From Hydrogenophilus sp. (lineage in GTDB: Bacteria; Pseudomonadota; Gammaproteobacteria; Burkholderiales; Thiobacillaceae): a stretch of 64,000 nucleotides of DNA. The stretch spans positions 1 to 64,000 of the forward strand of contig DYFK01000011.1 in assembly GCA_020725265.1 (NCBI GenBank). Reading direction: 5' to 3'. This document shows, piece by piece, positions 1-64,000 of the stretch. A program made the translations under genes and the position numbers. A model generated the notes under the pieces. That model searched no databases. It was not told the origin of the DNA and saw nothing but the letters and a program-made list of their open reading frames with translations. Each line of letters begins with the position of its first letter. The first letter of the stretch is position 1.

Positions 1-652
1 CTAGATCATCGGCGGTTTGTTCGTTGAATTGGTCGGACGCGAGGTTGGCGGCGGGACCGTCGATTTCCACATGGCGGCCGAACAAGGTCAGCAGAGGATT
101 CTCCGAAAAACCCCCACCCACCGGGAAGTTGTGGCTGGCGCGCTGGGCCATGGTGCCGCCTTTGTCCTGCCAGGCCAGGAGGGCGGTCAACATCTCTGGG
201 ACATTGCGCAAGTGGGCAATGCCGGTGGGCAAATCCAGCCAGCTTGCGAAGTAATGGGTGAGAAAGGCGCGCTGCACTACCTCCTCGTGGCCCAGTTCGT
301 GCTCCTTGTTTTCCAGGCAATACGTCAGCAGCAAATCGGCCAGCATGGCCGGACCGTGGCCGCCAGCAAACCCGTCGAAATCCCCCCCAGCACGGGTGAG
401 CAAACCACCGGCCACATCGACCAAGCGGGGCGGTTGCGCCTTGCCCTTGGCATCTTCCTGGCCGAAGGTCTCAATGAAATGCCCCTTGCCGCGCCGGTGA
501 CCCCAGCGCGCCATGTAGAGCATGGCCGGCAACAGGCTGCCGATCTCGAAATGCTGCGGGGTGAAGGGCAGCGCGGGGAAATAGTTCGCGCTCCACAACT
601 CCTTGGCCCGCGCCGGTGTCAGGACGTTCTCGACGATGGTCTTTGCGTTCAT
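1..652 (-). CDS. Unknown protein downstream of the NERD-kinase gene (partial, C-terminus outside window)
   Basis: The reading frame is open from an ATG at 652 to the window edge, giving 217 codons and no stop. It begins MNAKTIVENVLTPARAKELW. I do not recognise the family. The visible part is soluble, with no signal peptide or membrane segment, and contains an aromatic and histidine-rich stretch (YMARWGHRRGKGHF, HEEVVQRAFLTHYFASWLDL). Its ATG overlaps the TGA of the upstream kinase gene as ATGA, which indicates translational coupling and joint function. Context suggests a partner in a kinase-containing anti-phage locus; that is inference only. Confidence 0.8.
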   Translation of the reverse strand, partial: MNAKTIVENVLTPARAKELWSANYFPALPFTPQHFEIGSLLPAMLYMARWGHRRGKGHFIETFGQEDAKGKAQPPRLVDVAGGLLTRAGGDFDGFAGGHGPAMLADLLLTYCLENKEHELGHEEVVQRAFLTHYFASWLDLPTGIAHLRNVPEMLTALLAWQDKGGTMAQRASHNFPVGGGFSENPLLTLFGRHVEIDGPAANLASDQFNEQTADDL

Positions 653-3600
653 GCCTCCTCCCTCACCAATACCTGCCGTCCATCCCGAGCCTCGACCCGC
701 ACCCGGAACATGCTGTCCTCCTCGCCGGGGTGCCAGCCATGCAGTTCGCGGGCATCTTCCTGGGCCAGGCGCTGGGTGAAGATTTCCAGGTGGGCGAACA
801 CGCCTTCCTGGCCGGCGCCGGCAAGTTGGGCGCCGTCCTTCAGGGCCAGCAGCAAGTGAAACAGTTCCAGGCCGATGGGCAGGTGTTCCTCACCGCCGGC
901 CGCGGTGCGATAGACCAGTCGCAAATGGGTATGCAGCGCCTCCAGCCCCTCGGTGGTCTTCGGTAGCGGGGCTTCCAGGCGAAAACGCGGCCATGGTTTC
1001 ACCACCCAGAAGGCACTTTCGGTGGGCGTGCGCGGCTGGATGCGCAGCGGCAGGCCCGCTTCCCGCGCGAAGGCGGTCTCGGGCAAGTCTTCCAGGCGGG
1101 CGATGCCCAGGCAGAGTTCCCGGCATAGCGTTTCGCGCTCGTCTTCGCTCATCAGCGGTACGCGGCGGAATCGGTCCAGATGGCGTCCACCGAACAACGG
1201 CAGGGCGTCGGCGGGCAGTTGCAGCGCCGCGTAGCGCGGGGCATCCCATTCGAACCAAGCGCGGCGGCGGGCGGAGGCCAGGGCGGTGACGATGTCGTCG
1301 GGGCCATGGGGCGTTTCCTTGAGCAGATGCCGATCCAGCAACGGGTTGCTGTCCAGCGCCGGGTCGAAGCGGGCAAGTTCCGCGAGCAATTCACCCTGGC
1401 GTTGCGGCGCATCGGCGGCGAAGGCGCGGTCCCAATAGCGCGGCGGCATCAACTCGGGATCGGCGTGGAGTTCGTTGCAGTCATGCACGCCGAAAAAGAT
1501 GAAGGTCAGCGCCGAACGCAGCTCCCGCGCCGTGATATGGGCCTCGCCACGCAGGTGGCAAGCTTGTAGGGCATCCGCCAGCCGCGCGCGTGCTCGATCA
1601 CCGAGTTCCGGGGTTCGCAGGGTCTGCACGGAATGCCATGCGGTGCATCGATGTTGCGCCATGCAGGTTATGCAGCCGCCCCAGGGATCCTGTTCCTGTT
1701 CTATGCCGAGAAAACGGTCCAGCAGGGCGGTCAGGAAATCCGCCCGTATTTCACCGGCCTGGATGCCGCCCACCAGGGAGCGGCGATTCAGGTCGATGAG
1801 GCGGATACGCCCATCGAGCGCCGGTATGTCCTCGTCGTCGGTCTCGAATAGCACGCCGTAGAGTTGTCGGGTCAATGGGCTTTCGTCCTGGGTTTCCAGC
1901 CACTCCAGCAACTTTCCGCTGTTGATGGCAAGTACGCGGGGGTTCGCGGCGGCGCCATCGAAATCCAGGTCGTGACAAGGCTGGAAGAACTGGTGAAGCA
2001 GGGTATTGGCCGACAGGTCTTGCCAGGCGGCGGAGCCATCCAGGTTGACCGTCAACAGGCGGCCATCGGCGAGACGGTGTTCCTGTACGCGCTGGGAGGA
2101 ATGGACATCGGCGACCCCCAGCCCCGCCAGGAGATGTTGCAGGAAAGCGGTTTTTCCGTCCCCGGCATTGCCGAACAAGATGGTGAGCTTGACCTGATCC
2201 TGTTCCAGTTCGCGCCGCAACACCTCATCCAGCCGGGTTTCCACATAGGTGTTGGCCGCGAAAACCGAATCGAGGCCGCGCGTTTCGCTGTTGCCGTGGC
2301 GGGAACCCGGATAAGCGGTGAGCAGTTCCGTAAGGCGCGGTGCAGTGTTTTCCGTGAAAGCGGGGGCCGGTAGGGGCGCCTCGGAATCGCCCGATGACGA
2401 GTGGGCGAGAACAGCCAGCGCCGCGCGGGCATCCATGAAGCGTTCACCCTCGTTTGGGCTGGTGGCGCGGTTGAGGAACTCAACTACGCGCTCAAGTCCC
2501 GCGCTATTGATACCTTCCCAGTTCAGTCCCCGGTTCTTGCTGCGTTGTCCGGCGAAGTTGAAGGGTTCACGCTCGAACAGGGCATGAAAAATACTAGCGG
2601 CCAGGGCGAAAAGATCGTCGCTGGGCTGGATCGCCGTGCCACTTTCTACACGGTGGCTGGCATAGAGGGGATTGCGGCTGCGCGCCGGGCTGCCGGCATC
2701 GGTGACGGTGTCGTAGTCGGTCAACACCACCTCGCCTCCCTGGACGATGAGGTTGCGCGGGCTGACATCACCATGCACCAGGCCGACTTGATGCAGGGCC
2801 CAGAGGGCCTCGCAGAGGCCGCGCAGCCAGCGCAGCAACAGATCTTGCAGGCTGGTCTCGCCCAACTCCTCGGCATGCAGGGCGAGCACACCGGATAGAT
2901 CGGCCAGCGGCATGCCTTCCACCCATTTCAACAACGCGACGAAGCGATCCGGCCGCCAGTCCGGTGCGATTTCGTGGATAGTAGAAAGATGCGGATGCAC
3001 GGTATAGGCACGCGCCTTGCGATAGGCGCGCAGGGCCGGCTCGGCATCCGCTTGGTGATGGATCAGCTTGGCGACATAGGTGCCATAGCGTTCTTCTGAA
3101 CAGGCATCCACCTCGACCACCTTGAAAGTCTGGCCGATACCGCCGCGCCCCAGTCGACTGACGATCTTGTAATTGGCGTTCTGAAATGGCACCACGGTGT
3201 CTTCATCCCAGTATTCCGGGGCGGGGAGTTCGACTTGTGGCTGGGTGATCGGCGCGGTATTTCGTTCCAGCACGGCCGCCAGGTCGGTCAGCGACTCGCG
3301 GCCTTCGGGATTATGGGCGCATCCTTGTTCCAGGAAATCCCGCGCTTCCCTAGCGCGTGCATCGTCCTCCACAAACAGTGTCATCAGGCTGACGCACAAC
3401 GCATACACATCCGAACGGGCATCGGCCGCTACCAAGCCACCTTGCCGCACTTCCGGAGCGACGTAGGGGGTGTCGTCGCCAAAATCCACGGGCGCGAGGG
3501 AAATGGTCAGCGCCTGATCAAGGCGAGCCAAGCTGAAATCGGTGAACAAGGGTCGGCCGTTGTGGCGCACCCGCAGGGTATGGGGAGTGATACGGCGGTG

Positions 3601-4560
3601 GATGATGCGCTGCAATCCCGGCTCTTGAGGTTGATGAAAATCGGCCAGAGCCAGCAGCGCTTCCCGCGCATAACGCAGGCGGTCATCCAGACTCCAGGCG
3701 GTATCCCTGGCGCGTTCGGCCAGGGTGGGCGCGGCGGGGTCGACCATGGAGAACCAGAACAACTCGCCTGGATAGTGTTCGGCATCCTGGAAGGAATCGA
3801 GCATGCTGGGCAGGTAGGGCGACTTCTGCCAGTGCTGCATGACGTCGTACTCGCGGCGTGCGCGGTTCTCGGCGTCTTTGTCGTCGGAGGCGGAGAGGTC
3901 GTAGAGATGCAGGACGACCTTGTCGCGCCGGGTGGGATGCTGGCCGCGATAAGCGCGGTGGAATGGCGCATCCGGCGTAAGAATTCGTTCCAGGTTGATG
4001 AGCCCAGCGAAACTGCGTAGATCGCCGTTCAGCGCTGTACGCGCCATCGGTTCCAGGAGCAAAGCGGCGCGCTCGACCTGAGCGGGCGCCAACCGCACGG
4101 CGGCATCAGCTTCGACCAATTCACGCCATTCGCTCAGCCCGAACACAGGCACGCCGCGCGGTGTTATGCGTTGCCCACCCTGTATGCCGGTGCCGCCACG
4201 TGTGAGCAAAAACCGTGGTGCTACAAATCCGGGGTCGAAGGCGGTTTTCAGCTTGCCGGCAATTCGCTTGGCCTTGTCGTTGATGCGCTCGGCTTCGTTG
4301 TCGACGATCTGAGGATTCTGCTTCAGCCAGGCGGTATCCCAATGCTTGACCTCAACCACGAACACACCTGGTGGCCCGATGACGACCTGGTCGATCTCAT
4401 CCGAAAGCCGGCCGGCATGACTGGAATGACTGAGATTGGAGAGCAGCACCCAGGTGCCGGAAATGCCTTGCAGCTTACCCTTGAGTTTTTCGATAGCTTG
4501 GGCTTCGCTCGCATTGACCGCCGCACTACAGGGGATGTGTCTGAAACCTGAAACCGCCAT
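649..4560 (-). CDS. NERD-domain / pseudokinase / protein kinase / P-loop NTPase protein, PglW-like (putative anti-phage)
   Basis: A 1303-aa protein, started at ATG 4560, which has a GGGAGAGG ribosome site; an upstream in-frame ATG at 4653 lacks one. Residues 15-110 are a NERD domain with the DEIDQVVIGPPGVFVVEVK core (D-ExK nuclease signature). Residues 210-430 form a kinase fold with HRR in place of HRD and DFS in place of DFG, so it is probably a pseudokinase. Residues 463-720 are a second kinase with a GRGGIGQTF loop, VAK lysine, HGDVSPRN catalytic loop and DYD metal site, and look active. A Walker A motif GNAGDGKT lies at 796-803, followed by a Cys cluster C962-x2-C965-x5-C971. NERD plus Ser/Thr kinase is the architecture of PglW of BREX type 2 and of kinases in methylation-associated defence loci. 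The defence role is inferred. Its codon use and GC look less extreme than the genes to its right. Confidence 0.85.
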   Translation of the reverse strand: MAVSGFRHIPCSAAVNASEAQAIEKLKGKLQGISGTWVLLSNLSHSSHAGRLSDEIDQVVIGPPGVFVVEVKHWDTAWLKQNPQIVDNEAERINDKAKRIAGKLKTAFDPGFVAPRFLLTRGGTGIQGGQRITPRGVPVFGLSEWRELVEADAAVRLAPAQVERAALLLEPMARTALNGDLRSFAGLINLERILTPDAPFHRAYRGQHPTRRDKVVLHLYDLSASDDKDAENRARREYDVMQHWQKSPYLPSMLDSFQDAEHYPGELFWFSMVDPAAPTLAERARDTAWSLDDRLRYAREALLALADFHQPQEPGLQRIIHRRITPHTLRVRHNGRPLFTDFSLARLDQALTISLAPVDFGDDTPYVAPEVRQGGLVAADARSDVYALCVSLMTLFVEDDARAREARDFLEQGCAHNPEGRESLTDLAAVLERNTAPITQPQVELPAPEYWDEDTVVPFQNANYKIVSRLGRGGIGQTFKVVEVDACSEERYGTYVAKLIHHQADAEPALRAYRKARAYTVHPHLSTIHEIAPDWRPDRFVALLKWVEGMPLADLSGVLALHAEELGETSLQDLLLRWLRGLCEALWALHQVGLVHGDVSPRNLIVQGGEVVLTDYDTVTDAGSPARSRNPLYASHRVESGTAIQPSDDLFALAASIFHALFEREPFNFAGQRSKNRGLNWEGINSAGLERVVEFLNRATSPNEGERFMDARAALAVLAHSSSGDSEAPLPAPAFTENTAPRLTELLTAYPGSRHGNSETRGLDSVFAANTYVETRLDEVLRRELEQDQVKLTILFGNAGDGKTAFLQHLLAGLGVADVHSSQRVQEHRLADGRLLTVNLDGSAAWQDLSANTLLHQFFQPCHDLDFDGAAANPRVLAINSGKLLEWLETQDESPLTRQLYGVLFETDDEDIPALDGRIRLIDLNRRSLVGGIQAGEIRADFLTALLDRFLGIEQEQDPWGGCITCMAQHRCTAWHSVQTLRTPELGDRARARLADALQACHLRGEAHITARELRSALTFIFFGVHDCNELHADPELMPPRYWDRAFAADAPQRQGELLAELARFDPALDSNPLLDRHLLKETPHGPDDIVTALASARRRAWFEWDAPRYAALQLPADALPLFGGRHLDRFRRVPLMSEDERETLCRELCLGIARLEDLPETAFAREAGLPLRIQPRTPTESAFWVVKPWPRFRLEAPLPKTTEGLEALHTHLRLVYRTAAGGEEHLPIGLELFHLLLALKDGAQLAGAGQEGVFAHLEIFTQRLAQEDARELHGWHPGEEDSMFRVRVEARDGRQVLVREEA

Positions 4561-4636
4561 ATTGCCTCTCCCACCGTTCTTGATATCCCAATGCATTGAA
4601 TTGTAAAGCGGGGGTATCGATAGTGGGATTTCAACA

Positions 4637-4660
4637 GTAGTAGGGCACAACAACTACTAC
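4637..4660. repeat. 7-bp inverted repeat upstream of the NERD-kinase gene
   Basis: GTAGTAG at 4637-4643 is mirrored by CTACTAC at 4654-4660 with a 10-nt spacer. It lies about 80-100 bp upstream of the kinase start, so it could be an operator or a hairpin in the leader. Nothing else recognisable is seen between 4561 and 4843. Confidence 0.4.
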
Positions 4661-4843
4661 GGATGCCGATTTCGCTAGGAGTCAGATAATCTGAACAGGC
4701 TGGCGCGTCCCCAACTCCGTGCCACATCCGCATACCCGAAAAAAGCGTTACACGTTCAGCCAATGAGCGGGCCACGCCTGCTCGCCAACCCATTGTTCTT
4801 GCTCCGGCTCCGCGCCCCTGGGTTCCAACTGGGTTTTCCCACC

Positions 4844-5134
4844 TCAACCGCCGCTGGCCGGCCGGCAGGTGTAGAGATGGGCTTCCTCGGTGCCGCCCCG
4901 GCATTCGGGGGTGGGGGTGTCCAGGTATTCGCAATAGGGATTGCAGACCTGGGTGAAGCAGCGCGCGGTGCGGCCGAGGGTGGTCGACGCGCACATGTCT
5001 TCGTAAGGTTCCTCGCCCGGCGAGCCGGCGAACGGTTCGCCCTGGCAATCGCCGATGCCGACGCGTTCCCAGGTGGCGCCGGCGGCGACGACCACCGGTG
5101 CCGTCAAGGTCAGGGCAAGGAAGATCCGGAACAT
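4844..5134 (-). CDS. Small secreted cysteine-rich protein, unknown function
   Basis: A 96-aa frame starting at ATG 5134. The N-terminus MFRIFLALTLTAPVVVAAG is a typical Sec signal peptide with cleavage near AAG-AT. The mature part contains eight cysteines in about 75 residues (for example GDCQGE, DMCAS, ARCFTQVCNPYCEY, PECRG, YTCRP), suggesting a disulfide-stabilised periplasmic or exported peptide. It is divergent from the flavoprotein gene to its right. I do not recognise a family, and the call rests on the clean signal peptide plus Cys spacing. Confidence 0.6.
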   Translation of the reverse strand: MFRIFLALTLTAPVVVAAGATWERVGIGDCQGEPFAGSPGEEPYEDMCASTTLGRTARCFTQVCNPYCEYLDTPTPECRGGTEEAHLYTCRPASGG

Positions 5135-5235
5135 GCGCCGGAGTATCGGCGCGCCGGCCGGGGCCATCCACGACGGCGATCAAGAATGCCGGGCAAACCC
5201 TACAATCCGGGCTTTCCTTCCTCGCCGGGGTTGCC

Positions 5236-6489
5236 GTGACCCACGCTCCGAACGGCCGCGCGGCGGCCGGCGCCGGCGGCCGCGTCGTCGTGATCGGCGG
5301 CGGGCCGGCCGGTCTGATGGCGGCCGAGGCCGCGTTACGGGCCGGCGCCGCGGTCGAGCTGTTCGACGCCATGCCTTCGGTCGGCCGCAAGTTCCTGATG
5401 GCCGGCCGGGGCGGTCTCAATCTCACCCATTCGGAACCGCTCGCCGCCTTCCTGTCCCGCTATGGCGAGCGCCGGCGCGAGATCGAACCGCTGCTGGCGG
5501 CGTTCGGCCCGGACGATCTGCGCGCCTGGGCGGCCGGGCTCGGCGTCGAGACCTTCGTCGGCAGTTCCGGCCGCGTGTTTCCGACCGAAATGAAGGCGGC
5601 GCCGTTGCTGCGCGCCTGGCTGCGCCGACTGCGCGCGGACGGCGCGCGCATCCACGTCCGGCATCGCTGGCTGGGCTGGGACGCCGCCGGCCGCGCGCGC
5701 TTCGCCACGCCGGCCGGCGAGATCGCCGTCGCCGCCGATGCCTGCGTGCTCGCGCTCGGCGGCGGCAGTTGGGCGAAGCTGGGTTCCGACGGCGCCTGGC
5801 CGCCGATCCTGACCGCGCGCGGCGTCGCGGTGGCGCCGCTGAAGCCGGCCAACTGCGGTTTCGACGCCGACTGGAGCGCGCATTTCCGGGACCGTTTCGC
5901 CGGCCAGCCGGTGAAAACGGTGGCCCTGGAGTTCGCCGGGGAAAGCCGGCGCGGCGAGTTCGTGATCACCGAAACCGGTGTCGAGGGCAGCCTGATCTAC
6001 GCGTTTTCGGCCCGCCTGCGCGACGCCATCGCGGTCGACGGCGCGGCCATCTGCCATCTCGACCTGCTGCCGGATCGGGACGCCCGATCGGTCGCCGCCG
6101 AAGTCGCCCGGCCGCGCGGCGGCCGCTCGCTGTCCAGCCATCTGCGCGGCCGGCTCGGCCTGGCCGGCGTCAAGGCCGGCCTGTTGCGCGAGTGCCTGGC
6201 CCCGGATGCCTTCGCCGACGCCGCCGCGCTGGCCGCCGCGATCAAGGCGCTGCCGGTGCGACTGGCGCGGCCGCGGCCGCTCGACGAAGCCATCAGCAGC
6301 GCCGGCGGCGTCGATTTCGCGGCCCTGGACGCCGGCCTGATGGCGCGCGACCTGCCCGGCGTGTTCTGCGCCGGCGAGATGCTGGACTGGGAAGCGCCGA
6401 CCGGCGGCTACCTGCTCACCGCCTGTTTCGCCAGCGGCCTGGTGGCCGGGCGGGCGGCGGCGGAACACGCCCGACGATCGGCGCGCTGA
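5236..6489 (+). CDS. NAD(P)/FAD-dependent oxidoreductase, BaiN/HI0933-like
   Basis: The frame is open from 5098, but FAD-binding homology starts at VVVIGGGPAGLMAAEAALRA (Rossmann GxGxxG), so the GTG at 5236 is the preferred start (417 aa). The protein shows VGRKFLMAGRGGLNLTHSE, the hallmark of the HI0933/BaiN flavoprotein family, and a C-terminal FCAGEMLDWEAPTGGYLLTACFASG second FAD-contact segment. Family members are soluble flavoproteins, mostly uncharacterised; the BaiN name comes from bile-acid reductases and does not define the substrate here. It sits immediately upstream of the nifN promoter, but its stop precedes the NifA site, so it is not part of that operon. The start is uncertain because no clear ribosome site is visible. 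Confidence 0.85.
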   Translation: MTHAPNGRAAAGAGGRVVVIGGGPAGLMAAEAALRAGAAVELFDAMPSVGRKFLMAGRGGLNLTHSEPLAAFLSRYGERRREIEPLLAAFGPDDLRAWAAGLGVETFVGSSGRVFPTEMKAAPLLRAWLRRLRADGARIHVRHRWLGWDAAGRARFATPAGEIAVAADACVLALGGGSWAKLGSDGAWPPILTARGVAVAPLKPANCGFDADWSAHFRDRFAGQPVKTVALEFAGESRRGEFVITETGVEGSLIYAFSARLRDAIAVDGAAICHLDLLPDRDARSVAAEVARPRGGRSLSSHLRGRLGLAGVKAGLLRECLAPDAFADAAALAAAIKALPVRLARPRPLDEAISSAGGVDFAALDAGLMARDLPGVFCAGEMLDWEAPTGGYLLTACFASGLVAGRAAAEHARRSAR

Positions 6490-6538
6490 TGGCCGGGCGG
6501 GTGCCGGCTTGGTGGGTTGTCGCCCCGACGGTCCGCGT

Positions 6539-6554
6539 TGTCGCATTCGCGACA
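6539..6554 (+). promoter_or_regulatory. NifA upstream activator site for nifN
   Basis: Perfect TGT-N10-ACA (TGT 6539-6541, ACA 6552-6554), with a palindromic interior. It lies 44 bp upstream of the -24 element of the nifN promoter. Confidence 0.8.
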
Positions 6555-6598
6555 ACGTCCATAGCCGGCAAACCGATGAAATAAAAGGACTTTGTCGG

Positions 6599-6613
6599 TG
6601 GCATGCGGCTTGC
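6599..6613 (+). promoter_or_regulatory. Sigma-54 (-24/-12) promoter of the nifN operon
   Basis: TGGCATG-CGGC-TTGC matches the TGGCACG-N4-TTGC consensus with one substitution and has the obligatory GG-N10-GC spacing. The predicted transcript start is about 30 bp before the nifN ATG. Confidence 0.85.
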
Positions 6614-6651
6614 GATGGTGCATCCACCATCGTCAACCCGTCCTTCCAGCC

Positions 6652-8043
6652 ATGGCCGAGATCGTCAAACGCAGCAAAGCCCTCGCGGTGAACCCGCTCA
6701 AGGTGAGCCAGCCGGTGGGCGCGTCGCTGGCCTTCCTGGGCATCCACCGGGCCATCCCGATGATGCACGGCTCGCAGGGTTGCACGGCATTCGCCAAGGT
6801 GTTCTTCGTCCGCCATTTCCGTGAGCCGATTCCGCTCCAGACCACGGCCATGGACCAGGGCAGCACGGTGATGGGCGCCGACGAGAACGTCATCGTCGGT
6901 CTCAAGACCGTCGCCGAGAAATCGAAACCCGCCCTGATCGGTCTGCCGACCACCGGTCTGTCCGAGACCGAGGGCACCGACATCCACCGCCTGGTCAAGG
7001 AATTCCGCGCCCAGCACCCCGAATACGACGACATTCCGGTGGTGCCGGTGAACACGCCGGATTTCACCGGTTGCCTGGAGTCCGGTTACGCGCTGGCGAT
7101 CAAGGCGGTGGTCGAATTCGTGGTGCCGGCCAATACCGGCAAGGTCGGCCGACGCAAGAAACAGGTCAACGTGCTGGCCGGCTCGCATCTGACGCCGGGC
7201 GACCTCGAACACATCCAGGAACTGATCGAAGCCTTCGGCTTGCGGCCGGTGTTGCTGCCGGACATCTCCGGCTCGCTCGACGGCCACCTCACCGACATGC
7301 AATTCAGCCCGGTCACGGTCGGCGGCACGCCGGTATCCGAGATCGCGGCCATGGGCGAATCCATTGCCACCCTGGTGCTCGGCCGCGCCTCGCACCCGGC
7401 CGCCGACGCCCTCAAGGAACGCACCGGCGTGCCCGATTTCCGCTTCGACAGCCTGATGGGCCTGGAAAACGTCGACGCCTTCATCGCCACGCTGGCCGAA
7501 ATCAGCGGCCAGCCGGTGCCGGAAAAACTGGAGCGCCAGCGCGCCCAGCTTCAGGACGCCATGGTCGATACCCATTTCATGCTCGGCTTCGCCCGCATCG
7601 CCATCGCCGCCGATCCCGATCTCCTGTTCGGTCTCGCCAATCTGGTCGCCGGCATGGGCTGCGAGGTGACGGCGGCGGTGGCGCCGGCCAAGTCGCCGGT
7701 ACTGGCCAGCGTGCCCACCGCCGAAGTGAAGCTGGGCGACCTTCAGGATCTGGAGAAGGCCATCGCCGAGCACGGCGCGGACCTGATCCTGTGCAACTCG
7801 CACGCCGTCGACACCGCCAAGCGTCTGGGCCTGCCCCTGATCCGGGCCGGTTTCCCGCAATACGACCTGATCGGCGGCTATCAGAAGCTGTGGGTCGGCT
7901 ACCGGGGCACCCGGCAGACCCTGTTCGATCTCGCCAACACCCTGGTCCAGCACGGCCATCACGAGATCGAACCCTACCGCTCCCTCTACTCGGACCGCCC
8001 CGAGGATCGCCATGCGGCATCTGAAACTCGTTCATTCCACTGA
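6652..8043 (+). CDS. nifN: Nitrogenase FeMo-cofactor biosynthesis protein NifN
   Basis: A 463-aa protein starting [17 protein letters not shown], the family's characteristic N-terminus, so the ATG at 6652 is preferred over 6592. It contains [20 protein letters not shown] with Cys44, the position of the conserved cluster-ligand cysteine in NifK/NifN. NifN pairs with NifE to form the NifE2N2 scaffold on which NifB-co matures to FeMo-co. nifE is not next to it: the upstream neighbour is an unrelated flavoprotein and nifN has its own NifA/sigma-54 promoter. The 3' end overlaps nifX by 32 nt. Confidence 0.97.
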
Positions 8044-8479
8044 GCCGGAGCCGGCCATGCGCGTCCGTATCGCCTTCGCCAGCGCCGACCGGAAGACGGT
8101 GGACCAGCATTTCGGCGCCGCCGAGGCATTCGTGATCTACGAGCTGTCCGAGAACGATGCCCGGCTGGTCGAGGCGGTCGAATTCCACGATGGCGATACC
8201 GCCATGGATGGCCACGAAGGCAAGCTGGCGTCCAAGATCGCCCTGCTCGGCGGCTGCGCGGCGGTGTATTGCAACGCCGTCGGCGGTTCCGCGATCAAGC
8301 AGCTGGTGGCCGCCGGCATCCAGCCGATGAAGGTCGAGGAAGGCACGCCGGTGGACGAACTGCTGTGCGGCCTCAATCAGGCCATGCTCAAGGAACCGCC
8401 GGTCTGGATGGCCAGGCATCTGAAGACCGCCGACGCCAGCCGCTTCGACGCCATGGACGAGGAAGGGTGGTCGGAATGA
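8012..8479 (+). CDS. nifX: Nitrogen fixation protein NifX
   Basis: A 155-aa protein with the NifX/NafY dinitrogenase-iron-molybdenum-cofactor fold: [23 protein letters not shown] near residue 18, then [24 protein letters not shown]. The family binds NifB-co, VK-cluster and FeMo-co and shuttles them around NifEN. The start at 8012 overlaps the nifN 3' end and has a CCGAGGA ribosome site; a Met at residue 16 is an alternative. The stop overlaps the start of the next small ORF (ATGA). Confidence 0.95.
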
Positions 8480-8637
8480 TGAGCGCGGGCATGCGCGAGT
8501 TGCGTCGCCAGCGCTGGACCCGGATGGCCCGGCCGGCACCGGTGGCCGGAAGCCCGGCGGCGCCCGGCGCATGGTCGCGTCCGCTGGCGTGGCTGGCGTC
8601 GGCCGCGCGGGCGTGGCCGCATGGAGCGCGGTCATGA
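8476..8637 (+). CDS. 53-aa basic hypothetical protein coupled between nifX and the RseC-like gene
   Basis: ATG 8476 overlaps the nifX stop (ATGA), and its own TGA (8635-8637) overlaps the ATG of the next gene (8634). The product [20 protein letters not shown]... is arginine-rich at the N-terminus, followed by an Ala/Trp-rich segment (PLAWLASAARAWPHG). I know no family. Stop/start overlap at both ends is the main support; it may serve only to couple translation across the gap. Confidence 0.45.
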   Translation: MMSAGMRELRRQRWTRMARPAPVAGSPAAPGAWSRPLAWLASAARAWPHGARS

Positions 8638-9041
8638 TCGAGACCCGCGTGCGCGTGCTCCGCAACGGCGATGGCGTCAGCTTCGTCGAGGCCACCGAAA
8701 AAAACGGCTGCGGCGCCTGCGCCAGCCAGGACAGTTGCGGCATTTCCGGCCTCGGCCGTTTCTTCAACCGTAAACGCCCGCCGATCGCGCTCGCCTGCGG
8801 CGAGGTCCGTCCCGGCCAGGAGCTGACCGTCGCGGTGGCCGAGGCCGATCTGCTCAAGGTCGGCCTGTGGGCCTACCTGCTGCCGGTCAGCCTCGCGGTC
8901 GCCGGCGCGCTGACGCTGGCCCGGCTGGGCGACGTCGGCGCGGCGGCGGGCGCCGCCTTCGGCCTCGGCGCCGGCCTGCTGCTGGCCCGGCGCTTTGCCG
9001 CCACCCCCAGAATTTCCATTACTTCCGGAGAAAAACCATGA
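8634..9041 (+). CDS. RseC/SoxR-reducing-system-like membrane protein
   Basis: A 135-aa protein from ATG 8634. It shows a GCGACASQDSCGI cysteine cluster (C-x2-C-x5-C) at about residues 26-35, then two hydrophobic spans (LLKVGLWAYLLPVSLAVAGAL; GAAAGAAFGLGAGLLLA), the RseC architecture. RseC normally accompanies the Rnf/Rsx ion-pumping complex; Rnf can supply low-potential electrons to nitrogenase. No rnf genes are in the window, so the partner is unknown. Its stop overlaps the ATG of the next gene (ATGA). Confidence 0.85.
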   Translation: MIETRVRVLRNGDGVSFVEATEKNGCGACASQDSCGISGLGRFFNRKRPPIALACGEVRPGQELTVAVAEADLLKVGLWAYLLPVSLAVAGALTLARLGDVGAAAGAAFGLGAGLLLARRFAATPRISITSGEKP

Positions 9042-9499
9042 CCGAAACCGTCGAACTCGACCCGATCCTGACCACCGATTTCATCAAGGAGATGTCCAAG
9101 CAGATGCGCGCCATCGACAGCTACGGTACCTACGATGGCTGGCCGGTGGAAAAGATTCTCGCGCCTTTCGTCAAGACCAAGGAGCAGCGTCGCGAGATTC
9201 CCGTGATCGGCGACCCGGACGAGGAAACCCTGGCGCGCGTGAAGTGCTTCTACAACGCCATCGCCGTGCTGATCGAAAAGGAATGCGGCCACATGGCGGT
9301 GCCCATGGTCAACATCACCCACGAAGGTTTCGGCCGCGCCCTGATCACCGTCGGCAAGCTGGTGGTGATGGACCGCACCGTGCGCGACGTCCACCGCTTC
9401 AGCTTCGACAGCCTGTCGAAGATGAAGGACGAGGCCGACAAACTGCTGTCGGTGGCGCTCGAAATCGTCGGCAAGTATCCCGAAGTGGCCGGGTTGTAA
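9038..9499 (+). CDS. NifX-associated nitrogen fixation protein (DUF269 family)
   Basis: A 153-aa protein with a TTCCGGAG ribosome site before ATG 9038. It carries the family hallmarks FIKEMSKQMRAIDSYGTYDGW and GFGRALITVGKLVVMDRTVRDVHRFGF-like sequence (here ...HRFSF). This family nearly always follows nifX or nifN in proteobacterial nif operons. Biochemical function is not established; a role in cofactor or electron-transfer maturation is assumed from context. Confidence 0.93.
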   Translation: MTETVELDPILTTDFIKEMSKQMRAIDSYGTYDGWPVEKILAPFVKTKEQRREIPVIGDPDEETLARVKCFYNAIAVLIEKECGHMAVPMVNITHEGFGRALITVGKLVVMDRTVRDVHRFSFDSLSKMKDEADKLLSVALEIVGKYPEVAGL

Positions 9500-9509
9500 G
9501 GAGTTGACG

Positions 9510-9719
9510 ATGACCGAGGAAGAACTGAAGGACCTCGACCGCGAGGTCAAGAAATTGAAGCGCATGGCCAGCGAATGGGCCTCGCAACTGCACGATCTGG
9601 TGGAAGACCGCCTGCCGGCCGGCTACCAGGAAATCCCGGGCATCGCCCAATCCACCTACGACGCCTGCAAGGCCTGGGCCGACGCCAACGCCCGCCTGGC
9701 GGCCGCCCAGAAAGGCTGA
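9510..9719 (+). CDS. CCE_0567-family metalloprotein (DUF683)
   Basis: A 69-aa helical protein MTEEELKDLDREVKKLKRMA... ending in RLAAAQKG. ATG 9510 follows TAAGGAG at good spacing; the TTG at 9504 is rejected because it lies within that ribosome site. The family is a small four-helix/coiled-coil metal-binding protein found directly after DUF269 genes in nif operons. The conserved DLHDLVEDRLP-like block is present (QLHDLVEDRLPAGYQEIPGI). Confidence 0.9.
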   Translation: MTEEELKDLDREVKKLKRMASEWASQLHDLVEDRLPAGYQEIPGIAQSTYDACKAWADANARLAAAQKG

Positions 9720-9722
9720 ACC

Positions 9723-10013
9723 ATGGACGCCTATACCGCATTGACCCGGGGCGGTGTCGCCTGGACCCCGGAATTCGTGGTCGATCTCAACCAGAAGGTC
9801 TGCATCGGCTGCGGCCGTTGTTACAAGGTCTGCCCGCGTGACGTGCTGTCGCTGGAGGAACGCGACGAGGACGAGATCGACGAGGACATGGACGAGGACC
9901 AGATGAGCGTGATGACCATCAAGAACGCCATGGACTGCATCGGCTGCGGCGCCTGCGGCCGGGTCTGTCCGAAGAACTGTTACACCCACGCGGCGATGCC
10001 GGTGGCGGCTTGA
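9723..10013 (+). CDS. fdxB: Nif-specific ferredoxin III, 2[4Fe-4S] (FdxB)
   Basis: A 96-aa ferredoxin with two cluster motifs, CIGCGRCYKVCP and CIGCGACGRVCPKNC. They are separated by a strongly acidic insert (ERDEDEIDEDMDEDQ) that likely forms the partner-docking surface. FdxB is a low-potential electron donor in nif operons, probably for nitrogenase or cofactor synthesis. It starts 3 bp after the preceding stop. Confidence 0.95.
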   Translation: MDAYTALTRGGVAWTPEFVVDLNQKVCIGCGRCYKVCPRDVLSLEERDEDEIDEDMDEDQMSVMTIKNAMDCIGCGACGRVCPKNCYTHAAMPVAA

Positions 10014-10068
10014 CCGGGCCCGCGCCCGCCGTCCGCCCCGCGCCGCCCCCACGAAAGGAATCGAAACA

Positions 10069-10392
10069 ATGCCCCGCCCGGAAAAACACGTCTTCGTCTG
10101 CTCCCAGGCCCGCCCGCCCGGCCATCCGCGCGGTTCCTGCGCCGACCGGGGCTGCCGCGACGTGCTCGACGAGTTCTACTTCCAGTTCCAGCAGCGCCAG
10201 TGCTTCGACAAGGTGGCGATCACCGCCACCGGCTGCATCGGCCCCTGCGGCAGCGGTCCCAACGTCCTGGTCTACCCGGAGGGCGTGATGTACGGCCCGG
10301 TGACCAAGGCCGACGTCGCCGCCATCTTCGACGAGCATCTGCTCGGCGACGCGCCGGTGGAACGCCTGAAGGTGCCGGCGGACGTCTGGTGA
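10069..10392 (+). CDS. Thioredoxin-like [2Fe-2S] ferredoxin
   Basis: A 107-aa protein MPRPEKHVFVCSQARPPGHPRGSC... with the Shethna-type/thioredoxin-like ferredoxin pattern: Cys12 and Cys24 near the N-terminus, and ATGCIGPCGSGPNVLVYPEG carrying the C-terminal Cys pair, followed by MYGPVTKADVAAIFDEHLL. Such ferredoxins are frequent in nif regions and bind one 2Fe-2S cluster. A GAAAGGAA ribosome site precedes ATG 10069. The stop overlaps the next ATG as TGATG. Confidence 0.93.
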   Translation: MPRPEKHVFVCSQARPPGHPRGSCADRGCRDVLDEFYFQFQQRQCFDKVAITATGCIGPCGSGPNVLVYPEGVMYGPVTKADVAAIFDEHLLGDAPVERLKVPADVW

Positions 10393-10751
10393 TGGCGAGC
10401 ATGCTGCCGCCCGAAATCGAGGCGAGCGCCCGCCATCTGGTGGAGATGCTGCGCGGCGAGGCGATCAAGTACGTCGCGGTCGGCGGCCTGCCCGACATCC
10501 GTCTGGAAGCGGCCGTTTTCGTCGTGGTCACCGATCCGGCCAACGGCCTGCCCGGCTACGAGGGTGTCTGGCGCAACGCGCTGAACGAGCGGGTCGGCCG
10601 CATCCTGTTCAACAGCGATGGCAGCTATTACGCGGAATACGACCTGTGCGTGCGCCATCCGGGCAAGCCGCGCTGGTTCATCGAGGCGATCGCCGCCTGG
10701 GGCCGCGATGGCGTGGTCAAGGCGGAAGCCCGCCTGCTGCCCTTTGTCTGA
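10392..10751 (+). CDS. Nif-operon protein of unknown function (119 aa)
   Basis: MASMLPPEIEASARHLVEML... continuing with IKYVAVGGLPDIRLEAAVFVVV and RILFNSDGSYYAEYDLCVRHP. It is soluble, mixed alpha/beta, with one cysteine and no motif I recognise. The TGATG overlap with the ferredoxin gene shows it is co-translated with that electron carrier. The alternating hydrophobic strands suggest a small beta-sheet binding domain, but no function can be assigned. Confidence 0.75.
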   Translation: MASMLPPEIEASARHLVEMLRGEAIKYVAVGGLPDIRLEAAVFVVVTDPANGLPGYEGVWRNALNERVGRILFNSDGSYYAEYDLCVRHPGKPRWFIEAIAAWGRDGVVKAEARLLPFV

Positions 10752-11217
10752 CGCCGTCAAGGCCGCCGCCGGCCCCGGCGGCGACGGCGCCGATTTCTCC
10801 GCCGGGCCGCGCCTGATCCTGGCGCACAAGCAGCGCACCAGCGCGCGTCTGCGTTTCCTGCTGTTCAGCCACGGTCTGACCGCCTTCGCGCCGCTGCCCG
10901 CGTTGTCGACACTGGACGAAGCCGACGCGCGGGAATCGACGCTGGCCTATCATCCGGTGGCCTGGCTGCGCGCCGCCGAAACCCGGCTCGGCCTGCCGGC
11001 CGGCAGCCTGAAGCTGGAAACCGAATTCGACGCCACCGTGTCGACGCCGGACGGACCGGTGGTGGTGCTCCTGGCCAGCCTGGAGACCATCGACCCGCCG
11101 TTCGCCGAGGCGGCGGCGCTGGACGCGCGCTTCATCGCCATCACCGAGGCGCGCGGCCGGCCGCCGGTGGAACTGGAGCTGTTGCGCCGCGCCTATGCCT
11201 GTCTGCTGGGGGGCTGA
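10744..11217 (+). CDS. Nif-operon protein of unknown function (157 aa)
   Basis: Coding similarity in composition begins near LSDAVKAAAGPGGDG, so a TTG at 10744 overlapping the previous stop is my best start; ATG 10618 would overlap the upstream gene by over 130 nt. The sequence includes PRLILAHKQRTSARLRFLLFSHGLTAFAPL and VVVLLASLETIDPPFAEAAALDARFIAITEARG. It is soluble, with no cysteine motif and no recognised family. Its position between a ferredoxin and nifZ argues for a nitrogenase-accessory role. Confidence 0.6.
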   Translation: MSDAVKAAAGPGGDGADFSAGPRLILAHKQRTSARLRFLLFSHGLTAFAPLPALSTLDEADARESTLAYHPVAWLRAAETRLGLPAGSLKLETEFDATVSTPDGPVVVLLASLETIDPPFAEAAALDARFIAITEARGRPPVELELLRRAYACLLGG

Positions 11218-11257
11218 TGCCCGCGCGCGCCACCCGGATTTTTTCAAGGAGAAGCGC

Positions 11258-11557
11258 ATGCCCCGATTCGAGTTGGGCGATCTGGTCCACGCCGCCATCG
11301 ACCTGTACAACGACCCGGTCGAGGAAACCGGCGCCAGCGCCATTCCCGACGTTGCCCCGGATGCCCTGCTGGCAGCCGCCGGCACGCGCGGCGTGGTGGT
11401 CAACGTCGGCCATCCGCAAGCGGCGCCGGACGAGGAAATCTATCTGGTCCGCTTCGAAACCGGCGCCGACGGCAATCTCGGCGAGCCGATCGGCTGCCTG
11501 CGCGAGGAATTGCAGGCGCCTCCGGATCTGGCGCCGCCGGTAACCGTGCCGGCATGA
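11258..11557 (+). CDS. nifZ: NifZ-family protein (short copy)
   Basis: A 99-aa protein with the NifZ pattern: FELGDLVHAAIDLYNDP, then ALLAAAGTRGVVVNVGHPQAAPDEEIYLVRFETG and GEPIGCLREEL. NifZ takes part in MoFe-protein P-cluster assembly. A second, longer NifZ is encoded at 30878-31327; this copy has one beta-barrel unit and lies in the nifN operon. AAGGAGAAG precedes the ATG. The end overlaps the next gene by 4 bp (ATGA). Confidence 0.9.
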   Translation: MPRFELGDLVHAAIDLYNDPVEETGASAIPDVAPDALLAAAGTRGVVVNVGHPQAAPDEEIYLVRFETGADGNLGEPIGCLREELQAPPDLAPPVTVPA

Positions 11558-13116
11558 GCGAGGCCACCCCGGCGGACGTGGTCCGCGCCTATCACCAGCG
11601 CACCAAGCATCGCCTGGACGCTTACGCCGCCGGCCCCGGCAGCCTGGACTGGGACGCCCAGCCGGACCCGTTCCGGCGTTGGCTCGGCGCCGAGACCCTG
11701 GCCCTGCCGCGTGACGCCGGCCGTCGCGATGTCGACTGGCACGCGCTCGGCCAACCCCGGCCCGCCGTCGAGCCCGATGCCGACGCGCTCGGCGACCTGC
11801 TCCAGCTATGCGCCGGCATCACCGCCTGGAAAGCCTACGCCGGCAGCCGCTGGGCGCTGCGCGCGCATCCGTCCTCGGGCAACCTGCATCCGACCGAAAC
11901 CTGGGTGATCGCGCGCGGCGTCGCCGGTCTGGCCGACGGCCTGTATCACTACCAGAGCCGTGACCACGGCCTGGAACGCCGCGCCGACGGCCTGATCGAG
12001 CCGGGCCCGGCCGGACTCTGGCTGGGCTTCAGTTCGATTGCCTGGCGCGAGGCCTGGAAGTACGGCGAGCGCGCCTTCCGCTATTGCCAGCTCGACATGG
12101 GCCATGTGCTCGCCGCCGTCGCCAGCGCGGCCGCCCTGCTCGGCTGGCGACCACGCGTGCTGGCGCTCGACTGCGCAACGCTGACGGCCGCATTGGGACT
12201 GGACCGGACCGCCGATTTCGCCGGCGTCGAAACCGAGGACGCGGAAGTCATCCTGGCCCTGAGCCCGGCCGACGCCGGCCCGCCGCCGACGCGCTGGGCC
12301 ACATGGCACGGCCTGCCCAGCCTGCTCGACCCGCGACCGATGTACCGCTGGCCGGTGATCGACGAAGTCACCGTCGCCAGCCGGGGCATGGCACCGGCCA
12401 CGCCGATGCCGGCACCGATGCCGGCGCCGGTCACGACCGTGGCGGGCATCGGCGCCGTCGAGGTCATCCTCAAGCGGCGCAGCGCCCAGTCCTTCGACGG
12501 TCGCTCGATCCTGCCGGCGTCGCTGTTCCCGCGCCTGCTCTCGGCCCTGACGCCGGGGGGCGCGCCGGTCTGGGCGCTGTGGCCCTGGCCGCCGCGCGTG
12601 CACGTGGTGATGATGGCGCACCGGGTCGAGGAACTCGCCGCCGGCGTCTATCTGCTGCCGCGTTCCGAGGCCGGCGCCGACGCGCTGCGCCAGGCCATGC
12701 GCGACGATCTCGCCTGGGAAAACGTGGAACCGGCGGTGACGCCGCCAGGCACGCCGACGCTCCGGCGCCTGGTCCGCGCCCGCTGCGCCAACGCCGCGCG
12801 CACCGTGTCCTGCCACCAGGACATCGCCGCCGATTGCGCGGTCGCCTTCATGCTGGTGGCCGAGTTCGACGCGCCGATCGCGGAAAACCCCGCCGCCTAC
12901 CGCCACCTGCACTGGGAAGCCGGCATGATCGGCCACCAGCTCTATCTGGAGGCGGAGGCGGCCGGCTGGCGCGGCACCGGCATCGGCTGCTTCTTCGACG
13001 ACGCCATCCACGACATCCTCGGCCTCGCCGATACCCGTTTCCAGGTGCTCTACCACTTCTCGGTGGGCGTGCCGGTCGACGACCCGCGTCTGCTCACCCT
13101 GCCCGCCTATGACTGA
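11554..13116 (+). CDS. Tandem nitroreductase / SagB-ThcOx-family dehydrogenase in nif operon
   Basis: A 520-aa protein with two nitroreductase-like halves. The first, about residues 80-250, includes AYAGSRWALRAHPSSGNLHPTETWV, the SagB/ThcOx FMN-site signature, and DGLYHYQSRDHGLE. The second, about residues 300-515, includes IEVILKRRSAQSFDGRS-type sequence (here VEVILKRRSAQSFDG) and GMIGHQLYLEAEAAGWRGTGIGCFFDD. Related FMN enzymes oxidise azolines in RiPP synthesis, but no RiPP genes are here. Genes of this type recur in nif operons with unknown function; a redox step in nitrogenase maturation is inference. It overlaps nifZ (4 bp) and the next gene (8 bp). Confidence 0.88.
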   Translation: MSEATPADVVRAYHQRTKHRLDAYAAGPGSLDWDAQPDPFRRWLGAETLALPRDAGRRDVDWHALGQPRPAVEPDADALGDLLQLCAGITAWKAYAGSRWALRAHPSSGNLHPTETWVIARGVAGLADGLYHYQSRDHGLERRADGLIEPGPAGLWLGFSSIAWREAWKYGERAFRYCQLDMGHVLAAVASAAALLGWRPRVLALDCATLTAALGLDRTADFAGVETEDAEVILALSPADAGPPPTRWATWHGLPSLLDPRPMYRWPVIDEVTVASRGMAPATPMPAPMPAPVTTVAGIGAVEVILKRRSAQSFDGRSILPASLFPRLLSALTPGGAPVWALWPWPPRVHVVMMAHRVEELAAGVYLLPRSEAGADALRQAMRDDLAWENVEPAVTPPGTPTLRRLVRARCANAARTVSCHQDIAADCAVAFMLVAEFDAPIAENPAAYRHLHWEAGMIGHQLYLEAEAAGWRGTGIGCFFDDAIHDILGLADTRFQVLYHFSVGVPVDDPRLLTLPAYD

Positions 13117-13570
13117 AACCGCCGCGCCGGAGAACCTGTTGCGCCGGGCCATGGCCGATTACCGGACCGATCCGGCGCGCGCCGATTTCCTGCTTGAGTG
13201 CGCCTGCGCGCAAGCGGCCGACCCGCTGCCACTGCTGCGGGTCGGCTACAAGTTCTACAACCGTCAGCGCCGCTTCGAACTGGCCGAGGAGTTCGCCGGG
13301 CGCGCGCTCGCCGAAGCCGGCCGGCGCTGCGGCCTGCCGGCCGATCCGGCCGACTGGCGGCGCGAACAGTTACCCGCCTGGGACACGCCCGAAGCCAGTC
13401 AGGCGCTGCTCGCGCTCAAGGCGCTGGCGTTCCTGGCGCTGCGCCGCGAGACCCCGGACCGGGCCGCCGGCCATCTGGCCATCCTGGCCGCGCTCGACAC
13501 CGACGATGGCAGCGGCGCCTCGGTGGTCGCCGCGCTGGCCGCCGTCATCGACGCGGCCGGGCCGGACTGA
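13109..13570 (+). CDS. TPR-like helical protein, nif-associated (paralogue of 29932-30447)
   Basis: A 153-aa all-helical protein. The block ADPLPLLRVGYKFYNRQRRFELAEEFAGRALAEAG resembles a tetratricopeptide pair, and C-terminal helices end ...VAALAAVIDAAGPD. It aligns over its length with the gene between cysE and nifW: both have an aromatic Y-[KR]-[FY]-[YF] helix followed by LE/E-A-RA helices, then LG/CGLPADPADW and LGFPDDWTR. No enzymatic motif is present. It is probably a scaffold or chaperone for Nif components (inference). It is the last gene of the nifN operon and is convergent with nifF. Confidence 0.75.
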   Translation: MTETAAPENLLRRAMADYRTDPARADFLLECACAQAADPLPLLRVGYKFYNRQRRFELAEEFAGRALAEAGRRCGLPADPADWRREQLPAWDTPEASQALLALKALAFLALRRETPDRAAGHLAILAALDTDDGSGASVVAALAAVIDAAGPD

Positions 13571-13592
13571 CCCGGCCGCCGCCGCCCGGCGT

Positions 13593-17382
<3,790 letters not shown>

Positions 17383-17390
<8 letters not shown>

Positions 17391-19980
17391 GCCCGGCCTC
17401 GTCGCACAGCTTCAACAGGCGCTCGAAATCGAAGCCGTCGATCAGCGCGTCGATACCGTCGGCGACGGCCGGATGGCTGGCGCGCAGTTCCCGCGTGATC
17501 GCGCGCGCGGCCTCGGGATCGAGCCGCTCCGCCTCGCGGCGCAGGTCGGTGATGGTCGCGGCCGGCAACCCGGCCAGGGACAGCGGCGGCTCCGTCGTCA
17601 CCGGCGCTGGCGCCGACGCCATCTCCGTCGCCGGAGCGGTCTGCCCGCCACCATTCAGGAGGCTGGCCAGTCGGGCCAGCAGATGGTCGATCTCGATCGG
17701 CTTGCGGATCACGTCGTCGCAACCGGCGGCCAGGATCGCCGGCCGGTCGTCCTCGAAGGCGGAGGCGGTGAGCGCCAGGATCGGCGGTTTGTCGCCGCCC
17801 GGCAGCGCGCGAATCGCGCGCGTTGCCTGATAGCCGTCCAGCACCGGCATGCGCATGTCCATCAGCACCAGTTCCGGCATCCAGGCCTTGAACAGCTCGA
17901 CCGCCGCGCGGCCATCGGCGGCCAGGCGGACCTGGTAACCGGCGCGTTCCAGCATCTGGCGGACCAGTTCGCGGTTGTCCGGGTGGTCCTCGGCGACCAG
18001 GATGCGACGCGCCGCGACGTCGGCGGCCGGCGTGGCCTGGACGCGCGCGTCCCACGCCGGCGGCGGCGCGGCTTCCCGTGCCGGCAACGTCAACCGGAAG
18101 GTGGAGCCCTGTCCGGGTTCGCTCTCGACCGCGAGCGCGCCGCCGAGCAGATGCGTGAACTCCCGGCAGATGGTCAGGCCCAGGCCGGTGCCCTCGCCGC
18201 CGCGGATACCGGCGTCGGTCTGGTAGAACGCCTGGAAGATCCGGTCGAGCTCGGCGGCGGCGATGCCGACACCGGTGTCGCGCACCTCGAAACGCAACAC
18301 GGCGCGCGCCTCGCCGGGCGCCACCGGCATGCGCGCCGCGGTCAGCGCCACCTCGCCGCGCTCGGTGTATTTCACCGCGTTGATGAGCAGGTTGAGCAGG
18401 ATCTGGCGCAACTTGCCGGGATCGGTCTCGATATGGCGGGGCAGCTCGGGCGCCAGCTCCAGACGCAGCTCCAACCCCTTGGCGCGGGCGCGCGGATCGA
18501 CCACCTCGACCAGCGTGGCCAGCAGCTCGGGCAGATCGACGATGTCCGGGTGGGCGCTGGCGCGGCCGGCCTCGATGCGCGAGATGTCGAGCACGTCGTT
18601 GATCAGCGCCAGCAGATGCTGGCCACTCTTGTCGACGATGGCGAGGTTGCCGCGCTGGTCCTCGGGAATGCGCGCGTCGCGCGCCATCAGCTGGGCGAAA
18701 CCGAGTATGGCGTTGAGCGGCGTGCGCAGTTCGTGGCTCATGTTGGCGAGAAACACACTCTTGGCGCGGCTGGCGGCCTCGGCGGCTTCCTTGGCGCGCG
18801 CCAGCTCGGCGGTGCGGCTGGCGACCAGTTCCTCCAGATGCTCGCGATGGCGCGCCAGCTCGGTTTCGGCGGCCTTGCGCGCGGTGATGTCGCGGCCGAT
18901 GCCGAGCACACCGATGACCCGGCCGTCGCCGTCGCGCATCGGCGTCTTCACGGTCTCCAGCAGTTCGCGGTGGCCGTCGTCGGCGAAGGTGATCCACTCC
19001 TCGTTGACGCTGGGCCCGCCGGCGGCCATGGCCTTGCGGTCGTGCTCACGGAAAAAGTCGGCCAGATCGGCCGTCACGAAGTCGTGATCGGTCTTGCCGA
19101 CGATGGCCGCCTCGGGCGCGCCGAAGAAGCGTTCGAAGCGAGCGTTGCAGGACAGGTAGACACCGTCGACGTCCTTCAGCCAGACCAGGTCGGGCAGGGT
19201 CTGCAACAGCGTGCGCAGATGCGACTCGCGGTCGCGCAGCGCGCGTTCGCGTTCGGCCAGGGTGTCCAGCATCTGGTCGAAGGCCTGACCGAGCTGGGCG
19301 GCTTCGTCGATGCCGCTGGCATGGACGCGGCGCCCGGCATCGCCGGCCTGGACCGCGTCCGTGACCGCCTGGATGGCATGCAGCCGGCGGGTCAGGCGCA
19401 AGCCCATGATACCGGCGAGCAGGGCGCCGAACAGGATGGCGGCGAGCGCGTAGAGCATGCCGTCGCGGGTGATCGCCGCCAAGCGCTGACCGGTGATCCG
19501 CTGGCCGACGCCGACGCGCGCCCAGCCGATCTGACGATCGGCCAGGAGTACCGGCCCGAGCACGTCGACCAGATCGGCGTCGTGGCTGAGGATGAGCGGT
19601 CCACCGGCTTGGCCGGCTTCACCGGTCTTGGGCAGGTCGAGCAGATACTGGTTCAGGCGTGACGGGTCGGTATGGGCGAGCACCTGGCCACGCGCGTCCA
19701 GGATCATCGCGTACAGCAGTTCGGGGTAATGACTCTGGGCCAGCACGATTTCGCGCAGCCCCTGGTAGTCGCGCGCGGCCAGCCAGCCCGCCGACGAGGT
19801 CGCGATGGCGCGCGCCAGGGCGGTGGCCTGCTCGGTCTGACGATCGAGCAGCATGGACTCCTGGCGCGTGGTGAGATCCCAGACGAACAGGGCCATCATC
19901 ACCGCGTGCACCAGGGCGACGCCGAGGATGAGCTGGCGCCGGACGGTGCCGAACAACAGGGCTTGCAGGCGTGCCTTCAT
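17383..19980 (-). CDS. Periplasmic-sensing HAMP-PAS hybrid histidine kinase
   Basis: An 865-aa kinase; ATG 19980 (MKARLQALLFGTVRRQL) is followed directly by TM1, so it is preferred over the frame's upstream Met. Residues 40-165 are a periplasmic single-Cache-like sensor, TM2 is near 175-195, then HAMP and a PAS domain (DLVWLKDVDGVYLSCNARFERFFG). HisKA contains H416 (SHELRTP), the HATPase reads NLLINAVKYTE and GTGLGLTIC, and the receiver has D708 (MDMRMPVLDGY). It follows the PhnD-like lipoprotein gene, suggesting that protein presents a ligand to this sensor. The C-terminal helical tail resembles that of the neighbouring kinase. Confidence 0.92.
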
Positions 19981-20011
19981 GGCCGGAGCGCGCGATCCGC
20001 GACCAGCACCG

Positions 20012-20941
20012 TCATGGTTCCACCGGGCGCACGTCGCGCTCGAAACCGGCGACGTAATCGCGCACCCGATCGTAGTCGGCATCGTCGGCGGGGTGGAAAC
20101 GCGCGGTGCTCATGGCGGCGAGAATGGCCGCGCCCTCCGGCGCCTCGGCCAGGCCGAGCAGCAGCGCGCGCACCCGTTCGACCAGATCGGCGGGCGCGTC
20201 GGTACGCGCCATCACCGAGTTGTTCATCAAGGACGGCGTCTCCCAGATCACCTTGAGTTGGGCGGCCTCGGCCGGATGATCCTTCTGGAACAGCCGCCAG
20301 GGTGGCGGCCAGGTCGCGGCGGCGGCGACGCCGCCCAGATAGGCGTTCATGATCGACGACTCCTGCGAGCCGACGTAGCGGTTGTCGATGTCCCGGTTGA
20401 CGTCGATGCCCTGCTGGTGCAGGAAATACTGGGGCATCACGCAGGCGGCCAGGGCCGTGGGCGACGGGTAGCTGACCGCCTTGCCGCGCAGGTCGGCCGG
20501 TGTCCGCACGCGGCTGTCGCGGCGGACGATGAAGATGCCCTTGAAATCCTCGGCGTCGCCGGCCATGGCGATGACGCGGTAGCCCGCCTTCATCGCCTCC
20601 AGGGTCTGCCAGGGGTTGGGTAGCAGGAATTCCGGCGCGCCGGCCCGGAACTTGGTTTCGTAGGCCTGGTAATCGCGCGAGGCTTCCAGCTCGAAGCGGG
20701 CATCATCGAGATGGACGTTGAGGTAATCGATCAGCGGCTGGTAAGCCTCCGACAACTTGTTCGGGTTGTGGAGGGGATGAATGGCCAGGCGGTACAGCGC
20801 CCGTTCGGCCGGCGCCGGCGCGGTGCCGTAGCGGGGACCGTTCGGCGTCTCACCGGCGCGATCGCAGCCGGTCTGCGCCAGCGCGGCCAGTGCCGCCAGC
20901 AGGAGCAGGCGGCGACCGGGAGAATGGCGGCGGGCGGACAT
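20012..20941 (-). CDS. PhnD-like phosphate/phosphonate-type substrate-binding lipoprotein
   Basis: A 309-aa protein from ATG 20941. MSARRHSPGRRLLLLAALAALAQTGC ends in a lipobox (QTGC), so it is probably a lipoprotein. The mature protein has PhnD/SBP family features: YRLAIHPLHNPNKLSEAYQPLIDYL near the N-terminus, FRAGAPEFLLPNPWQTLEA, and DLRGKAVSYPSPTALAACVMPQYFL. No ABC permease or ATPase gene is nearby. It sits between a GGDEF-EAL regulator and two histidine kinases, so a ligand-sensing rather than transport role is likely (inference). Confidence 0.9.
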   Translation of the reverse strand: MSARRHSPGRRLLLLAALAALAQTGCDRAGETPNGPRYGTAPAPAERALYRLAIHPLHNPNKLSEAYQPLIDYLNVHLDDARFELEASRDYQAYETKFRAGAPEFLLPNPWQTLEAMKAGYRVIAMAGDAEDFKGIFIVRRDSRVRTPADLRGKAVSYPSPTALAACVMPQYFLHQQGIDVNRDIDNRYVGSQESSIMNAYLGGVAAAATWPPPWRLFQKDHPAEAAQLKVIWETPSLMNNSVMARTDAPADLVERVRALLLGLAEAPEGAAILAAMSTARFHPADDADYDRVRDYVAGFERDVRPVEP

Positions 20942-20955
20942 CACATCGTTCCGCT

Positions 20956-23262
20956 TCAGCTGGCGTCGCGCGGCCGGAGGGCCCATGCCGCCAATTCCGC
21001 CGCCGGCATCGGCCGGCCGAACAGGTAGCCCTGGAAGGCCGGACAGCCGGCCGCGCGCAGGAACACCCATTCCGCCTCGGTCTCGACACCCTCGGCGATC
21101 AGGCCGAGCTGGAGATGCTGGGCCATGGCGATGATGGAACCGACGATGGCGGCGTCCTGGTGGTCCTTGTGGACGTCGCGCACGAACGACTGGTCGATCT
21201 TCAGGCGGTCGATGGGCAGGCGCTTGAGGTAGGCCAGCGAGGAATAGCCGGTGCCGAAATCATCGATGGCGAAACGGATGCCCAGCGCTTTCAGACGCCC
21301 CATGCGCGCGACGGTCTCGTCGACGTCGACCAGCAGCAGGCTTTCGGTGACTTCCAGCTCCAGCATGCGCGGGTTGGCGCCGGTCTCGGCCAACGCGGAT
21401 TCGACCTGTTCGACGAAATCGGCCTGATGGAACTGTCGGGAACTGACGTTGACCGAGACCATGGTCAGATGGGGCGCCAGTTCCGGATCGTCCCGCCAGC
21501 CGACCTGACGGGCCAGCGCCTGCCGCAGTACCCAGTTGCCGAGCGGCACGATCAGGCCCGAATCCTCGGCCAGCGGGATGAACTCGGCCGGGCTGATCAG
21601 GCCGCGCTCGGGATGATTCCAGCGCACCAGCGCCTCGCAGCCGCGAACCTGGCCCACCGCGTCGGTCTGGGGCTGGTAGAGCACGGTGAACTCCTCCCGC
21701 TCCAGCGCGCGGCGCATGTCCTTTTCCAGGCGCAGACGCCGTTCGGCCAGGCTGCCCATGTCCGCCTCGTAGAAACGGATGGTGTTGCGGCCGGCCTGCT
21801 TGGCCTGGTTCATGGCGATGTCGGCGTGGCTGACCAGGGCGTTGCCAGTGTCGCCGTCTGGCGGGAACAGCGTGATGCCGACGCTGGCGTCGAGCTGGAG
21901 ATCGTGGCCGTCGACGCGCACCGGTTCGGCCAGGCGCGCGGCCAGCTCGGTGGCGAGGGCGTGCGCGCGGCGCGCGGCGGCGGCGACGTCGCGGCCGAGC
22001 GACGGCGACAGGATCACGAACTCGTCGCCGCCCCATCGCGACAGGGTGTCGCCAGCCCGCAGGCTGGCGGCGAACATGCGGCTGACCTCGCGCAGATAGC
22101 GGTCGCCGACAGTGTGGCCGAGCGCGTCGTTGATGGTCTTGAAACGGTCGAGGTCGAGGAACAGGACGGCGCCGATGTCGTCGTGGGCGCGCGCGCGTTC
22201 CATTTCCAGTTCCAGCCGGTCGGCGAGCAGCCGGCGGTTGGGCAGGCCGGTGAGTTCGTCGTGGTAGGCCATGTACTCGATGCGATCGTCCGACAGCCTG
22301 CGCTCCAGCCCCAGATTGAGCACGTCGGTAACGCGCGCCAGGAAATCCGACCAGCGCTCCGCCGACATCCGGCTGGCCGGCGCATGGTAGACCAGCATGC
22401 CCAGGCGCTCGCCTTCGATTTCGATGGGCACGACGAAACGCGGCGGATCGCCATCGGTGATCGGCAAACCGAGTGGGCACGGCAAAGCACAGCGATAGGC
22501 GATGCCAGGTTCGACACGATCGAGATGGACGATGTCACGCTGGAAGCGTTCGTCGTCGACCTGGCTGATGCGTCCGTCGCCAGTGGTGGCGCCGACACCG
22601 AGCCGACCGATGCGCTCGCTGTCGCGGTTCAACACCAGATGGGCGTACGCCCCCTCGCCCGACCATTCCAGCCGGGAACCGAGCACCTCCATGGCGGCGT
22701 CGAGAAAATCGGAAGCCGTGGTGTGCTGGAGCCCCAGGGCCAATAGTTCGCCGAGGATGTGCTCCTCCTGCATGGAAAAGCGCAGGGCCTCGTTGGACTG
22801 TTCCAGTTGCCGGGTGCGCTCGGCCACCCGCTGTTCGAGCTCGGCGTTGATCGATTTCAACGCGCGCCGGGCCTGAGCCAGCTCCAGATGCGTGCGCGCG
22901 CGCACCAGCACCTCCTCGATCTGGAATGGCTTGACGATGTAGTCGACGCCGCCGGCCTGGAAGGCATGGACCTTGTCCTCCATGTCCTGCAAGGCGCTGA
23001 TGAAGATCACCGGCACGTCGGCCAGCTCCGGATCGGACTGGATGCGGCGGCAGACTTCATAACCGTCCATGCCGGGCATGCGGATGTCGAGCAGGATCAG
23101 ATCCGGCAGACCGGTGCGCAGGGAACGCAGCGCGATCTCGCCGGACAACGCCGGCCGCACCTTGTAGCCTGCCTGCTGAAGCATGCCGCCAAGCACCTTC
23201 AGGTTGTTCGGGTTGTCGTCGACGATCATGACGACGGCCGGCGCGGATTGAATATCGCTCAT
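20956..23262 (-). CDS. Response regulator with GGDEF and EAL domains (c-di-GMP turnover)
   Basis: A 768-aa soluble protein. The N-terminal receiver has phospho-acceptor D59 (LLDIRMPGMDGYE) and K near residue 109 (YIVKPFQ). A coiled coil (LKSINAELEQRVAERTRQLEQ) leads to a GAF-like region at about 165-315. The GGDEF domain has an intact GGDEF at 411-415 (RWGGDEF), and the EAL domain has EAL at 543-545 and DDFGTGYSSL. Both catalytic domains look competent, so it may both make and degrade c-di-GMP. I chose Met at 23262 (MSDIQSAP); 23271 and 23298 are alternatives. It is the first gene of the sensory operon. Confidence 0.93.
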   Translation of the reverse strand: MSDIQSAPAVVMIVDDNPNNLKVLGGMLQQAGYKVRPALSGEIALRSLRTGLPDLILLDIRMPGMDGYEVCRRIQSDPELADVPVIFISALQDMEDKVHAFQAGGVDYIVKPFQIEEVLVRARTHLELAQARRALKSINAELEQRVAERTRQLEQSNEALRFSMQEEHILGELLALGLQHTTASDFLDAAMEVLGSRLEWSGEGAYAHLVLNRDSERIGRLGVGATTGDGRISQVDDERFQRDIVHLDRVEPGIAYRCALPCPLGLPITDGDPPRFVVPIEIEGERLGMLVYHAPASRMSAERWSDFLARVTDVLNLGLERRLSDDRIEYMAYHDELTGLPNRRLLADRLELEMERARAHDDIGAVLFLDLDRFKTINDALGHTVGDRYLREVSRMFAASLRAGDTLSRWGGDEFVILSPSLGRDVAAAARRAHALATELAARLAEPVRVDGHDLQLDASVGITLFPPDGDTGNALVSHADIAMNQAKQAGRNTIRFYEADMGSLAERRLRLEKDMRRALEREEFTVLYQPQTDAVGQVRGCEALVRWNHPERGLISPAEFIPLAEDSGLIVPLGNWVLRQALARQVGWRDDPELAPHLTMVSVNVSSRQFHQADFVEQVESALAETGANPRMLELEVTESLLLVDVDETVARMGRLKALGIRFAIDDFGTGYSSLAYLKRLPIDRLKIDQSFVRDVHKDHQDAAIVGSIIAMAQHLQLGLIAEGVETEAEWVFLRAAGCPAFQGYLFGRPMPAAELAAWALRPRDAS

Positions 23263-23347
23263 ATCCCGCATTATCGACCAAGGCACCGATTCCGGCATCC
23301 GGCCGGCGGCATTCCAGGCTCCCCCGGCCGGTGATCGACGCCGGCGC

Positions 23348-23363
23348 TGTCACAAACCCGACA
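23348..23363 (+). promoter_or_regulatory. NifA upstream activator site for iscA-nifU-nifS
   Basis: Perfect TGT-N10-ACA (23348-23350 and 23361-23363), 92 bp upstream of the -24 element. Confidence 0.8.
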
Positions 23364-23427
23364 AGGCCACGACGGCGTGCCCTTTCGGACATCAATCCGC
23401 TCCAGGCTAACGAAAAATATTCATTGG

Positions 23428-23440
23428 AATCATCGATTTG
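23428..23440 (+). promoter_or_regulatory. IHF-like binding site in the iscA-nifUS promoter
   Basis: AATCATCGATTTG matches WATCAR-N4-TTR with one mismatch. It lies in an AT-rich patch 15 bp upstream of the -24 box, between the NifA site and the promoter, where a bend would aid looping. Confidence 0.55.
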
Positions 23441-23455
23441 CGAATTCATATCGGA

Positions 23456-23470
23456 TGGCACGCGATTTGC
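23456..23470 (+). promoter_or_regulatory. Sigma-54 (-24/-12) promoter of iscA-nifU-nifS
   Basis: TGGCACG-CGAT-TTGC is a perfect consensus match. The start codon of iscA is 40 bp downstream. Confidence 0.92.
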
Positions 23471-23509
23471 GATCCGGAAGTCATCGAGGTTCAACCGAGG
23501 AGAAACGCG

Positions 23510-23833
23510 ATGCTCACCCTGACCCCCAAAGCCCTGTCCGCCGTCGAGAAGTTCATTCAGGGCGCCGCCACCCCCGTCGTCGGGCTGCGCATCGCCATTT
23601 CCGGCGGTGGCTGCTCGGGTTTCCAGTACGGCATGAGCCTGGAGGAAACCGCCGCCGAGGACGACCTGGTGGTCGAACTCGGCAACGTGAAACTGCTGGT
23701 CGATCCGTTCTCGGCGCCGCTGCTGACCGGTGTCACGGTCGATTTCGTCGACAGCCTGAACGGCTCCGGCTTCAAGTTCGAGAACCCCAACGCGAGCAGC
23801 TCTTGCGCGTGCGGTTCGTCGTTCTCCGCGTAA
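23510..23833 (+). CDS. Nif-type A-type iron-sulfur assembly protein (IscA-nif)
   Basis: A 107-aa A-type carrier from ATG 23510 (ribosome site GAGGAGAAA). It has the three conserved cysteines in GGGCSGFQYG and SSCACGSS. It carries Fe-S clusters or iron from NifU toward nitrogenase targets. The gene is the first of a NifA-controlled iscA-nifU-nifS transcript, 12 bp before nifU. Confidence 0.94.
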   Translation: MLTLTPKALSAVEKFIQGAATPVVGLRIAISGGGCSGFQYGMSLEETAAEDDLVVELGNVKLLVDPFSAPLLTGVTVDFVDSLNGSGFKFENPNASSSCACGSSFSA

Positions 23834-23845
23834 GGGAGCAGCAAA

Positions 23846-24739
23846 ATGTGGGACTACTCCGACAAGGTCAAGGAACACTTCTTCAGCCCGCGCAACTCTG
23901 GCGCGATGGACGACGCCAACGCGGTCGGCGACGTCGGCTCGATCAACTGCGGCGACGCGCTGCGCCTGATGCTCAAGGTCGACCCGGAAACCGAAACCAT
24001 CCAGGACGCCCGCTTCCAGACCTTCGGTTGCGGCTCGGCGATCGCTTCGTCGTCGGCGCTCACCGAGATCATCAAGGGCATGACCCTGGATGACGCGCTC
24101 AAGGTTTCCAACCAGGACATCGCCGATTACCTCGACGGCCTGCCGCCGGAGAAGATGCATTGCTCGGTGATGGGCCGCGAGGCCCTGCAAGCGGCGGTCG
24201 CCAACTATCGCGGCGTGGAATGGAAGGACGACCACGAAGAGGGCGCGCTGATCTGCAAATGCTTCGCCATCGACGCTGTGCTGATCGAAGAGACGGTGCG
24301 CGCCAACAACCTGTCCAGTGTCGAGGACGTGATCCACTACACCAAGGCTGGCGGCGGCTGCTCGTCCTGCCATGAGGGCATCGAGGAAATCCTGGTCAAG
24401 GTGCTGGCCGAACGCGGCGAAACCTTCAATCCGCATGCCGTGGCGGTAAGCAAGGAAGACAAGCCCGGCAAGCTCAACAATCTGCAACGGATCAAGCGCA
24501 TCGAGATGATCCTGGATTCGATCCGTCCGCAATTGCAGCGCGACCACGGCGACATCGAGCTGGTCGACGTCGACGGCAAGACCATCTACGTCAACATGAT
24601 CGGCGCCTGCGCCGGCTGCCAGATGGAAGCACAGACCCTGCAAGGCATCCAGACCCGGCTGATCGAGGATCTGGGCGAATTCGTCAAGGTTGTGCCGTCG
24701 CGCACCGGCTCGTACGCACGCGCCGCCAGCCACGTTTGA
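23846..24739 (+). CDS. nifU: Fe-S cluster scaffold protein NifU
   Basis: A 297-aa full-length three-domain NifU. The N-terminal IscU-like scaffold has cysteines in [18 protein letters not shown] and KMHCSVMG. The central 2Fe-2S domain has [10 protein letters not shown] and [10 protein letters not shown]. The C-terminal Nfu domain has [13 protein letters not shown]. It builds transient 4Fe-4S clusters with sulfur from NifS for NifH and other Nif proteins. The gene follows iscA and is separated from nifS by 49 bp containing a hairpin. Confidence 0.97.
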
Positions 24740-24744
24740 GCCCC

Positions 24745-24766
24745 CCTCTCCCGCAAGCGGGAGAGG
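24745..24766. repeat. REP-like palindrome between nifU and nifS
   Basis: CCTCTCCCGC (24745-24754) and GCGGGAGAGG (24757-24766) form a perfect 10-bp stem with a 2-nt loop. This is a widespread extragenic palindromic unit in proteobacteria. It may stabilise the nifU mRNA end or modulate the nifU:nifS ratio. Confidence 0.75.
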
Positions 24767-24788
24767 CGCAAACCGAAAGGAAAAAGAT

Positions 24789-25997
24789 ATGGACGGCATC
24801 TACCTCGACAACAACGCCACCACCCGCGTCGACGACGCCGTCGTCGCGGCCATGCTGCCCTTCTTCACCGAGCAGTTCGGCAATCCTTCCTCCATGCACA
24901 GCTTCGGCAACAAGGTCGGCCTGGCGCTGAAGAAGGCACGCATGCAGGTGCAGGAACTGCTCGGCGCCGAGCACGACTCGGAGATCATCTTCACCTCCTG
25001 CGGCACCGAGTCCGACTCCACCGCCATCCTCTCGGCCCTGAAGGCCAGCCCGGAGAAGAAGGAGATCATCACCACCACCATCGAGCACCCGGCCGTGCTG
25101 GCCCTGTGCACGCACCTGGAGAAGGAAGGCTACAAGACCCACTTCCTCAAGGTGGACGAAAAGGGCCGCCTGAATCTGGATGAATACCAGAAGCTGCTCA
25201 CCGACAAGGTCGCCGTGGTCTCGATCATGTGGGCCAACAACGAAACCGGCACCCTGTTCCCGGTCGAGCAGATGGCCGAAATGGCGCACGCCAAGGGCAT
25301 CCCCTTCCACACCGACGCCGTGCAGGCCGTGGGCAAGGTGCCCATCGATCTCAAGAACAGCAAGATCGACATGCTGTCCCTGTCCGGCCACAAGCTGCAC
25401 GCGCCCAAGGGCGTCGGCGTGCTCTACCTGCGCCGGGGTGTGCGCTTCCGCCCGCTGCTGCGCGGCGGCCACCAGGAACGCGGCCGCCGGGCCGGCACCG
25501 AGAACACCGCCGCCATCGTCGGCCTCGGCCTCGCCTGCGAACAGGCCATGCGGCACATGCACTTTGAAAACACCGAAGTGAAACGCCTGCGCGACAAGCT
25601 GGAAGCCGGCATCCTGGCCAAGGTGCCGCGCGCCTTCGCCACCGGGGATGTAAGCAACCGCCTTCCCAACACCAGCAACATCGCCTTCGAATTCATCGAA
25701 GGCGAGGCCATCCTGCTGCTGTTGAACAAGTTCGGCATCGCCGCGTCATCGGGCTCCGCCTGCACCTCCGGCTCGCTGGAACCCAGCCACGTCATGCGCG
25801 CCATGGGCATCCCCTATACCGCCGCCCACGGCACGATCCGGTTTTCGCTGTCGCGCTACTCGACCGAAGCCGAGGTCGACCGGGTCATCCAGGTGGTACC
25901 GGAGATCGTCGCGCAGTTGAGGAAACTGTCGCCCTACTGGGGCGAGAATGGCCCGGCCGAGGAACCGGAGAAAGCGTTCGCGCCGGTGTATGCGTGA
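24789..25997 (+). CDS. nifS: Cysteine desulfurase NifS
   Basis: A 402-aa PLP enzyme from ATG 24789 (MDGIYLDNNATTRVDDAV; ribosome site AAAGGAAAAAG). It has the PLP lysine in SLSGHKLHAPKGVGVLYLR and the active-site cysteine in SSGSACTSGSLEPSHVMRAMG, a class I NifS-type loop. It mobilises sulfur from cysteine to NifU. Its local GC and codon usage look slightly less biased than the flanks. The gene is convergent with dsrA. Confidence 0.97.
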   Translation: MDGIYLDNNATTRVDDAVVAAMLPFFTEQFGNPSSMHSFGNKVGLALKKARMQVQELLGAEHDSEIIFTSCGTESDSTAILSALKASPEKKEIITTTIEHPAVLALCTHLEKEGYKTHFLKVDEKGRLNLDEYQKLLTDKVAVVSIMWANNETGTLFPVEQMAEMAHAKGIPFHTDAVQAVGKVPIDLKNSKIDMLSLSGHKLHAPKGVGVLYLRRGVRFRPLLRGGHQERGRRAGTENTAAIVGLGLACEQAMRHMHFENTEVKRLRDKLEAGILAKVPRAFATGDVSNRLPNTSNIAFEFIEGEAILLLLNKFGIAASSGSACTSGSLEPSHVMRAMGIPYTAAHGTIRFSLSRYSTEAEVDRVIQVVPEIVAQLRKLSPYWGENGPAEEPEKAFAPVYA

Positions 25998-26019
25998 CAT
26001 GGCAGGCTGACGATGCTTG

Positions 26020-26178
26020 GAGGCCTACCGTGCCCCCGAGCAAAACCACAGCTTTACCTTCGCTGTCGAGAAAAGCGCCGTCCCAGGCATCATCGTAGCG
26101 CCGTACCGGATCGCTGATGGTGACGCCACTTGCGAGTAGCGCGCGGTCGGTGTCGTACGCGTTCTCGACCGCCAGGGT
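26020..26178 (-). pseudogene. C-terminal remnant of a VOC/glyoxalase-family gene
   Basis: Minus-strand translation gives VENAYDTDRALLASGVTISD, then PVRRYDDAWDGAFLDSEGKAVVLLGG. This is the typical C-terminal half of VOC (glyoxalase/bleomycin-resistance) proteins, with the helix, beta-turn W-G-A-FLDSEGK and final strand. There is no start codon and the N-terminal half is missing. The frame abuts the dsrA stop and runs on into antisense of nifS without its own stop. It is best read as gene debris at a rearrangement junction. Confidence 0.55.
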
Positions 26179-27509
26179 CAGGCCGCGGCGGCCATTTCCC
26201 CACCACCTCGCCGGCCGGCCGCCTCCGCCTTGCGCGCGAACCACTTCTCGGCCTCCTCGTCCCAGCCGTCGGCGCGGATGTAGGGATTGGTTCTCGGGTG
26301 GGTGATCATGTTCGGGTCGATGTCGACGCCGATGCCTTCGAGGAAATTGACCAGACCGATGCGTTCGATCATTTCGCCGGTGCGTTCGTGCTCCAGCGCG
26401 TTCTCGGCGAAGAAGTCCAGCACCGATCGCGCCAGGTCGTTGAGTTTCTCGAAATCGTCGTCGGTCTCCAGCTTCATGAACGGAATGATCACGGTGCCCA
26501 TGGTGGCGCCGATCTTGAGCACGCCCTTGCCGCCGATCAGGATGGTGACGCCCTTGTCGCGGCCGGGCAGCAAGGCGCCGGGCATGACGTTCAGACAATG
26601 CATGCAGCGCACGCAGTTGTGATTGTCGATGGCCATTTCGCTGGTTTCCGAGACCCGCAACACCGTCTCGTGGACAGCGGCCGGCGCGCCGGCCTGACGC
26701 AACGTGATCGCGCGGGTGGGACACAACCCGACCACCATGTTCATCAGGTCGTTCATGGAATGCGCGGCCATCCATTGGTCGGCGATGGTCTGGTCGGCGC
26801 GGATGTTGTCGCGCCAGGTGCCGATGGTGGCCATGTCGGAGCGCTGGATGGCATTGACGCAGTCGTTCGGACAGCCGGAGAACTTGAACTTGAATTTGTA
26901 CGGCAGGCTCGGCCGGTGCATGTCGTCGAGATTGCTGTTGATGACCTTGCGCAACGCGCGCGCCTCGTCATAACAGGACATTTCGCAACGGGCGGCGCCG
27001 ACGCAGGACATCGAGGTGCGTAGCGCCGGGCCGGCGCCGCCAAGGTCGAAGCCAAGCGCGTTGAGGCGGTCGAACGCCCGCTGCACGTTTTCGGAGCGAA
27101 TGCCCTGGAACATGATGTCTCCGGACTGGCCATGGAAGGCGATCAGGCCGGAGCCGCCGGTGTCCACCCAGGCATCGCACAACTGACGCAACAGCTCGGA
27201 GGTGTAGTGCATGCCGGCCGGCGGCTGCACGCGGAAGGTGTGGAATTCGGCGGCCTCCGGAAATTTCGGGCTGCCGTCCGCGTTCTTCAGTTCGGTGAAA
27301 CGCGGAATGATGCCGGCGCCGTAGCCGACCACGCCGACGGTGCCCCCTTTCCAGTAACCGGTCCGGGTCTGGTAGGACGTTTCCAGTTGACCGAGCAGAT
27401 CGGCCATCATCGGACTGTCGCCGGCCAGACGCTTGAGCCCGGTGACGAAGGACGGCCACGGGCCGGATTCGAGCTGGTCGAGATAGGGGGTTTCGGGTAA
27501 CGCGTTCAT
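26178..27509 (-). CDS. dsrA: Dissimilatory-type sulfite reductase alpha subunit (orphan DsrA)
   Basis: A 443-aa protein with strong DsrA character: TPYLDQLESGPWPSFVTG, GYWKGGTVGVVGYGAGIIPRF and GLIAFHGQSGDIMFQG. Siroheme-4Fe-4S ligands are intact as C169-x5-C175 and C213-x3-C217 (SGCPNDC). A ferredoxin domain has C263, C299, C302 and C305. About 24 residues (around 272-293) appear inserted before the ferredoxin motif. DsrA normally works only as alpha2beta2 with DsrB, whose gene always follows it; here the downstream DNA is a VOC remnant and nifS. No other dsr gene is in the window. ATG 27509 has a GAGGAGGA ribosome site. The gene is inserted between nifS and nifV in opposite orientation. Confidence 0.93.
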   Translation of the reverse strand: MNALPETPYLDQLESGPWPSFVTGLKRLAGDSPMMADLLGQLETSYQTRTGYWKGGTVGVVGYGAGIIPRFTELKNADGSPKFPEAAEFHTFRVQPPAGMHYTSELLRQLCDAWVDTGGSGLIAFHGQSGDIMFQGIRSENVQRAFDRLNALGFDLGGAGPALRTSMSCVGAARCEMSCYDEARALRKVINSNLDDMHRPSLPYKFKFKFSGCPNDCVNAIQRSDMATIGTWRDNIRADQTIADQWMAAHSMNDLMNMVVGLCPTRAITLRQAGAPAAVHETVLRVSETSEMAIDNHNCVRCMHCLNVMPGALLPGRDKGVTILIGGKGVLKIGATMGTVIIPFMKLETDDDFEKLNDLARSVLDFFAENALEHERTGEMIERIGLVNFLEGIGVDIDPNMITHPRTNPYIRADGWDEEAEKWFARKAEAAGRRGGGEMAAAA

Positions 27510-27567
27510 GATCGATCCTCCTCGCTTGCGCGATCGCCGCCGGGCCGGACCCGGCGCGAGACAACAA

Positions 27568-27592
27568 AAAACCAACTATTTCTGTCAAGTAT
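27568..27592 (-). promoter_or_regulatory. IscR type-1-like operator and -35 element upstream of dsrA
   Basis: Read on the minus strand, the 25 bp from 27592 begin ATACTTGACAG and continue AAATAGTTGG. I count 21 of 25 positions matching the type-1 IscR consensus ATASYYGAC...GTCRRSTAT as I remember it. A TTGACA at 27588-27583 would be the -35; the -10 is weak. It lies 59-83 bp before the dsrA start. Confidence 0.5.
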
Positions 27593-27634
27593 AGACCGCG
27601 AACGCCGTCCCGCCAGGCGACGGTCCGCGGGCTT

Positions 27635-27650
27635 TGTAGCAAATCCGACG
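27635..27650 (+). promoter_or_regulatory. Near-consensus NifA site upstream of nifV
   Basis: TGT-N10-ACG, one mismatch from TGT-N10-ACA, 93 bp upstream of the -24 box. The spacing equals that of the perfect site at iscA-nifUS, which supports it. Confidence 0.5.
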
Positions 27651-27715
27651 AAAGCCGTGCCCACGTGTCCTTGCCGACCGGCTCCGGCCCGGCCCATGCA
27701 TAAATAATCACGAAT

Positions 27716-27728
27716 AATCAGTCACTTG
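27716..27728 (+). promoter_or_regulatory. IHF consensus site in the nifV promoter
   Basis: AATCAGTCACTTG is a perfect WATCAR-N4-TTR match, 15 bp upstream of the -24 box and in an AT-rich stretch. Confidence 0.7.
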
Positions 27729-27743
27729 CAATCCAATGATGGC

Positions 27744-27758
27744 TGGCATGGCGTTTGC
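27744..27758 (+). promoter_or_regulatory. Sigma-54 (-24/-12) promoter of the nifV operon
   Basis: TGGCATG-GCGT-TTGC, one substitution from consensus and with GG-N10-GC spacing. Transcription would start near 27770, which excludes the upstream in-frame ATGs of nifV at 27726 and 27771 as useful starts. Confidence 0.88.
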
Positions 27759-27791
27759 GAACAGTGGCTCATGACAATCCGGAACCACACC

Positions 27792-28940
27792 ATGCCCCTT
27801 CCCGCCATCACCATCGACGACACCACGCTACGCGACGGCGAGCAGTCGGCCGGGGTCGCGTTCACGCTGGAGGAAAAGCTGGACATCGCTCGTCGGCTGG
27901 ATGCTCTCGGCGTGCCAGAGCTGGAAGTCGGCATTCCGGCCATGGGCGATGGCGAACGCGAGAGCATCCGCGCGGTCGCCGGGCTCGGCCTGAACGCCAG
28001 GCTGGTGGTCTGGAGCCGCATGCACAGCGGTGATCTGGAAGCCTGCCGGAACATGAACGTGCGGATGGTCGACCTGTCGATTCCGGTCTCCGACCTGCAC
28101 ATCGGCAAGAAGCTCAAGCGCGACCGCGCCTGGGTACTGAAGACCATCGCCGACATGGTGCCGCGCGCGCTCGATCTGGGCCTGGAAGTCATCGTCGGTG
28201 GCGAGGATGCCTCGCGCGCCGACCTCGATTTCCTGATGCGCGTGGTGACCGTCGCGGAGGCCGCCGGCGCGCGCCGCTTCCGTTTCGCCGACACGCTCGG
28301 CGTGATGGAGCCGTTCGGCGTGCACGAAACCATCCGCACCCTGCGTTCGGTGACCGATCTGGAAATCGAGATGCACGCGCACGACGATCTCGGTCTGGCC
28401 ACCGCCAACACCCTGGCCGCCTGCCGGGCCGGCGCGACCCACGTCAACACCACCGTCAACGGTCTCGGCGAGCGCGCCGGCAACGCCGCGCTGGAGGAAG
28501 TCGCGCTGGGTCTGAAAAAATTGCACGGACTCGATACCGGCGTCGATCTGGCCGCCTTTCCCGCCCTGTCCGAACTGGTCGCGGCCGCTTCCGGACGGCC
28601 GGTGGCCTGGCAGAAGAGCGTGGTCGGCGAAGGCGCGTTCACGCACGAGGCCGGCATCCACGTCGATGGCCTGCTCAAGGATCCTGAGACCTATCAGTGC
28701 TTCGACCCGCGCGAAGTGGGCCGCGACCACCGCCTGGTGGTCGGCAAGCACTCCGGTTCCAGCGGCGTGCTCGCCGCCTACGCGCGCATGGGTCTGGAGC
28801 TCAGCCCGGCCGAGGCGCGCGCGCTGCTGCCCGACATCCGCGCCTTCGCGGAACGGGCCAAGCGGGCGCCTGCCGATCACGAACTTTGGTTCATCTACCG
28901 GAACCGGGTCGGCCGCGCGGCCACCGGCGCGGTGCATTGA
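27792..28940 (+). CDS. nifV: Homocitrate synthase NifV
   Basis: A 382-aa protein of the isopropylmalate/homocitrate synthase family. It has TLRDGEQSAGVAF at the N-terminus (metal/2-oxoacid site), HAHDDLGLATANTLAACRAGATHVNTTVNGLGERAGNA in the barrel, and HEAGIHVDGLL. It condenses acetyl-CoA with 2-oxoglutarate to homocitrate, the organic ligand of FeMo-co. The start is ATG 27792 (MPLPAITIDD), fixed by the sigma-54 promoter position. First gene of the nifV-cysE-nifWZM operon. Confidence 0.96.
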   Translation: MPLPAITIDDTTLRDGEQSAGVAFTLEEKLDIARRLDALGVPELEVGIPAMGDGERESIRAVAGLGLNARLVVWSRMHSGDLEACRNMNVRMVDLSIPVSDLHIGKKLKRDRAWVLKTIADMVPRALDLGLEVIVGGEDASRADLDFLMRVVTVAEAAGARRFRFADTLGVMEPFGVHETIRTLRSVTDLEIEMHAHDDLGLATANTLAACRAGATHVNTTVNGLGERAGNAALEEVALGLKKLHGLDTGVDLAAFPALSELVAAASGRPVAWQKSVVGEGAFTHEAGIHVDGLLKDPETYQCFDPREVGRDHRLVVGKHSGSSGVLAAYARMGLELSPAEARALLPDIRAFAERAKRAPADHELWFIYRNRVGRAATGAVH

Positions 28941-28942
28941 TC

Positions 28943-29170
28943 ATGCATGCCACCCTGCCCCCCCTTTCCTGGCTCTGGCCGGCGACGACGCGCGCGCGCC
29001 AGGGCCACGCCAGCCACCGCGCCTGGCTGACCATGCTGCTGGCCGGCGTATTCACGGTCTGCCATCCGGCCAGCGCGCGGCCGCGCGTGCTGACCGCCGA
29101 ACGGCCGCCGGCGATCCGCGCGCCGGTGGCCGGATCGCCAGGCGCGTCGACGGAGTCCGACCATGTCTGA
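28943..29170 (+). CDS. 75-aa hypothetical membrane/secreted protein between nifV and cysE
   Basis: ATG 28943 lies 2 bp after the nifV stop. The product has a basic N-terminal part, a hydrophobic segment [19 protein letters not shown] that could be a TM anchor or late signal peptide, and a Pro/Arg-rich tail. The 3' end overlaps the cysE start by 8 bp. I know no family. It could be a spurious frame, but it fills the nifV-cysE gap exactly. Confidence 0.4.
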
Positions 29171-29930
29171 GACCCTGACCCCGGCGATCCCGCGCCCCAC
29201 GCCCGGATTGTGGACGCTGCTCAGGGAAGACGTGGATTGCGTGTTCCAGCGCGACCCCGCCGCCCGTTCCCGGTTCGAAGTGATCACCACCTATCCCGGC
29301 GTCCATGCCGTGCTCATGCAGCGCGTCGCCAACCGGCTGTGGCGCGCCGGCCTGCGATTTCCGGGCCGCTTCCTGTCCTGGCTGGCGAGGCTGTTCACCA
29401 ACATCGACATCCATCCCGGCGCCACCATCGGCCGGCGCTTCTTCATCGACCACGGCGCCGGCGTGGTGATCGGCGAGACCGCCGAGATCGGCGACGACGT
29501 CACCCTCTATCACGGCGTCACCCTGGGCGGCACCACCTGGAACAAGGGCAAGCGCCATCCCACGCTGGGTGACGGCGTGGTCATCGGCGCCGGCGCCAAG
29601 ATTCTCGGCGCCATCGTGCTCGGCGATCAGGTGCGCGTCGGCGCCAACTCGGTGGTGGTCAAGGACGTGCCGGCGCACCGCACCGTGGTCGGCATTCCCG
29701 GCAAGGTGGTGACGCGTCTGGACGCGGTGGCCGGCGACAAACTCGGCATCAACCTGGACCATCACCTGATTCCCGACCCGGTCGGCAAGGCCATCGCCTG
29801 CCTGATGGAGCGCATCGAGACCCTGGAAAACCGCCTGCGCGAGCGCGGCGAGCCGGTCGATGGCCAATGCTCGATCTGCGAGGCGGATGACCTGTGCGGC
29901 AACCAACAAAAAACCAGGAGGCACGGCTGA
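29163..29930 (+). CDS. cysE: Serine O-acetyltransferase (nif-linked CysE)
   Basis: A 255-aa CysE with left-handed beta-helix hexapeptides: [69 protein letters not shown]. It makes O-acetylserine for cysteine synthesis, feeding NifS; Azotobacter has cysE1 at the same place after nifV. The C-terminus carries an unusual cysteine cluster, [10 protein letters not shown]. The next gene starts 1 bp after the stop. Confidence 0.95.
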
Positions 29931-29931
29931 C

Positions 29932-30447
29932 ATGGACCTGATGGATTTCGACCAGGCGGGACTGTATTTCGACGAACCGGTCGCGAGCGCGGTCCAGGAT
30001 CTGATCGCCGAGGCCGCCGGCGCCTATGGCGAGCCGACCGCCGAGGCGCTGCTGCACAAGGCCTATTTCCTGGCGCCGGAAGCGCTGGTGGTGCTGGTCG
30101 CGCTGTACCGCTACTACTTCTACCAGCACCGGCTGGAGGACGCGCTGATCGTGGCCGCCCGCGCCATGTCCATCGTCGGCGCCCGCCTCGGCTTCCCGGA
30201 CGACTGGACGCGCCTGCATCCGGACTATCTCGGCCAGGCGGTGCTGCGCTCGATGGGCCTGCTGCGTTTCCATCTGTCGGTGCTCAAGGCGACCGGCTAC
30301 ATCAACCTGCGGCTCGGCAACCTGGAAGTCGGCCGCGCCCAGATCGAAAAACTGATCGAGCTCGACAGCCATGACCGCTTCGGCGGCAAGGCGTTGCTGG
30401 AGACGATCGTCACCGCGGTGGCCGAACGCATCGAAGCGGCCGCCTGA
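29932..30447 (+). CDS. TPR-like helical protein, nif-associated (paralogue of 13109-13570)
   Basis: A 171-aa all-helical protein MDLMDFDQAGLYFDEPVASAV with TPR-like helices (EALLHKAYFLAPEALVVLVALYRYYFYQHRLEDALIVAARAMSIVGARLGFPDDW; GYINLRLGNLEVGRAQIEKLIELDS). It shares order and spacing of features with the last gene of nif block A. No catalytic motif is present. It lies between cysE and nifW in a NifA-driven operon, so a scaffold or chaperone role is inferred. The ribosome site AGGAGG sits within the cysE end. Confidence 0.82.
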   Translation: MDLMDFDQAGLYFDEPVASAVQDLIAEAAGAYGEPTAEALLHKAYFLAPEALVVLVALYRYYFYQHRLEDALIVAARAMSIVGARLGFPDDWTRLHPDYLGQAVLRSMGLLRFHLSVLKATGYINLRLGNLEVGRAQIEKLIELDSHDRFGGKALLETIVTAVAERIEAAA

Positions 30448-30465
30448 TTTATCTGGAGAAGCGAA

Positions 30466-30873
30466 ATGGACGACCTGACCCTGGACGAAGCGCTGGAAGA
30501 ACTGGAATCCGCCGAGGATTTCCTCGAATACTTCGGCATCGCCTTCGATCAGAAGGTGGTGCACGTCAACCGGCTGCACATCCTGCAACGCTTCCACGAC
30601 TATCTGGCGCGCGCTGGCGCGCTGCCCGAGGACGAGCCGGCGCGCCATGCCGTCCACGCCGAACTGCTGGCGCGGGCCTATCACGACTTCGTGGCCTCCG
30701 ACGCGCTGACCGAGAAAGTATTCAAGGTCTTCCACATGCACGAGCCACAGACCGCGTTCGTGCCGCTGACCTCGATCGGCGTCATGAAGCGGGAGCCGGA
30801 AGCGCATGCCGGCGGTTGTGGCTGTGGCAACCAGGGCCCTTGCCACAGTGTCGAGGGCGCGTTGCGAAGCTGA
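30466..30873 (+). CDS. nifW: Nitrogenase-stabilising protein NifW
   Basis: A 135-aa protein MDDLTLDEALEELESAEDFLEYFGI, the NifW signature N-terminus, then VHVNRLHILQRFHDYL and DFVASDALTEKVFKVF. NifW binds MoFe protein and protects or helps maturation. The C-terminal tail HAGGCGCGNQGPC is Cys/Gly-rich beyond the usual family end, perhaps metal-binding. Confidence 0.95.
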   Translation: MDDLTLDEALEELESAEDFLEYFGIAFDQKVVHVNRLHILQRFHDYLARAGALPEDEPARHAVHAELLARAYHDFVASDALTEKVFKVFHMHEPQTAFVPLTSIGVMKREPEAHAGGCGCGNQGPCHSVEGALRS

Positions 30874-30877
30874 CGCC

Positions 30878-31327
30878 ATGCTGCCTCGTTTCGAATACGG
30901 CGATGCCGTCCGGGTCACGCGCAACGTGCGCAACGACGGCACCTATCCGGGCATGGCCACCGGCACGCTGCTGGTCCGGCGCGGCTCGGTCGGCTACGTC
31001 ATGAACGTGGGCACCTTCCTGCAGGACCAGTTGATCTACACCGTGCACTTCCTCGACCAGGACCGCATCGTCGGCTGCCGCGAGGAAGAGTTGCTGGATG
31101 CCGACGAGCCGTGGACGCCAAGCAAGTTCGAAACCCGGGAAAAGGTGCGCGCGGCCATCACCCTGGCGGTCGATGGCGAAATCCTGGTGCCGGTCGGCAC
31201 CGAGGGCGAGGTCATGCGCGTGTTGCGCGACACCGACCGCGGCGTGCAATACCACGTCCACTTTCCCGGCCACGTCCTCCAGGTTCCGGAATCAGTGCTC
31301 GCCCACGAACAAGGAGAAGCCCCGTGA
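30878..31327 (+). CDS. nifZ: NifZ-family protein (long copy)
   Basis: A 149-aa protein from ATG 30878 (MLPRFEYGDAVRVTRNVRNDGTYPG) with two SH3-like NifZ units: GSVGYVMNVGTFLQDQLIYTVHFLDQDRIVGCREEEL, and GTEGEVMRVLRDTDRGVQYHVHFPGHVLQVPE. NifZ acts in P-cluster formation. Its stop overlaps the GTG start of nifM (GTGA). Confidence 0.94.
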   Translation: MLPRFEYGDAVRVTRNVRNDGTYPGMATGTLLVRRGSVGYVMNVGTFLQDQLIYTVHFLDQDRIVGCREEELLDADEPWTPSKFETREKVRAAITLAVDGEILVPVGTEGEVMRVLRDTDRGVQYHVHFPGHVLQVPESVLAHEQGEAP

Positions 31328-32163
31328 ACACGGCCTATCTGATCCTGAAGACCGCGCACGGCCTGTACGGCAAGGCGCCGACCGCGCTGGCGGCCGGGGA
31401 ACGCGAGCGTGTCGAGCAACTGGCGGCGCGTCAGTTCGAACTCGAACACCAGGTGCTGGTGACCGACGAGGCGCGCGACGTGGTGGTGCCGGAAGCGACC
31501 TTGACGACCGCCTACGCGGAAGTGCGCGGACGCTATGCCAGCAACGAGGAATTCGCCGAGGATCTGGCCGGCAACGGCCTCGATCCGGCCGGCTTCCGCG
31601 CGGCGCTGGAGCGCGAGCTCAAGGTCGAGGCGGTGCTGGAGAAGGTCGGCGGCCGCGCCGCCCGGGTCAGCGACATCGACGTGGCGCTCTATTACCACTA
31701 TCACCCCGAACAGTTCCGTCGGCCGGAGACCCGGCTTGCCCGCCACATCCTGATTACCATCAACGAGGATCTGCCGGAAAACGGCCGCGCCGCCACGCGC
31801 GCGCGCATGGAAGCGATCGCCGCGCGCCTGGCGCGCGAGCCGAAGCGCTTCGAGGAACAGGCGATGAAGCACTCGGAGTGCCCGACCGCCCTGAATGGCG
31901 GCCTGCTTGGCGAAGTCCGGCGCGGTCAGCTGTTCCCGGAACTCGACGCCGCGCTGTTCGAACTGGCGCCGGGTACGTTGAGCGGCATCCTCGAATCGGA
32001 GCTGGGCTGGCATCTGCTGCGTTGCGACCAGGTCACCGAAGCCGGCACGTTGCCACTGCCGCTGGTCATGGAAAAAATCCGGGAAATGCTGGCGGCGCGG
32101 CGCAAGCGCATTTGCCAGAGCGCCTGGCTGAGCCAGGCGCGCGCGCCCGCCATCAGCGGCTGA
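31324..32163 (+). CDS. nifM: Nitrogenase maturation peptidyl-prolyl isomerase NifM
   Basis: A 279-aa protein with GTG start at 31324 preceded by AAGGAGAA. The N-terminal helical part resembles SurA/PrsA chaperones. The C-terminal half is a parvulin domain: ARHILITINEDLPENGRAATRARMEAI, FEEQAMKHSECPTALNGGLLGEVRRGQLFPELDAALFEL, GWHLLRCDQV. NifM is needed to fold and activate the Fe protein NifH. No cysteine ligands or signal peptide, so it is cytoplasmic. Last gene of the nifV operon. Confidence 0.95.
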   Translation: MNTAYLILKTAHGLYGKAPTALAAGERERVEQLAARQFELEHQVLVTDEARDVVVPEATLTTAYAEVRGRYASNEEFAEDLAGNGLDPAGFRAALERELKVEAVLEKVGGRAARVSDIDVALYYHYHPEQFRRPETRLARHILITINEDLPENGRAATRARMEAIAARLAREPKRFEEQAMKHSECPTALNGGLLGEVRRGQLFPELDAALFELAPGTLSGILESELGWHLLRCDQVTEAGTLPLPLVMEKIREMLAARRKRICQSAWLSQARAPAISG

Positions 32164-32213
32164 CCGCCGCCGGCCGGGCTCAGTCCCGCAGGGCCGCCCC
32201 AAGAGACTGATCC

Positions 32214-32252
32214 GCCCCCTCGGGGGGCAGCGAACGAAGTGAGCGTGGGGGC
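32214..32252. repeat. GC-rich extragenic repeat after nifM
   Basis: GCCCCCTCGGGGGGC (32214-32228) is a hairpin followed by AGCGAACGAAGTGAGCGT and a third GGGGGC. Elements of this form are common in betaproteobacterial intergenic DNA. It lies between the convergent nifM and DUF3501 genes and probably acts as a bidirectional transcript end. Confidence 0.6.
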
Positions 32253-32261
32253 TGTTTCCTC

Positions 32262-32843
32262 TCAGGCGAGATCGGCGAGCAGGGAAGCGCGTACGCGGTC
32301 GGCCACGCCGACGCTGGCCTGGCAAGCCGGGTGATCGATGCCGGCGCTCAGGCCGGCGCCGGCCTTGAGCGCGGCGATCATCGCCGGCGTCAATTCGAAA
32401 CGCAGGAAATGCACGGAGGCGGTCTTGTCCGGCGCGCTCCGGTCGAGATCCTCGTTGGCGACCGGAAACACCGGCTCATGCCCGTCGACCCGCAGCCAGA
32501 CCCGGTTTTCGACCCCGATGAGCCGGGCCAGGGCCTGCCGGCGTTCGGCCTCGTCGGCGTACTCGACCATGAAGGTGGCCTTCCAGTTGCCGCCATCCGG
32601 AATCAACGGGTTGTAGACGTCCAGCTCCTCCTGGATGCCAGCCGCCTCGAAGATGCGCTCGATGCGCAACATCTCCTGAATCTGGTACCGCATGGTCAGC
32701 CGGTCCTCGAAATACAAGGCGACATGCGGCGTCAGTTCGAGACGGCGGTGCTTCTTGTGGGCGATCACCTTCTTGCGGAACTCGTCACGGATTTCCGCGT
32801 ATTTCTCCAGGCTGAAAAGGTCTTCCCGGGTCAGTTTGCTCAT
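32262..32843 (-). CDS. DUF3501 family protein
   Basis: A 193-aa soluble protein starting MSKLTREDLFSLEKYAEIRDEFR, with HKKHRRLELTPHVALYFEDRLTMRYQIQEML as the family core and a C-terminal SVHFLRFELTPAMIAAL. Function is unknown, but the gene regularly follows rubrerythrin and an HdrD/GlpC-like Fe-S protein, as here. A role in peroxide or redox stress is inferred from context. Confidence 0.92.
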   Translation of the reverse strand: MSKLTREDLFSLEKYAEIRDEFRKKVIAHKKHRRLELTPHVALYFEDRLTMRYQIQEMLRIERIFEAAGIQEELDVYNPLIPDGGNWKATFMVEYADEAERRQALARLIGVENRVWLRVDGHEPVFPVANEDLDRSAPDKTASVHFLRFELTPAMIAALKAGAGLSAGIDHPACQASVGVADRVRASLLADLA

Positions 32844-32930
32844 GATTCCTTGCTCCTGATCTAGCTGGTAGCTTGTAGCTGGAAAGACGCGCTATGCGCA
32901 CGATGTCGCCACCAGCTACCCGCTACCCGC

Positions 32931-34262
32931 TCAGATACCATAGGCCTTGCGCAGCAGTGTCATCGGGTGCTCGGGCGCGCGGCCGTCGTCCATCGCGTTC
33001 TCGATGTGGTGGCCGGCCATCGCGCAGTCGCTGCCGTAGTGGTCGGCCTTGCCCTGCCGCACGCGCGAGACCACCGGCTTGACGATCTTCATCGCCGAAG
33101 CGTGGTACTCCTTCTTCACCGCGTAGGTGCCGTCGTGGCCGGAGCAGCGCTCGATGATCTCGACCTCGGTGTCCGGCACCAGCGCCAGCGCCTCGCGGGT
33201 CTTCTGGCCGATGTTCTGCACGCGCTGGTGACAGGCGGCGTGGTACACCACCTTGCCCAGGCCCTGCTTGAAATCAGTGCGCAGCTTGCCTTCCTTGTGG
33301 CGCAGCATCAGGTACTCGAACGGGTCGAAGAAGGCGTTCTTCACCTTCCGCACGTCCGCGTCGTCCGGGAACATCAGCGGCAGTTCCTGCTTGAACATCA
33401 GCACGCAGGACGGAATCAGCGCGGTCAGGTCCCAGCCCTCGTCGACCAGTTTCGCCAGTCGCGGGATGTTGACCTCCTTGTTGGCGATCACCGCGTCGAG
33501 ATCGCCCAGTTCCAGCTTGGGCATGCCGCAGCAGCGTTCCTTCTCCGCCAGCGTGACCGGAATACCGTTGTGCGCGTAGACGGCGGCGAAGTCCTCGCCG
33601 ATGCCCGGCTCGTTGCGATTCATGTAGCAGGTGGCGAACAGCGCCACCTTGCCCTTGGTGCGGCCGGCGGGCACGGCGGTGGCGCCGGACTGCTTCTCGA
33701 TGCGGCGGCGCAGCGGTTTGCCGTGGAATTCCGGCAGCCAGGCGTCGGCGGCGATGCCGGCGACCGACTCCATCGCCTTGCGCGCGACGCCGACCTTGTT
33801 CACCGCGTTGACCACTTGCGCCACCACCGGGATGCCGGCGAGCCGACCGACGGCATCGGTACTGGTGAGCACGCGGTCGCGCAGCAGGGTGTCGCCGTGT
33901 TTGAACTTGTACACCTTGGCGCGCAGCATCAGATGCGGGAAATCCAGGTTCCATTCGTGCGGCGGCACGTAGGGACACTTGGTCATGTAGCACAGGTCGC
34001 ACAGGTAGCAGTGGTCGACCACCTTCCAATAGTCGGCCTTGGCGACGCCGTCGACTTCCATGCTCTCGGATTCGTCGACCAGATCGAACAACGTGGGAAA
34101 CGACTGGCACAGGCTGACGCAGCGGCGACAGCCGTGGCAAATGTCGAATACCCGTTCCAGTTCCCTGAACAGGGAGGCCTCGTTGGTGAAATCAGGATTG
34201 CGCCAGTCCAGTGGGTGACGCGTGGGTGCCTGCGTGCTGCCTTCGCGAATGGGAGTGGCCAT
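32931..34262 (-). CDS. HdrD/GlpC-like Fe-S oxidoreductase
   Basis: A 443-aa protein from ATG 34262. Two 4Fe-4S motifs, CHGCRRCVSLC (plus QSFP in place of CP-P) and CYLCDLCYMTKCP, precede two CCG domains: ATCYMNRNEPGI...CCGMPKLEL and HAACHQRVQNIG. The second domain ends with RCSGHDG, a variant of the CCG motif. This matches the heterodisulfide-reductase-D-like protein that accompanies rubrerythrin and DUF3501. It probably passes electrons to rubrerythrin (inference). No membrane segment. Confidence 0.92.
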   Translation of the reverse strand: MATPIREGSTQAPTRHPLDWRNPDFTNEASLFRELERVFDICHGCRRCVSLCQSFPTLFDLVDESESMEVDGVAKADYWKVVDHCYLCDLCYMTKCPYVPPHEWNLDFPHLMLRAKVYKFKHGDTLLRDRVLTSTDAVGRLAGIPVVAQVVNAVNKVGVARKAMESVAGIAADAWLPEFHGKPLRRRIEKQSGATAVPAGRTKGKVALFATCYMNRNEPGIGEDFAAVYAHNGIPVTLAEKERCCGMPKLELGDLDAVIANKEVNIPRLAKLVDEGWDLTALIPSCVLMFKQELPLMFPDDADVRKVKNAFFDPFEYLMLRHKEGKLRTDFKQGLGKVVYHAACHQRVQNIGQKTREALALVPDTEVEIIERCSGHDGTYAVKKEYHASAMKIVKPVVSRVRQGKADHYGSDCAMAGHHIENAMDDGRAPEHPMTLLRKAYGI

Positions 34263-34399
34263 GTCGTCCTCGATTGGAATGGAAACGCGCGACCACGATC
34301 GCGGCCTCGCGCAACGACAGCGGGATTCGCTGTGCGCGCCCGGACCGGAACGCGCACAACGCATGCCGCTGTTCCGGCCCATGCCGGAACCGGAAGAAA

Positions 34400-34819
34400 T
34401 CAGGCGTTCAGTTCGTTGAGTGCCTTCTGATAGCGGTTGGCATGCGAACGCTCGGCCTTGGCCAGCGTTTCGAACCAGTCGGCGATTTCCTCGAAGCCTT
34501 CGTCGCGCGCGGTCTTGGCCATGCCCGGATACATGTCGGTGTACTCATGAGTTTCGCCATGCACGGCGGTCTTCAGATTGTCCTCGGTGGGACCGAACGG
34601 CAGGCCGGTGGCCGGATCGCCGCAAGATTCCAGATATTCCAGGTGGCCGTGAGCGTGGCCGGTTTCACCTTCGGCGGTGGATCGGAACAGCGCGGCGACG
34701 TCGTTGTAGCCCTCGACGTCCGCCTTGGCCGCGAAGTAGAGATAGCGACGGTTGGCCTGGGATTCGCCGGCGAAGGCGTCTTTCAGGTTCTGCTCGGTCT
34801 TGGAGCCTTTCAGTTGCAT
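34400..34819 (-). CDS. Rubrerythrin (erythrin-like, no rubredoxin domain)
   Basis: A 139-aa diiron four-helix protein: [82 protein letters not shown]. Diiron glutamates and histidines are present. The C-terminal rubredoxin Cys4 domain of classical rubrerythrin is absent, so electrons must come from a separate carrier, plausibly the adjacent Fe-S protein. It detoxifies peroxide. First gene of the operon. Confidence 0.94.
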
Positions 34820-34875
34820 CGTGCTCTCCTCGTCAACGCGCCCGGCTGCAAACCCGCGCCAGGCTTGCGGGAAAA

Positions 34876-34892
34876 TTTAGATTCAATCTAAA
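34876..34892. promoter_or_regulatory. Perfect palindromic operator upstream of rubrerythrin
   Basis: TTTAGATT-C-AATCTAAA is a perfect 17-bp palindrome 57 bp upstream of the rubrerythrin ATG, in the AT-rich leader. A further TTTAG half-site is at 34914-34918. It resembles Fur-family (Irr/PerR-type) boxes, consistent with peroxide or iron control; the regulator is not identified. Confidence 0.7.
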
Positions 34893-34959
34893 CCGTGCTC
34901 GAATTTAGGCATCCCCGACAAAACTTGTCAACCTTGTCCGGGTTACCGCGCCGGCACGC

Positions 34960-35538
34960 TCAAATCCGGGAAATCAGGAGAGCGGCGACGACGACCGCGA
35001 CCGTCAGCCAGCCCAGACGATCGACATGACGGCGCAACCCGGCTTCCATCTTCTCGCCGCCCCAGGCCATCAGGCCCGCGACCAGGAAAAACCGGGCGCC
35101 GCGCCCGATCAGCGAAGCAAGCGCGAACGGCAGCAAGGCCATGGCGGCAACGCCGGCGGCGATGGTGAACACCTTGTAGGGAATCGGCGAGAAGCCGGCG
35201 ACGAAGATCGCCCAGAAGCCCCATTCCGCGAACCAGGCCTGGGCGCTCAGGTACTTCGGCCAGTAGCCGCTGTCGCGGATCAACGGCTCGATCAGCTCGA
35301 AGGCGTAGGCGCCGATCAGGTAGCCGAGCAGGCCGCCAGCCACCGAGGTCAGCGTGGTCAGCAGCGCGAACCACCAGGCCCGCCTCGGGTTGGCCAGACT
35401 CATCGGCGCCAGCATGACGTCCGGTGGAATCGGGAAGAACGAGGATTCCGCGAAACTCAGGCCGCCCAGATACCAGGGCGCGCGCGGATGTCGCGCCCAG
35501 CGCATGGCCCGGTCGTAGAGCGGCGAGAACAGCTTCAT
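34960..35538 (-). CDS. YqaA family membrane protein (DedA/VTT-like)
   Basis: A 192-aa integral membrane protein with the SNARE-associated/VTT core: SFAESSFFPIPPDVMLAPMSL, TSVAGGLLGYLIGAYAFE, GFSPIPYKVFTIAAGVAAM. There are four to five hydrophobic spans. Members are related to DedA lipid flippases; the substrate is unknown. Downstream of secF with a 24-bp gap, so probably co-transcribed. Confidence 0.9.
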   Translation of the reverse strand: MKLFSPLYDRAMRWARHPRAPWYLGGLSFAESSFFPIPPDVMLAPMSLANPRRAWWFALLTTLTSVAGGLLGYLIGAYAFELIEPLIRDSGYWPKYLSAQAWFAEWGFWAIFVAGFSPIPYKVFTIAAGVAAMALLPFALASLIGRGARFFLVAGLMAWGGEKMEAGLRRHVDRLGWLTVAVVVAALLISRI

Positions 35539-35562
35539 CGCGGCGGCGGGCCGGTGGCGGGA

Positions 35563-36495
35563 TCAGACCACGGCGCCGGATTCTTCCTTGGGCGGCTTGA
35601 TGAAATCCTCGCGCGAGACCCCCAGCCACAACACCACCGGACTGGCGACCAGCACCGACGAGTAGGTGCCAACGATGATGCCGATGGTCAGCGCGGTGGC
35701 GAAGCCCCACAACACCTCGCCCCCCAGGAACAGCATGGCCAGCACCATCATCAGCGTGGTGCCGCTGGTGATGATGGTGCGCGACAGGGTCGCGGTCTTG
35801 GCGTTGTCCATGATGGCGGCGACGTTGGTCATGCGCGTCTTGCGGAAGTTCTCGCGGATGCGGTCGAACACCACCACGGTGTCGTTGACCGAATAGCCGA
35901 GCACGGCCAGCACGGCGGCCAGCACGGTCAACGAGAATTCCCACTGGAACAGCGCGAAGGCACCCAACACGATGAAGACGTCGTGCGCGGTGGCGAAGAT
36001 GGCGCCGATGGCGAAGCGCCACTCGAAACGCAGCGCCAGGTAGATGACGATGCCGATCGACACCACCAGCAGGGCCAGCGCGCCATCCTCGAACAACTCC
36101 TTGCCGACCTGCGGACCGACGAACTCGACCCGGCGCAGTTCGACGTTGGCGTCATGCTGTTTCAGCACGGCCAGCACCTTTTCCGACAACTGCGCGGAAC
36201 TGGTCTCGGCCTTGACCGGCAGGCGCACCATGACGTCGCGCGAGGTGCCGAAGTTCTGCACCTGGGCGTCGGCGTAGCCGTTGCCGGCGAGATGGGCGCG
36301 GATCGCCGGGATGTCCGCCGAAGCCTGATAACCGACTTCCATCATGGTGCCGCCGGTGAAGTCGACGCCCAGATTGAGGCCCTTGAACGCCAGCAGGCCA
36401 ATGGACGCGGCGATCATGATCACCGAGAAATAGATGGTGCTGCGCGCCCAGCGCATGAACGGGATATCGCGCTTGACGTGGAAGAGTTCGAGCAT
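35563..36495 (-). CDS. secF: Protein translocase subunit SecF
   Basis: A 310-aa RND-type membrane protein. It has the SecF core LNLGVDFTGGTMMEVGY after TM1 and a cytoplasm-proximal set of five TM helices with VLGYSVNDTVVVFDRIRENFRK. SecDF uses the proton gradient to pull exported proteins through SecYEG. It lies 21 bp after secD. Confidence 0.97.
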   Translation of the reverse strand: MLELFHVKRDIPFMRWARSTIYFSVIMIAASIGLLAFKGLNLGVDFTGGTMMEVGYQASADIPAIRAHLAGNGYADAQVQNFGTSRDVMVRLPVKAETSSAQLSEKVLAVLKQHDANVELRRVEFVGPQVGKELFEDGALALLVVSIGIVIYLALRFEWRFAIGAIFATAHDVFIVLGAFALFQWEFSLTVLAAVLAVLGYSVNDTVVVFDRIRENFRKTRMTNVAAIMDNAKTATLSRTIITSGTTLMMVLAMLFLGGEVLWGFATALTIGIIVGTYSSVLVASPVVLWLGVSREDFIKPPKEESGAVV

Positions 36496-36516
36496 GGTTC
36501 GCGCTTTCCTTGTGTA

Positions 36517-38346
36517 TCAGATGGAGACCTTGGTCAGGCGTTTGGCGCGGCCATAGGTCAGATTGACCATGGCGCGCGACACCAGCACCGCGCTGAACAT
36601 CGAGGTCAGGATGCCCAAGCACAGCGTCACCGCGAAGCCGCGCACCGGCCCGGAACCCAGCCAGAACAGCGCGAAGCCGGCGATCAGCGTGGTGATGTTG
36701 GAGTCCAGGATGGTGTCCCAGGCACGTTCGTAGCCGGACGCGATGGCGGCATGTGGCGACATGCCGTTGCGCAGTTCCTCGCGGATGCGCTCGGCGATGA
36801 TGACGTTGGCGTCGATGGCCATGCCCAGGGTCAGCGCGATACCGGCGATGCCGGGCAGCGTCAGCGTCGCCTGCAACATCGACAGCAGCGCCACCAGCAG
36901 GAACAGGTTGGTGACCAGCGCCAGCGTGGAGACCAAGCCGAAGAACTGGTAGTAGATCACCATGAACACGGCGACGACGGCGAAGCCGATCAGCGTCGCG
37001 TTCTTGCCGCGCTCGATGTTGTCGGCGCCCAGCGACGGCCCGACCGTGCGTTCCTCGACGATCTCCATCGGCGCCGCCAGCGCGCCGGCGCGCAACAACA
37101 GGGCGACGTCGTTGGCCTCCTGCGGCGAATCCATGCCGGTGATCTGGACGCGGCCGCCGCCGATCTCCTCGCGGATCACCGGCGCGGTGACCACCTCGGC
37201 CTTGCCCTTCTCGATCAGCAGGATGGCCATGCGCTTGCCGACGTTCTCGCGGGTGACGTCCTTGAAGATGCGGGCGCCGCGACCGTCCAGATTGATGTGC
37301 ACGGCCGGCTGGCTGGTCTGGCTGTCGAAACCGGGCTGGGCGTCGGTGATGTACTCACCGGTCAGCACCACGGCCTTCCGGACCAGCAGCGGTTGGCCGC
37401 GCCGTTCCTGATAAAGCTCGGCGCCGAACGGCACCTGGCCGGCCATGGCCGCCTCGATCGCGGCGGTGTCCTGCATGCGTTCCTCGTCGACCATGCGGAT
37501 TTCCAGGGTCGCCGTGCGGCCCAGGATTTCCTTGGCCTTGGCGGTGTCCTGCACGCCCGGCAACTGCACGACGATGCGATCGACCCCCTGTTGCTGGATC
37601 ACCGGTTCGGCGACGCCGAGTTCGTTGACCCGGTTGCGCAACGTGGTCAGGTTCTGTTGCAGCGCGAATTCCTGGGTCTTGGTCTGCGCTTCCTTGCGCA
37701 GGCTCAGCACCAGCGCGCGTTCCTCGCCGACCTGGGCATCGTCCACGATCAGATCGGAATAGGCCGACTCGATCGCCCGACGCGCCTCGTCACGCTGGCC
37801 GTCATCGCGGAAGCGGACGATGACGCGGGTGTCCTCGCGGCCGATGCCGGTATAACGCACCTTCTTCTCGCGCAGCAGGGTGCGGATGTCACCCTGGTAA
37901 CGCTCGGCGGCCTTCTCCAGCGCCTTGGGCATGTCGACCTGCAACAGGAAATGGACGCCACCGCGCAGATCCAGGCCCAAGTTCATCGGCAACGCGCCGA
38001 GCGCGCCCAGCCAACCCGGCGAAGCCGGCAACAGGTTGAGCGCGACCGTGTAACCGTCGCCCAACGCGGTCTGCACGGCATCGCGCGCCTTGAGCTGGGT
38101 CTCGGTGTCGGCGAAACGCGCCCGCACCCCGCGCGGGTCCAGCGCCACGCCGGCGCTTTCCAGGCCGGCCGCCTTGAGCGCGGCCTCGACCCGTTCCATC
38201 AGGGCGGTGTCGACCTTTTCCGTGGTGCGCACCGGCATCACCTGGACCGCTGGCACCTCGCCGAAGAAATTGGGCAGCGTGTAGACGAAAGCGATGACCA
38301 GGGCCACACCGATGACAATGTACTTCCAGAGGGGGAATCGGTTCAT
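36517..38346 (-). CDS. secD: Protein translocase subunit SecD
   Basis: A 609-aa protein with MNRFPLWKYIVIGVALVIAFVYTLPNFF as TM1, the LGLDLRGGVHFLLQVDM signature, a large periplasmic P1 domain, and the C-terminal transport core with GMAIDANVIIAERIREELRNG. Length is normal. In the yajC-secD-secF-yqaA order. Confidence 0.97.
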   Translation of the reverse strand: MNRFPLWKYIVIGVALVIAFVYTLPNFFGEVPAVQVMPVRTTEKVDTALMERVEAALKAAGLESAGVALDPRGVRARFADTETQLKARDAVQTALGDGYTVALNLLPASPGWLGALGALPMNLGLDLRGGVHFLLQVDMPKALEKAAERYQGDIRTLLREKKVRYTGIGREDTRVIVRFRDDGQRDEARRAIESAYSDLIVDDAQVGEERALVLSLRKEAQTKTQEFALQQNLTTLRNRVNELGVAEPVIQQQGVDRIVVQLPGVQDTAKAKEILGRTATLEIRMVDEERMQDTAAIEAAMAGQVPFGAELYQERRGQPLLVRKAVVLTGEYITDAQPGFDSQTSQPAVHINLDGRGARIFKDVTRENVGKRMAILLIEKGKAEVVTAPVIREEIGGGRVQITGMDSPQEANDVALLLRAGALAAPMEIVEERTVGPSLGADNIERGKNATLIGFAVVAVFMVIYYQFFGLVSTLALVTNLFLLVALLSMLQATLTLPGIAGIALTLGMAIDANVIIAERIREELRNGMSPHAAIASGYERAWDTILDSNITTLIAGFALFWLGSGPVRGFAVTLCLGILTSMFSAVLVSRAMVNLTYGRAKRLTKVSI

Positions 38347-38390
38347 GTTCGCGGGATGTGAAATGGGAGACGAGGCACGGTTATGGGGGA

Positions 38391-38418
38391 GGAAGCGGGG
38401 ATTTCATCCCCGTCTTCC
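38391..38418. terminator. Hairpin between yajC and secD
   Basis: GGAAGCGGGGA pairs with TCCCCGTCTTCC around a 5-nt loop, with one bulge. There is no U tract, so it is more likely a pause or processing site within the tgt-yajC-secDF transcript than a full terminator. Confidence 0.4.
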
Positions 38419-38427
38419 GGCCGTTCC

Positions 38428-38742
38428 TCAAAGATCCTTGATGGTGCCCTTGGGCAGGACGGACTGGACCGCGACGCGCTGGAACACGCTTTCGTGGCCG
38501 CCACCGATGTCCAACGTGATGTACTGGTCGGCAACCTTGACCACCTTGCCGAGCTGGCCGCCGACGGTGACCACCTCGTCGCCCTTCTGGATGGATTCCT
38601 GCATCTTGCGCTGCTCCTTGGCGCGCTTCATCTGCGGACGGATGATCAGGAAATAGAACAAGGCGAACAGCACGATCAGCGGCAGGAAGCTGATCAACGG
38701 ATCCGGCTGCTCCGGCGCGGCGTAAGCGGGGGAAATCAACAT
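38428..38742 (-). CDS. yajC: Preprotein translocase subunit YajC
   Basis: A 104-aa single-TM protein: LISFLPLIVLFALFYFLIIRPQMKRAKEQRKMQESIQKGDEVVTVGG is the family signature. Component of the SecDF-YajC complex. Between tgt and secD as usual. Confidence 0.97.
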   Translation of the reverse strand: MLISPAYAAPEQPDPLISFLPLIVLFALFYFLIIRPQMKRAKEQRKMQESIQKGDEVVTVGGQLGKVVKVADQYITLDIGGGHESVFQRVAVQSVLPKGTIKDL

Positions 38743-38823
38743 GATGGCGACAACCTCGTGAAAAAACCGGCCGATTCTACCATTGCCGACATGACGATCC
38801 GGGGAACGCCCGTTCGGCCGGGT

Positions 38824-40422
<1,599 letters not shown>

Positions 40423-40440
40423 TCCGCCTGCCGCTGCCAC

Positions 40441-41988
40441 TCACCAGCTCTGGCGACCGCGCGGCTTGACCGCGCCACCGGGGCGGCGCTCGGGCTGCCA
40501 GGTGTTGCCATTGACTTCCGGCCGACGCGTCTCGGGCTTGCTCCAGACGTTTCCGTTCGGTTCACCGCGACGGCCATCCGCCGGCTTGCTCCAGGTATTG
40601 CCGTCCCGCTCGGGCCGGTCGTTTCTGTCCGGTCGCGGCGACGATGCATCGGCCCAGCGATTGCCACCACGACCACCGCCTTCGTCCCGGCGCGGCTTGT
40701 CGCCCCAGGGTTTGCCACCGGCGTAGCCGGAGTTGCCACCACCGTAGCCGGGTTTGCCACCGCCATAACCGGATTTGCCGGCATATCCGGGCTTGGCGCC
40801 GCCGGATTTCTGGCCGAAACGCGGCTTGGCGAACGGCTTGTCGACGCGGGCCTTGGGTTCCAGGCCGGGGATCACGTCGACACGCACGGCCTGACCGGTA
40901 TAGCGCTCGATGTCGCGGACCAGGCCGCGCTCGCGGCCGTGCACGAAGGTGACGGCGGTGCCGGAACGGCCGGCACGGCCGGTGCGGCCGATGCGGTGCA
41001 CGTAATCCTCGGCCTGACGCGGCGCGTCGAAGTTGATGACGTGGCTGATGCCGGCGACGTCGATGCCGCGCGCGGCGACGTCGGTCGCCACCAGCACGCG
41101 GGTCTGGCCGTCACGCAGGCGTTGCAGGGTACGGTTGCGTTTGTGCTGGGGCATGTCGCCGTGCAGGGCGGCGGCGGCGAAACCCTGTTCGAGCAGCGTT
41201 TCGGACAGTTCCTCCGCGCTTTTCTTGGTCGCCGTGAACACCACCGCCTGGGTCAGATCGACGTCGCGCAGCAACACGTCGAGCAGCCGGTGCTTGTGGC
41301 CGACGTCGTCGGTGAACAGCAGGCGCTGGTCGATGTTGGCCTTGTGCTCCTCCTTGGTCGCCACCTCGATGCGCTGAGGCGAACGGGTCATCTCGGCGGC
41401 GATGCGGCCGACCATGCCGTCGAGCGTCGCCGAGAACAGCAGGGTCTGGCGGGTTTCCGGCAGGCTGGCGACGATGTGCTCGATGTCCTCGACGAAGCCC
41501 ATGTCGAGCATGCGGTCGGCCTCATCGAGCACCAGCACTTCGAGACGCGAGAAATCGATGCGGCCGCGTTCGATGTGATCGATCAGACGGCCGGGAGTGG
41601 CGATCATCACTTCCGGGTTCTGGCGCAGGGCCTGGAATTGCGGACCGAACGGCGCGCCGCCGACCAGGCAGACGGTGCGCAGCTTGCGGATGCCGGCGCC
41701 GTAGATGGCAGCCTGTTTCTGCACTTGCAGGGCCAGTTCCCGGGTCGGACACAGCACCAGCAGGCGCGGGCCGTTGCCGGGCAGGGTGGAAGGTTCGGCC
41801 AGCTTGTGCAGGCTGGGCAGCAGGAAGGCTGCGGTCTTGCCGCTGCCGGTGTGGCTGGAGACCAGCAGATCCTGCCCGGCCAGCGCGGCCGGCACGGCCT
41901 GGCGCTGGACTTCGGTCGGCTCGGTATAGCCGGTGGTCTCCAGGCATTTCAGAACGATGGGGTTCAGACCCAGATCGGCGAAACTCAT
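40441..41988 (-). CDS. DEAD-box RNA helicase, RhlE-type
   Basis: A 515-aa helicase from ATG 41988 (MSFADLGLNPIVLKCLETTGY). Motifs in order: SHTGSGKTAAFLLP (I), PTRELALQ (Ia), TPGRLIDH (Ib), VLDEADRMLDMGF (II), FSATL (III), VATDVAARGIDV (V), HRIGRTGRAG (VI). The C-terminal tail of about 130 residues is low-complexity: GYGGGKPGYGGG repeats, then NGNVWSKPE/NGNTWQPE repeats, a basic RNA-binding extension. Roles in rRNA maturation and cold adaptation are typical. Confidence 0.95.
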   Translation of the reverse strand: MSFADLGLNPIVLKCLETTGYTEPTEVQRQAVPAALAGQDLLVSSHTGSGKTAAFLLPSLHKLAEPSTLPGNGPRLLVLCPTRELALQVQKQAAIYGAGIRKLRTVCLVGGAPFGPQFQALRQNPEVMIATPGRLIDHIERGRIDFSRLEVLVLDEADRMLDMGFVEDIEHIVASLPETRQTLLFSATLDGMVGRIAAEMTRSPQRIEVATKEEHKANIDQRLLFTDDVGHKHRLLDVLLRDVDLTQAVVFTATKKSAEELSETLLEQGFAAAALHGDMPQHKRNRTLQRLRDGQTRVLVATDVAARGIDVAGISHVINFDAPRQAEDYVHRIGRTGRAGRSGTAVTFVHGRERGLVRDIERYTGQAVRVDVIPGLEPKARVDKPFAKPRFGQKSGGAKPGYAGKSGYGGGKPGYGGGNSGYAGGKPWGDKPRRDEGGGRGGNRWADASSPRPDRNDRPERDGNTWSKPADGRRGEPNGNVWSKPETRRPEVNGNTWQPERRPGGAVKPRGRQSW

Positions 41989-42300
41989 GTAAATCCTTTC
42001 GATACTCGTCCGCCGGCGCCGGATTGGCGCCGGAATGGACCAAGGCGCCCGATTCATGGGCGCGAAACAGAAACGCGCGCGCCACCGTCGTGGTGGTCGC
42101 GTCGATTCTCGCGAAACATCGGCGCCAACCGGATGCCGCGATGCCGAATCGACGGAACGGTTTCCGCGAAAGGATCAGGTGAGGTCGGGGACGATGGGGC
42201 TGTGGAAACAGTCCCGTGGGCTTGAAGATACGGCCGGAAGGCCGGTAAGCCGACTACTGCGTTGCACAACGGCCGCAAAGATACGCAAAAAACCCTTGAA
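41989..42300. other. Intergenic region: long leader of the RhlE-type helicase gene
   Basis: No gene seen in this 312-bp gap. It holds a hairpin at 42046-42064 (GCGCCC/GGGCGC around a 7-nt loop) and a short CACC-N5-GGTG-like hairpin near 42081, both in the helicase leader. Cold-shock helicases often have long structured leaders, which fits. The pgsA end at the right is followed by no clear terminator. Confidence 0.4.
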
Positions 42301-42897
42301 TTACAAGCTGTTTTTTTGCGGTTCGGCGGGTTGGTCGCGGAGCGCGCGCCAGGCCATGATCAGGTAATGGAGCATCGACCAGAGCGTCAGGAAGGCCGCC
42401 AGATAGAGCAGCCAGCGACCGATGATGGGCGTGAAGTTCCAGCCCAGGATGGGATCGTGATAGAGCAGCAACAGGATGGCGATCATCTGGGCGGTGGTCT
42501 TCAGCTTGCCGACGAAGGACACCGCGACGTTGCCCGAACGCCCCAGGCGCGCCATCCATTCCCGCAACGCGGTGATCGCGATCTCGCGGCCGATGATGAT
42601 GAGGGCGACGTCGACGCTGGCCCGATCGAGATCGACCAGCACGATCAGCGCGGCGGCCACCATCAGTTTGTCGGCGACCGGATCGAGGAAGGCGCCGAAC
42701 GCCGAGGTCTGGTTCAAACGCCGCGCCAGCCAGCCATCCAGCCAGTCGGTGACCGAAGCGAGCGCGAAGATCAGGGTCGCGGTCAGATTGATCGTACGCG
42801 CCGGCAGCCAGCCGTCGGGCAGGTAGAACACCGCGACGAACAGCGGAATCAGCAGGATACGCAGCCAGGTCAGCGCGTTGGGGAGATTGAGAGGCAT
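42301..42897 (-). CDS. pgsA: CDP-diacylglycerol-glycerol-3-phosphate 3-phosphatidyltransferase
   Basis: A 198-aa membrane enzyme with the CDP-alcohol phosphotransferase motif SVTDWLDGWLARRLNQTSAFGAFLDPVADKL (D-x2-DG-x2-AR-x8-G-x3-D-x3-D). Four or more hydrophobic spans. First step of phosphatidylglycerol synthesis. Downstream of uvrC, the common order in proteobacteria. Confidence 0.97.
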   Translation of the reverse strand: MPLNLPNALTWLRILLIPLFVAVFYLPDGWLPARTINLTATLIFALASVTDWLDGWLARRLNQTSAFGAFLDPVADKLMVAAALIVLVDLDRASVDVALIIIGREIAITALREWMARLGRSGNVAVSFVGKLKTTAQMIAILLLLYHDPILGWNFTPIIGRWLLYLAAFLTLWSMLHYLIMAWRALRDQPAEPQKNSL

Positions 42898-42918
42898 GGA
42901 TGTCGGAGGTTTGGACCG

Positions 42919-44724
42919 TCAGTGTAGTGCGCGGTAAATCCTTTCCGCCAGTTCCCGGCTGATGCCATCGACCCGCGCCAGCTCCTCGATACCGGCGTCG
43001 ACCACGCCGCGCAGGCCGCCGAACGCCCGCAACAGGGCCTGCCGGCGCTTGGCGCCGACGCCGGAAATATCCTCCAGGCTGGACTGGGTGCGCGCCTTGG
43101 CGCGGCGTGCGCGGTGACCGGTGATGGCGAAACGGTGCGCCTCGTCGCGCACCTGCTGGATCAGATGCAGGCCGGGGTGGTCGGGCGGCAGCCGCAACGG
43201 CTCCACCTCGCCGGGCAGGAACAGTTGCTCCAGGCCGGGCTTGCGTTCGACGCCCTTGGCGACGCCGAGCATCGGCAGATTGCCCAGCCCGAGTTCCGAG
43301 AGCACGTCCATCGCCATGTGCACCTGGCCGCGGCCACCGTCGATCAGCAACAGGTCGGGCAACTGGCCGTCGCCAGCGGCGAGCTTGCCGTAACGACGCG
43401 ACAGGGCATCGCGCATGGCCGCGTAGTCGTCGCCGGGCGTGATGCCGGTGACGTTGTAGCGCCGATACTCGGCCGGCCGCATCGCGCCCTGGTCGAACAC
43501 CACGCAGGCGACCACGGTGGCCTCGCCCAGGGTATGGCTGACATCGAAACATTCGATGCGGGCGATGCCCTCCTCGCCCAGCGCCTCGTTGAGCGCGGCC
43601 AGGCGGGCGGCCTGGTTCTCGCGGATGCCTTCGCGCGTGGCCAGCGCCAGGCGCGCGTTCTTTTCCGCCATCTCCAGCCAGATCCGGCGTTCCTCGCGCG
43701 GTTGGCTGACCACCGCCACGCGTCGGCCGGCCTGCTCCGACAGACCTTCGGCGAGGCCGTCGACCTCGGCGTTGAGGATCAGCGTCGGCGGAATGGCGCG
43801 GGCACCGACATAGTGCTGTCCGACGAAGGCTTCGAGCAGCGCCGCCGGATCGGCGTCGGCGGCGTGGCTGGGAAAGAAGGCGCGACCGCCGAGCGCGCGG
43901 CCGCCGCGCACCATGCTCAGATAGACACAGGCGGCGCCGTCGCCGACCACGCCGGCGATGATGTCGGCATCGCCGGCCGAGCGGCTCTCGACGAACTGGC
44001 GCGCGCGCACCTGCGCCAGGGCCTGGATGCGGTCACGGTAAACCGCCGCCTCCTCGTAGCGCAGCCCGGCGGCGGCGGCCTCCATGCGCGCGCTCAGCGC
44101 CGCCAGCACCTCGTTGTCCTTGCCTTCCAGGAACAGCGCGGCGCTGTCGGCGTCGCGCGCGTAGTCGGCGGCGTCGATCAGACCGACGCAGGGCGCGCTG
44201 CAACGTCGGATCTGATGCAGCAGGCAGGGCCGCGAGCGGTTGGCGAACACGGTGTCCTCGCAGGTGCGCAGGCGGAACACTTTTTGCAGGATCTGGATGC
44301 TCTCGCGCACCGAATGCGAATTGGGGAACGGCCCGAACACCCGATGGCGTTTGTCCGGGCTGCCACGGAAGAAGCCCAGGCGTGGCCAGGCGTGGCCGGA
44401 CAGCAGCAGATAGGGATAGGACTTGTCGTCGCGAAACAGGATGTTGTACTTGGGCGCCAGTTCCTTGATCAGATTGTTTTCCAGCAGCAGCGCTTCCGCC
44501 TCGGTGCGCGTCACCGTGGTCTGGATATCGCGGATGCGCGCCACCATGTGGCGGATGCGCGGGCTGTGATCGCTCTTCTGGAAGTAGCTGGAAACCCGTT
44601 TCCTGAGGTCGCGCGCCTTGCCGACGTAAAGCACGCCGCCGTCCTCGCCGAGCATGCGATAGACGCCCGGCAGGTTGGGCAGACTGGCGAGCAGGGGCTT
44701 GGGATCGAAGGCGGTCCCGGTCAT
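42919..44724 (-). CDS. uvrC: Excinuclease ABC subunit C
   Basis: A 601-aa protein with N-terminal GIY-YIG nuclease ([30 protein letters not shown]), a UVR motif ([24 protein letters not shown]), the RNase H-like C-terminal nuclease ([35 protein letters not shown]) and two helix-hairpin-helix motifs at the end. Normal length. Confidence 0.97.
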
Positions 44725-44736
44725 GACGCGGGCACG

Positions 44737-44925
44737 CTATTCCTCTTCGTCGAGCAACTGGCCGGCGATCGCCCAGTTCTCGTCGGGCAGTTCCTCGAAC
44801 GCGATGTAGGTGTAGCGGCGCGGCTTGAGCGCGTGCCGCTCCAGCGTGTCGGTGATTTCCTCGGCGATCCGCTTCTTCTGCTCGCGCGTCAGGCTGCCGG
44901 CGAGCTTGATGGTGACGACGGGCAT
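44737..44925 (-). CDS. Tautomerase family protein (4-oxalocrotonate tautomerase-like)
   Basis: A 62-aa protein MPVVTIKLAGSLTREQKKRIAEEITDTLERH. After Met removal the N-terminal proline is the expected catalytic base of the 4-OT superfamily. RYTYIAFEELPDENWAIAGQLL completes the beta-alpha-beta fold. Substrate unknown. The start overlaps the glycosylase gene, whose stop is inside it. Confidence 0.9.
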   Translation of the reverse strand: MPVVTIKLAGSLTREQKKRIAEEITDTLERHALKPRRYTYIAFEELPDENWAIAGQLLDEEE

Positions 44926-45569
44926 GATCCGTTCTCCTGATCCTTGGCGATGCGGGCGAACACCGCCTGAAACATGGCCGGCGTCAGCCGGCCGGTCTGG
45001 GTGTTGTAGCGGCTGCAATGATAGCTGTCGTACAGGCGGCGACCATCCGGCAGCCGGTGCGTGGCGGCATGGGCGAACGGATGCGCCGATTGCCGGAGAC
45101 CGGATGCCATCAGTACCGCCTTGTGCGCGATCTGGCCGAGCGCCAGGATCGCGGCATCGGCCGGCAGGGCCGCCAGCTCGGCGCGCAACCAGGCATTGCA
45201 GGTCCGGATCTCGGTGGTCTCGGGCTTGTTTTCCGGTGGCACGCATTTGACCGCGTTGGTGATCCGGCAGCCGGCCAGGACCAGGCCGTCGTCGGCGGCG
45301 GTCGACACCGGCCGGCTGGCGAAGCCGAAGGCGTGCAGGGTCTGGTACAGCAGCACGCCGGCGTAATCGCCGGTGAATGGCCGGCCGCTGCGGTTGGCGC
45401 CGTGGAAACCGGGCGCCAGGCCCACGATCAGCAGCCTCGGCTCCGGATCGCCGAAAGCCGGCACCGGCTTCAGGAAATAATCGGGATGACGATCTCGCGC
45501 CGCGTCCAGGAATGCGCTCAGGCGTGGGCAGGCGCGGCAATCCGCCAGCCGAGGCGCGCCAGCGGCCAT
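44889..45569 (-). CDS. Uracil-DNA glycosylase, family 5 (UdgB-like)
   Basis: A 226-aa protein. Motif A is GLAPGFHGANRSGRPFTGD, the family 5 form lacking the usual catalytic Asp/Asn, and motif B is HCSRYNTQTGRLT. N-terminal DCRACPRL and central AVKCVPPENKP supply likely 4Fe-4S cysteines. It removes uracil and other deaminated bases. The start overlaps the DUF2863 stop by 1 bp. Confidence 0.93.
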   Translation of the reverse strand: MAAGAPRLADCRACPRLSAFLDAARDRHPDYFLKPVPAFGDPEPRLLIVGLAPGFHGANRSGRPFTGDYAGVLLYQTLHAFGFASRPVSTAADDGLVLAGCRITNAVKCVPPENKPETTEIRTCNAWLRAELAALPADAAILALGQIAHKAVLMASGLRQSAHPFAHAATHRLPDGRRLYDSYHCSRYNTQTGRLTPAMFQAVFARIAKDQENGSCPSSPSSSPAA

Positions 45570-46729
45570 CAATGCAGATGCGCCGGCGCGTCGCGCATGT
45601 CCTCGGGCAGCTCGGCATGGACGTTCTCGCCGTCCGGGCTGGGGAACAGCGGCGCGCCGCAATCGTCGCAGAACTCCACCGGCATGCGGGTGTCGAGCAC
45701 GCTCACCGCGCCGACCCCGGCCGACTTCAGCAGGGCCTCGATCTCGCCGCCCAGGGCCGGGTTTTCCTCCTCGCCGCCGAGCAGTGGCCAGGACACGCCA
45801 TGGACGACGTCATCGGAATCGGCCAGCGTGAAACCGACCCGCCATTCCACCAGCCAGTTCTCGTAATAGGGCGCCACCACCGCGCGCAGGCGGGCGGCCG
45901 GCTGGTTGAACACGGTTTGCAGATAAGCGACCGCCGACACCAGCGAGAACGGGCGCAGATCCTGGTCGGCCTGGCGCCAGGCGGCGAAGTAGGCATCCGG
46001 CGACGACAGCTCGAAGGCGCAGCCCGCCAGCACCGGCCGCAGGTTGGCGCCGCCCTGCTCGCTCCAGGCCGTGAGCGCGTCGCGGCGGTTGCCGCCCGGC
46101 TCGTTCCAGCGGAACAACGGCTGGCCGGCCGGCACCCGGATGGCGGCAACCAGATAACGCGCGTCGGAGACGAAGGCCAGGCTTTCCGGCAGATCGGCCT
46201 CGTCGATTTCCAGGTTCCGGCCGTCCTCGATCGCTTGCCACAGGGACTCGGCCAGCCGGCGGGTGTCGACGAAACCGCGCGGCAACTGGTCGGGACTGAA
46301 CAGATGGTCGGCGAAGGCGACGCGAGCGTCGGCGGCGAGCACGTGCGCGCCGAGCTGGGCGCGCAAGCCGTCGAGCGCGGCGACCGGCAACCGGCGCGCG
46401 GGAATCTCGTAGCGCGACCAGGCCAACAGTGGCAGAGCCAGCAGCAGACGATCGAAATCGTCGTTCCGGCTGCTCTCGCAGGCGCCCTCGATGATGTCGG
46501 CCAGTTCGTCATAGGCGCGGCCGTCATCGTCCTGCAGACGGTCCAGGGCCTGATTCAGGGCATCCTCATCGCCGGCGCGCAACAGTTTTTCAACCAATGC
46601 ATCCAGCGCCCGCTGCCACCAGGTGTCCTCCAGGCGGCTGTGGGAATCGGCCAGGCCCTGGGCGAGCCAGGCCAGGCGTTCGGCATCGCGGGAGGGACGT
46701 TGGCGGGTGTGGGGTCGACGGCGTTTCAT
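45569..46729 (-). CDS. DUF2863 family protein
   Basis: A 386-aa soluble acidic protein MKRRRPHTRQRPSRDAERLAWLAQGLADSHSRLEDTWWQ. A C-terminal CDDCGAPLFPSPDGE Cys pair may bind zinc. I know this family mainly from Betaproteobacteria, which is useful for placing the organism. No function known. Confidence 0.88.
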   Translation of the reverse strand: MKRRRPHTRQRPSRDAERLAWLAQGLADSHSRLEDTWWQRALDALVEKLLRAGDEDALNQALDRLQDDDGRAYDELADIIEGACESSRNDDFDRLLLALPLLAWSRYEIPARRLPVAALDGLRAQLGAHVLAADARVAFADHLFSPDQLPRGFVDTRRLAESLWQAIEDGRNLEIDEADLPESLAFVSDARYLVAAIRVPAGQPLFRWNEPGGNRRDALTAWSEQGGANLRPVLAGCAFELSSPDAYFAAWRQADQDLRPFSLVSAVAYLQTVFNQPAARLRAVVAPYYENWLVEWRVGFTLADSDDVVHGVSWPLLGGEEENPALGGEIEALLKSAGVGAVSVLDTRMPVEFCDDCGAPLFPSPDGENVHAELPEDMRDAPAHLH

Positions 46730-46762
46730 GGCGTTGGCATCAATCGAAAATGAACGGGGAGC

Positions 46763-47680
46763 TTACTTCTTCAGTTCCGCCTGCAGGGTGACGTGGCGGA
46801 TGCCGTGACTTCGGGCGAGCCGATCGCGACTGGCGGCCAGGATCGCGTCCCAGTCGTCGAAGCTGTCCAGCTCGACATGCGCGGAAAGCGCGATCTGGCC
46901 GGAGGACAGCGTCCAGATGTGCAGATCGTGGACCCGGCGCACGCCGGCGATCGCGGCCATGTCGGCGGCCACGGCCTCCAGGCTGATGTGCGCGGGCACC
47001 GCCTCCATCAGCACGTGCAGGCTTTCCAGCAACAGGCGCCAGGCCGACACCAGGATCAGCCCGGACACCACCAGCGACAGGATCGGATCGATCGGCGTGT
47101 AGCCGGTCAGCCAGATGGTGGCGCCGGCGACCAGCGCGGCGACCGAGCCGAGCAGGTCGCCGATGACGTGCAGCAGCGCCGCGCGGGTGTTGAGATCGCC
47201 GCCACCGCGCCGCAGCATCCAGGCCACGATCAGATTGACGCACAGGCCAATCGCCGCCACCACCATGACCGCGCCGCCCATGACCGGGCTCGGCGATTGC
47301 AGGCGCCGGACGGCCTCGAACACGATGAAGCCGATCAACGCGAACATGATCAGGCTGTTGACCAGCGCCGTCAGGATTTCCAGGCGCACCAGGCCGTAGG
47401 TGTGTCGGCTCGACGGCGGCTTGCGCGCCAGCCAGGCGGCCAGCGCCGCCAGACCGAGAGCGGTGGAGTCGGTGAGCATGTGACCGGCGTCGGACAGCAG
47501 CGCCAACGAGCCCGACCAGACCCCGGCCACGGCCTCGACCACGGCGAAACCGAGCGTGAAGAACAACGCCTTGAACAGGGCATCGCCACCACGGGCATGG
47601 CCGACGTGATGCTCGACATGGTTGGTGCCGCGATCGACCGTGAGCCGCTCCGCGATATCGTGGCGGTGATGACCAATCAT
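46763..47680 (-). CDS. Cation diffusion facilitator transporter
   Basis: A 305-aa protein. The N-terminus is His-rich (MIGHHRHDIAE...HVEHHVGHARG). Six TM helices carry the metal site HMLTDSTALGLAALAAWLA (H-x3-D) and LLHVIGDLLGSVAALVAG (H-x3-D). The C-terminal cytoplasmic domain has VRRVHDLHIWTLSSG. It exports Zn2+ or a similar divalent metal by H+ antiport. Confidence 0.95.
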   Translation of the reverse strand: MIGHHRHDIAERLTVDRGTNHVEHHVGHARGGDALFKALFFTLGFAVVEAVAGVWSGSLALLSDAGHMLTDSTALGLAALAAWLARKPPSSRHTYGLVRLEILTALVNSLIMFALIGFIVFEAVRRLQSPSPVMGGAVMVVAAIGLCVNLIVAWMLRRGGGDLNTRAALLHVIGDLLGSVAALVAGATIWLTGYTPIDPILSLVVSGLILVSAWRLLLESLHVLMEAVPAHISLEAVAADMAAIAGVRRVHDLHIWTLSSGQIALSAHVELDSFDDWDAILAASRDRLARSHGIRHVTLQAELKK

Positions 47681-47687
47681 GCCGGAA

Positions 47688-48782
47688 TCAGCCCCGGCCG
47701 CAGGTATTGGTGGGATCGCCCAGGGCCAGTTCGGCGTCGACCTGGCCGATGCCGCCCAGGTCGCGCAGCGCGCCCAGATAACGCTGGCTGGCGTGCAAGG
47801 CCTGGCGACCGGGCGGATGCGGTCGGCCGTGCATGCGCGCCAGCCGGATCAGCGACATCGGCGACAGCGGCGCCTTCAGACGCGCGATCACGGCATCGGC
47901 CAGTTCCGGCCGGTTGCACACCAGCACCATGTCGCAACCGGCTTCCAGCGCCGCCACCGCGCGCGCGCCGATGTCGCCGGCGACGCTGGCGCCCTCCATG
48001 GTCAGGTCGTCACTGAAGATGACGCCCTCGAAACCGAGCCGGCCACGCAGGATTTCGCCCAGCCAGCGTTGCGAGAAACCGGCCGGCTGCTCGTCGATAC
48101 GCGGATAGACGACGTGCGCGGGCATGATGCCGGCCAGCCCCAGATCGATCATCTGGCGAAACGGCAGCAGATCGGCGAACTCCAGGTCCGCGAGTGGGCG
48201 CTCGTCGATCGGCACCGCCAGGTGGGAATCGGCGGCGACGTAACCGTGCCCCGGAAAATGCTTGCCGACCGCGCTCATGCCGGCCTCGTGCAGTCCCAGC
48301 ACCAGGGCGTGGGCGAGATCGGCGACCGCCTGGGGATTGCGGTGAAAGGCCCGGTCGCCGATGACGCCGCTGTTGCCGTAATCGAGATCGAGCACCGGCG
48401 CGAAGGTGAAATCGATGCCCGCCGCGCGCAGTTCGGCGCCGATCACATAGCCGGCCTCGCGCGCCAGACGACGGGCGCGCTGGGGATGATCGTCCCAGAC
48501 CTCGCCGATCGCGCGCATCGGCGGAATCGGCGTGAAGCCGTCGCGGAAACGCTGGACCCGTCCACCCTCCTGATCGACCCCGATCAGCAGATGCGGACTG
48601 CGCAAGGCGTGGATGTCGCGACACAACGCGGCGAGCTGTTCCGGTGTCTGGTAATTGCGCTTGAACAGGATCACGCCGCCGACCGCCGGATGCAGCAGGC
48701 GCGCGCGTTCGGCGTCGGTCAGCTCGAAGCCGGCGACATCGGCCATGACCGGGCCGAGCGGAAGATGGTGGGCAGGGATCAT
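47688..48782 (-). CDS. nagZ: Beta-N-acetylhexosaminidase NagZ
   Basis: A 364-aa GH3 enzyme from ATG 48782 (MIPAHHLPLGPVMADVAGFEL). It has GVILFKRNYQTPEQL, the KHFPGHG substrate-binding motif (GKHFPGHGYVAADSH) and DDLTMEGASVAGD. It releases GlcNAc from anhydro-muropeptides in cell-wall recycling. Next to acpS; a NamZ muramidase gene is 4 kb away. Confidence 0.95.
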   Translation of the reverse strand: MIPAHHLPLGPVMADVAGFELTDAERARLLHPAVGGVILFKRNYQTPEQLAALCRDIHALRSPHLLIGVDQEGGRVQRFRDGFTPIPPMRAIGEVWDDHPQRARRLAREAGYVIGAELRAAGIDFTFAPVLDLDYGNSGVIGDRAFHRNPQAVADLAHALVLGLHEAGMSAVGKHFPGHGYVAADSHLAVPIDERPLADLEFADLLPFRQMIDLGLAGIMPAHVVYPRIDEQPAGFSQRWLGEILRGRLGFEGVIFSDDLTMEGASVAGDIGARAVAALEAGCDMVLVCNRPELADAVIARLKAPLSPMSLIRLARMHGRPHPPGRQALHASQRYLGALRDLGGIGQVDAELALGDPTNTCGRG

Positions 48783-48789
48783 TTCGCGA

Positions 48790-49170
48790 TTATCGACTCT
48801 CGACGATGACGAAGGCGATGACATATTCCTGTTCGTCGGACAGGCTCAGGTGACAGGCGCCGATCCCGCGCGCGTCCAGCCAGGCCGCCAGTTCCGGCGC
48901 GAACGCGAACCCCGGCCGACCGAGCGCGTCGTGGCCGACGCCGATCGCGGAAAACGCCACCGGCGCGCGCATGCCGGTGCCGACCGCCTTGGCGAACGCC
49001 TCCTTGGCGGCGAAGCGCTTGGCCAGAAAGCGCGCCGGATCGCGCTCCAGCCCGGGTTCGCCGCGCTCGACCGGCGCCAGCAAGCGGGTCGCCACGCGCG
49101 CGCCGTGACGCGCGCGCAGCTCGGCCATGCGCGCCACGGCGACGATGTCGGTGCCGATGCCGAGGATCAC
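48790..49170 (-). CDS. acpS: Holo-[acyl-carrier-protein] synthase
   Basis: A 126-aa enzyme with GTG start at 49170 giving ILGIGTDIVAVARMAEL, the Mg-binding Asp motif. RFLAKRFAAKEAFAKAVGTGM is the second motif. It transfers phosphopantetheine to ACP. The start overlaps a 51-aa upstream ORF (GTGA); pdxJ, the usual neighbour, is absent. Confidence 0.95.
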   Translation of the reverse strand: MILGIGTDIVAVARMAELRARHGARVATRLLAPVERGEPGLERDPARFLAKRFAAKEAFAKAVGTGMRAPVAFSAIGVGHDALGRPGFAFAPELAAWLDARGIGACHLSLSDEQEYVIAFVIVESR

Positions 49171-49322
49171 GCCAGCGCCATCCCTCGCTGCTCGGTCAGA
49201 CGAACCAGACCGCGGTGGGAAAACGCCAGTCCCATGCGGACCGGCGCGAAATGCAGCTGGCCAGGCAACGCCGCCAGCGGATCGCCGGCGGCGCGGCGCG
49301 GGACCTCCAGGATTTCGGCCAT
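49167..49322 (-). CDS. 51-aa hypothetical protein coupled to acpS
   Basis: ATG 49322 has a CCGGAG ribosome site. The product is MAEILEVPRRAAGDPLAALP, then GQLHFAPVRMGLAFSHRGLVRLTEQRGMALA, basic and soluble. Its TGA overlaps the GTG of acpS (GTGA), so it is probably translated. No family known. Confidence 0.45.
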   Translation of the reverse strand: MAEILEVPRRAAGDPLAALPGQLHFAPVRMGLAFSHRGLVRLTEQRGMALA

Positions 49323-49330
49323 GTCTCCGG

Positions 49331-50920
49331 TCAGTCGCGGCGGCGGCCGGCGAGCCAGGCGATACCGAGCAACCCGAACAGACCGAGCAGGCCGCCGGCG
49401 TCGAAGGCGCCACCACCCCCTCCGCCGCCGCCGCCACCATTGCCGCCATTGCCCGAAGGCGTCACCGCCGCCAGCGCGGCGCGCGCGTCGAGCATGCCGG
49501 CGCCACAGGTCGTGGTGGTGCAGTTGCACTGGCTGTTGACGTTGGTCGACGGACAGGTCGGCAATCCGGCTTCCACCGGGAAGGCGCGCGCGTTGGCCTT
49601 GATCAGGTTGATGACCTGGGCCGGCGTCAATCCGGCGTTGCGGTCGAACATCAGCCCGGCGGTGGCCGCCACCAGCGGCGCCGAGAAACTGGTGCCGTAA
49701 TTGGCCTGGGTGAACTGGTCGGTGTAGCCATTCAGCCCGGGCGTGGTCGAACCCAGGTTGGTGGTGGTGTCGAGCGAGAACAGACAGGGTTCGCCGATGC
49801 CCGTGGTCACGCAGTTGCCAGCCGGCGCGCTGACGCCGATCTCCGGACCGAAACTGCTGTAGCCGACCTTGGTGCCGACATTGCGCAGCCCGCCCACCGC
49901 CAGCACGCCCGGACAATTCGCCGGCGACTCGACGGCGCCGTTGGCGTTGCCGGCGGAAGCCACCACCAGCACGCCGCGCGCGGTCAGTTCCGGGATCGTG
50001 TCGGTATAGGCCGAAGTACAGGTTCCGGGCGCGCCCAGGCTCAGGTTGATGACGCGCGCCGGCGTCGGATTGAGCGGCAGGCCGGGCACTTCCAGGCCGG
50101 CCGCCCAGCGCATCGCCGCCAGGATGTCGGAGTCGAAGCCACCGCATTTGCCAAGCGCGCGCAACGGCATCACGCGCAGATTCCAGCCGGCGCCGGCGAC
50201 GCCGACGCCATTGTCGGTGGCGGCGGCGATCAGGCCGGCGACGCGGGTACCGTGCCAGGAGCTGGGCTGGTCCCAGAACAGGGCGCCGCTACCGCACACC
50301 GCCACCAACGCCGAATTGGCGCGCGCGGCGGCATCGATGTAATCGCCGGGATCGCTCGGATCGGCGTCGCGGCCGTCGCCATCGGCGGCCAGCGCGGCGT
50401 TGGAAATGAAGTCATAGCCGGCGACCAGCTTGCCGGCCAGATCGGGATGGTCCGGGCGCACGCCGGTATCGATCACCGCGACCACGGTGCCGTTGTCGCC
50501 GCGGCCGATGTCCCAGGCCGCTTCCATGTTGATCGCCGCCGGTTGCGCCGCGCGCAGATACCACTGCCCCGGGAACATGGCGTCGTTGGGCATGGCGCGG
50601 ATGTAGCGCATCCGGTCCGGCAACGCGTACTCGACTTCCGGCTGCGCCGCCAGCAGGCGCAAGGTATCGTCGGCGCCGGCGCCTTCGGCCAGGAACACCC
50701 GCATGTCCGGCGCCGGCCCGGACAACGCGCGCAGGTTCAGGCCGGCGCGCCGGCCCAGCAGGCTGGCCTGGTCGGCCGCGCTGGCCTGGCGCAACGCCGA
50801 CGCCTCGGCGCGAAACTTGACGATCACCCGGGTGGCGGCGTCATCCACCGCCGCCGCCGCCACGTTCATGCCCAACAGCGGCAAGGACAGACCCACCCAC
50901 AACCAAATCGAAAACTTCAT
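49331..50920 (-). CDS. S8 subtilisin-like protease with GlyGly-CTERM sorting signal
   Basis: A 529-aa exported protease. It has a signal peptide (MKFSIWLWVGLSLPLLGMNVAAAA), an I9-like propeptide (RVIVKFRAEASAL...PEVEYALPDRMRYI), catalytic Asp in VVAVIDTGVRPDHPDLAGK, His in SSWHGTRVAGLIAAA and Ser in YGTSFSAPLVAATAGLM. Two paired-cysteine inserts lie near the C-terminus (CPSTNVNSQCNCTTTTC). The end is a glycine run, GLLGLFGLLGIAWLAG and RRR: a GlyGly-CTERM tripartite signal, normally processed by rhombosortase for surface attachment. Confidence 0.94.
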   Translation of the reverse strand: MKFSIWLWVGLSLPLLGMNVAAAAVDDAATRVIVKFRAEASALRQASAADQASLLGRRAGLNLRALSGPAPDMRVFLAEGAGADDTLRLLAAQPEVEYALPDRMRYIRAMPNDAMFPGQWYLRAAQPAAINMEAAWDIGRGDNGTVVAVIDTGVRPDHPDLAGKLVAGYDFISNAALAADGDGRDADPSDPGDYIDAAARANSALVAVCGSGALFWDQPSSWHGTRVAGLIAAATDNGVGVAGAGWNLRVMPLRALGKCGGFDSDILAAMRWAAGLEVPGLPLNPTPARVINLSLGAPGTCTSAYTDTIPELTARGVLVVASAGNANGAVESPANCPGVLAVGGLRNVGTKVGYSSFGPEIGVSAPAGNCVTTGIGEPCLFSLDTTTNLGSTTPGLNGYTDQFTQANYGTSFSAPLVAATAGLMFDRNAGLTPAQVINLIKANARAFPVEAGLPTCPSTNVNSQCNCTTTTCGAGMLDARAALAAVTPSGNGGNGGGGGGGGGGAFDAGGLLGLFGLLGIAWLAGRRRD

Positions 50921-50937
50921 GACTGACTCCCGATCGT

Positions 50938-51267
50938 TTATCGATGCGACCTCAGGACATCCGGGGTGACGGCGGCCACCCCCGGCATCGCGCCGATGCG
51001 CGCCAACGACCGCGCGCAACCGTCATCGCCGGCCGGACAGGCCAGCCGGTAGACGTGCCGGTCGGCGGCCACCGAGGTCTCATAGGCCACCGCCGCGCCG
51101 GTCTCGCGTTCGAGCGCCCGGACCAGCCCGGCATCGTCGCCGATCACGTCCGTCTGAAAGCGCACCAGCACGCGCATGGACGGCGCCGCCGAGGATGGCG
51201 GCGCGGCACAGGCGGCGCACAGGACACCGACCAGGGCGATCGACAACAATGGGATACGGCGGGACAT
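50938..51267 (-). CDS. Small lipoprotein resembling a stand-alone subtilisin prodomain (I9-like)
   Basis: A 109-aa protein. MSRRIPLLSIALVGVLCAAC is a lipoprotein signal (LCAAC). The mature part, MRVLVRFQTDVIGDDAGLVRALERETGAAVAYE, then HVYRLACPAGDDGCARSLARIGAMPGVAAVTPDVL, has the beta-alpha-beta-beta-alpha-beta pattern and the PGVAAV-PD ending typical of subtilisin prodomains. It lies 17 bp upstream of the S8 protease, so it is likely its chaperone or inhibitor (inference). Confidence 0.75.
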   Translation of the reverse strand: MSRRIPLLSIALVGVLCAACAAPPSSAAPSMRVLVRFQTDVIGDDAGLVRALERETGAAVAYETSVAADRHVYRLACPAGDDGCARSLARIGAMPGVAAVTPDVLRSHR

Positions 51268-51364
51268 GGCATCCTCCGGCGAGAACCACGGCCGGACAAG
51301 TCTAACGGCGCCAGAAAAAAACGACAGTGGGGGAAGCCGGAGAGGAAGAGGAAATCCGTGCATC

Positions 51365-51451
51365 TGGTGCCGGGAGGGGGACTCGAACCCCCACGAGTTT
51401 TGGCTCGGCGGATTTTGAATCCGCTGCGTCTACCGATTCCGCCATCCCGGC
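51365..51451 (-). tRNA. tRNA-Leu (anticodon CAA)
   Basis: The minus strand reads GCCGGGATGGCGGAATCGG... with a class II variable arm. The anticodon stem-loop GCGGA-TTCAAAA-TCCGC gives CAA. T arm is GGGGG-TTCGAGT-CCCCC. Acceptor ends TCCCGGC plus A, with encoded CCA at 51367-51365. 87 nt. Confidence 0.96.
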
Positions 51452-51471
51452 TGGATGGAAGGCGGCGATTA

Positions 51472-51505
51472 TCGCGGAAAGCCGGAACCGGCGGCAACGT
51501 ATAAT
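51472..51505. promoter_or_regulatory. Overlapping divergent promoters of tRNA-Leu and queA
   Basis: Minus strand: TTGCCG (51497-51492), 18-bp spacer, GATAAT (51473-51468), about 16 bp before the tRNA-Leu 5' end. Plus strand: TATAAT at 51500-51505 only 10 bp before the queA ATG, implying a very short or absent leader. Confidence 0.55.
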
Positions 51506-51515
51506 CCGCGCCCTC

Positions 51516-52574
51516 ATGAAAACCAGCGATTTCGATTACGCACTGCCGGACGAGCTGATCGCCCGCCACCCCCTGCCCGAGCGCGACGCCAGCCGGCTGC
51601 TCCATGTAGACGCCGCCGCCGACAGCTTCCACGACTGCGAATTCATCGATCTGCCCGCGCTGTTCCGGCCCGGCGACCTGCTGATCTTCAACGATACCCG
51701 CGTGATCAAGGCCCGACTGCGCGGCGAGAAGGCCAGCGGCGGCAAGGTCGAGATGCTGGTCGAACGCCTGCTCGGCGAGCACGAGGCGCTGGTCTTCCTG
51801 CGCGCCAGCAAATCGCCACGGCCCGGCAGCCGGCTGCGCTTCGCCGACGCCATCGACGCCCGCGTCGAGGCCCGCGAACAGGACCTGTTCCGGCTGTCGT
51901 TCGACCCCACCCGCCCGCTGCTGGCCTGGCTAGACCAATACGGCGAGGTACCGCTGCCGCCCTATCTGGCGCGCGGCGCGGAAGCCGACGACGACCGCCG
52001 CTACCAGACCGTCTACGCGCGCGACCCGGGCGCCGTCGCCGCGCCGACCGCCGGTCTGCACTTCAACGACGCGATGCTGGCGCGCCTGCGCGAACACGGC
52101 GTCGAAACCGCGTTCGTGACCCTGCACGTCGGCGCCGGCACCTTCCTGCCGGTACGCGTGGAGGACATCCACGATCACCGGATGCACAGCGAGCGCTATC
52201 TCGTCCCGGAAGCCACCGCCGAGGCCATCGAGACCGCGCGCGCGCGCGGTGGCCGGGTCACGGCGGTCGGCACCACCAGCCTGCGCGCGCTGGAATCGGC
52301 GGCCCGGTCCGGCACGCTCGCCACCGGCTCCGGCGAGACCGACCTGTTCATCACGCCCGGCTACCGGTTCCGCGTCATCGACCGCCTGATCACCAACTTC
52401 CATCTGCCGCGCTCCACCCTGCTGATGCTGGTCTCGGCCTTCGGCGGCACCGAGCTGTTGCGCCGCGCCTACCGCCATGCGGTCGCCGAACGCTACCGGT
52501 TCTTCAGCTACGGCGACGCCATGCTGATCGAACGACGGCAACACGGGCCGGAAAAAAACGCCGGCGCCAGTTGA
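51516..52574 (+). CDS. queA: S-adenosylmethionine:tRNA ribosyltransferase-isomerase
   Basis: A 352-aa enzyme from ATG 51516 ([29 protein letters not shown]). It contains [31 protein letters not shown] and [29 protein letters not shown], the family hallmarks. It adds the epoxycyclopentane ring to preQ1 in tRNA after Tgt. Frame extension to 51327 covers the tRNA gene and is rejected. Confidence 0.96.
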
Positions 52575-52598
52575 CGAAAGCATTACCGTGGCTATAAT
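52571..52598 (+). promoter_or_regulatory. Sigma-70 promoter of the tRNA-Gly/tRNA-Cys unit
   Basis: TTGACG (52571-52576), 16-bp spacer, TATAAT (52593-52598), 16 bp before tRNA-Gly. The -35 overlaps the queA stop codon. Confidence 0.8.
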
Positions 52599-52614
52599 GC
52601 CGGCTCACTTCGAC

Positions 52615-52690
52615 GCGGGAATAGCTCAGTTGGTAGAGCGCAACCTTGCCAAGGTTGAGGTCGCGAGTTCGAGCCTCGTTTCCCGCTCCA
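52615..52690 (+). tRNA. tRNA-Gly (anticodon GCC)
   Basis: GCGGGAATAGCTCAGTTGG... with anticodon stem-loop CAACC-TTGCCAA-GGTTG (GCC), T arm GCGAG-TTCGAGC-CTCGT, and acceptor TCCCGCT followed by CCA. 76 nt. Confidence 0.97.
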
Positions 52691-52696
52691 GATTCA

Positions 52697-52719
52697 GGGG
52701 AAAGCATCCAGCTTTCCCC
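52697..52719 (+). terminator. Hairpin between tRNA-Gly and tRNA-Cys
   Basis: GGGGAAAGC pairs with GCTTTCCCC around ATCCA, followed by TTGTTC. It may be a weak terminator or processing signal between the two tRNAs. Confidence 0.55.
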
Positions 52720-52748
52720 TTGTTCATTCAGAAGACCGCGATCAACAC

Positions 52749-52822
52749 GGCGCGTTAGCAAAGCGGTTATGCACCGGATTGCAAATCCGTGAAGGTCGGT
52801 TCGACTCCGGCACGCGCCTCCA
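52749..52822 (+). tRNA. tRNA-Cys (anticodon GCA)
   Basis: GGCGCGTTAGCAAAGCGG... with anticodon stem-loop CGGA-TTGCAAA-TCCG (GCA), T arm GTCGG-TTCGACT-CCGGC, acceptor CGCGCCT and CCA. 74 nt. Confidence 0.97.
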
Positions 52823-52837
52823 GAAATCCCAGGACAG

Positions 52838-52862
52838 GGCCACCCTCGGGTGGCCTTTTTCT
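52838..52862 (+). terminator. Rho-independent terminator after tRNA-Cys
   Basis: GGCCACCC-TC-GGGTGGCC followed by TTTTTCTT. It is the clearest intrinsic terminator in the window. Confidence 0.85.
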
Positions 52863-52891
52863 TGTCCGGCGTCCGCCGCCGGTCCGATACC

Positions 52892-54094
52892 TCAATACAG
52901 CAGACAGTCCCGGCTGGCTTCCCGCCAGGCGGTTTCATCGACACTCGCCAGCGCGTCCAGGTCGCCCGGCTCGGCGGCGGCGTCATCGACCCACTGACGC
53001 AGCGCCTCGCCGCCGTTGATCAGATCGATGGCCAGGCGGTCATGCTCGTACTCGTAGGGAAAATCCCGCCACAACGGATAATCCGGGCGCAGGCGGCGCA
53101 AGGCCTTGAACGCGAGCGCCTGCAGGCGCCAGGGTCGGAAGTCGTGATGCCGGTAGGCGTCGGTATCGACGTGAATCTGGATGCCAGCGCACAACCGGCC
53201 GGCATGCTTGTGGAAGGTGGGCTCGAACCAGCATTCCCGCAACCGGCAGCCGGCCAGCCAGTCCGGCGCCAGTTCACGCATCGTCGCCATCAACCGGCGC
53301 GGTTCCAGATCGGGCGCGCCGAACAGTTCCAGCGGCCGGGTGGTGCCGCGCCCTTCCGACAGCGTCGTGCCTTCCAGCATCACCGTGCCGGCGTAACAGC
53401 GCGCCATCGACAGGTTGGGCGCGTTCGGGCTCGGATTGACCCACTCGCGCAGGCTGGTCGGCCAGCCGTAACCGGGCGCCGCCCAGGCATCCCAGCCTTG
53501 CAGGGTCACCACCTGGTAATCGAGTTCGAGCCCGTATTCACGCATGAACCAGCGGCCCATCTCGCCCAGCGTCAGGCCGTGCCGCATCGGCATCGGCCCG
53601 GCGCCGACGAAGCTTTCCCAGCCCGGCCGCAACAGGCTGCCTTCCACCGGCCGGCCGGCCGGGTTGGGTCGATCCAGCACCCAGACCGACTTGCCCAGGC
53701 GCGCGGCTTCCTCCAGCACGTAACGCAAGGTGGTGATGAAGGTGTAGACGCGGCAGCCGAGGTCCTGGAGATCGACCAGCAGCACGTCGAAACTGTCCAT
53801 CATCGCCGGTGTCGGCCGGCGTACCTCGCCGTACAGGCTGAACACCGGGATGCCGAGCGCCGGGTCGACGTAGTCGGGAGATTCCACCATGTTGTCCTGC
53901 TTGTCGCCGCGCAGGCCGTGCTGCGGGCCGAAGGCGGCGCTCAGACCGAGGTCGGGCAACGCCGCGAGCGCGTCCAGCGCGTGCGTGAGATCGGCGGTCA
54001 CCGAGGCGGGATGCGCCAGCAGGGCGACGCGCCGGCCGCGCAGGGGACGGCGCAGCCCGGGTTCGGCGAGCAGACGGTCGAGGCCGAATTTCAT
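52892..54094 (-). CDS. DUF1343 exo-beta-N-acetylmuramidase, NamZ-like
   Basis: A 400-aa soluble protein: RRVALLAHPASVTADLTHALDAL, AFGPQHGLRGDKQDNMVES (family hallmark), LYGEVRRPTPAMMDSFDVLLVDLQDLGCRVYTFITTLRYVLEEAARLGK, and NLSMARCYAGTVMLEGTTLSEGRGTTRPLELFGAPDL. Family members release terminal MurNAc in peptidoglycan recycling, working with NagZ. No signal peptide. It overlaps the DOMON-like gene upstream by 4 bp (ATGA). Confidence 0.93.
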   Translation of the reverse strand: MKFGLDRLLAEPGLRRPLRGRRVALLAHPASVTADLTHALDALAALPDLGLSAAFGPQHGLRGDKQDNMVESPDYVDPALGIPVFSLYGEVRRPTPAMMDSFDVLLVDLQDLGCRVYTFITTLRYVLEEAARLGKSVWVLDRPNPAGRPVEGSLLRPGWESFVGAGPMPMRHGLTLGEMGRWFMREYGLELDYQVVTLQGWDAWAAPGYGWPTSLREWVNPSPNAPNLSMARCYAGTVMLEGTTLSEGRGTTRPLELFGAPDLEPRRLMATMRELAPDWLAGCRLRECWFEPTFHKHAGRLCAGIQIHVDTDAYRHHDFRPWRLQALAFKALRRLRPDYPLWRDFPYEYEHDRLAIDLINGGEALRQWVDDAAAEPGDLDALASVDETAWREASRDCLLY

Positions 54095-54666
54095 GACGGA
54101 TCTTCGGGAAGGTCGGAAACGTGCGCGAATGTATCAGGATGGTGGAAGTCCGGCGGCCCCGGCGGATGCCGGAGCGCCCAATACGACAACGCGCCGTCGG
54201 CGGTCTCCAGCACCGCGCTCAGCCCCAGCCGTGGGCGCCGGCAGGTGGCCGGCCAGGCCATCGGTTGCCGGACCGTCAGGATCAGGCCGCGCGCGTCCAC
54301 CGTCAGGACGATGTCCGGCGCCGGGATGGCCAGCGCCGGGCCGGCATCGCGATACCCCCGGAACGCATAAGCCTGCCACTGCCCGGAAGGCGAGAAGTTG
54401 AATTCAAGGTAGGGCAGCGGTGCTCCGGCCGGCGCGTCGGCGTCGGCCACGAACGCCTCGAAACAGGTCCGCCGCCAGAGACCGTCGACGCGACCATCCG
54501 GCCCCGCCCCGGCCAGCGGCGCCGGCAACCGGACGCGGTCCCGCCCGCAATCGAGCAGGTAGCGCAGTTCCAGCACGCGATCGGGTCGGAAGGCCACTTC
54601 GACGCGCGGATCGAGACCGGTCGGCGGGGAGGCGGGATGGGGAGCCAACGCGAGCGTGACGGACAT
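54091..54666 (-). CDS. DOMON-like domain-containing protein
   Basis: A 191-aa protein from ATG 54666 (MSVTLALAPHPASPP). Beta-rich, with LWRRTCFEAFVADADAPAGAPLPYLEFNFSPSGQWQAYAFRGYR, the DOMON-like (carbohydrate/heme-binding CBM9-type) core. Function unknown; coupled to namZ by an ATGA overlap, so it may assist cell-wall sugar handling (inference). Confidence 0.85.
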   Translation of the reverse strand: MSVTLALAPHPASPPTGLDPRVEVAFRPDRVLELRYLLDCGRDRVRLPAPLAGAGPDGRVDGLWRRTCFEAFVADADAPAGAPLPYLEFNFSPSGQWQAYAFRGYRDAGPALAIPAPDIVLTVDARGLILTVRQPMAWPATCRRPRLGLSAVLETADGALSYWALRHPPGPPDFHHPDTFAHVSDLPEDPS

Positions 54667-54840
54667 GGCGGCCGGATCGGAACGGTGGGTGGACGACGAT
54701 GGCGCCGAAGATAGCGCATCCGCGCGCCCACCTCGATCCGTCGGCCGCTCCGGCAGCCGGGCCATGGCGGCCGTCGGCGCGGCCGAACTGCTGCTACCAT
54801 GCATGCATAAGCCGGAAAAACGGCGGGATCGAGGAGAAGG

Positions 54841-55863
54841 ATGATGCGCGCGCGCTGGATGCCGTTGTGGATGGTCGTGGTCATTTCGTTCGCGCCACTC
54901 GCGAGCCTGGCCAGCCAGAACGCGCTGGTGCGACTCACGGTCAGCCATCCCGGCCCCTTCAATCTCGCTTACCTGCCCCTCGATCTGGCGCCAAGAATCG
55001 GCGCCGATCGCGCCGAAGGCGCCATCCTGCAATCCCTGCATGCCGGTGGTGGCGGCATCGCCCTGGCCAACCTGATGAATCGCAACGCCGATTTCGCCGT
55101 CGCCGGCCTGCCGGCGGTGATGTCGTTGCGCGCCAACGGTGGCCGAGTGGTAGCCCTGATGGCGATCAACGACACGCCAGTCCGGGTGCTGATGGTGCGC
55201 GCCGACCTCAAGGGCAAGGTCAAACGCATCGCCGATCTCAAGGGCCGGGTGATCGGCGTGCCCAACAGTTCGCTGACCAGCAAGACCGCCTCCCAGCAAC
55301 TGACCGAACTGCTGCTGCGTTCCGACGGGGTCGGCCCGGACCAGATCCGTCTGGTCCCGGCGGGGCAAAGCTGGGCGGAACAATCCACGCTTCTGGAAAG
55401 CCGGGTCGCCGACGCCATCATGGGCGACGAGCCGTTCGCCTCGCGCCTCCAGGCGGAGGGCAAGGCCTTCATCCTGACCAGTCTGGCCGACCCGGCCACC
55501 GCCGCGAAGGTACCCGGCGCCAACTATCTGCATGCCACGCTGGCCACGCGCGAGGACATGACGCGCGAACATCCCGGCGAAATCGCGCGCATGGTGCGCG
55601 TGCTCAAGCGCACCCTGGCCTGGCTGGCGAAAGCTTCCCCGGAACAGGTGGTCGACACCCTCGGCATGCGCGACCCGGTCGAACGCGATTCTCTGATCCG
55701 GGCGCTGCGCGCCTATCCCAATCTGTACAGCCACGACGGCCGCTTCTCGGCCAGGCAGTTGGCCGATACCGAACTCTTCTTCCGCGCCACCTCGGCCGGC
55801 GACGCGCGCGCGCCGTTGCTCGCCGACATGGTGGTCGACACCTGGTCCGGCCGAAAGCCCTGA
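54841..55863 (+). CDS. ABC-type substrate-binding protein (SsuA/THI5-like), no transporter genes nearby
   Basis: A 340-aa protein; tandem ATGs at 54841 and 54844 follow GAGGAGAAGG. Signal peptide [25 protein letters not shown]. Periplasmic binding fold: [73 protein letters not shown]. No permease or ATPase gene follows; the next gene, 4 bp later, is a hybrid histidine kinase, so it probably feeds a ligand signal to it. Confidence 0.9.
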
Positions 55864-55867
55864 AACC

Positions 55868-58800
55868 ATGGCCGAGCCCGCCACGCTCCGCCACAGCCTG
55901 ATCGGCCAGGCCGGCCTCAGGCTGGCGGTGGCGGCGGTGATCACCATCCTGGTACTGACCGGCGTGGCGGCCTGGTTCTATCTGCGCGCGGAGATACGTG
56001 CCGCCGAACGGACCCGGAGCGTGCTGCTCGCCACCTATGAAAATCGCGCGCGGCAATGGGAAGAACGTTGGGAACATGACGCCCTGTTTTTCAAGGCGCG
56101 CCTGGAATTCACGCGCATCCTGGAAAACCCGGCCAATCGCTGGCCGCTGATGCGCGGTTTTCTCACCACCCAGGGCGAGCACCGCGATTTCAACGCGGTG
56201 GTGATCACGGATGCCGCCGGCAAGATACGTTTCCATCACGGCGACCTCGGCGAAACGCCGCCGGAAACCTTCCATGCCGGTCCGCCCGTCGCCTGGCATG
56301 TCGGCGCCGATGGCCATCGGTTGTTCCGGGTGTATCGCCAGCCTCTCTGGCTGGGCGATCTGGGCATGGGCCAGCTCCATCTGTTCCGCCAGCTCGATAA
56401 CGCCATGTTGCACGAAGCGGCCCCACCCGACGGCCGGCTGTATCTGGCCTGGGGTGATACCCCCGTGGCGAGCTCGCGCGGTTCGCTTGGCGCGGAACAG
56501 GGCCTGGCACCATCCGGCCGGCTCCGCGAGGGCGGTACGACCTGGCTGGTGACACGGCTGGCGTGGCCGCTTCGTGACACCGGAGGAGCGCCCGAACTGG
56601 TGATCTGGGCGCCGCTGTCGACGCCGCTGTCACTGTCCGATCTGGCCTGGGCATCCGGTCTCGCCATGCTGGCGCTGGCGCTGCTGCTGTGGCGTTCGCT
56701 GATCCTGTGGCAGATGCGCACCGCCAAACGGATCGCCCATCTGGCCACGGTCGCCGACACCTTCGCCGCCGGCTACGCGGTTTCCCCGGAAGTCCAGCGC
56801 CATCTCGACCGGGCCGCCAGCGTCAACCACGACGAGATCGACCGGGTCGTCGAGTCCATGCGCCTGCTCACGCAAACCGTGGTCGAGCGCGACGAGGCGC
56901 GCGCCGCCAACGAAACCCTGCTGCGCGACAACGAACAGCGTATCCGCGAGATCACCGCGACCCTGGGCGACAGCGTGCTGGTGACCGATGCCGGTGGCCG
57001 CATCACCTTCGCCAACCCGTGCGCCGAACGCAAGCTCGGCCGGCCCGAAGCGGAAATGCTCGGCCGCGGGCTCGATGACATCCTGTGCGATCACCAGCCC
57101 GGGAAAACCCCGCCCGACTGGTTTCTGGGTATCGCCAGGGCGCGCGCGGCGGGCGAGGAATACCGGGATTTCGACACCGAGATCTGCGGCGCCGACGGCA
57201 GCCGCTTCGACGCCGCCATCGCCGCCACGCCGATCATCCGCGGCCACCTCGTCATCGGCCAGGTCATCGCCATCCAGGACGTCACCCCGCTCCGGATGGC
57301 CGAGCGGGCGCAGCGCGAGGCCAAGGAACTGGCGTTGGAAGCCAGCCGCGCCAAGAGCGAATTCCTGGCCAACATGAGCCATGAAGTGCGCACGCCGATG
57401 AACGCCATCCTCGGCCTGTGCAGCCTGGGCCTGGCCAGCCGGCCGGCGCCGCGCCTGCGCGACTACCTGACCAAGATCCGCATGGCCTCGCGTTCGCTGC
57501 TGGCCATCCTCAACGACGTCCTCGACTTCTCCAAGATCGAGGCCGAGCGGCTGGAACTGGAACAGGTCGATTTCGTGCTCGACAAGGTCTTCGATCAGGT
57601 CGCCAACCTGTTCCAGGCACGCGCCGAGGAAAAGGGCCTGGAATTCGTGTTCGCCATCTCGCCGCTGATTCCGCCACGGTTGTGTGGCGACCCGCTGCGA
57701 CTGGAGCAGGTGCTGTCGAATCTGGTCGGCAACGCCATCAAGTTCACCGAACACGGCGGCGTCCACGTCGGCGTCGCGGTTTCCGGACGCGAACTGACCG
57801 CCGACGGCGAACGGGTGGTGCTCGAATTCAGCGTGCGCGACACCGGCGTCGGCCTCACGCCGGAACAGCTCGCCAGGTTGTTCCAACCGTTCACACAGGC
57901 CGACAGCTCGATCACCCGCCGCTACGGCGGCACCGGCCTCGGCCTGGCCATCGCCAAGGGCCTGGTGACGCGCATGGGCGGCGAGATCGGCGCCGACAGC
58001 CGGCCGGACCAAGGCAGCACGTTCCGGTTCACCGCCACCTTCGAGGTCGCGCGCGGCGCCGCCGAGGCGCCGCCGGAGCTGAAACCGCTGCGGGTCTGGG
58101 TGGTCGCGGCGACACCGGCGCAAAATGACGCGCTCGCCGACCTGCTGACCGCGTTCCGCTTCACGGTCACCCGCCTGGATACGCTGGACGCGGCCCTGGC
58201 CCGACTCGACCAGGCGGAAACGCCACCCGAACTGGTGTTCACCGACGGCGGCATCGAACAGGCCATCGCCGATGCCCGCGCCCTGCGCGCCGGATTCGCC
58301 CGGGTCGGCGCCAATCCCGATCTGGTGCTGATGGGCGCGGCCGGCGAGCTGGAAGCGCTGGGCATGGATTTCGACGGCATCGCCGCCGTCCTGCGCGTAC
58401 CGTTCACGCCTTCCGACGTCATGGATCTGCTCCATCGCCTGCGCGTCCGCGACGGCTTCCGCCAGGACGAGGCCGGTCTCGACGCCCTCGCCGAGCGCGC
58501 CGCGCCGCTGCGCGAACGGCGCGTGCTGCTGGTCGAGGACAACAGCTTCAACCAGCAGGTGATGCGCGAATCCCTGTCCTATCTGGGCCTGAGCGTCGAC
58601 GTCGCCGGCGATGGCGCCAAGGCCATCGAGCATCTGCGCCGGCAGCCCTGCGACGCGGTGCTGATGGACGTGCACATGCCGGTCATGGACGGTCTGGAAG
58701 CAACCCGCCGCATCCGCGCGGAACCCGCCTGGCGCGCGCTGCCGGTCATCGGCCTGACCGCCGCCGTGATGCCAGCCGATCGCGAGGCCTGCCTGGAGGC

Positions 58801-59171
58801 GGGCATGGATGCCCATGTCGGCAAGCCGGTCGACATGGCCGTGCTGATCGATACCCTGCTCGCCAGCCTGGGCCTGGGCGCGACCACGCCGGCATCGGCG
58901 GCTACCGGCGTGGCCGGCGCGGCCGTCAATACCGGCGCCGGCAATCCCGGCCGGTTCGCGAGCGCGCTCGAACGCATCGGCGTGTTGCTCGACGACGACC
59001 GCTACGTCGGTCAGGAACTGTTCGACGCGCTCGCGCATGCCCCGGCGCCGCTGGCGAAACTGTCGGCGGCGCTGCGTTTCAAGCTCGACCAGTTCGATTA
59101 CCCGGCCGCGCGCGAGATCGCCGCCCAGTTGCGCGCGCTGGCCGAAACCCCGCAAGAACCGGAAACGCCCG

Positions 59172-59194
<23 letters not shown>
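55868..59194 (+). CDS. Hybrid sensor histidine kinase (periplasmic sensor, PAS, degenerate REC, REC)
   Basis: A 1108-aa kinase. TM1 ([21 protein letters not shown]), a periplasmic domain of about 220 residues, TM2 ([17 protein letters not shown]), then a PAS domain ([25 protein letters not shown]). HisKA has H505 ([14 protein letters not shown]), HATPase has [11 protein letters not shown] and [10 protein letters not shown] receiver-like domain at about 740-870 lacks the phospho-acceptor, and a full receiver has D934 ([15 protein letters not shown]). A helical tail lacks an Hpt histidine. It overlaps the next GGDEF gene by 23 bp. Confidence 0.93.
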
Positions 59195-60122
<928 letters not shown>

Positions 60123-60146
60123 GCCCGACGCGCCCCCCCCAGACCC

Positions 60147-60217
60147 TTGACCATCTCCTTGGCCATCCCCATGACGATCCCCTTGAACATCCCCTTGAAC
60201 ATCCCCTTGAACACACC
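60147..60217 (+). repeat. Six tandem 12-bp repeats abutting the start codon of the PhnD-like gene
   Basis: Units in order: TTGACCATCTCC, TTGGCCATCCCC, ATGACGATCCCC, TTGAACATCCCC, TTGAACATCCCC, TTGAACACACC, then ATG 60218. The last units are identical, the outer ones diverged. The array replaces any recognisable Shine-Dalgarno sequence. Confidence 0.85.
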
Positions 60218-61063
60218 ATGACCCGCCCGATCCTCTGGTTGTTCGCCATGCTGGCCGCCGCCCTGTCGCCGGCCGTCGGCGCGGCCGAACCGATCCGCTT
60301 CGCGCCCCTGCCCCTGGAAAACCGGGAAGCCACGGTCAAGGCCTTCAACCCGCTGGCCAAGCATCTGGAGCGGCGCCTGGGCCAGCCGGTCACGCTGGTC
60401 TATTTCGACCGTTACGACGACATCCTCGCCGCCTTCGAGCAGGACCGGATCGACCTGGTCTTTCTCGGCTCGCTGCCCTATCTCAAGCTGCGCCAGCGCA
60501 CCGACGCGGTGGAACCGCTGGCGCGCTTCAAGGAGCCCGATGGCCGCGCCGCCTACCGTTGCGCGCTGATCGCGTTCACCGACGATCCGGTCCGGCTGGC
60601 GAACCTGAAAGGCCGGCGCGTCGGCCTGACCCAGCCGCTGTCGACCTGTGGCTATCTGGGCGCCAACGCCATGCTGCGCGCGCGCGCCGGCATCCGCCTG
60701 GAGGAAACCGATTACCGCTATCTCGGTTCGCACGAAAAGGTCGCGCTGGCGGTGGTCGGCGGCGAGGTCGACGTCGGCAGCGTCAAGGAGGAGTTCGCGC
60801 TCAAGTTCGCGCCGCTTGGCCTGCGCGTGCTTGCCCATTCCGACTGGCTGCCGGCCACCGGCCTGTTCGCCAACCGGCGCGTGCTCGGCGCCGAACGCGT
60901 CGAGACCATCCGCCGTGTCCTGCTGACCACGCCCTCGCAGGTCTATCAGACCTGGGGCGGCGGCATCCGCCACGGCATGGCCGACGCCCGCGACGCCGAT
61001 TTCGACGCGGTGCGCCGGTTCGGCGATCCCGAGCGCGTCCCGGCGCCACGCCCGCTGCCCTGA
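60218..61063 (+). CDS. PhnD-like phosphate/phosphonate-type substrate-binding protein
   Basis: A 281-aa exported protein: signal peptide MTRPILWLFAMLAAALSPAVGA, then AEPIRFAPLPLENREATVKAFNPLAKHLERRLGQPVTLVYF, DILAAFEQDRIDLVFLGSLPYLKL and LKGRRVGLTQPLSTCGYLGANAML. Same family as the lipoprotein at 20012 and again beside a histidine kinase, with no ABC transporter. No ribosome site is seen because the 12-mer array reaches the ATG. A ligand-presenting role for the kinase at 61084 is inferred. Confidence 0.9.
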   Translation: MTRPILWLFAMLAAALSPAVGAAEPIRFAPLPLENREATVKAFNPLAKHLERRLGQPVTLVYFDRYDDILAAFEQDRIDLVFLGSLPYLKLRQRTDAVEPLARFKEPDGRAAYRCALIAFTDDPVRLANLKGRRVGLTQPLSTCGYLGANAMLRARAGIRLEETDYRYLGSHEKVALAVVGGEVDVGSVKEEFALKFAPLGLRVLAHSDWLPATGLFANRRVLGAERVETIRRVLLTTPSQVYQTWGGGIRHGMADARDADFDAVRRFGDPERVPAPRPLP

Positions 61064-61083
61064 GCGCGGCCCCGAACCCCGCC

Positions 61084-63267
<2,184 letters not shown>

Positions 63268-63302
63268 GCCCGGAGACTACGCCCGGAAGCGGATGGCCTG
63301 GC

Positions 63303-64000
63303 TCAGCCGCGACGATTGCCGCCGGCGACCATCCGGTACTCGAACAGCCGGCATTCGAGCGGGCCGTTGAACAACGGCACGCGCCGGCTGGCGGCCAGGC
63401 CGATGCGCTTGGGCAGTTCCGGATCGGCCGACAGCAGCCAGGCGGTCCAGCCCGGGAAATGCTGTTTCAGGTTATCGCCGACGGCTTCGTAGAAGGCGCC
63501 GGGATCATCGATTTCCAGACGCACGCCATAGGGCGGGTTGCTGACGATCACGCCGCTCGGCGCGGGCGGATCGACGTTGAGGAAATCGGCTTCCATGACG
63601 CGCACGCAGTCGAGCAGCCCGGCCGCCTTCAGGTTGAGGCCGGCCGCGCGGATCATGTCCGGGTCGATGTCGGAACCGTAGATCGGTAGCGGCCGCCGCT
63701 CCAGCGCCGCCGCCTCGGCGTTCTTGCGCAGGCGCGCCCAGGCGACCCGGTCGAAGTCCCTGAGATTCTCGAACGCGAAATGGCGGGCCAGGCCCGGCGC
63801 GATGTTGAGCGCGATCATGGCCGCTTCCAGCAACAACGTGCCGCCGCCCATCATCGGATCGTAGAGCGGCGTGTCCGGCGTCCAGCCGGACAGCCGAAGC
63901 ATGCCGGCGGCGAGGTTCTCGTTGAGCGGCGCCGCCGCCGCCTGCACCCGGTAGCCGCGCCGGTTGAGCGGCTCGCCGGACAGGTCGAGGTAGAGGGTGT
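63303..64000 (-). CDS. Class I SAM-dependent RNA methyltransferase, RlmL/THUMP type (partial, N-terminus outside window)
   Basis: The frame is open from the window edge at 64000 to a stop at 63303. Visible sequence includes LYLDLSGEPLNRRGYR, APLNENLAAGMLRLSGW, LYDPMMGGGTLLLEAAMIALNIAPG, IYGSDIDPDMIRAAGLNLKAAGL and SNPPYGVRLE, the SAM site and N6/N2 methylase NPPY motif of the RlmK/L (YcbY) family that makes m2G2445 in 23S rRNA. It ends after the methylase domain, so it lacks the RlmK half of the E. coli fusion. Confidence 0.92.
   Translation of the reverse strand, partial: TLYLDLSGEPLNRRGYRVQAAAAPLNENLAAGMLRLSGWTPDTPLYDPMMGGGTLLLEAAMIALNIAPGLARHFAFENLRDFDRVAWARLRKNAEAAALERRPLPIYGSDIDPDMIRAAGLNLKAAGLLDCVRVMEADFLNVDPPAPSGVIVSNPPYGVRLEIDDPGAFYEAVGDNLKQHFPGWTAWLLSADPELPKRIGLAASRRVPLFNGPLECRLFEYRMVAGGNRRG

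Follow-up and report, generated by a model that had tools for sequence, protein, structure and literature searches.

The operon at the contig end

The window, that is, the whole stretch of 64,000 nucleotides analysed from this Hydrogenophilus sp. genome, starts at base 1 of its contig (C25), where two genes that we call A and B lie on the reverse strand (Table 1). The gene A ORF is open throughout 649–4653 (−) and encodes 1334 aa from a TTG or 1303 aa from the ATG at 4560, upstream of which is a purine-rich stretch resembling a ribosome site. The first-pass annotation had described a 1303-aa protein with a NERD domain, two kinase folds and a Walker A ATPase motif. This is borne out by the open ORF, by the Pfam scores (NERD, 35.8 bits, cut-off 22.1; Pkinase in two stretches, 65.3 bits, cut-off 31.7) and by the sequence GNAGDGKT, which is accompanied by a C-x2-C-x5-C cluster. 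The proposed coupling to a partner gene leaving the window also held, as the TGA of gene A and the ATG of gene B overlap in ATGA (652–649) and gene B is cut by the contig end.

Table 1. Features of genes A and B in the window.
Feature	Position	Strand	Observation or basis
Gene A, DndF/MAD6-type, 1303 aa: NERD, pseudokinase, kinase, P-loop kinase core, C-terminal region	649–4560	−	Sequence and profiles
NERD nuclease domain of A	4240–4512	−	D57, E70 and K72 invariant in 48/48 aligned homologues
First kinase domain of A, predicted pseudokinase	3370–3951	−	HRD-position Asp absent in 48/48; DFG-like Asp in only 13/48
Second kinase domain of A, predicted active	2389–3180	−	Lys498, HGD (596–598), N603, D615 and D617 invariant in 48/48
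P-loop nucleotide-kinase-like core of A, SspF/DptF-like	1480–2244	−	Walker A at 2149–2172; Asn880 at Walker B position
Cys cluster of A, C963-x2-C966-x5-C972	1645–1674	−	Invariant in 48/48
C-terminal segment of A	652–1368	−	Position only
Gene B, first 217 codons, MAD7-family	2–652	−	Cut by contig end

Another contig of this genome, C10, carries the remainder of gene B at its end (match at 61374–62489, reverse strand), continues the gene in frame and has four bases in common with the end of C25. Gene B is followed there by an inserted nucleotidyltransferase/putative toxin pair and by gene C, which encodes a 1644-aa REase-HerA/FtsK protein. The full gene order is A, B, a small Cys protein, the nucleotidyltransferase/putative toxin pair and C. 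Genes A and C have a GC content of 63%, and the flanks 68 and 71%. Judged from their translations, the flanks look metabolic (nif genes, metal efflux), and no further defence gene was recognised adjoining the operon. Neither the window nor C10:30000-62492 contained a profile or query match to mad2-mad5, a methyltransferase or Dnd, so the defence island that had been suspected in this genome was not recovered.

Gene A combines kinase domains with a DndF-like core

By sequence, the C-terminal half of gene A has the features of a DndF core: a Walker A motif, an Asn in Walker B, an acidic residue after strand 2 and a large lid. N880, D841 and Walker A are invariant in 48/48 sequences. Comparison of this half with six DptF proteins (hhalign) gave 99.2% with an E-value of 6 × 10−20, against 0.1% for a reversed control, and Walker A, the Walker B Asn and the (I/L)TAR lid motif line up. 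With regard to the C-terminal alpha+beta domain of DndF, the alignment ends at position 334 of the 555-aa half. Solved structures yielded weak P-loop matches of other families (best E-value 0.035). By homology, the P-loop half is a DndF-type P-loop kinase, and its Cys cluster may be a Zn-chelating lid insert as reported for some DndF. Because tens of genomes show this architecture and the catalytic residues are invariant in 48 sequences, we consider these observations more than chance.

Among family models, gene A scored 186.6 bits against NCBIfam MAD6 (best stretch residues 40–587; below the cut-off of 460) and 51.4 bits against PADLOC SspF over residues 804–1058. The P-loop half had initially been taken for an extra, and the locus for a possible new variant. 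However, both genes over the MAD6 cut-off occupy frames of ~1380–1410 aa, and the same fusion is already described in the excerpts of PMC10853773 and PMC12839542 used here. We therefore rejected the P-loop half as an extra fusion, and the new-variant reading is weak.

Genes B and C

Gene B is ~600 aa long in relatives. With the first 217 residues as the only query, neither Pfam nor PADLOC nor NCBIfam gave a family match, and searches of gene B against solved structures returned nothing at an E-value of 1. Profile comparison linked it to MAD7 (99.1%) but gave only 3.5% with DptG, no match by sequence; DndG proteins are characterised by a triple winged HTH. Gene B of two relatives scored 98.3 and 99.7 bits against NCBIfam MAD7 (cut-off 410).

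Gene C matched six DptH proteins at 99.9% over 520–1647 (reversed control 0.1%), and its profile matched the solved DptH domain 7es4 with an E-value of 4.5 × 10−12. As expected of a DndH, its sequence contains an REase followed by a HerA/FtsK ATPase with a sensor-1 Gln and an Arg finger. The REase D/E/K residues are present in 37, 37 and 35 of 39 sequences, the sensor Gln in 38/39 and Arg1553 in 39/39. In DndH, the REase is preceded by an inactive SWI2/SNF2 domain, an HTH, beta-sandwiches, a TRD and an inactive methyltransferase; with regard to these, the DptH alignment covers 520–1647, and the [NDS]PP[YFW] motif was found in none of the 39 gene C sequences.

Relatives and their neighbours

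A single scan with two peptide patterns yielded 61 gene B loci, a set in which distant relatives are missed because of this search design. In tblastn searches, gene A was present in 57 of the 61 loci, gene C in 60 and both in 56, revealing a conserved three-gene operon. An ORF-based tally gave 56, 59 and 54, respectively; tblastn added A in L027 and C in L026. Four of the five incomplete loci (L039, L070, L074 and L076) are cut by a contig end on the missing side, while the fifth, L024, has ~1.9 kb upstream of B without A.

Gene B relatives are spread over many phyla, with a match in four of 369 genomes of the class (own genome included, one match marginal), and two Rhizobium copies are on plasmids predicted to be conjugative. 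A viral home of the operon was rejected, as none of 62 pattern matches was confirmed when viral contigs were scanned with gene B. A scan for family TIGR03236 found 0/229 genomes but also 0/14 controls and is hence uninformative.

Neighbouring genes were scanned with Pfam and PADLOC for 119 of 121 selected ORFs (two long ones from L018 and L023 left out), with 28 ORFs of this window as control. The 119 ORFs matched 149 Pfam families. We considered the best 25 of these and of 152 PADLOC families by frequency. Many ordinary genes are among the matches listed, as are type III R-M, Dsr2, Cas3 (Cas3c) and DarG model matches adjoining some relatives. Homologues thus do occur beside defence genes, in agreement with the defence-type operon originally suggested. 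The literature searched contained no published functional test of the A-B-C family.

A probable member of the stand-alone DndFGH family

Stand-alone DndFGH operons with a fused NERD domain and kinases were described by Rakesh, Aravind and Krishnan in 2024 (PMC10853773), and excerpts of that paper and of PMC12839542 give the order NERD, inactive kinase, active kinase, DndF. Our operon shares with them the three genes, the domain order of A, its Walker A, Walker B Asn and Cys cluster in the lid region, the REase and HerA/FtsK domains with sensor Gln in C, and the usual lack of linked modification genes. It differs in that B is unrecognisable as DptG by sequence and in the small Cys protein and nucleotidyltransferase/putative toxin pair between B and C.

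All three genes are also homologous to mad6-mad7-mad8 of MADS, in the same order (NCBIfam NF047741 and NF047733; PADLOC mad6-8). Profile comparison gave 100% for the C-terminal half of A with MAD6 and 99.8% for C with MAD8, whereas five unrelated control proteins reached at most 11.8%. However, A is 26% identical to MAD6, and A and the B of two relatives fall below the MAD6 and MAD7 equivalog cut-offs, respectively. Since no mad2-mad5 of the eight-gene MADS locus, with its methylation-side mad1-mad5, are nearby, this is not MADS proper. SspFGH of Vibrio anguillarum, as presented in the part of PMC8092258 consulted, is likewise an ATPase, G and FtsK-like H module, and A matches the SspF model (51 bits). 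Unlike there, no SspBCD were seen adjoining our operon, and B and C of the Rhizobium relatives match SspG and SspH marginally (E-values 0.007 and 0.004).

The operon, from A through the inserted genes to C, is thus part of an already published family, here without the usual DNA-marking genes, and not a new kind of system. We consider it likely to encode a DndFGH-class (MAD6-7-8-like) DNA restriction machine, whose targets are very probably phages and other invading DNA. This reading is based on homology and gene order, on the conservation of catalytic residues and on the defence genes near some relatives. The plasmid copies in Rhizobium and the GC content of A and C also speak for it. Points against it are the lack of a DptG match for B, the many ordinary neighbours of relatives, the flanks in the own genome with no other recognised defence gene, the harm that SspFGH does to cells lacking its modification, and the absence of A from the ~1.9 kb upstream of B in L024.

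DNA marking and alternative readings

Alternatively, the operon could supply restriction in a MADS-like system and rely on a protecting methyltransferase encoded at another place in the genome. The matches of A, B and C to MAD6-7-8 agree with this, and the own genome has two PF01555 and three PF02384 matches over cut-off, on contigs C18, C13, C8 and C12. All eight carrier genomes tested match both families somewhere, which also defeated our attempt to prove mark-independence from methyltransferase-free carriers. Methyltransferase-type genes are near the operon in L031 (an HsdM/HsdS-like pair, mad2+mad5-like), L046 (a MAD2-like gene) and R. anhuiense (two directly after C). Against this, methyltransferases flank only 8/61 loci (a lower bound given the limited query set), or 5/22 when only loci with 3 kb or more to each side of A-C are counted. 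They belong to several families, no mad3 or mad4 match was found in the 61 loci, and none of these loci holds the set mad2-mad5 together. We regard this alternative as possible but rather improbable.

A regulatory or DNA-repair role using the same domains would fit the metabolic flanks in the own genome. It is unlikely in view of the patchy spread within the class, the many phyla, the plasmids and the defence neighbours of some relatives.

Dependence on phosphorothioate DNA made in trans, as in classic DndFGH or SspFGH, would fit the finding that A and C are homologous to DptF and DptH, and one window ORF, taken for a nif cysteine desulfurase, matches DndA/SspA models. Yet DndC had no match in the own genome (the search rang in 5/14 controls, none over cut-off) and DndB/C/D/E none in the 61 loci (one or two query proteins each), and we find this dependence very unlikely. 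The own-genome SspB search was uninformative, as no control rang, and PF13182 was likewise silent in its controls.

Kinship with BREX type 2 (Pgl), the other half of the first-pass proposal for the kinase, is highly improbable: PglW shares the NERD-pseudokinase-kinase start in the same order (excerpts of PMC12839542), but its model scores 30 bits on A (cut-off 990), the best blastp segment to the G376 protein, taken for PglW by its neighbours, is 77 residues, the C-terminal half matches MAD6/DptF, B and C match MAD7 and DptH/MAD8, and membership fails on gene content, with no PglX, PglZ or BrxC recognised among the operon neighbours in the translations. The suggested methylation-associated defence kinase was close, since A is a divergent MAD6 relative.

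Proposed mechanism and implications

For the DndFGH-class restriction machine, all functional steps, the trigger and the sparing of self DNA among them, are inferred. DNA binding and the setting of the target would most likely be the task of B together with the N-terminal part of C. The HerA/FtsK motor of C would move DNA, which its REase would cut or nick. A would be sensor and regulator, with a nucleotide bound in its P-loop core. Its kinase, with the pseudokinase as partner, may phosphorylate itself or a partner and so release activity. The NERD domain may be a second nuclease, and the inserted nucleotidyltransferase/putative toxin pair a backup in this clade.

Profile comparison also linked MAD6 to DptF (99.2%) and MAD8 to DptH (96.2%), with MAD7-DptG unsupported (9.6%), which suggests a common restriction engine for MADS and Dnd. 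No such statement was found in the literature searched; the original MADS paper may contain one, and a BREX paper that the authors of the Dnd work published in 2026 has 0 hits for ‘mads’. More tentatively, and with less than even probability, one F-G-H engine might serve several self-marking chemistries. MADS would be the DndFGH/SspFGH engine plus methylation, and the family here would have dropped marking, being held off by the kinase/pseudokinase pair until an infection signal, with the embedded toxin pair as a fail-safe.

The part of PMC8092258 consulted reports that SspFGH harms cells without its modification, which leaves a module that lacks linked modification genes unexplained. With its conserved kinase, nuclease and motor residues, the A-B-C family is a good test case for the question of how a machine that destroys DNA spares the host chromosome when no self-marking enzyme is linked to it.

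Organisation of the operon

The first-pass annotation described a 1303-aa protein (gene A) coupled through ATGA to a partner (gene B), and both are present. A longer frame opening at a TTG would give 1334 aa; we prefer the 1303-aa form because a purine-rich stretch precedes the ATG at 4560. In gene A, domain matches cover NERD, a kinase in two stretches, and a P-loop region that is SspF-like and contains a Cys cluster. As window base 1 is also base 1 of its contig, C25, the region left of gene A cannot be read within the window.

We searched the same genome with full-length B and C (the REase-HerA/FtsK gene) of the relative L010, and found the remaining genes on a second contig, C10 (62492 bases). 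Read on one strand, the ends of C25 (...gatgatctag) and C10 (ctaggtgtgg...) have four bases, CTAG, in common, and the frame of gene B is kept. The operon order is A, B, a 182-aa Cys protein, a nucleotidyltransferase, a 141-aa protein and C. GC content is 63% in gene A versus 68% past 5 kb of the window, and the translations, as we read them, have nif genes (NifN-like, NifX-like, ferredoxin) starting immediately right of the operon (window 5098-10013).

Coordinates of the operon genes, the contig junction and methyltransferase genes upstream of A in relatives
Feature	Location	Strand	Remark
Gene A	window 649-4560	minus	1303 aa
Shared CTAG	window 1-4 = C25:1-4; C10:62489-62492
Gene B, remainder	C10:61374-62489	minus	match to L010 B
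182-aa protein	C10:60833-61381		CxC and CxxC motifs; between B and nucleotidyltransferase
Nucleotidyltransferase	C10:60161-60781		after 182-aa protein in operon order
141-aa protein	C10:59788-60213		between nucleotidyltransferase and C
Gene C	C10:54882-59780	minus	match to L010 C; probable start 59786, 1644 aa
Methyltransferase and adjoining ORF	L056:1521-5716	strand of A	position, Pfam/PADLOC
Methyltransferase and adjoining ORF	L065:831-5920	strand of A	position, Pfam/PADLOC
Methyltransferase and adjoining ORF	L067:829-5867	strand of A	position, Pfam/PADLOC

Relation to MADS, Dnd and Ssp proteins

Genes above the cut-off for MAD6, a protein of methylation-associated defence (MADS), were found in 2/398 genomes of the phylum (L097 and L098). 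Both lie in frames of ~1380-1410 aa; a protein of this length is therefore usual for MAD6, and the P-loop/Cys half of gene A, earlier called 'extra', is not an addition. A gene matching the B profile follows both (43 and 26 bits). In L098 a C-like gene comes next (162 bits). The sequence fetched for L097 ends inside the third gene, which gave no C match.

Profile comparisons with hhalign linked the C-terminal half of A to MAD6 (100%) and to the Dnd restriction protein DptF (99.1% with two sequences, 99.2% with six), and C to MAD8 (99.8%) and DptH (99.6-99.9%). Gene B matched MAD7 (99.1%), with DptG at 3.2-3.5%. Reversed profiles gave 0.1% and five unrelated proteins 0.1-11.8%; between the known families, MAD6-DptF reached 99.2%, MAD8-DptH 96.2% and MAD7-DptG 9.6%. 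In the alignment, A and DptF have in common the Walker A motif, an Asn where Walker B is expected and an ITAR/LTAR lid motif, and the HerA region of C matched the solved DptH structure 7es4 (E 4.5e-12).

The account of DndFGH in PMC10853773 presents DndF as a derived P-loop kinase that has Asn in Walker B and in some cases a Zn insert, and whose N-terminal fusions include NERD and tandem inactive and active kinases, DndG as a triple wHTH protein and DndH as a multi-domain REase-HerA/FtsK protein; DndFGH is also said there to occur as a stand-alone system. The order NERD, inactive kinase, active kinase, DndF is given again, and compared with PglW of BREX type 2, in PMC12839542. According to PMC8092258, the three genes of SspFGH form a module that damages DNA without the modification and is harmful to cells that lack the mark; that text states that SspFGH and DndFGH share no sequence homology. 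The entry for MADS in PMC12904381 lists it as methylation-based with an unknown restriction mechanism. Among 28 ORFs in window 11554-63267, one matches DndA/SspA models at 1e-146; we take it for the cysteine desulfurase of the nif cluster, a trap for automatic Dnd/Ssp calls.

Conserved residues

Residues are numbered by the 1303-aa form of A and a 1674-aa frame of C. Conserved in 48/48 A sequences are NERD D57, E70 and K72; K498, H596, G597, D598, N603, D615 and D617 of the second kinase; P-loop N798, K803 and T804, plus N880; and Cys 963, 966 and 972. The HRD-position Asp of the first kinase occurs in 0/48 (N 27, R 7, H 5, A 4, Q 2, K 2, S 1). Among 39 C sequences, REase residues D1130, E1148 and K1150 are kept in 37, 37 and 35, and in the motor the listed Walker A and B residues in 39, the sensor Gln in 38 and Arg1553 in 39. 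The amino-methyltransferase motif [NDS]PP[YFW] was found in none of these 39; three have [DS]PPH.

Distribution and defence context

Scanning GTDB genomes with gene B yielded 61 loci, many from metagenome bins, in Pseudomonadota, Chlorobiota, Chloroflexota, Planctomycetota, Verrucomicrobiota, Acidobacteriota, Nitrospirota, Latescibacterota and other phyla. By tblastn, A was present at 57/61, C at 60/61 and both at 56/61. Of the five exceptions, four run into a contig end and one, L024, lacks A in the ~1.9 kb upstream of B. Two further copies lie on Rhizobium plasmids predicted to be conjugative. Within the class, B matched in 4/369 genomes, our own included, one marginally (E 8.7e-4). A scan of viral contigs with B confirmed no occurrence there.

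Gene B is present in four tandem copies at L061:6056-13785 and two at L040:8094-11800, with a second B-like ORF at L057:11748-13169; such copies fit B as a specificity subunit. With its operon genes broken into several frames, L071 looks decayed, and one or two genes are split at L029:6073-17754, L035:11801-16807 and L062:11824-16954, through either decay or assembly error.

Among the Pfam matches listed for 119 neighbour ORFs were N6_N4_Mtase (5), ResIII (4), phage integrase (3), PLD (3) and DarT (1), along with many ordinary single genes. PADLOC matches listed at E 1e-20 or better included three type III methyltransferases and one each of Dsr2, Cas3c, DarG, PDC-S01 and type III REase. As a control, 28 window ORFs away from the operon gave only one cysteine desulfurase-like and one helicase-like match. 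Directly upstream of A, on its strand, L056, L065 and L067 each carry a methyltransferase of type III-like kind next to a large ORF, which from its position and the ResIII count we infer to be Res.

Modification genes and the inserted pair

Candidate DNA methyltransferases lie near 8/61 loci (L018, L031, L046, L056, L065, L066, L067 and L069; six Pfam-checked, two assigned by similarity to these), with further short fragments in L040 and L046. By an ORF-based count, flanks of 3 kb or more on each side are available for only 22 loci, and 5/22 have a methyltransferase. The families vary (type I-like, type III-like, N4/N6 type). Neither mad3 nor mad4 (small profiles, tblastn) nor DndB/C/D/E matched near the 61 loci, and DndC was not found in our own genome, which has five methyltransferase matches, 0 on C10 or C25. 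Both methyltransferase families (PF01555 and PF02384) have matches in 8/8 carrier genomes tested. Modification genes are thus not linked to the operon here and seldom so in relatives, but protection could still come in trans.

The operon nucleotidyltransferase matches Pfam NTP_transf_2 (30.1 bits versus a cut-off of 21); its likeness to MntA antitoxins is below cut-off (29.5 of 60). The 141-aa protein matched nothing in Pfam (threshold 0.001) or NCBIfam (threshold 0.05), and its pairing with the nucleotidyltransferase suggests a putative HEPN-type toxin. Across 65 loci, tblastn found the nucleotidyltransferase in six relatives (L021, L025, L026, L028, L029, L032), its 141-aa partner whole in five and as a 29-residue remnant in L028, and the 182-aa protein in L025 and partially in L021. 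In the tree, which omits L029 because its A is split, our copy groups with L025, L026, L028 and L032 in a single clade, and L021 lies nearby. In this clade the pair (C10:59788-60781, minus) sits between B and C.

Proposed mechanism

What the sequences show is homology, gene order and conservation. In the proposed mechanism, B and C would bind DNA, which the motor and REase of C would restrict. Gene A would act as sensor and regulator by means of its nucleotide-binding core and its kinase; NERD would be a second nuclease, and the inserted pair would be a backup. The operon is real, looks intact, is of defence type and is more complete than it appears in the window. It is best filed with restriction modules of the DndFGH/MADS kind, its inserted pair being specific to the clade.
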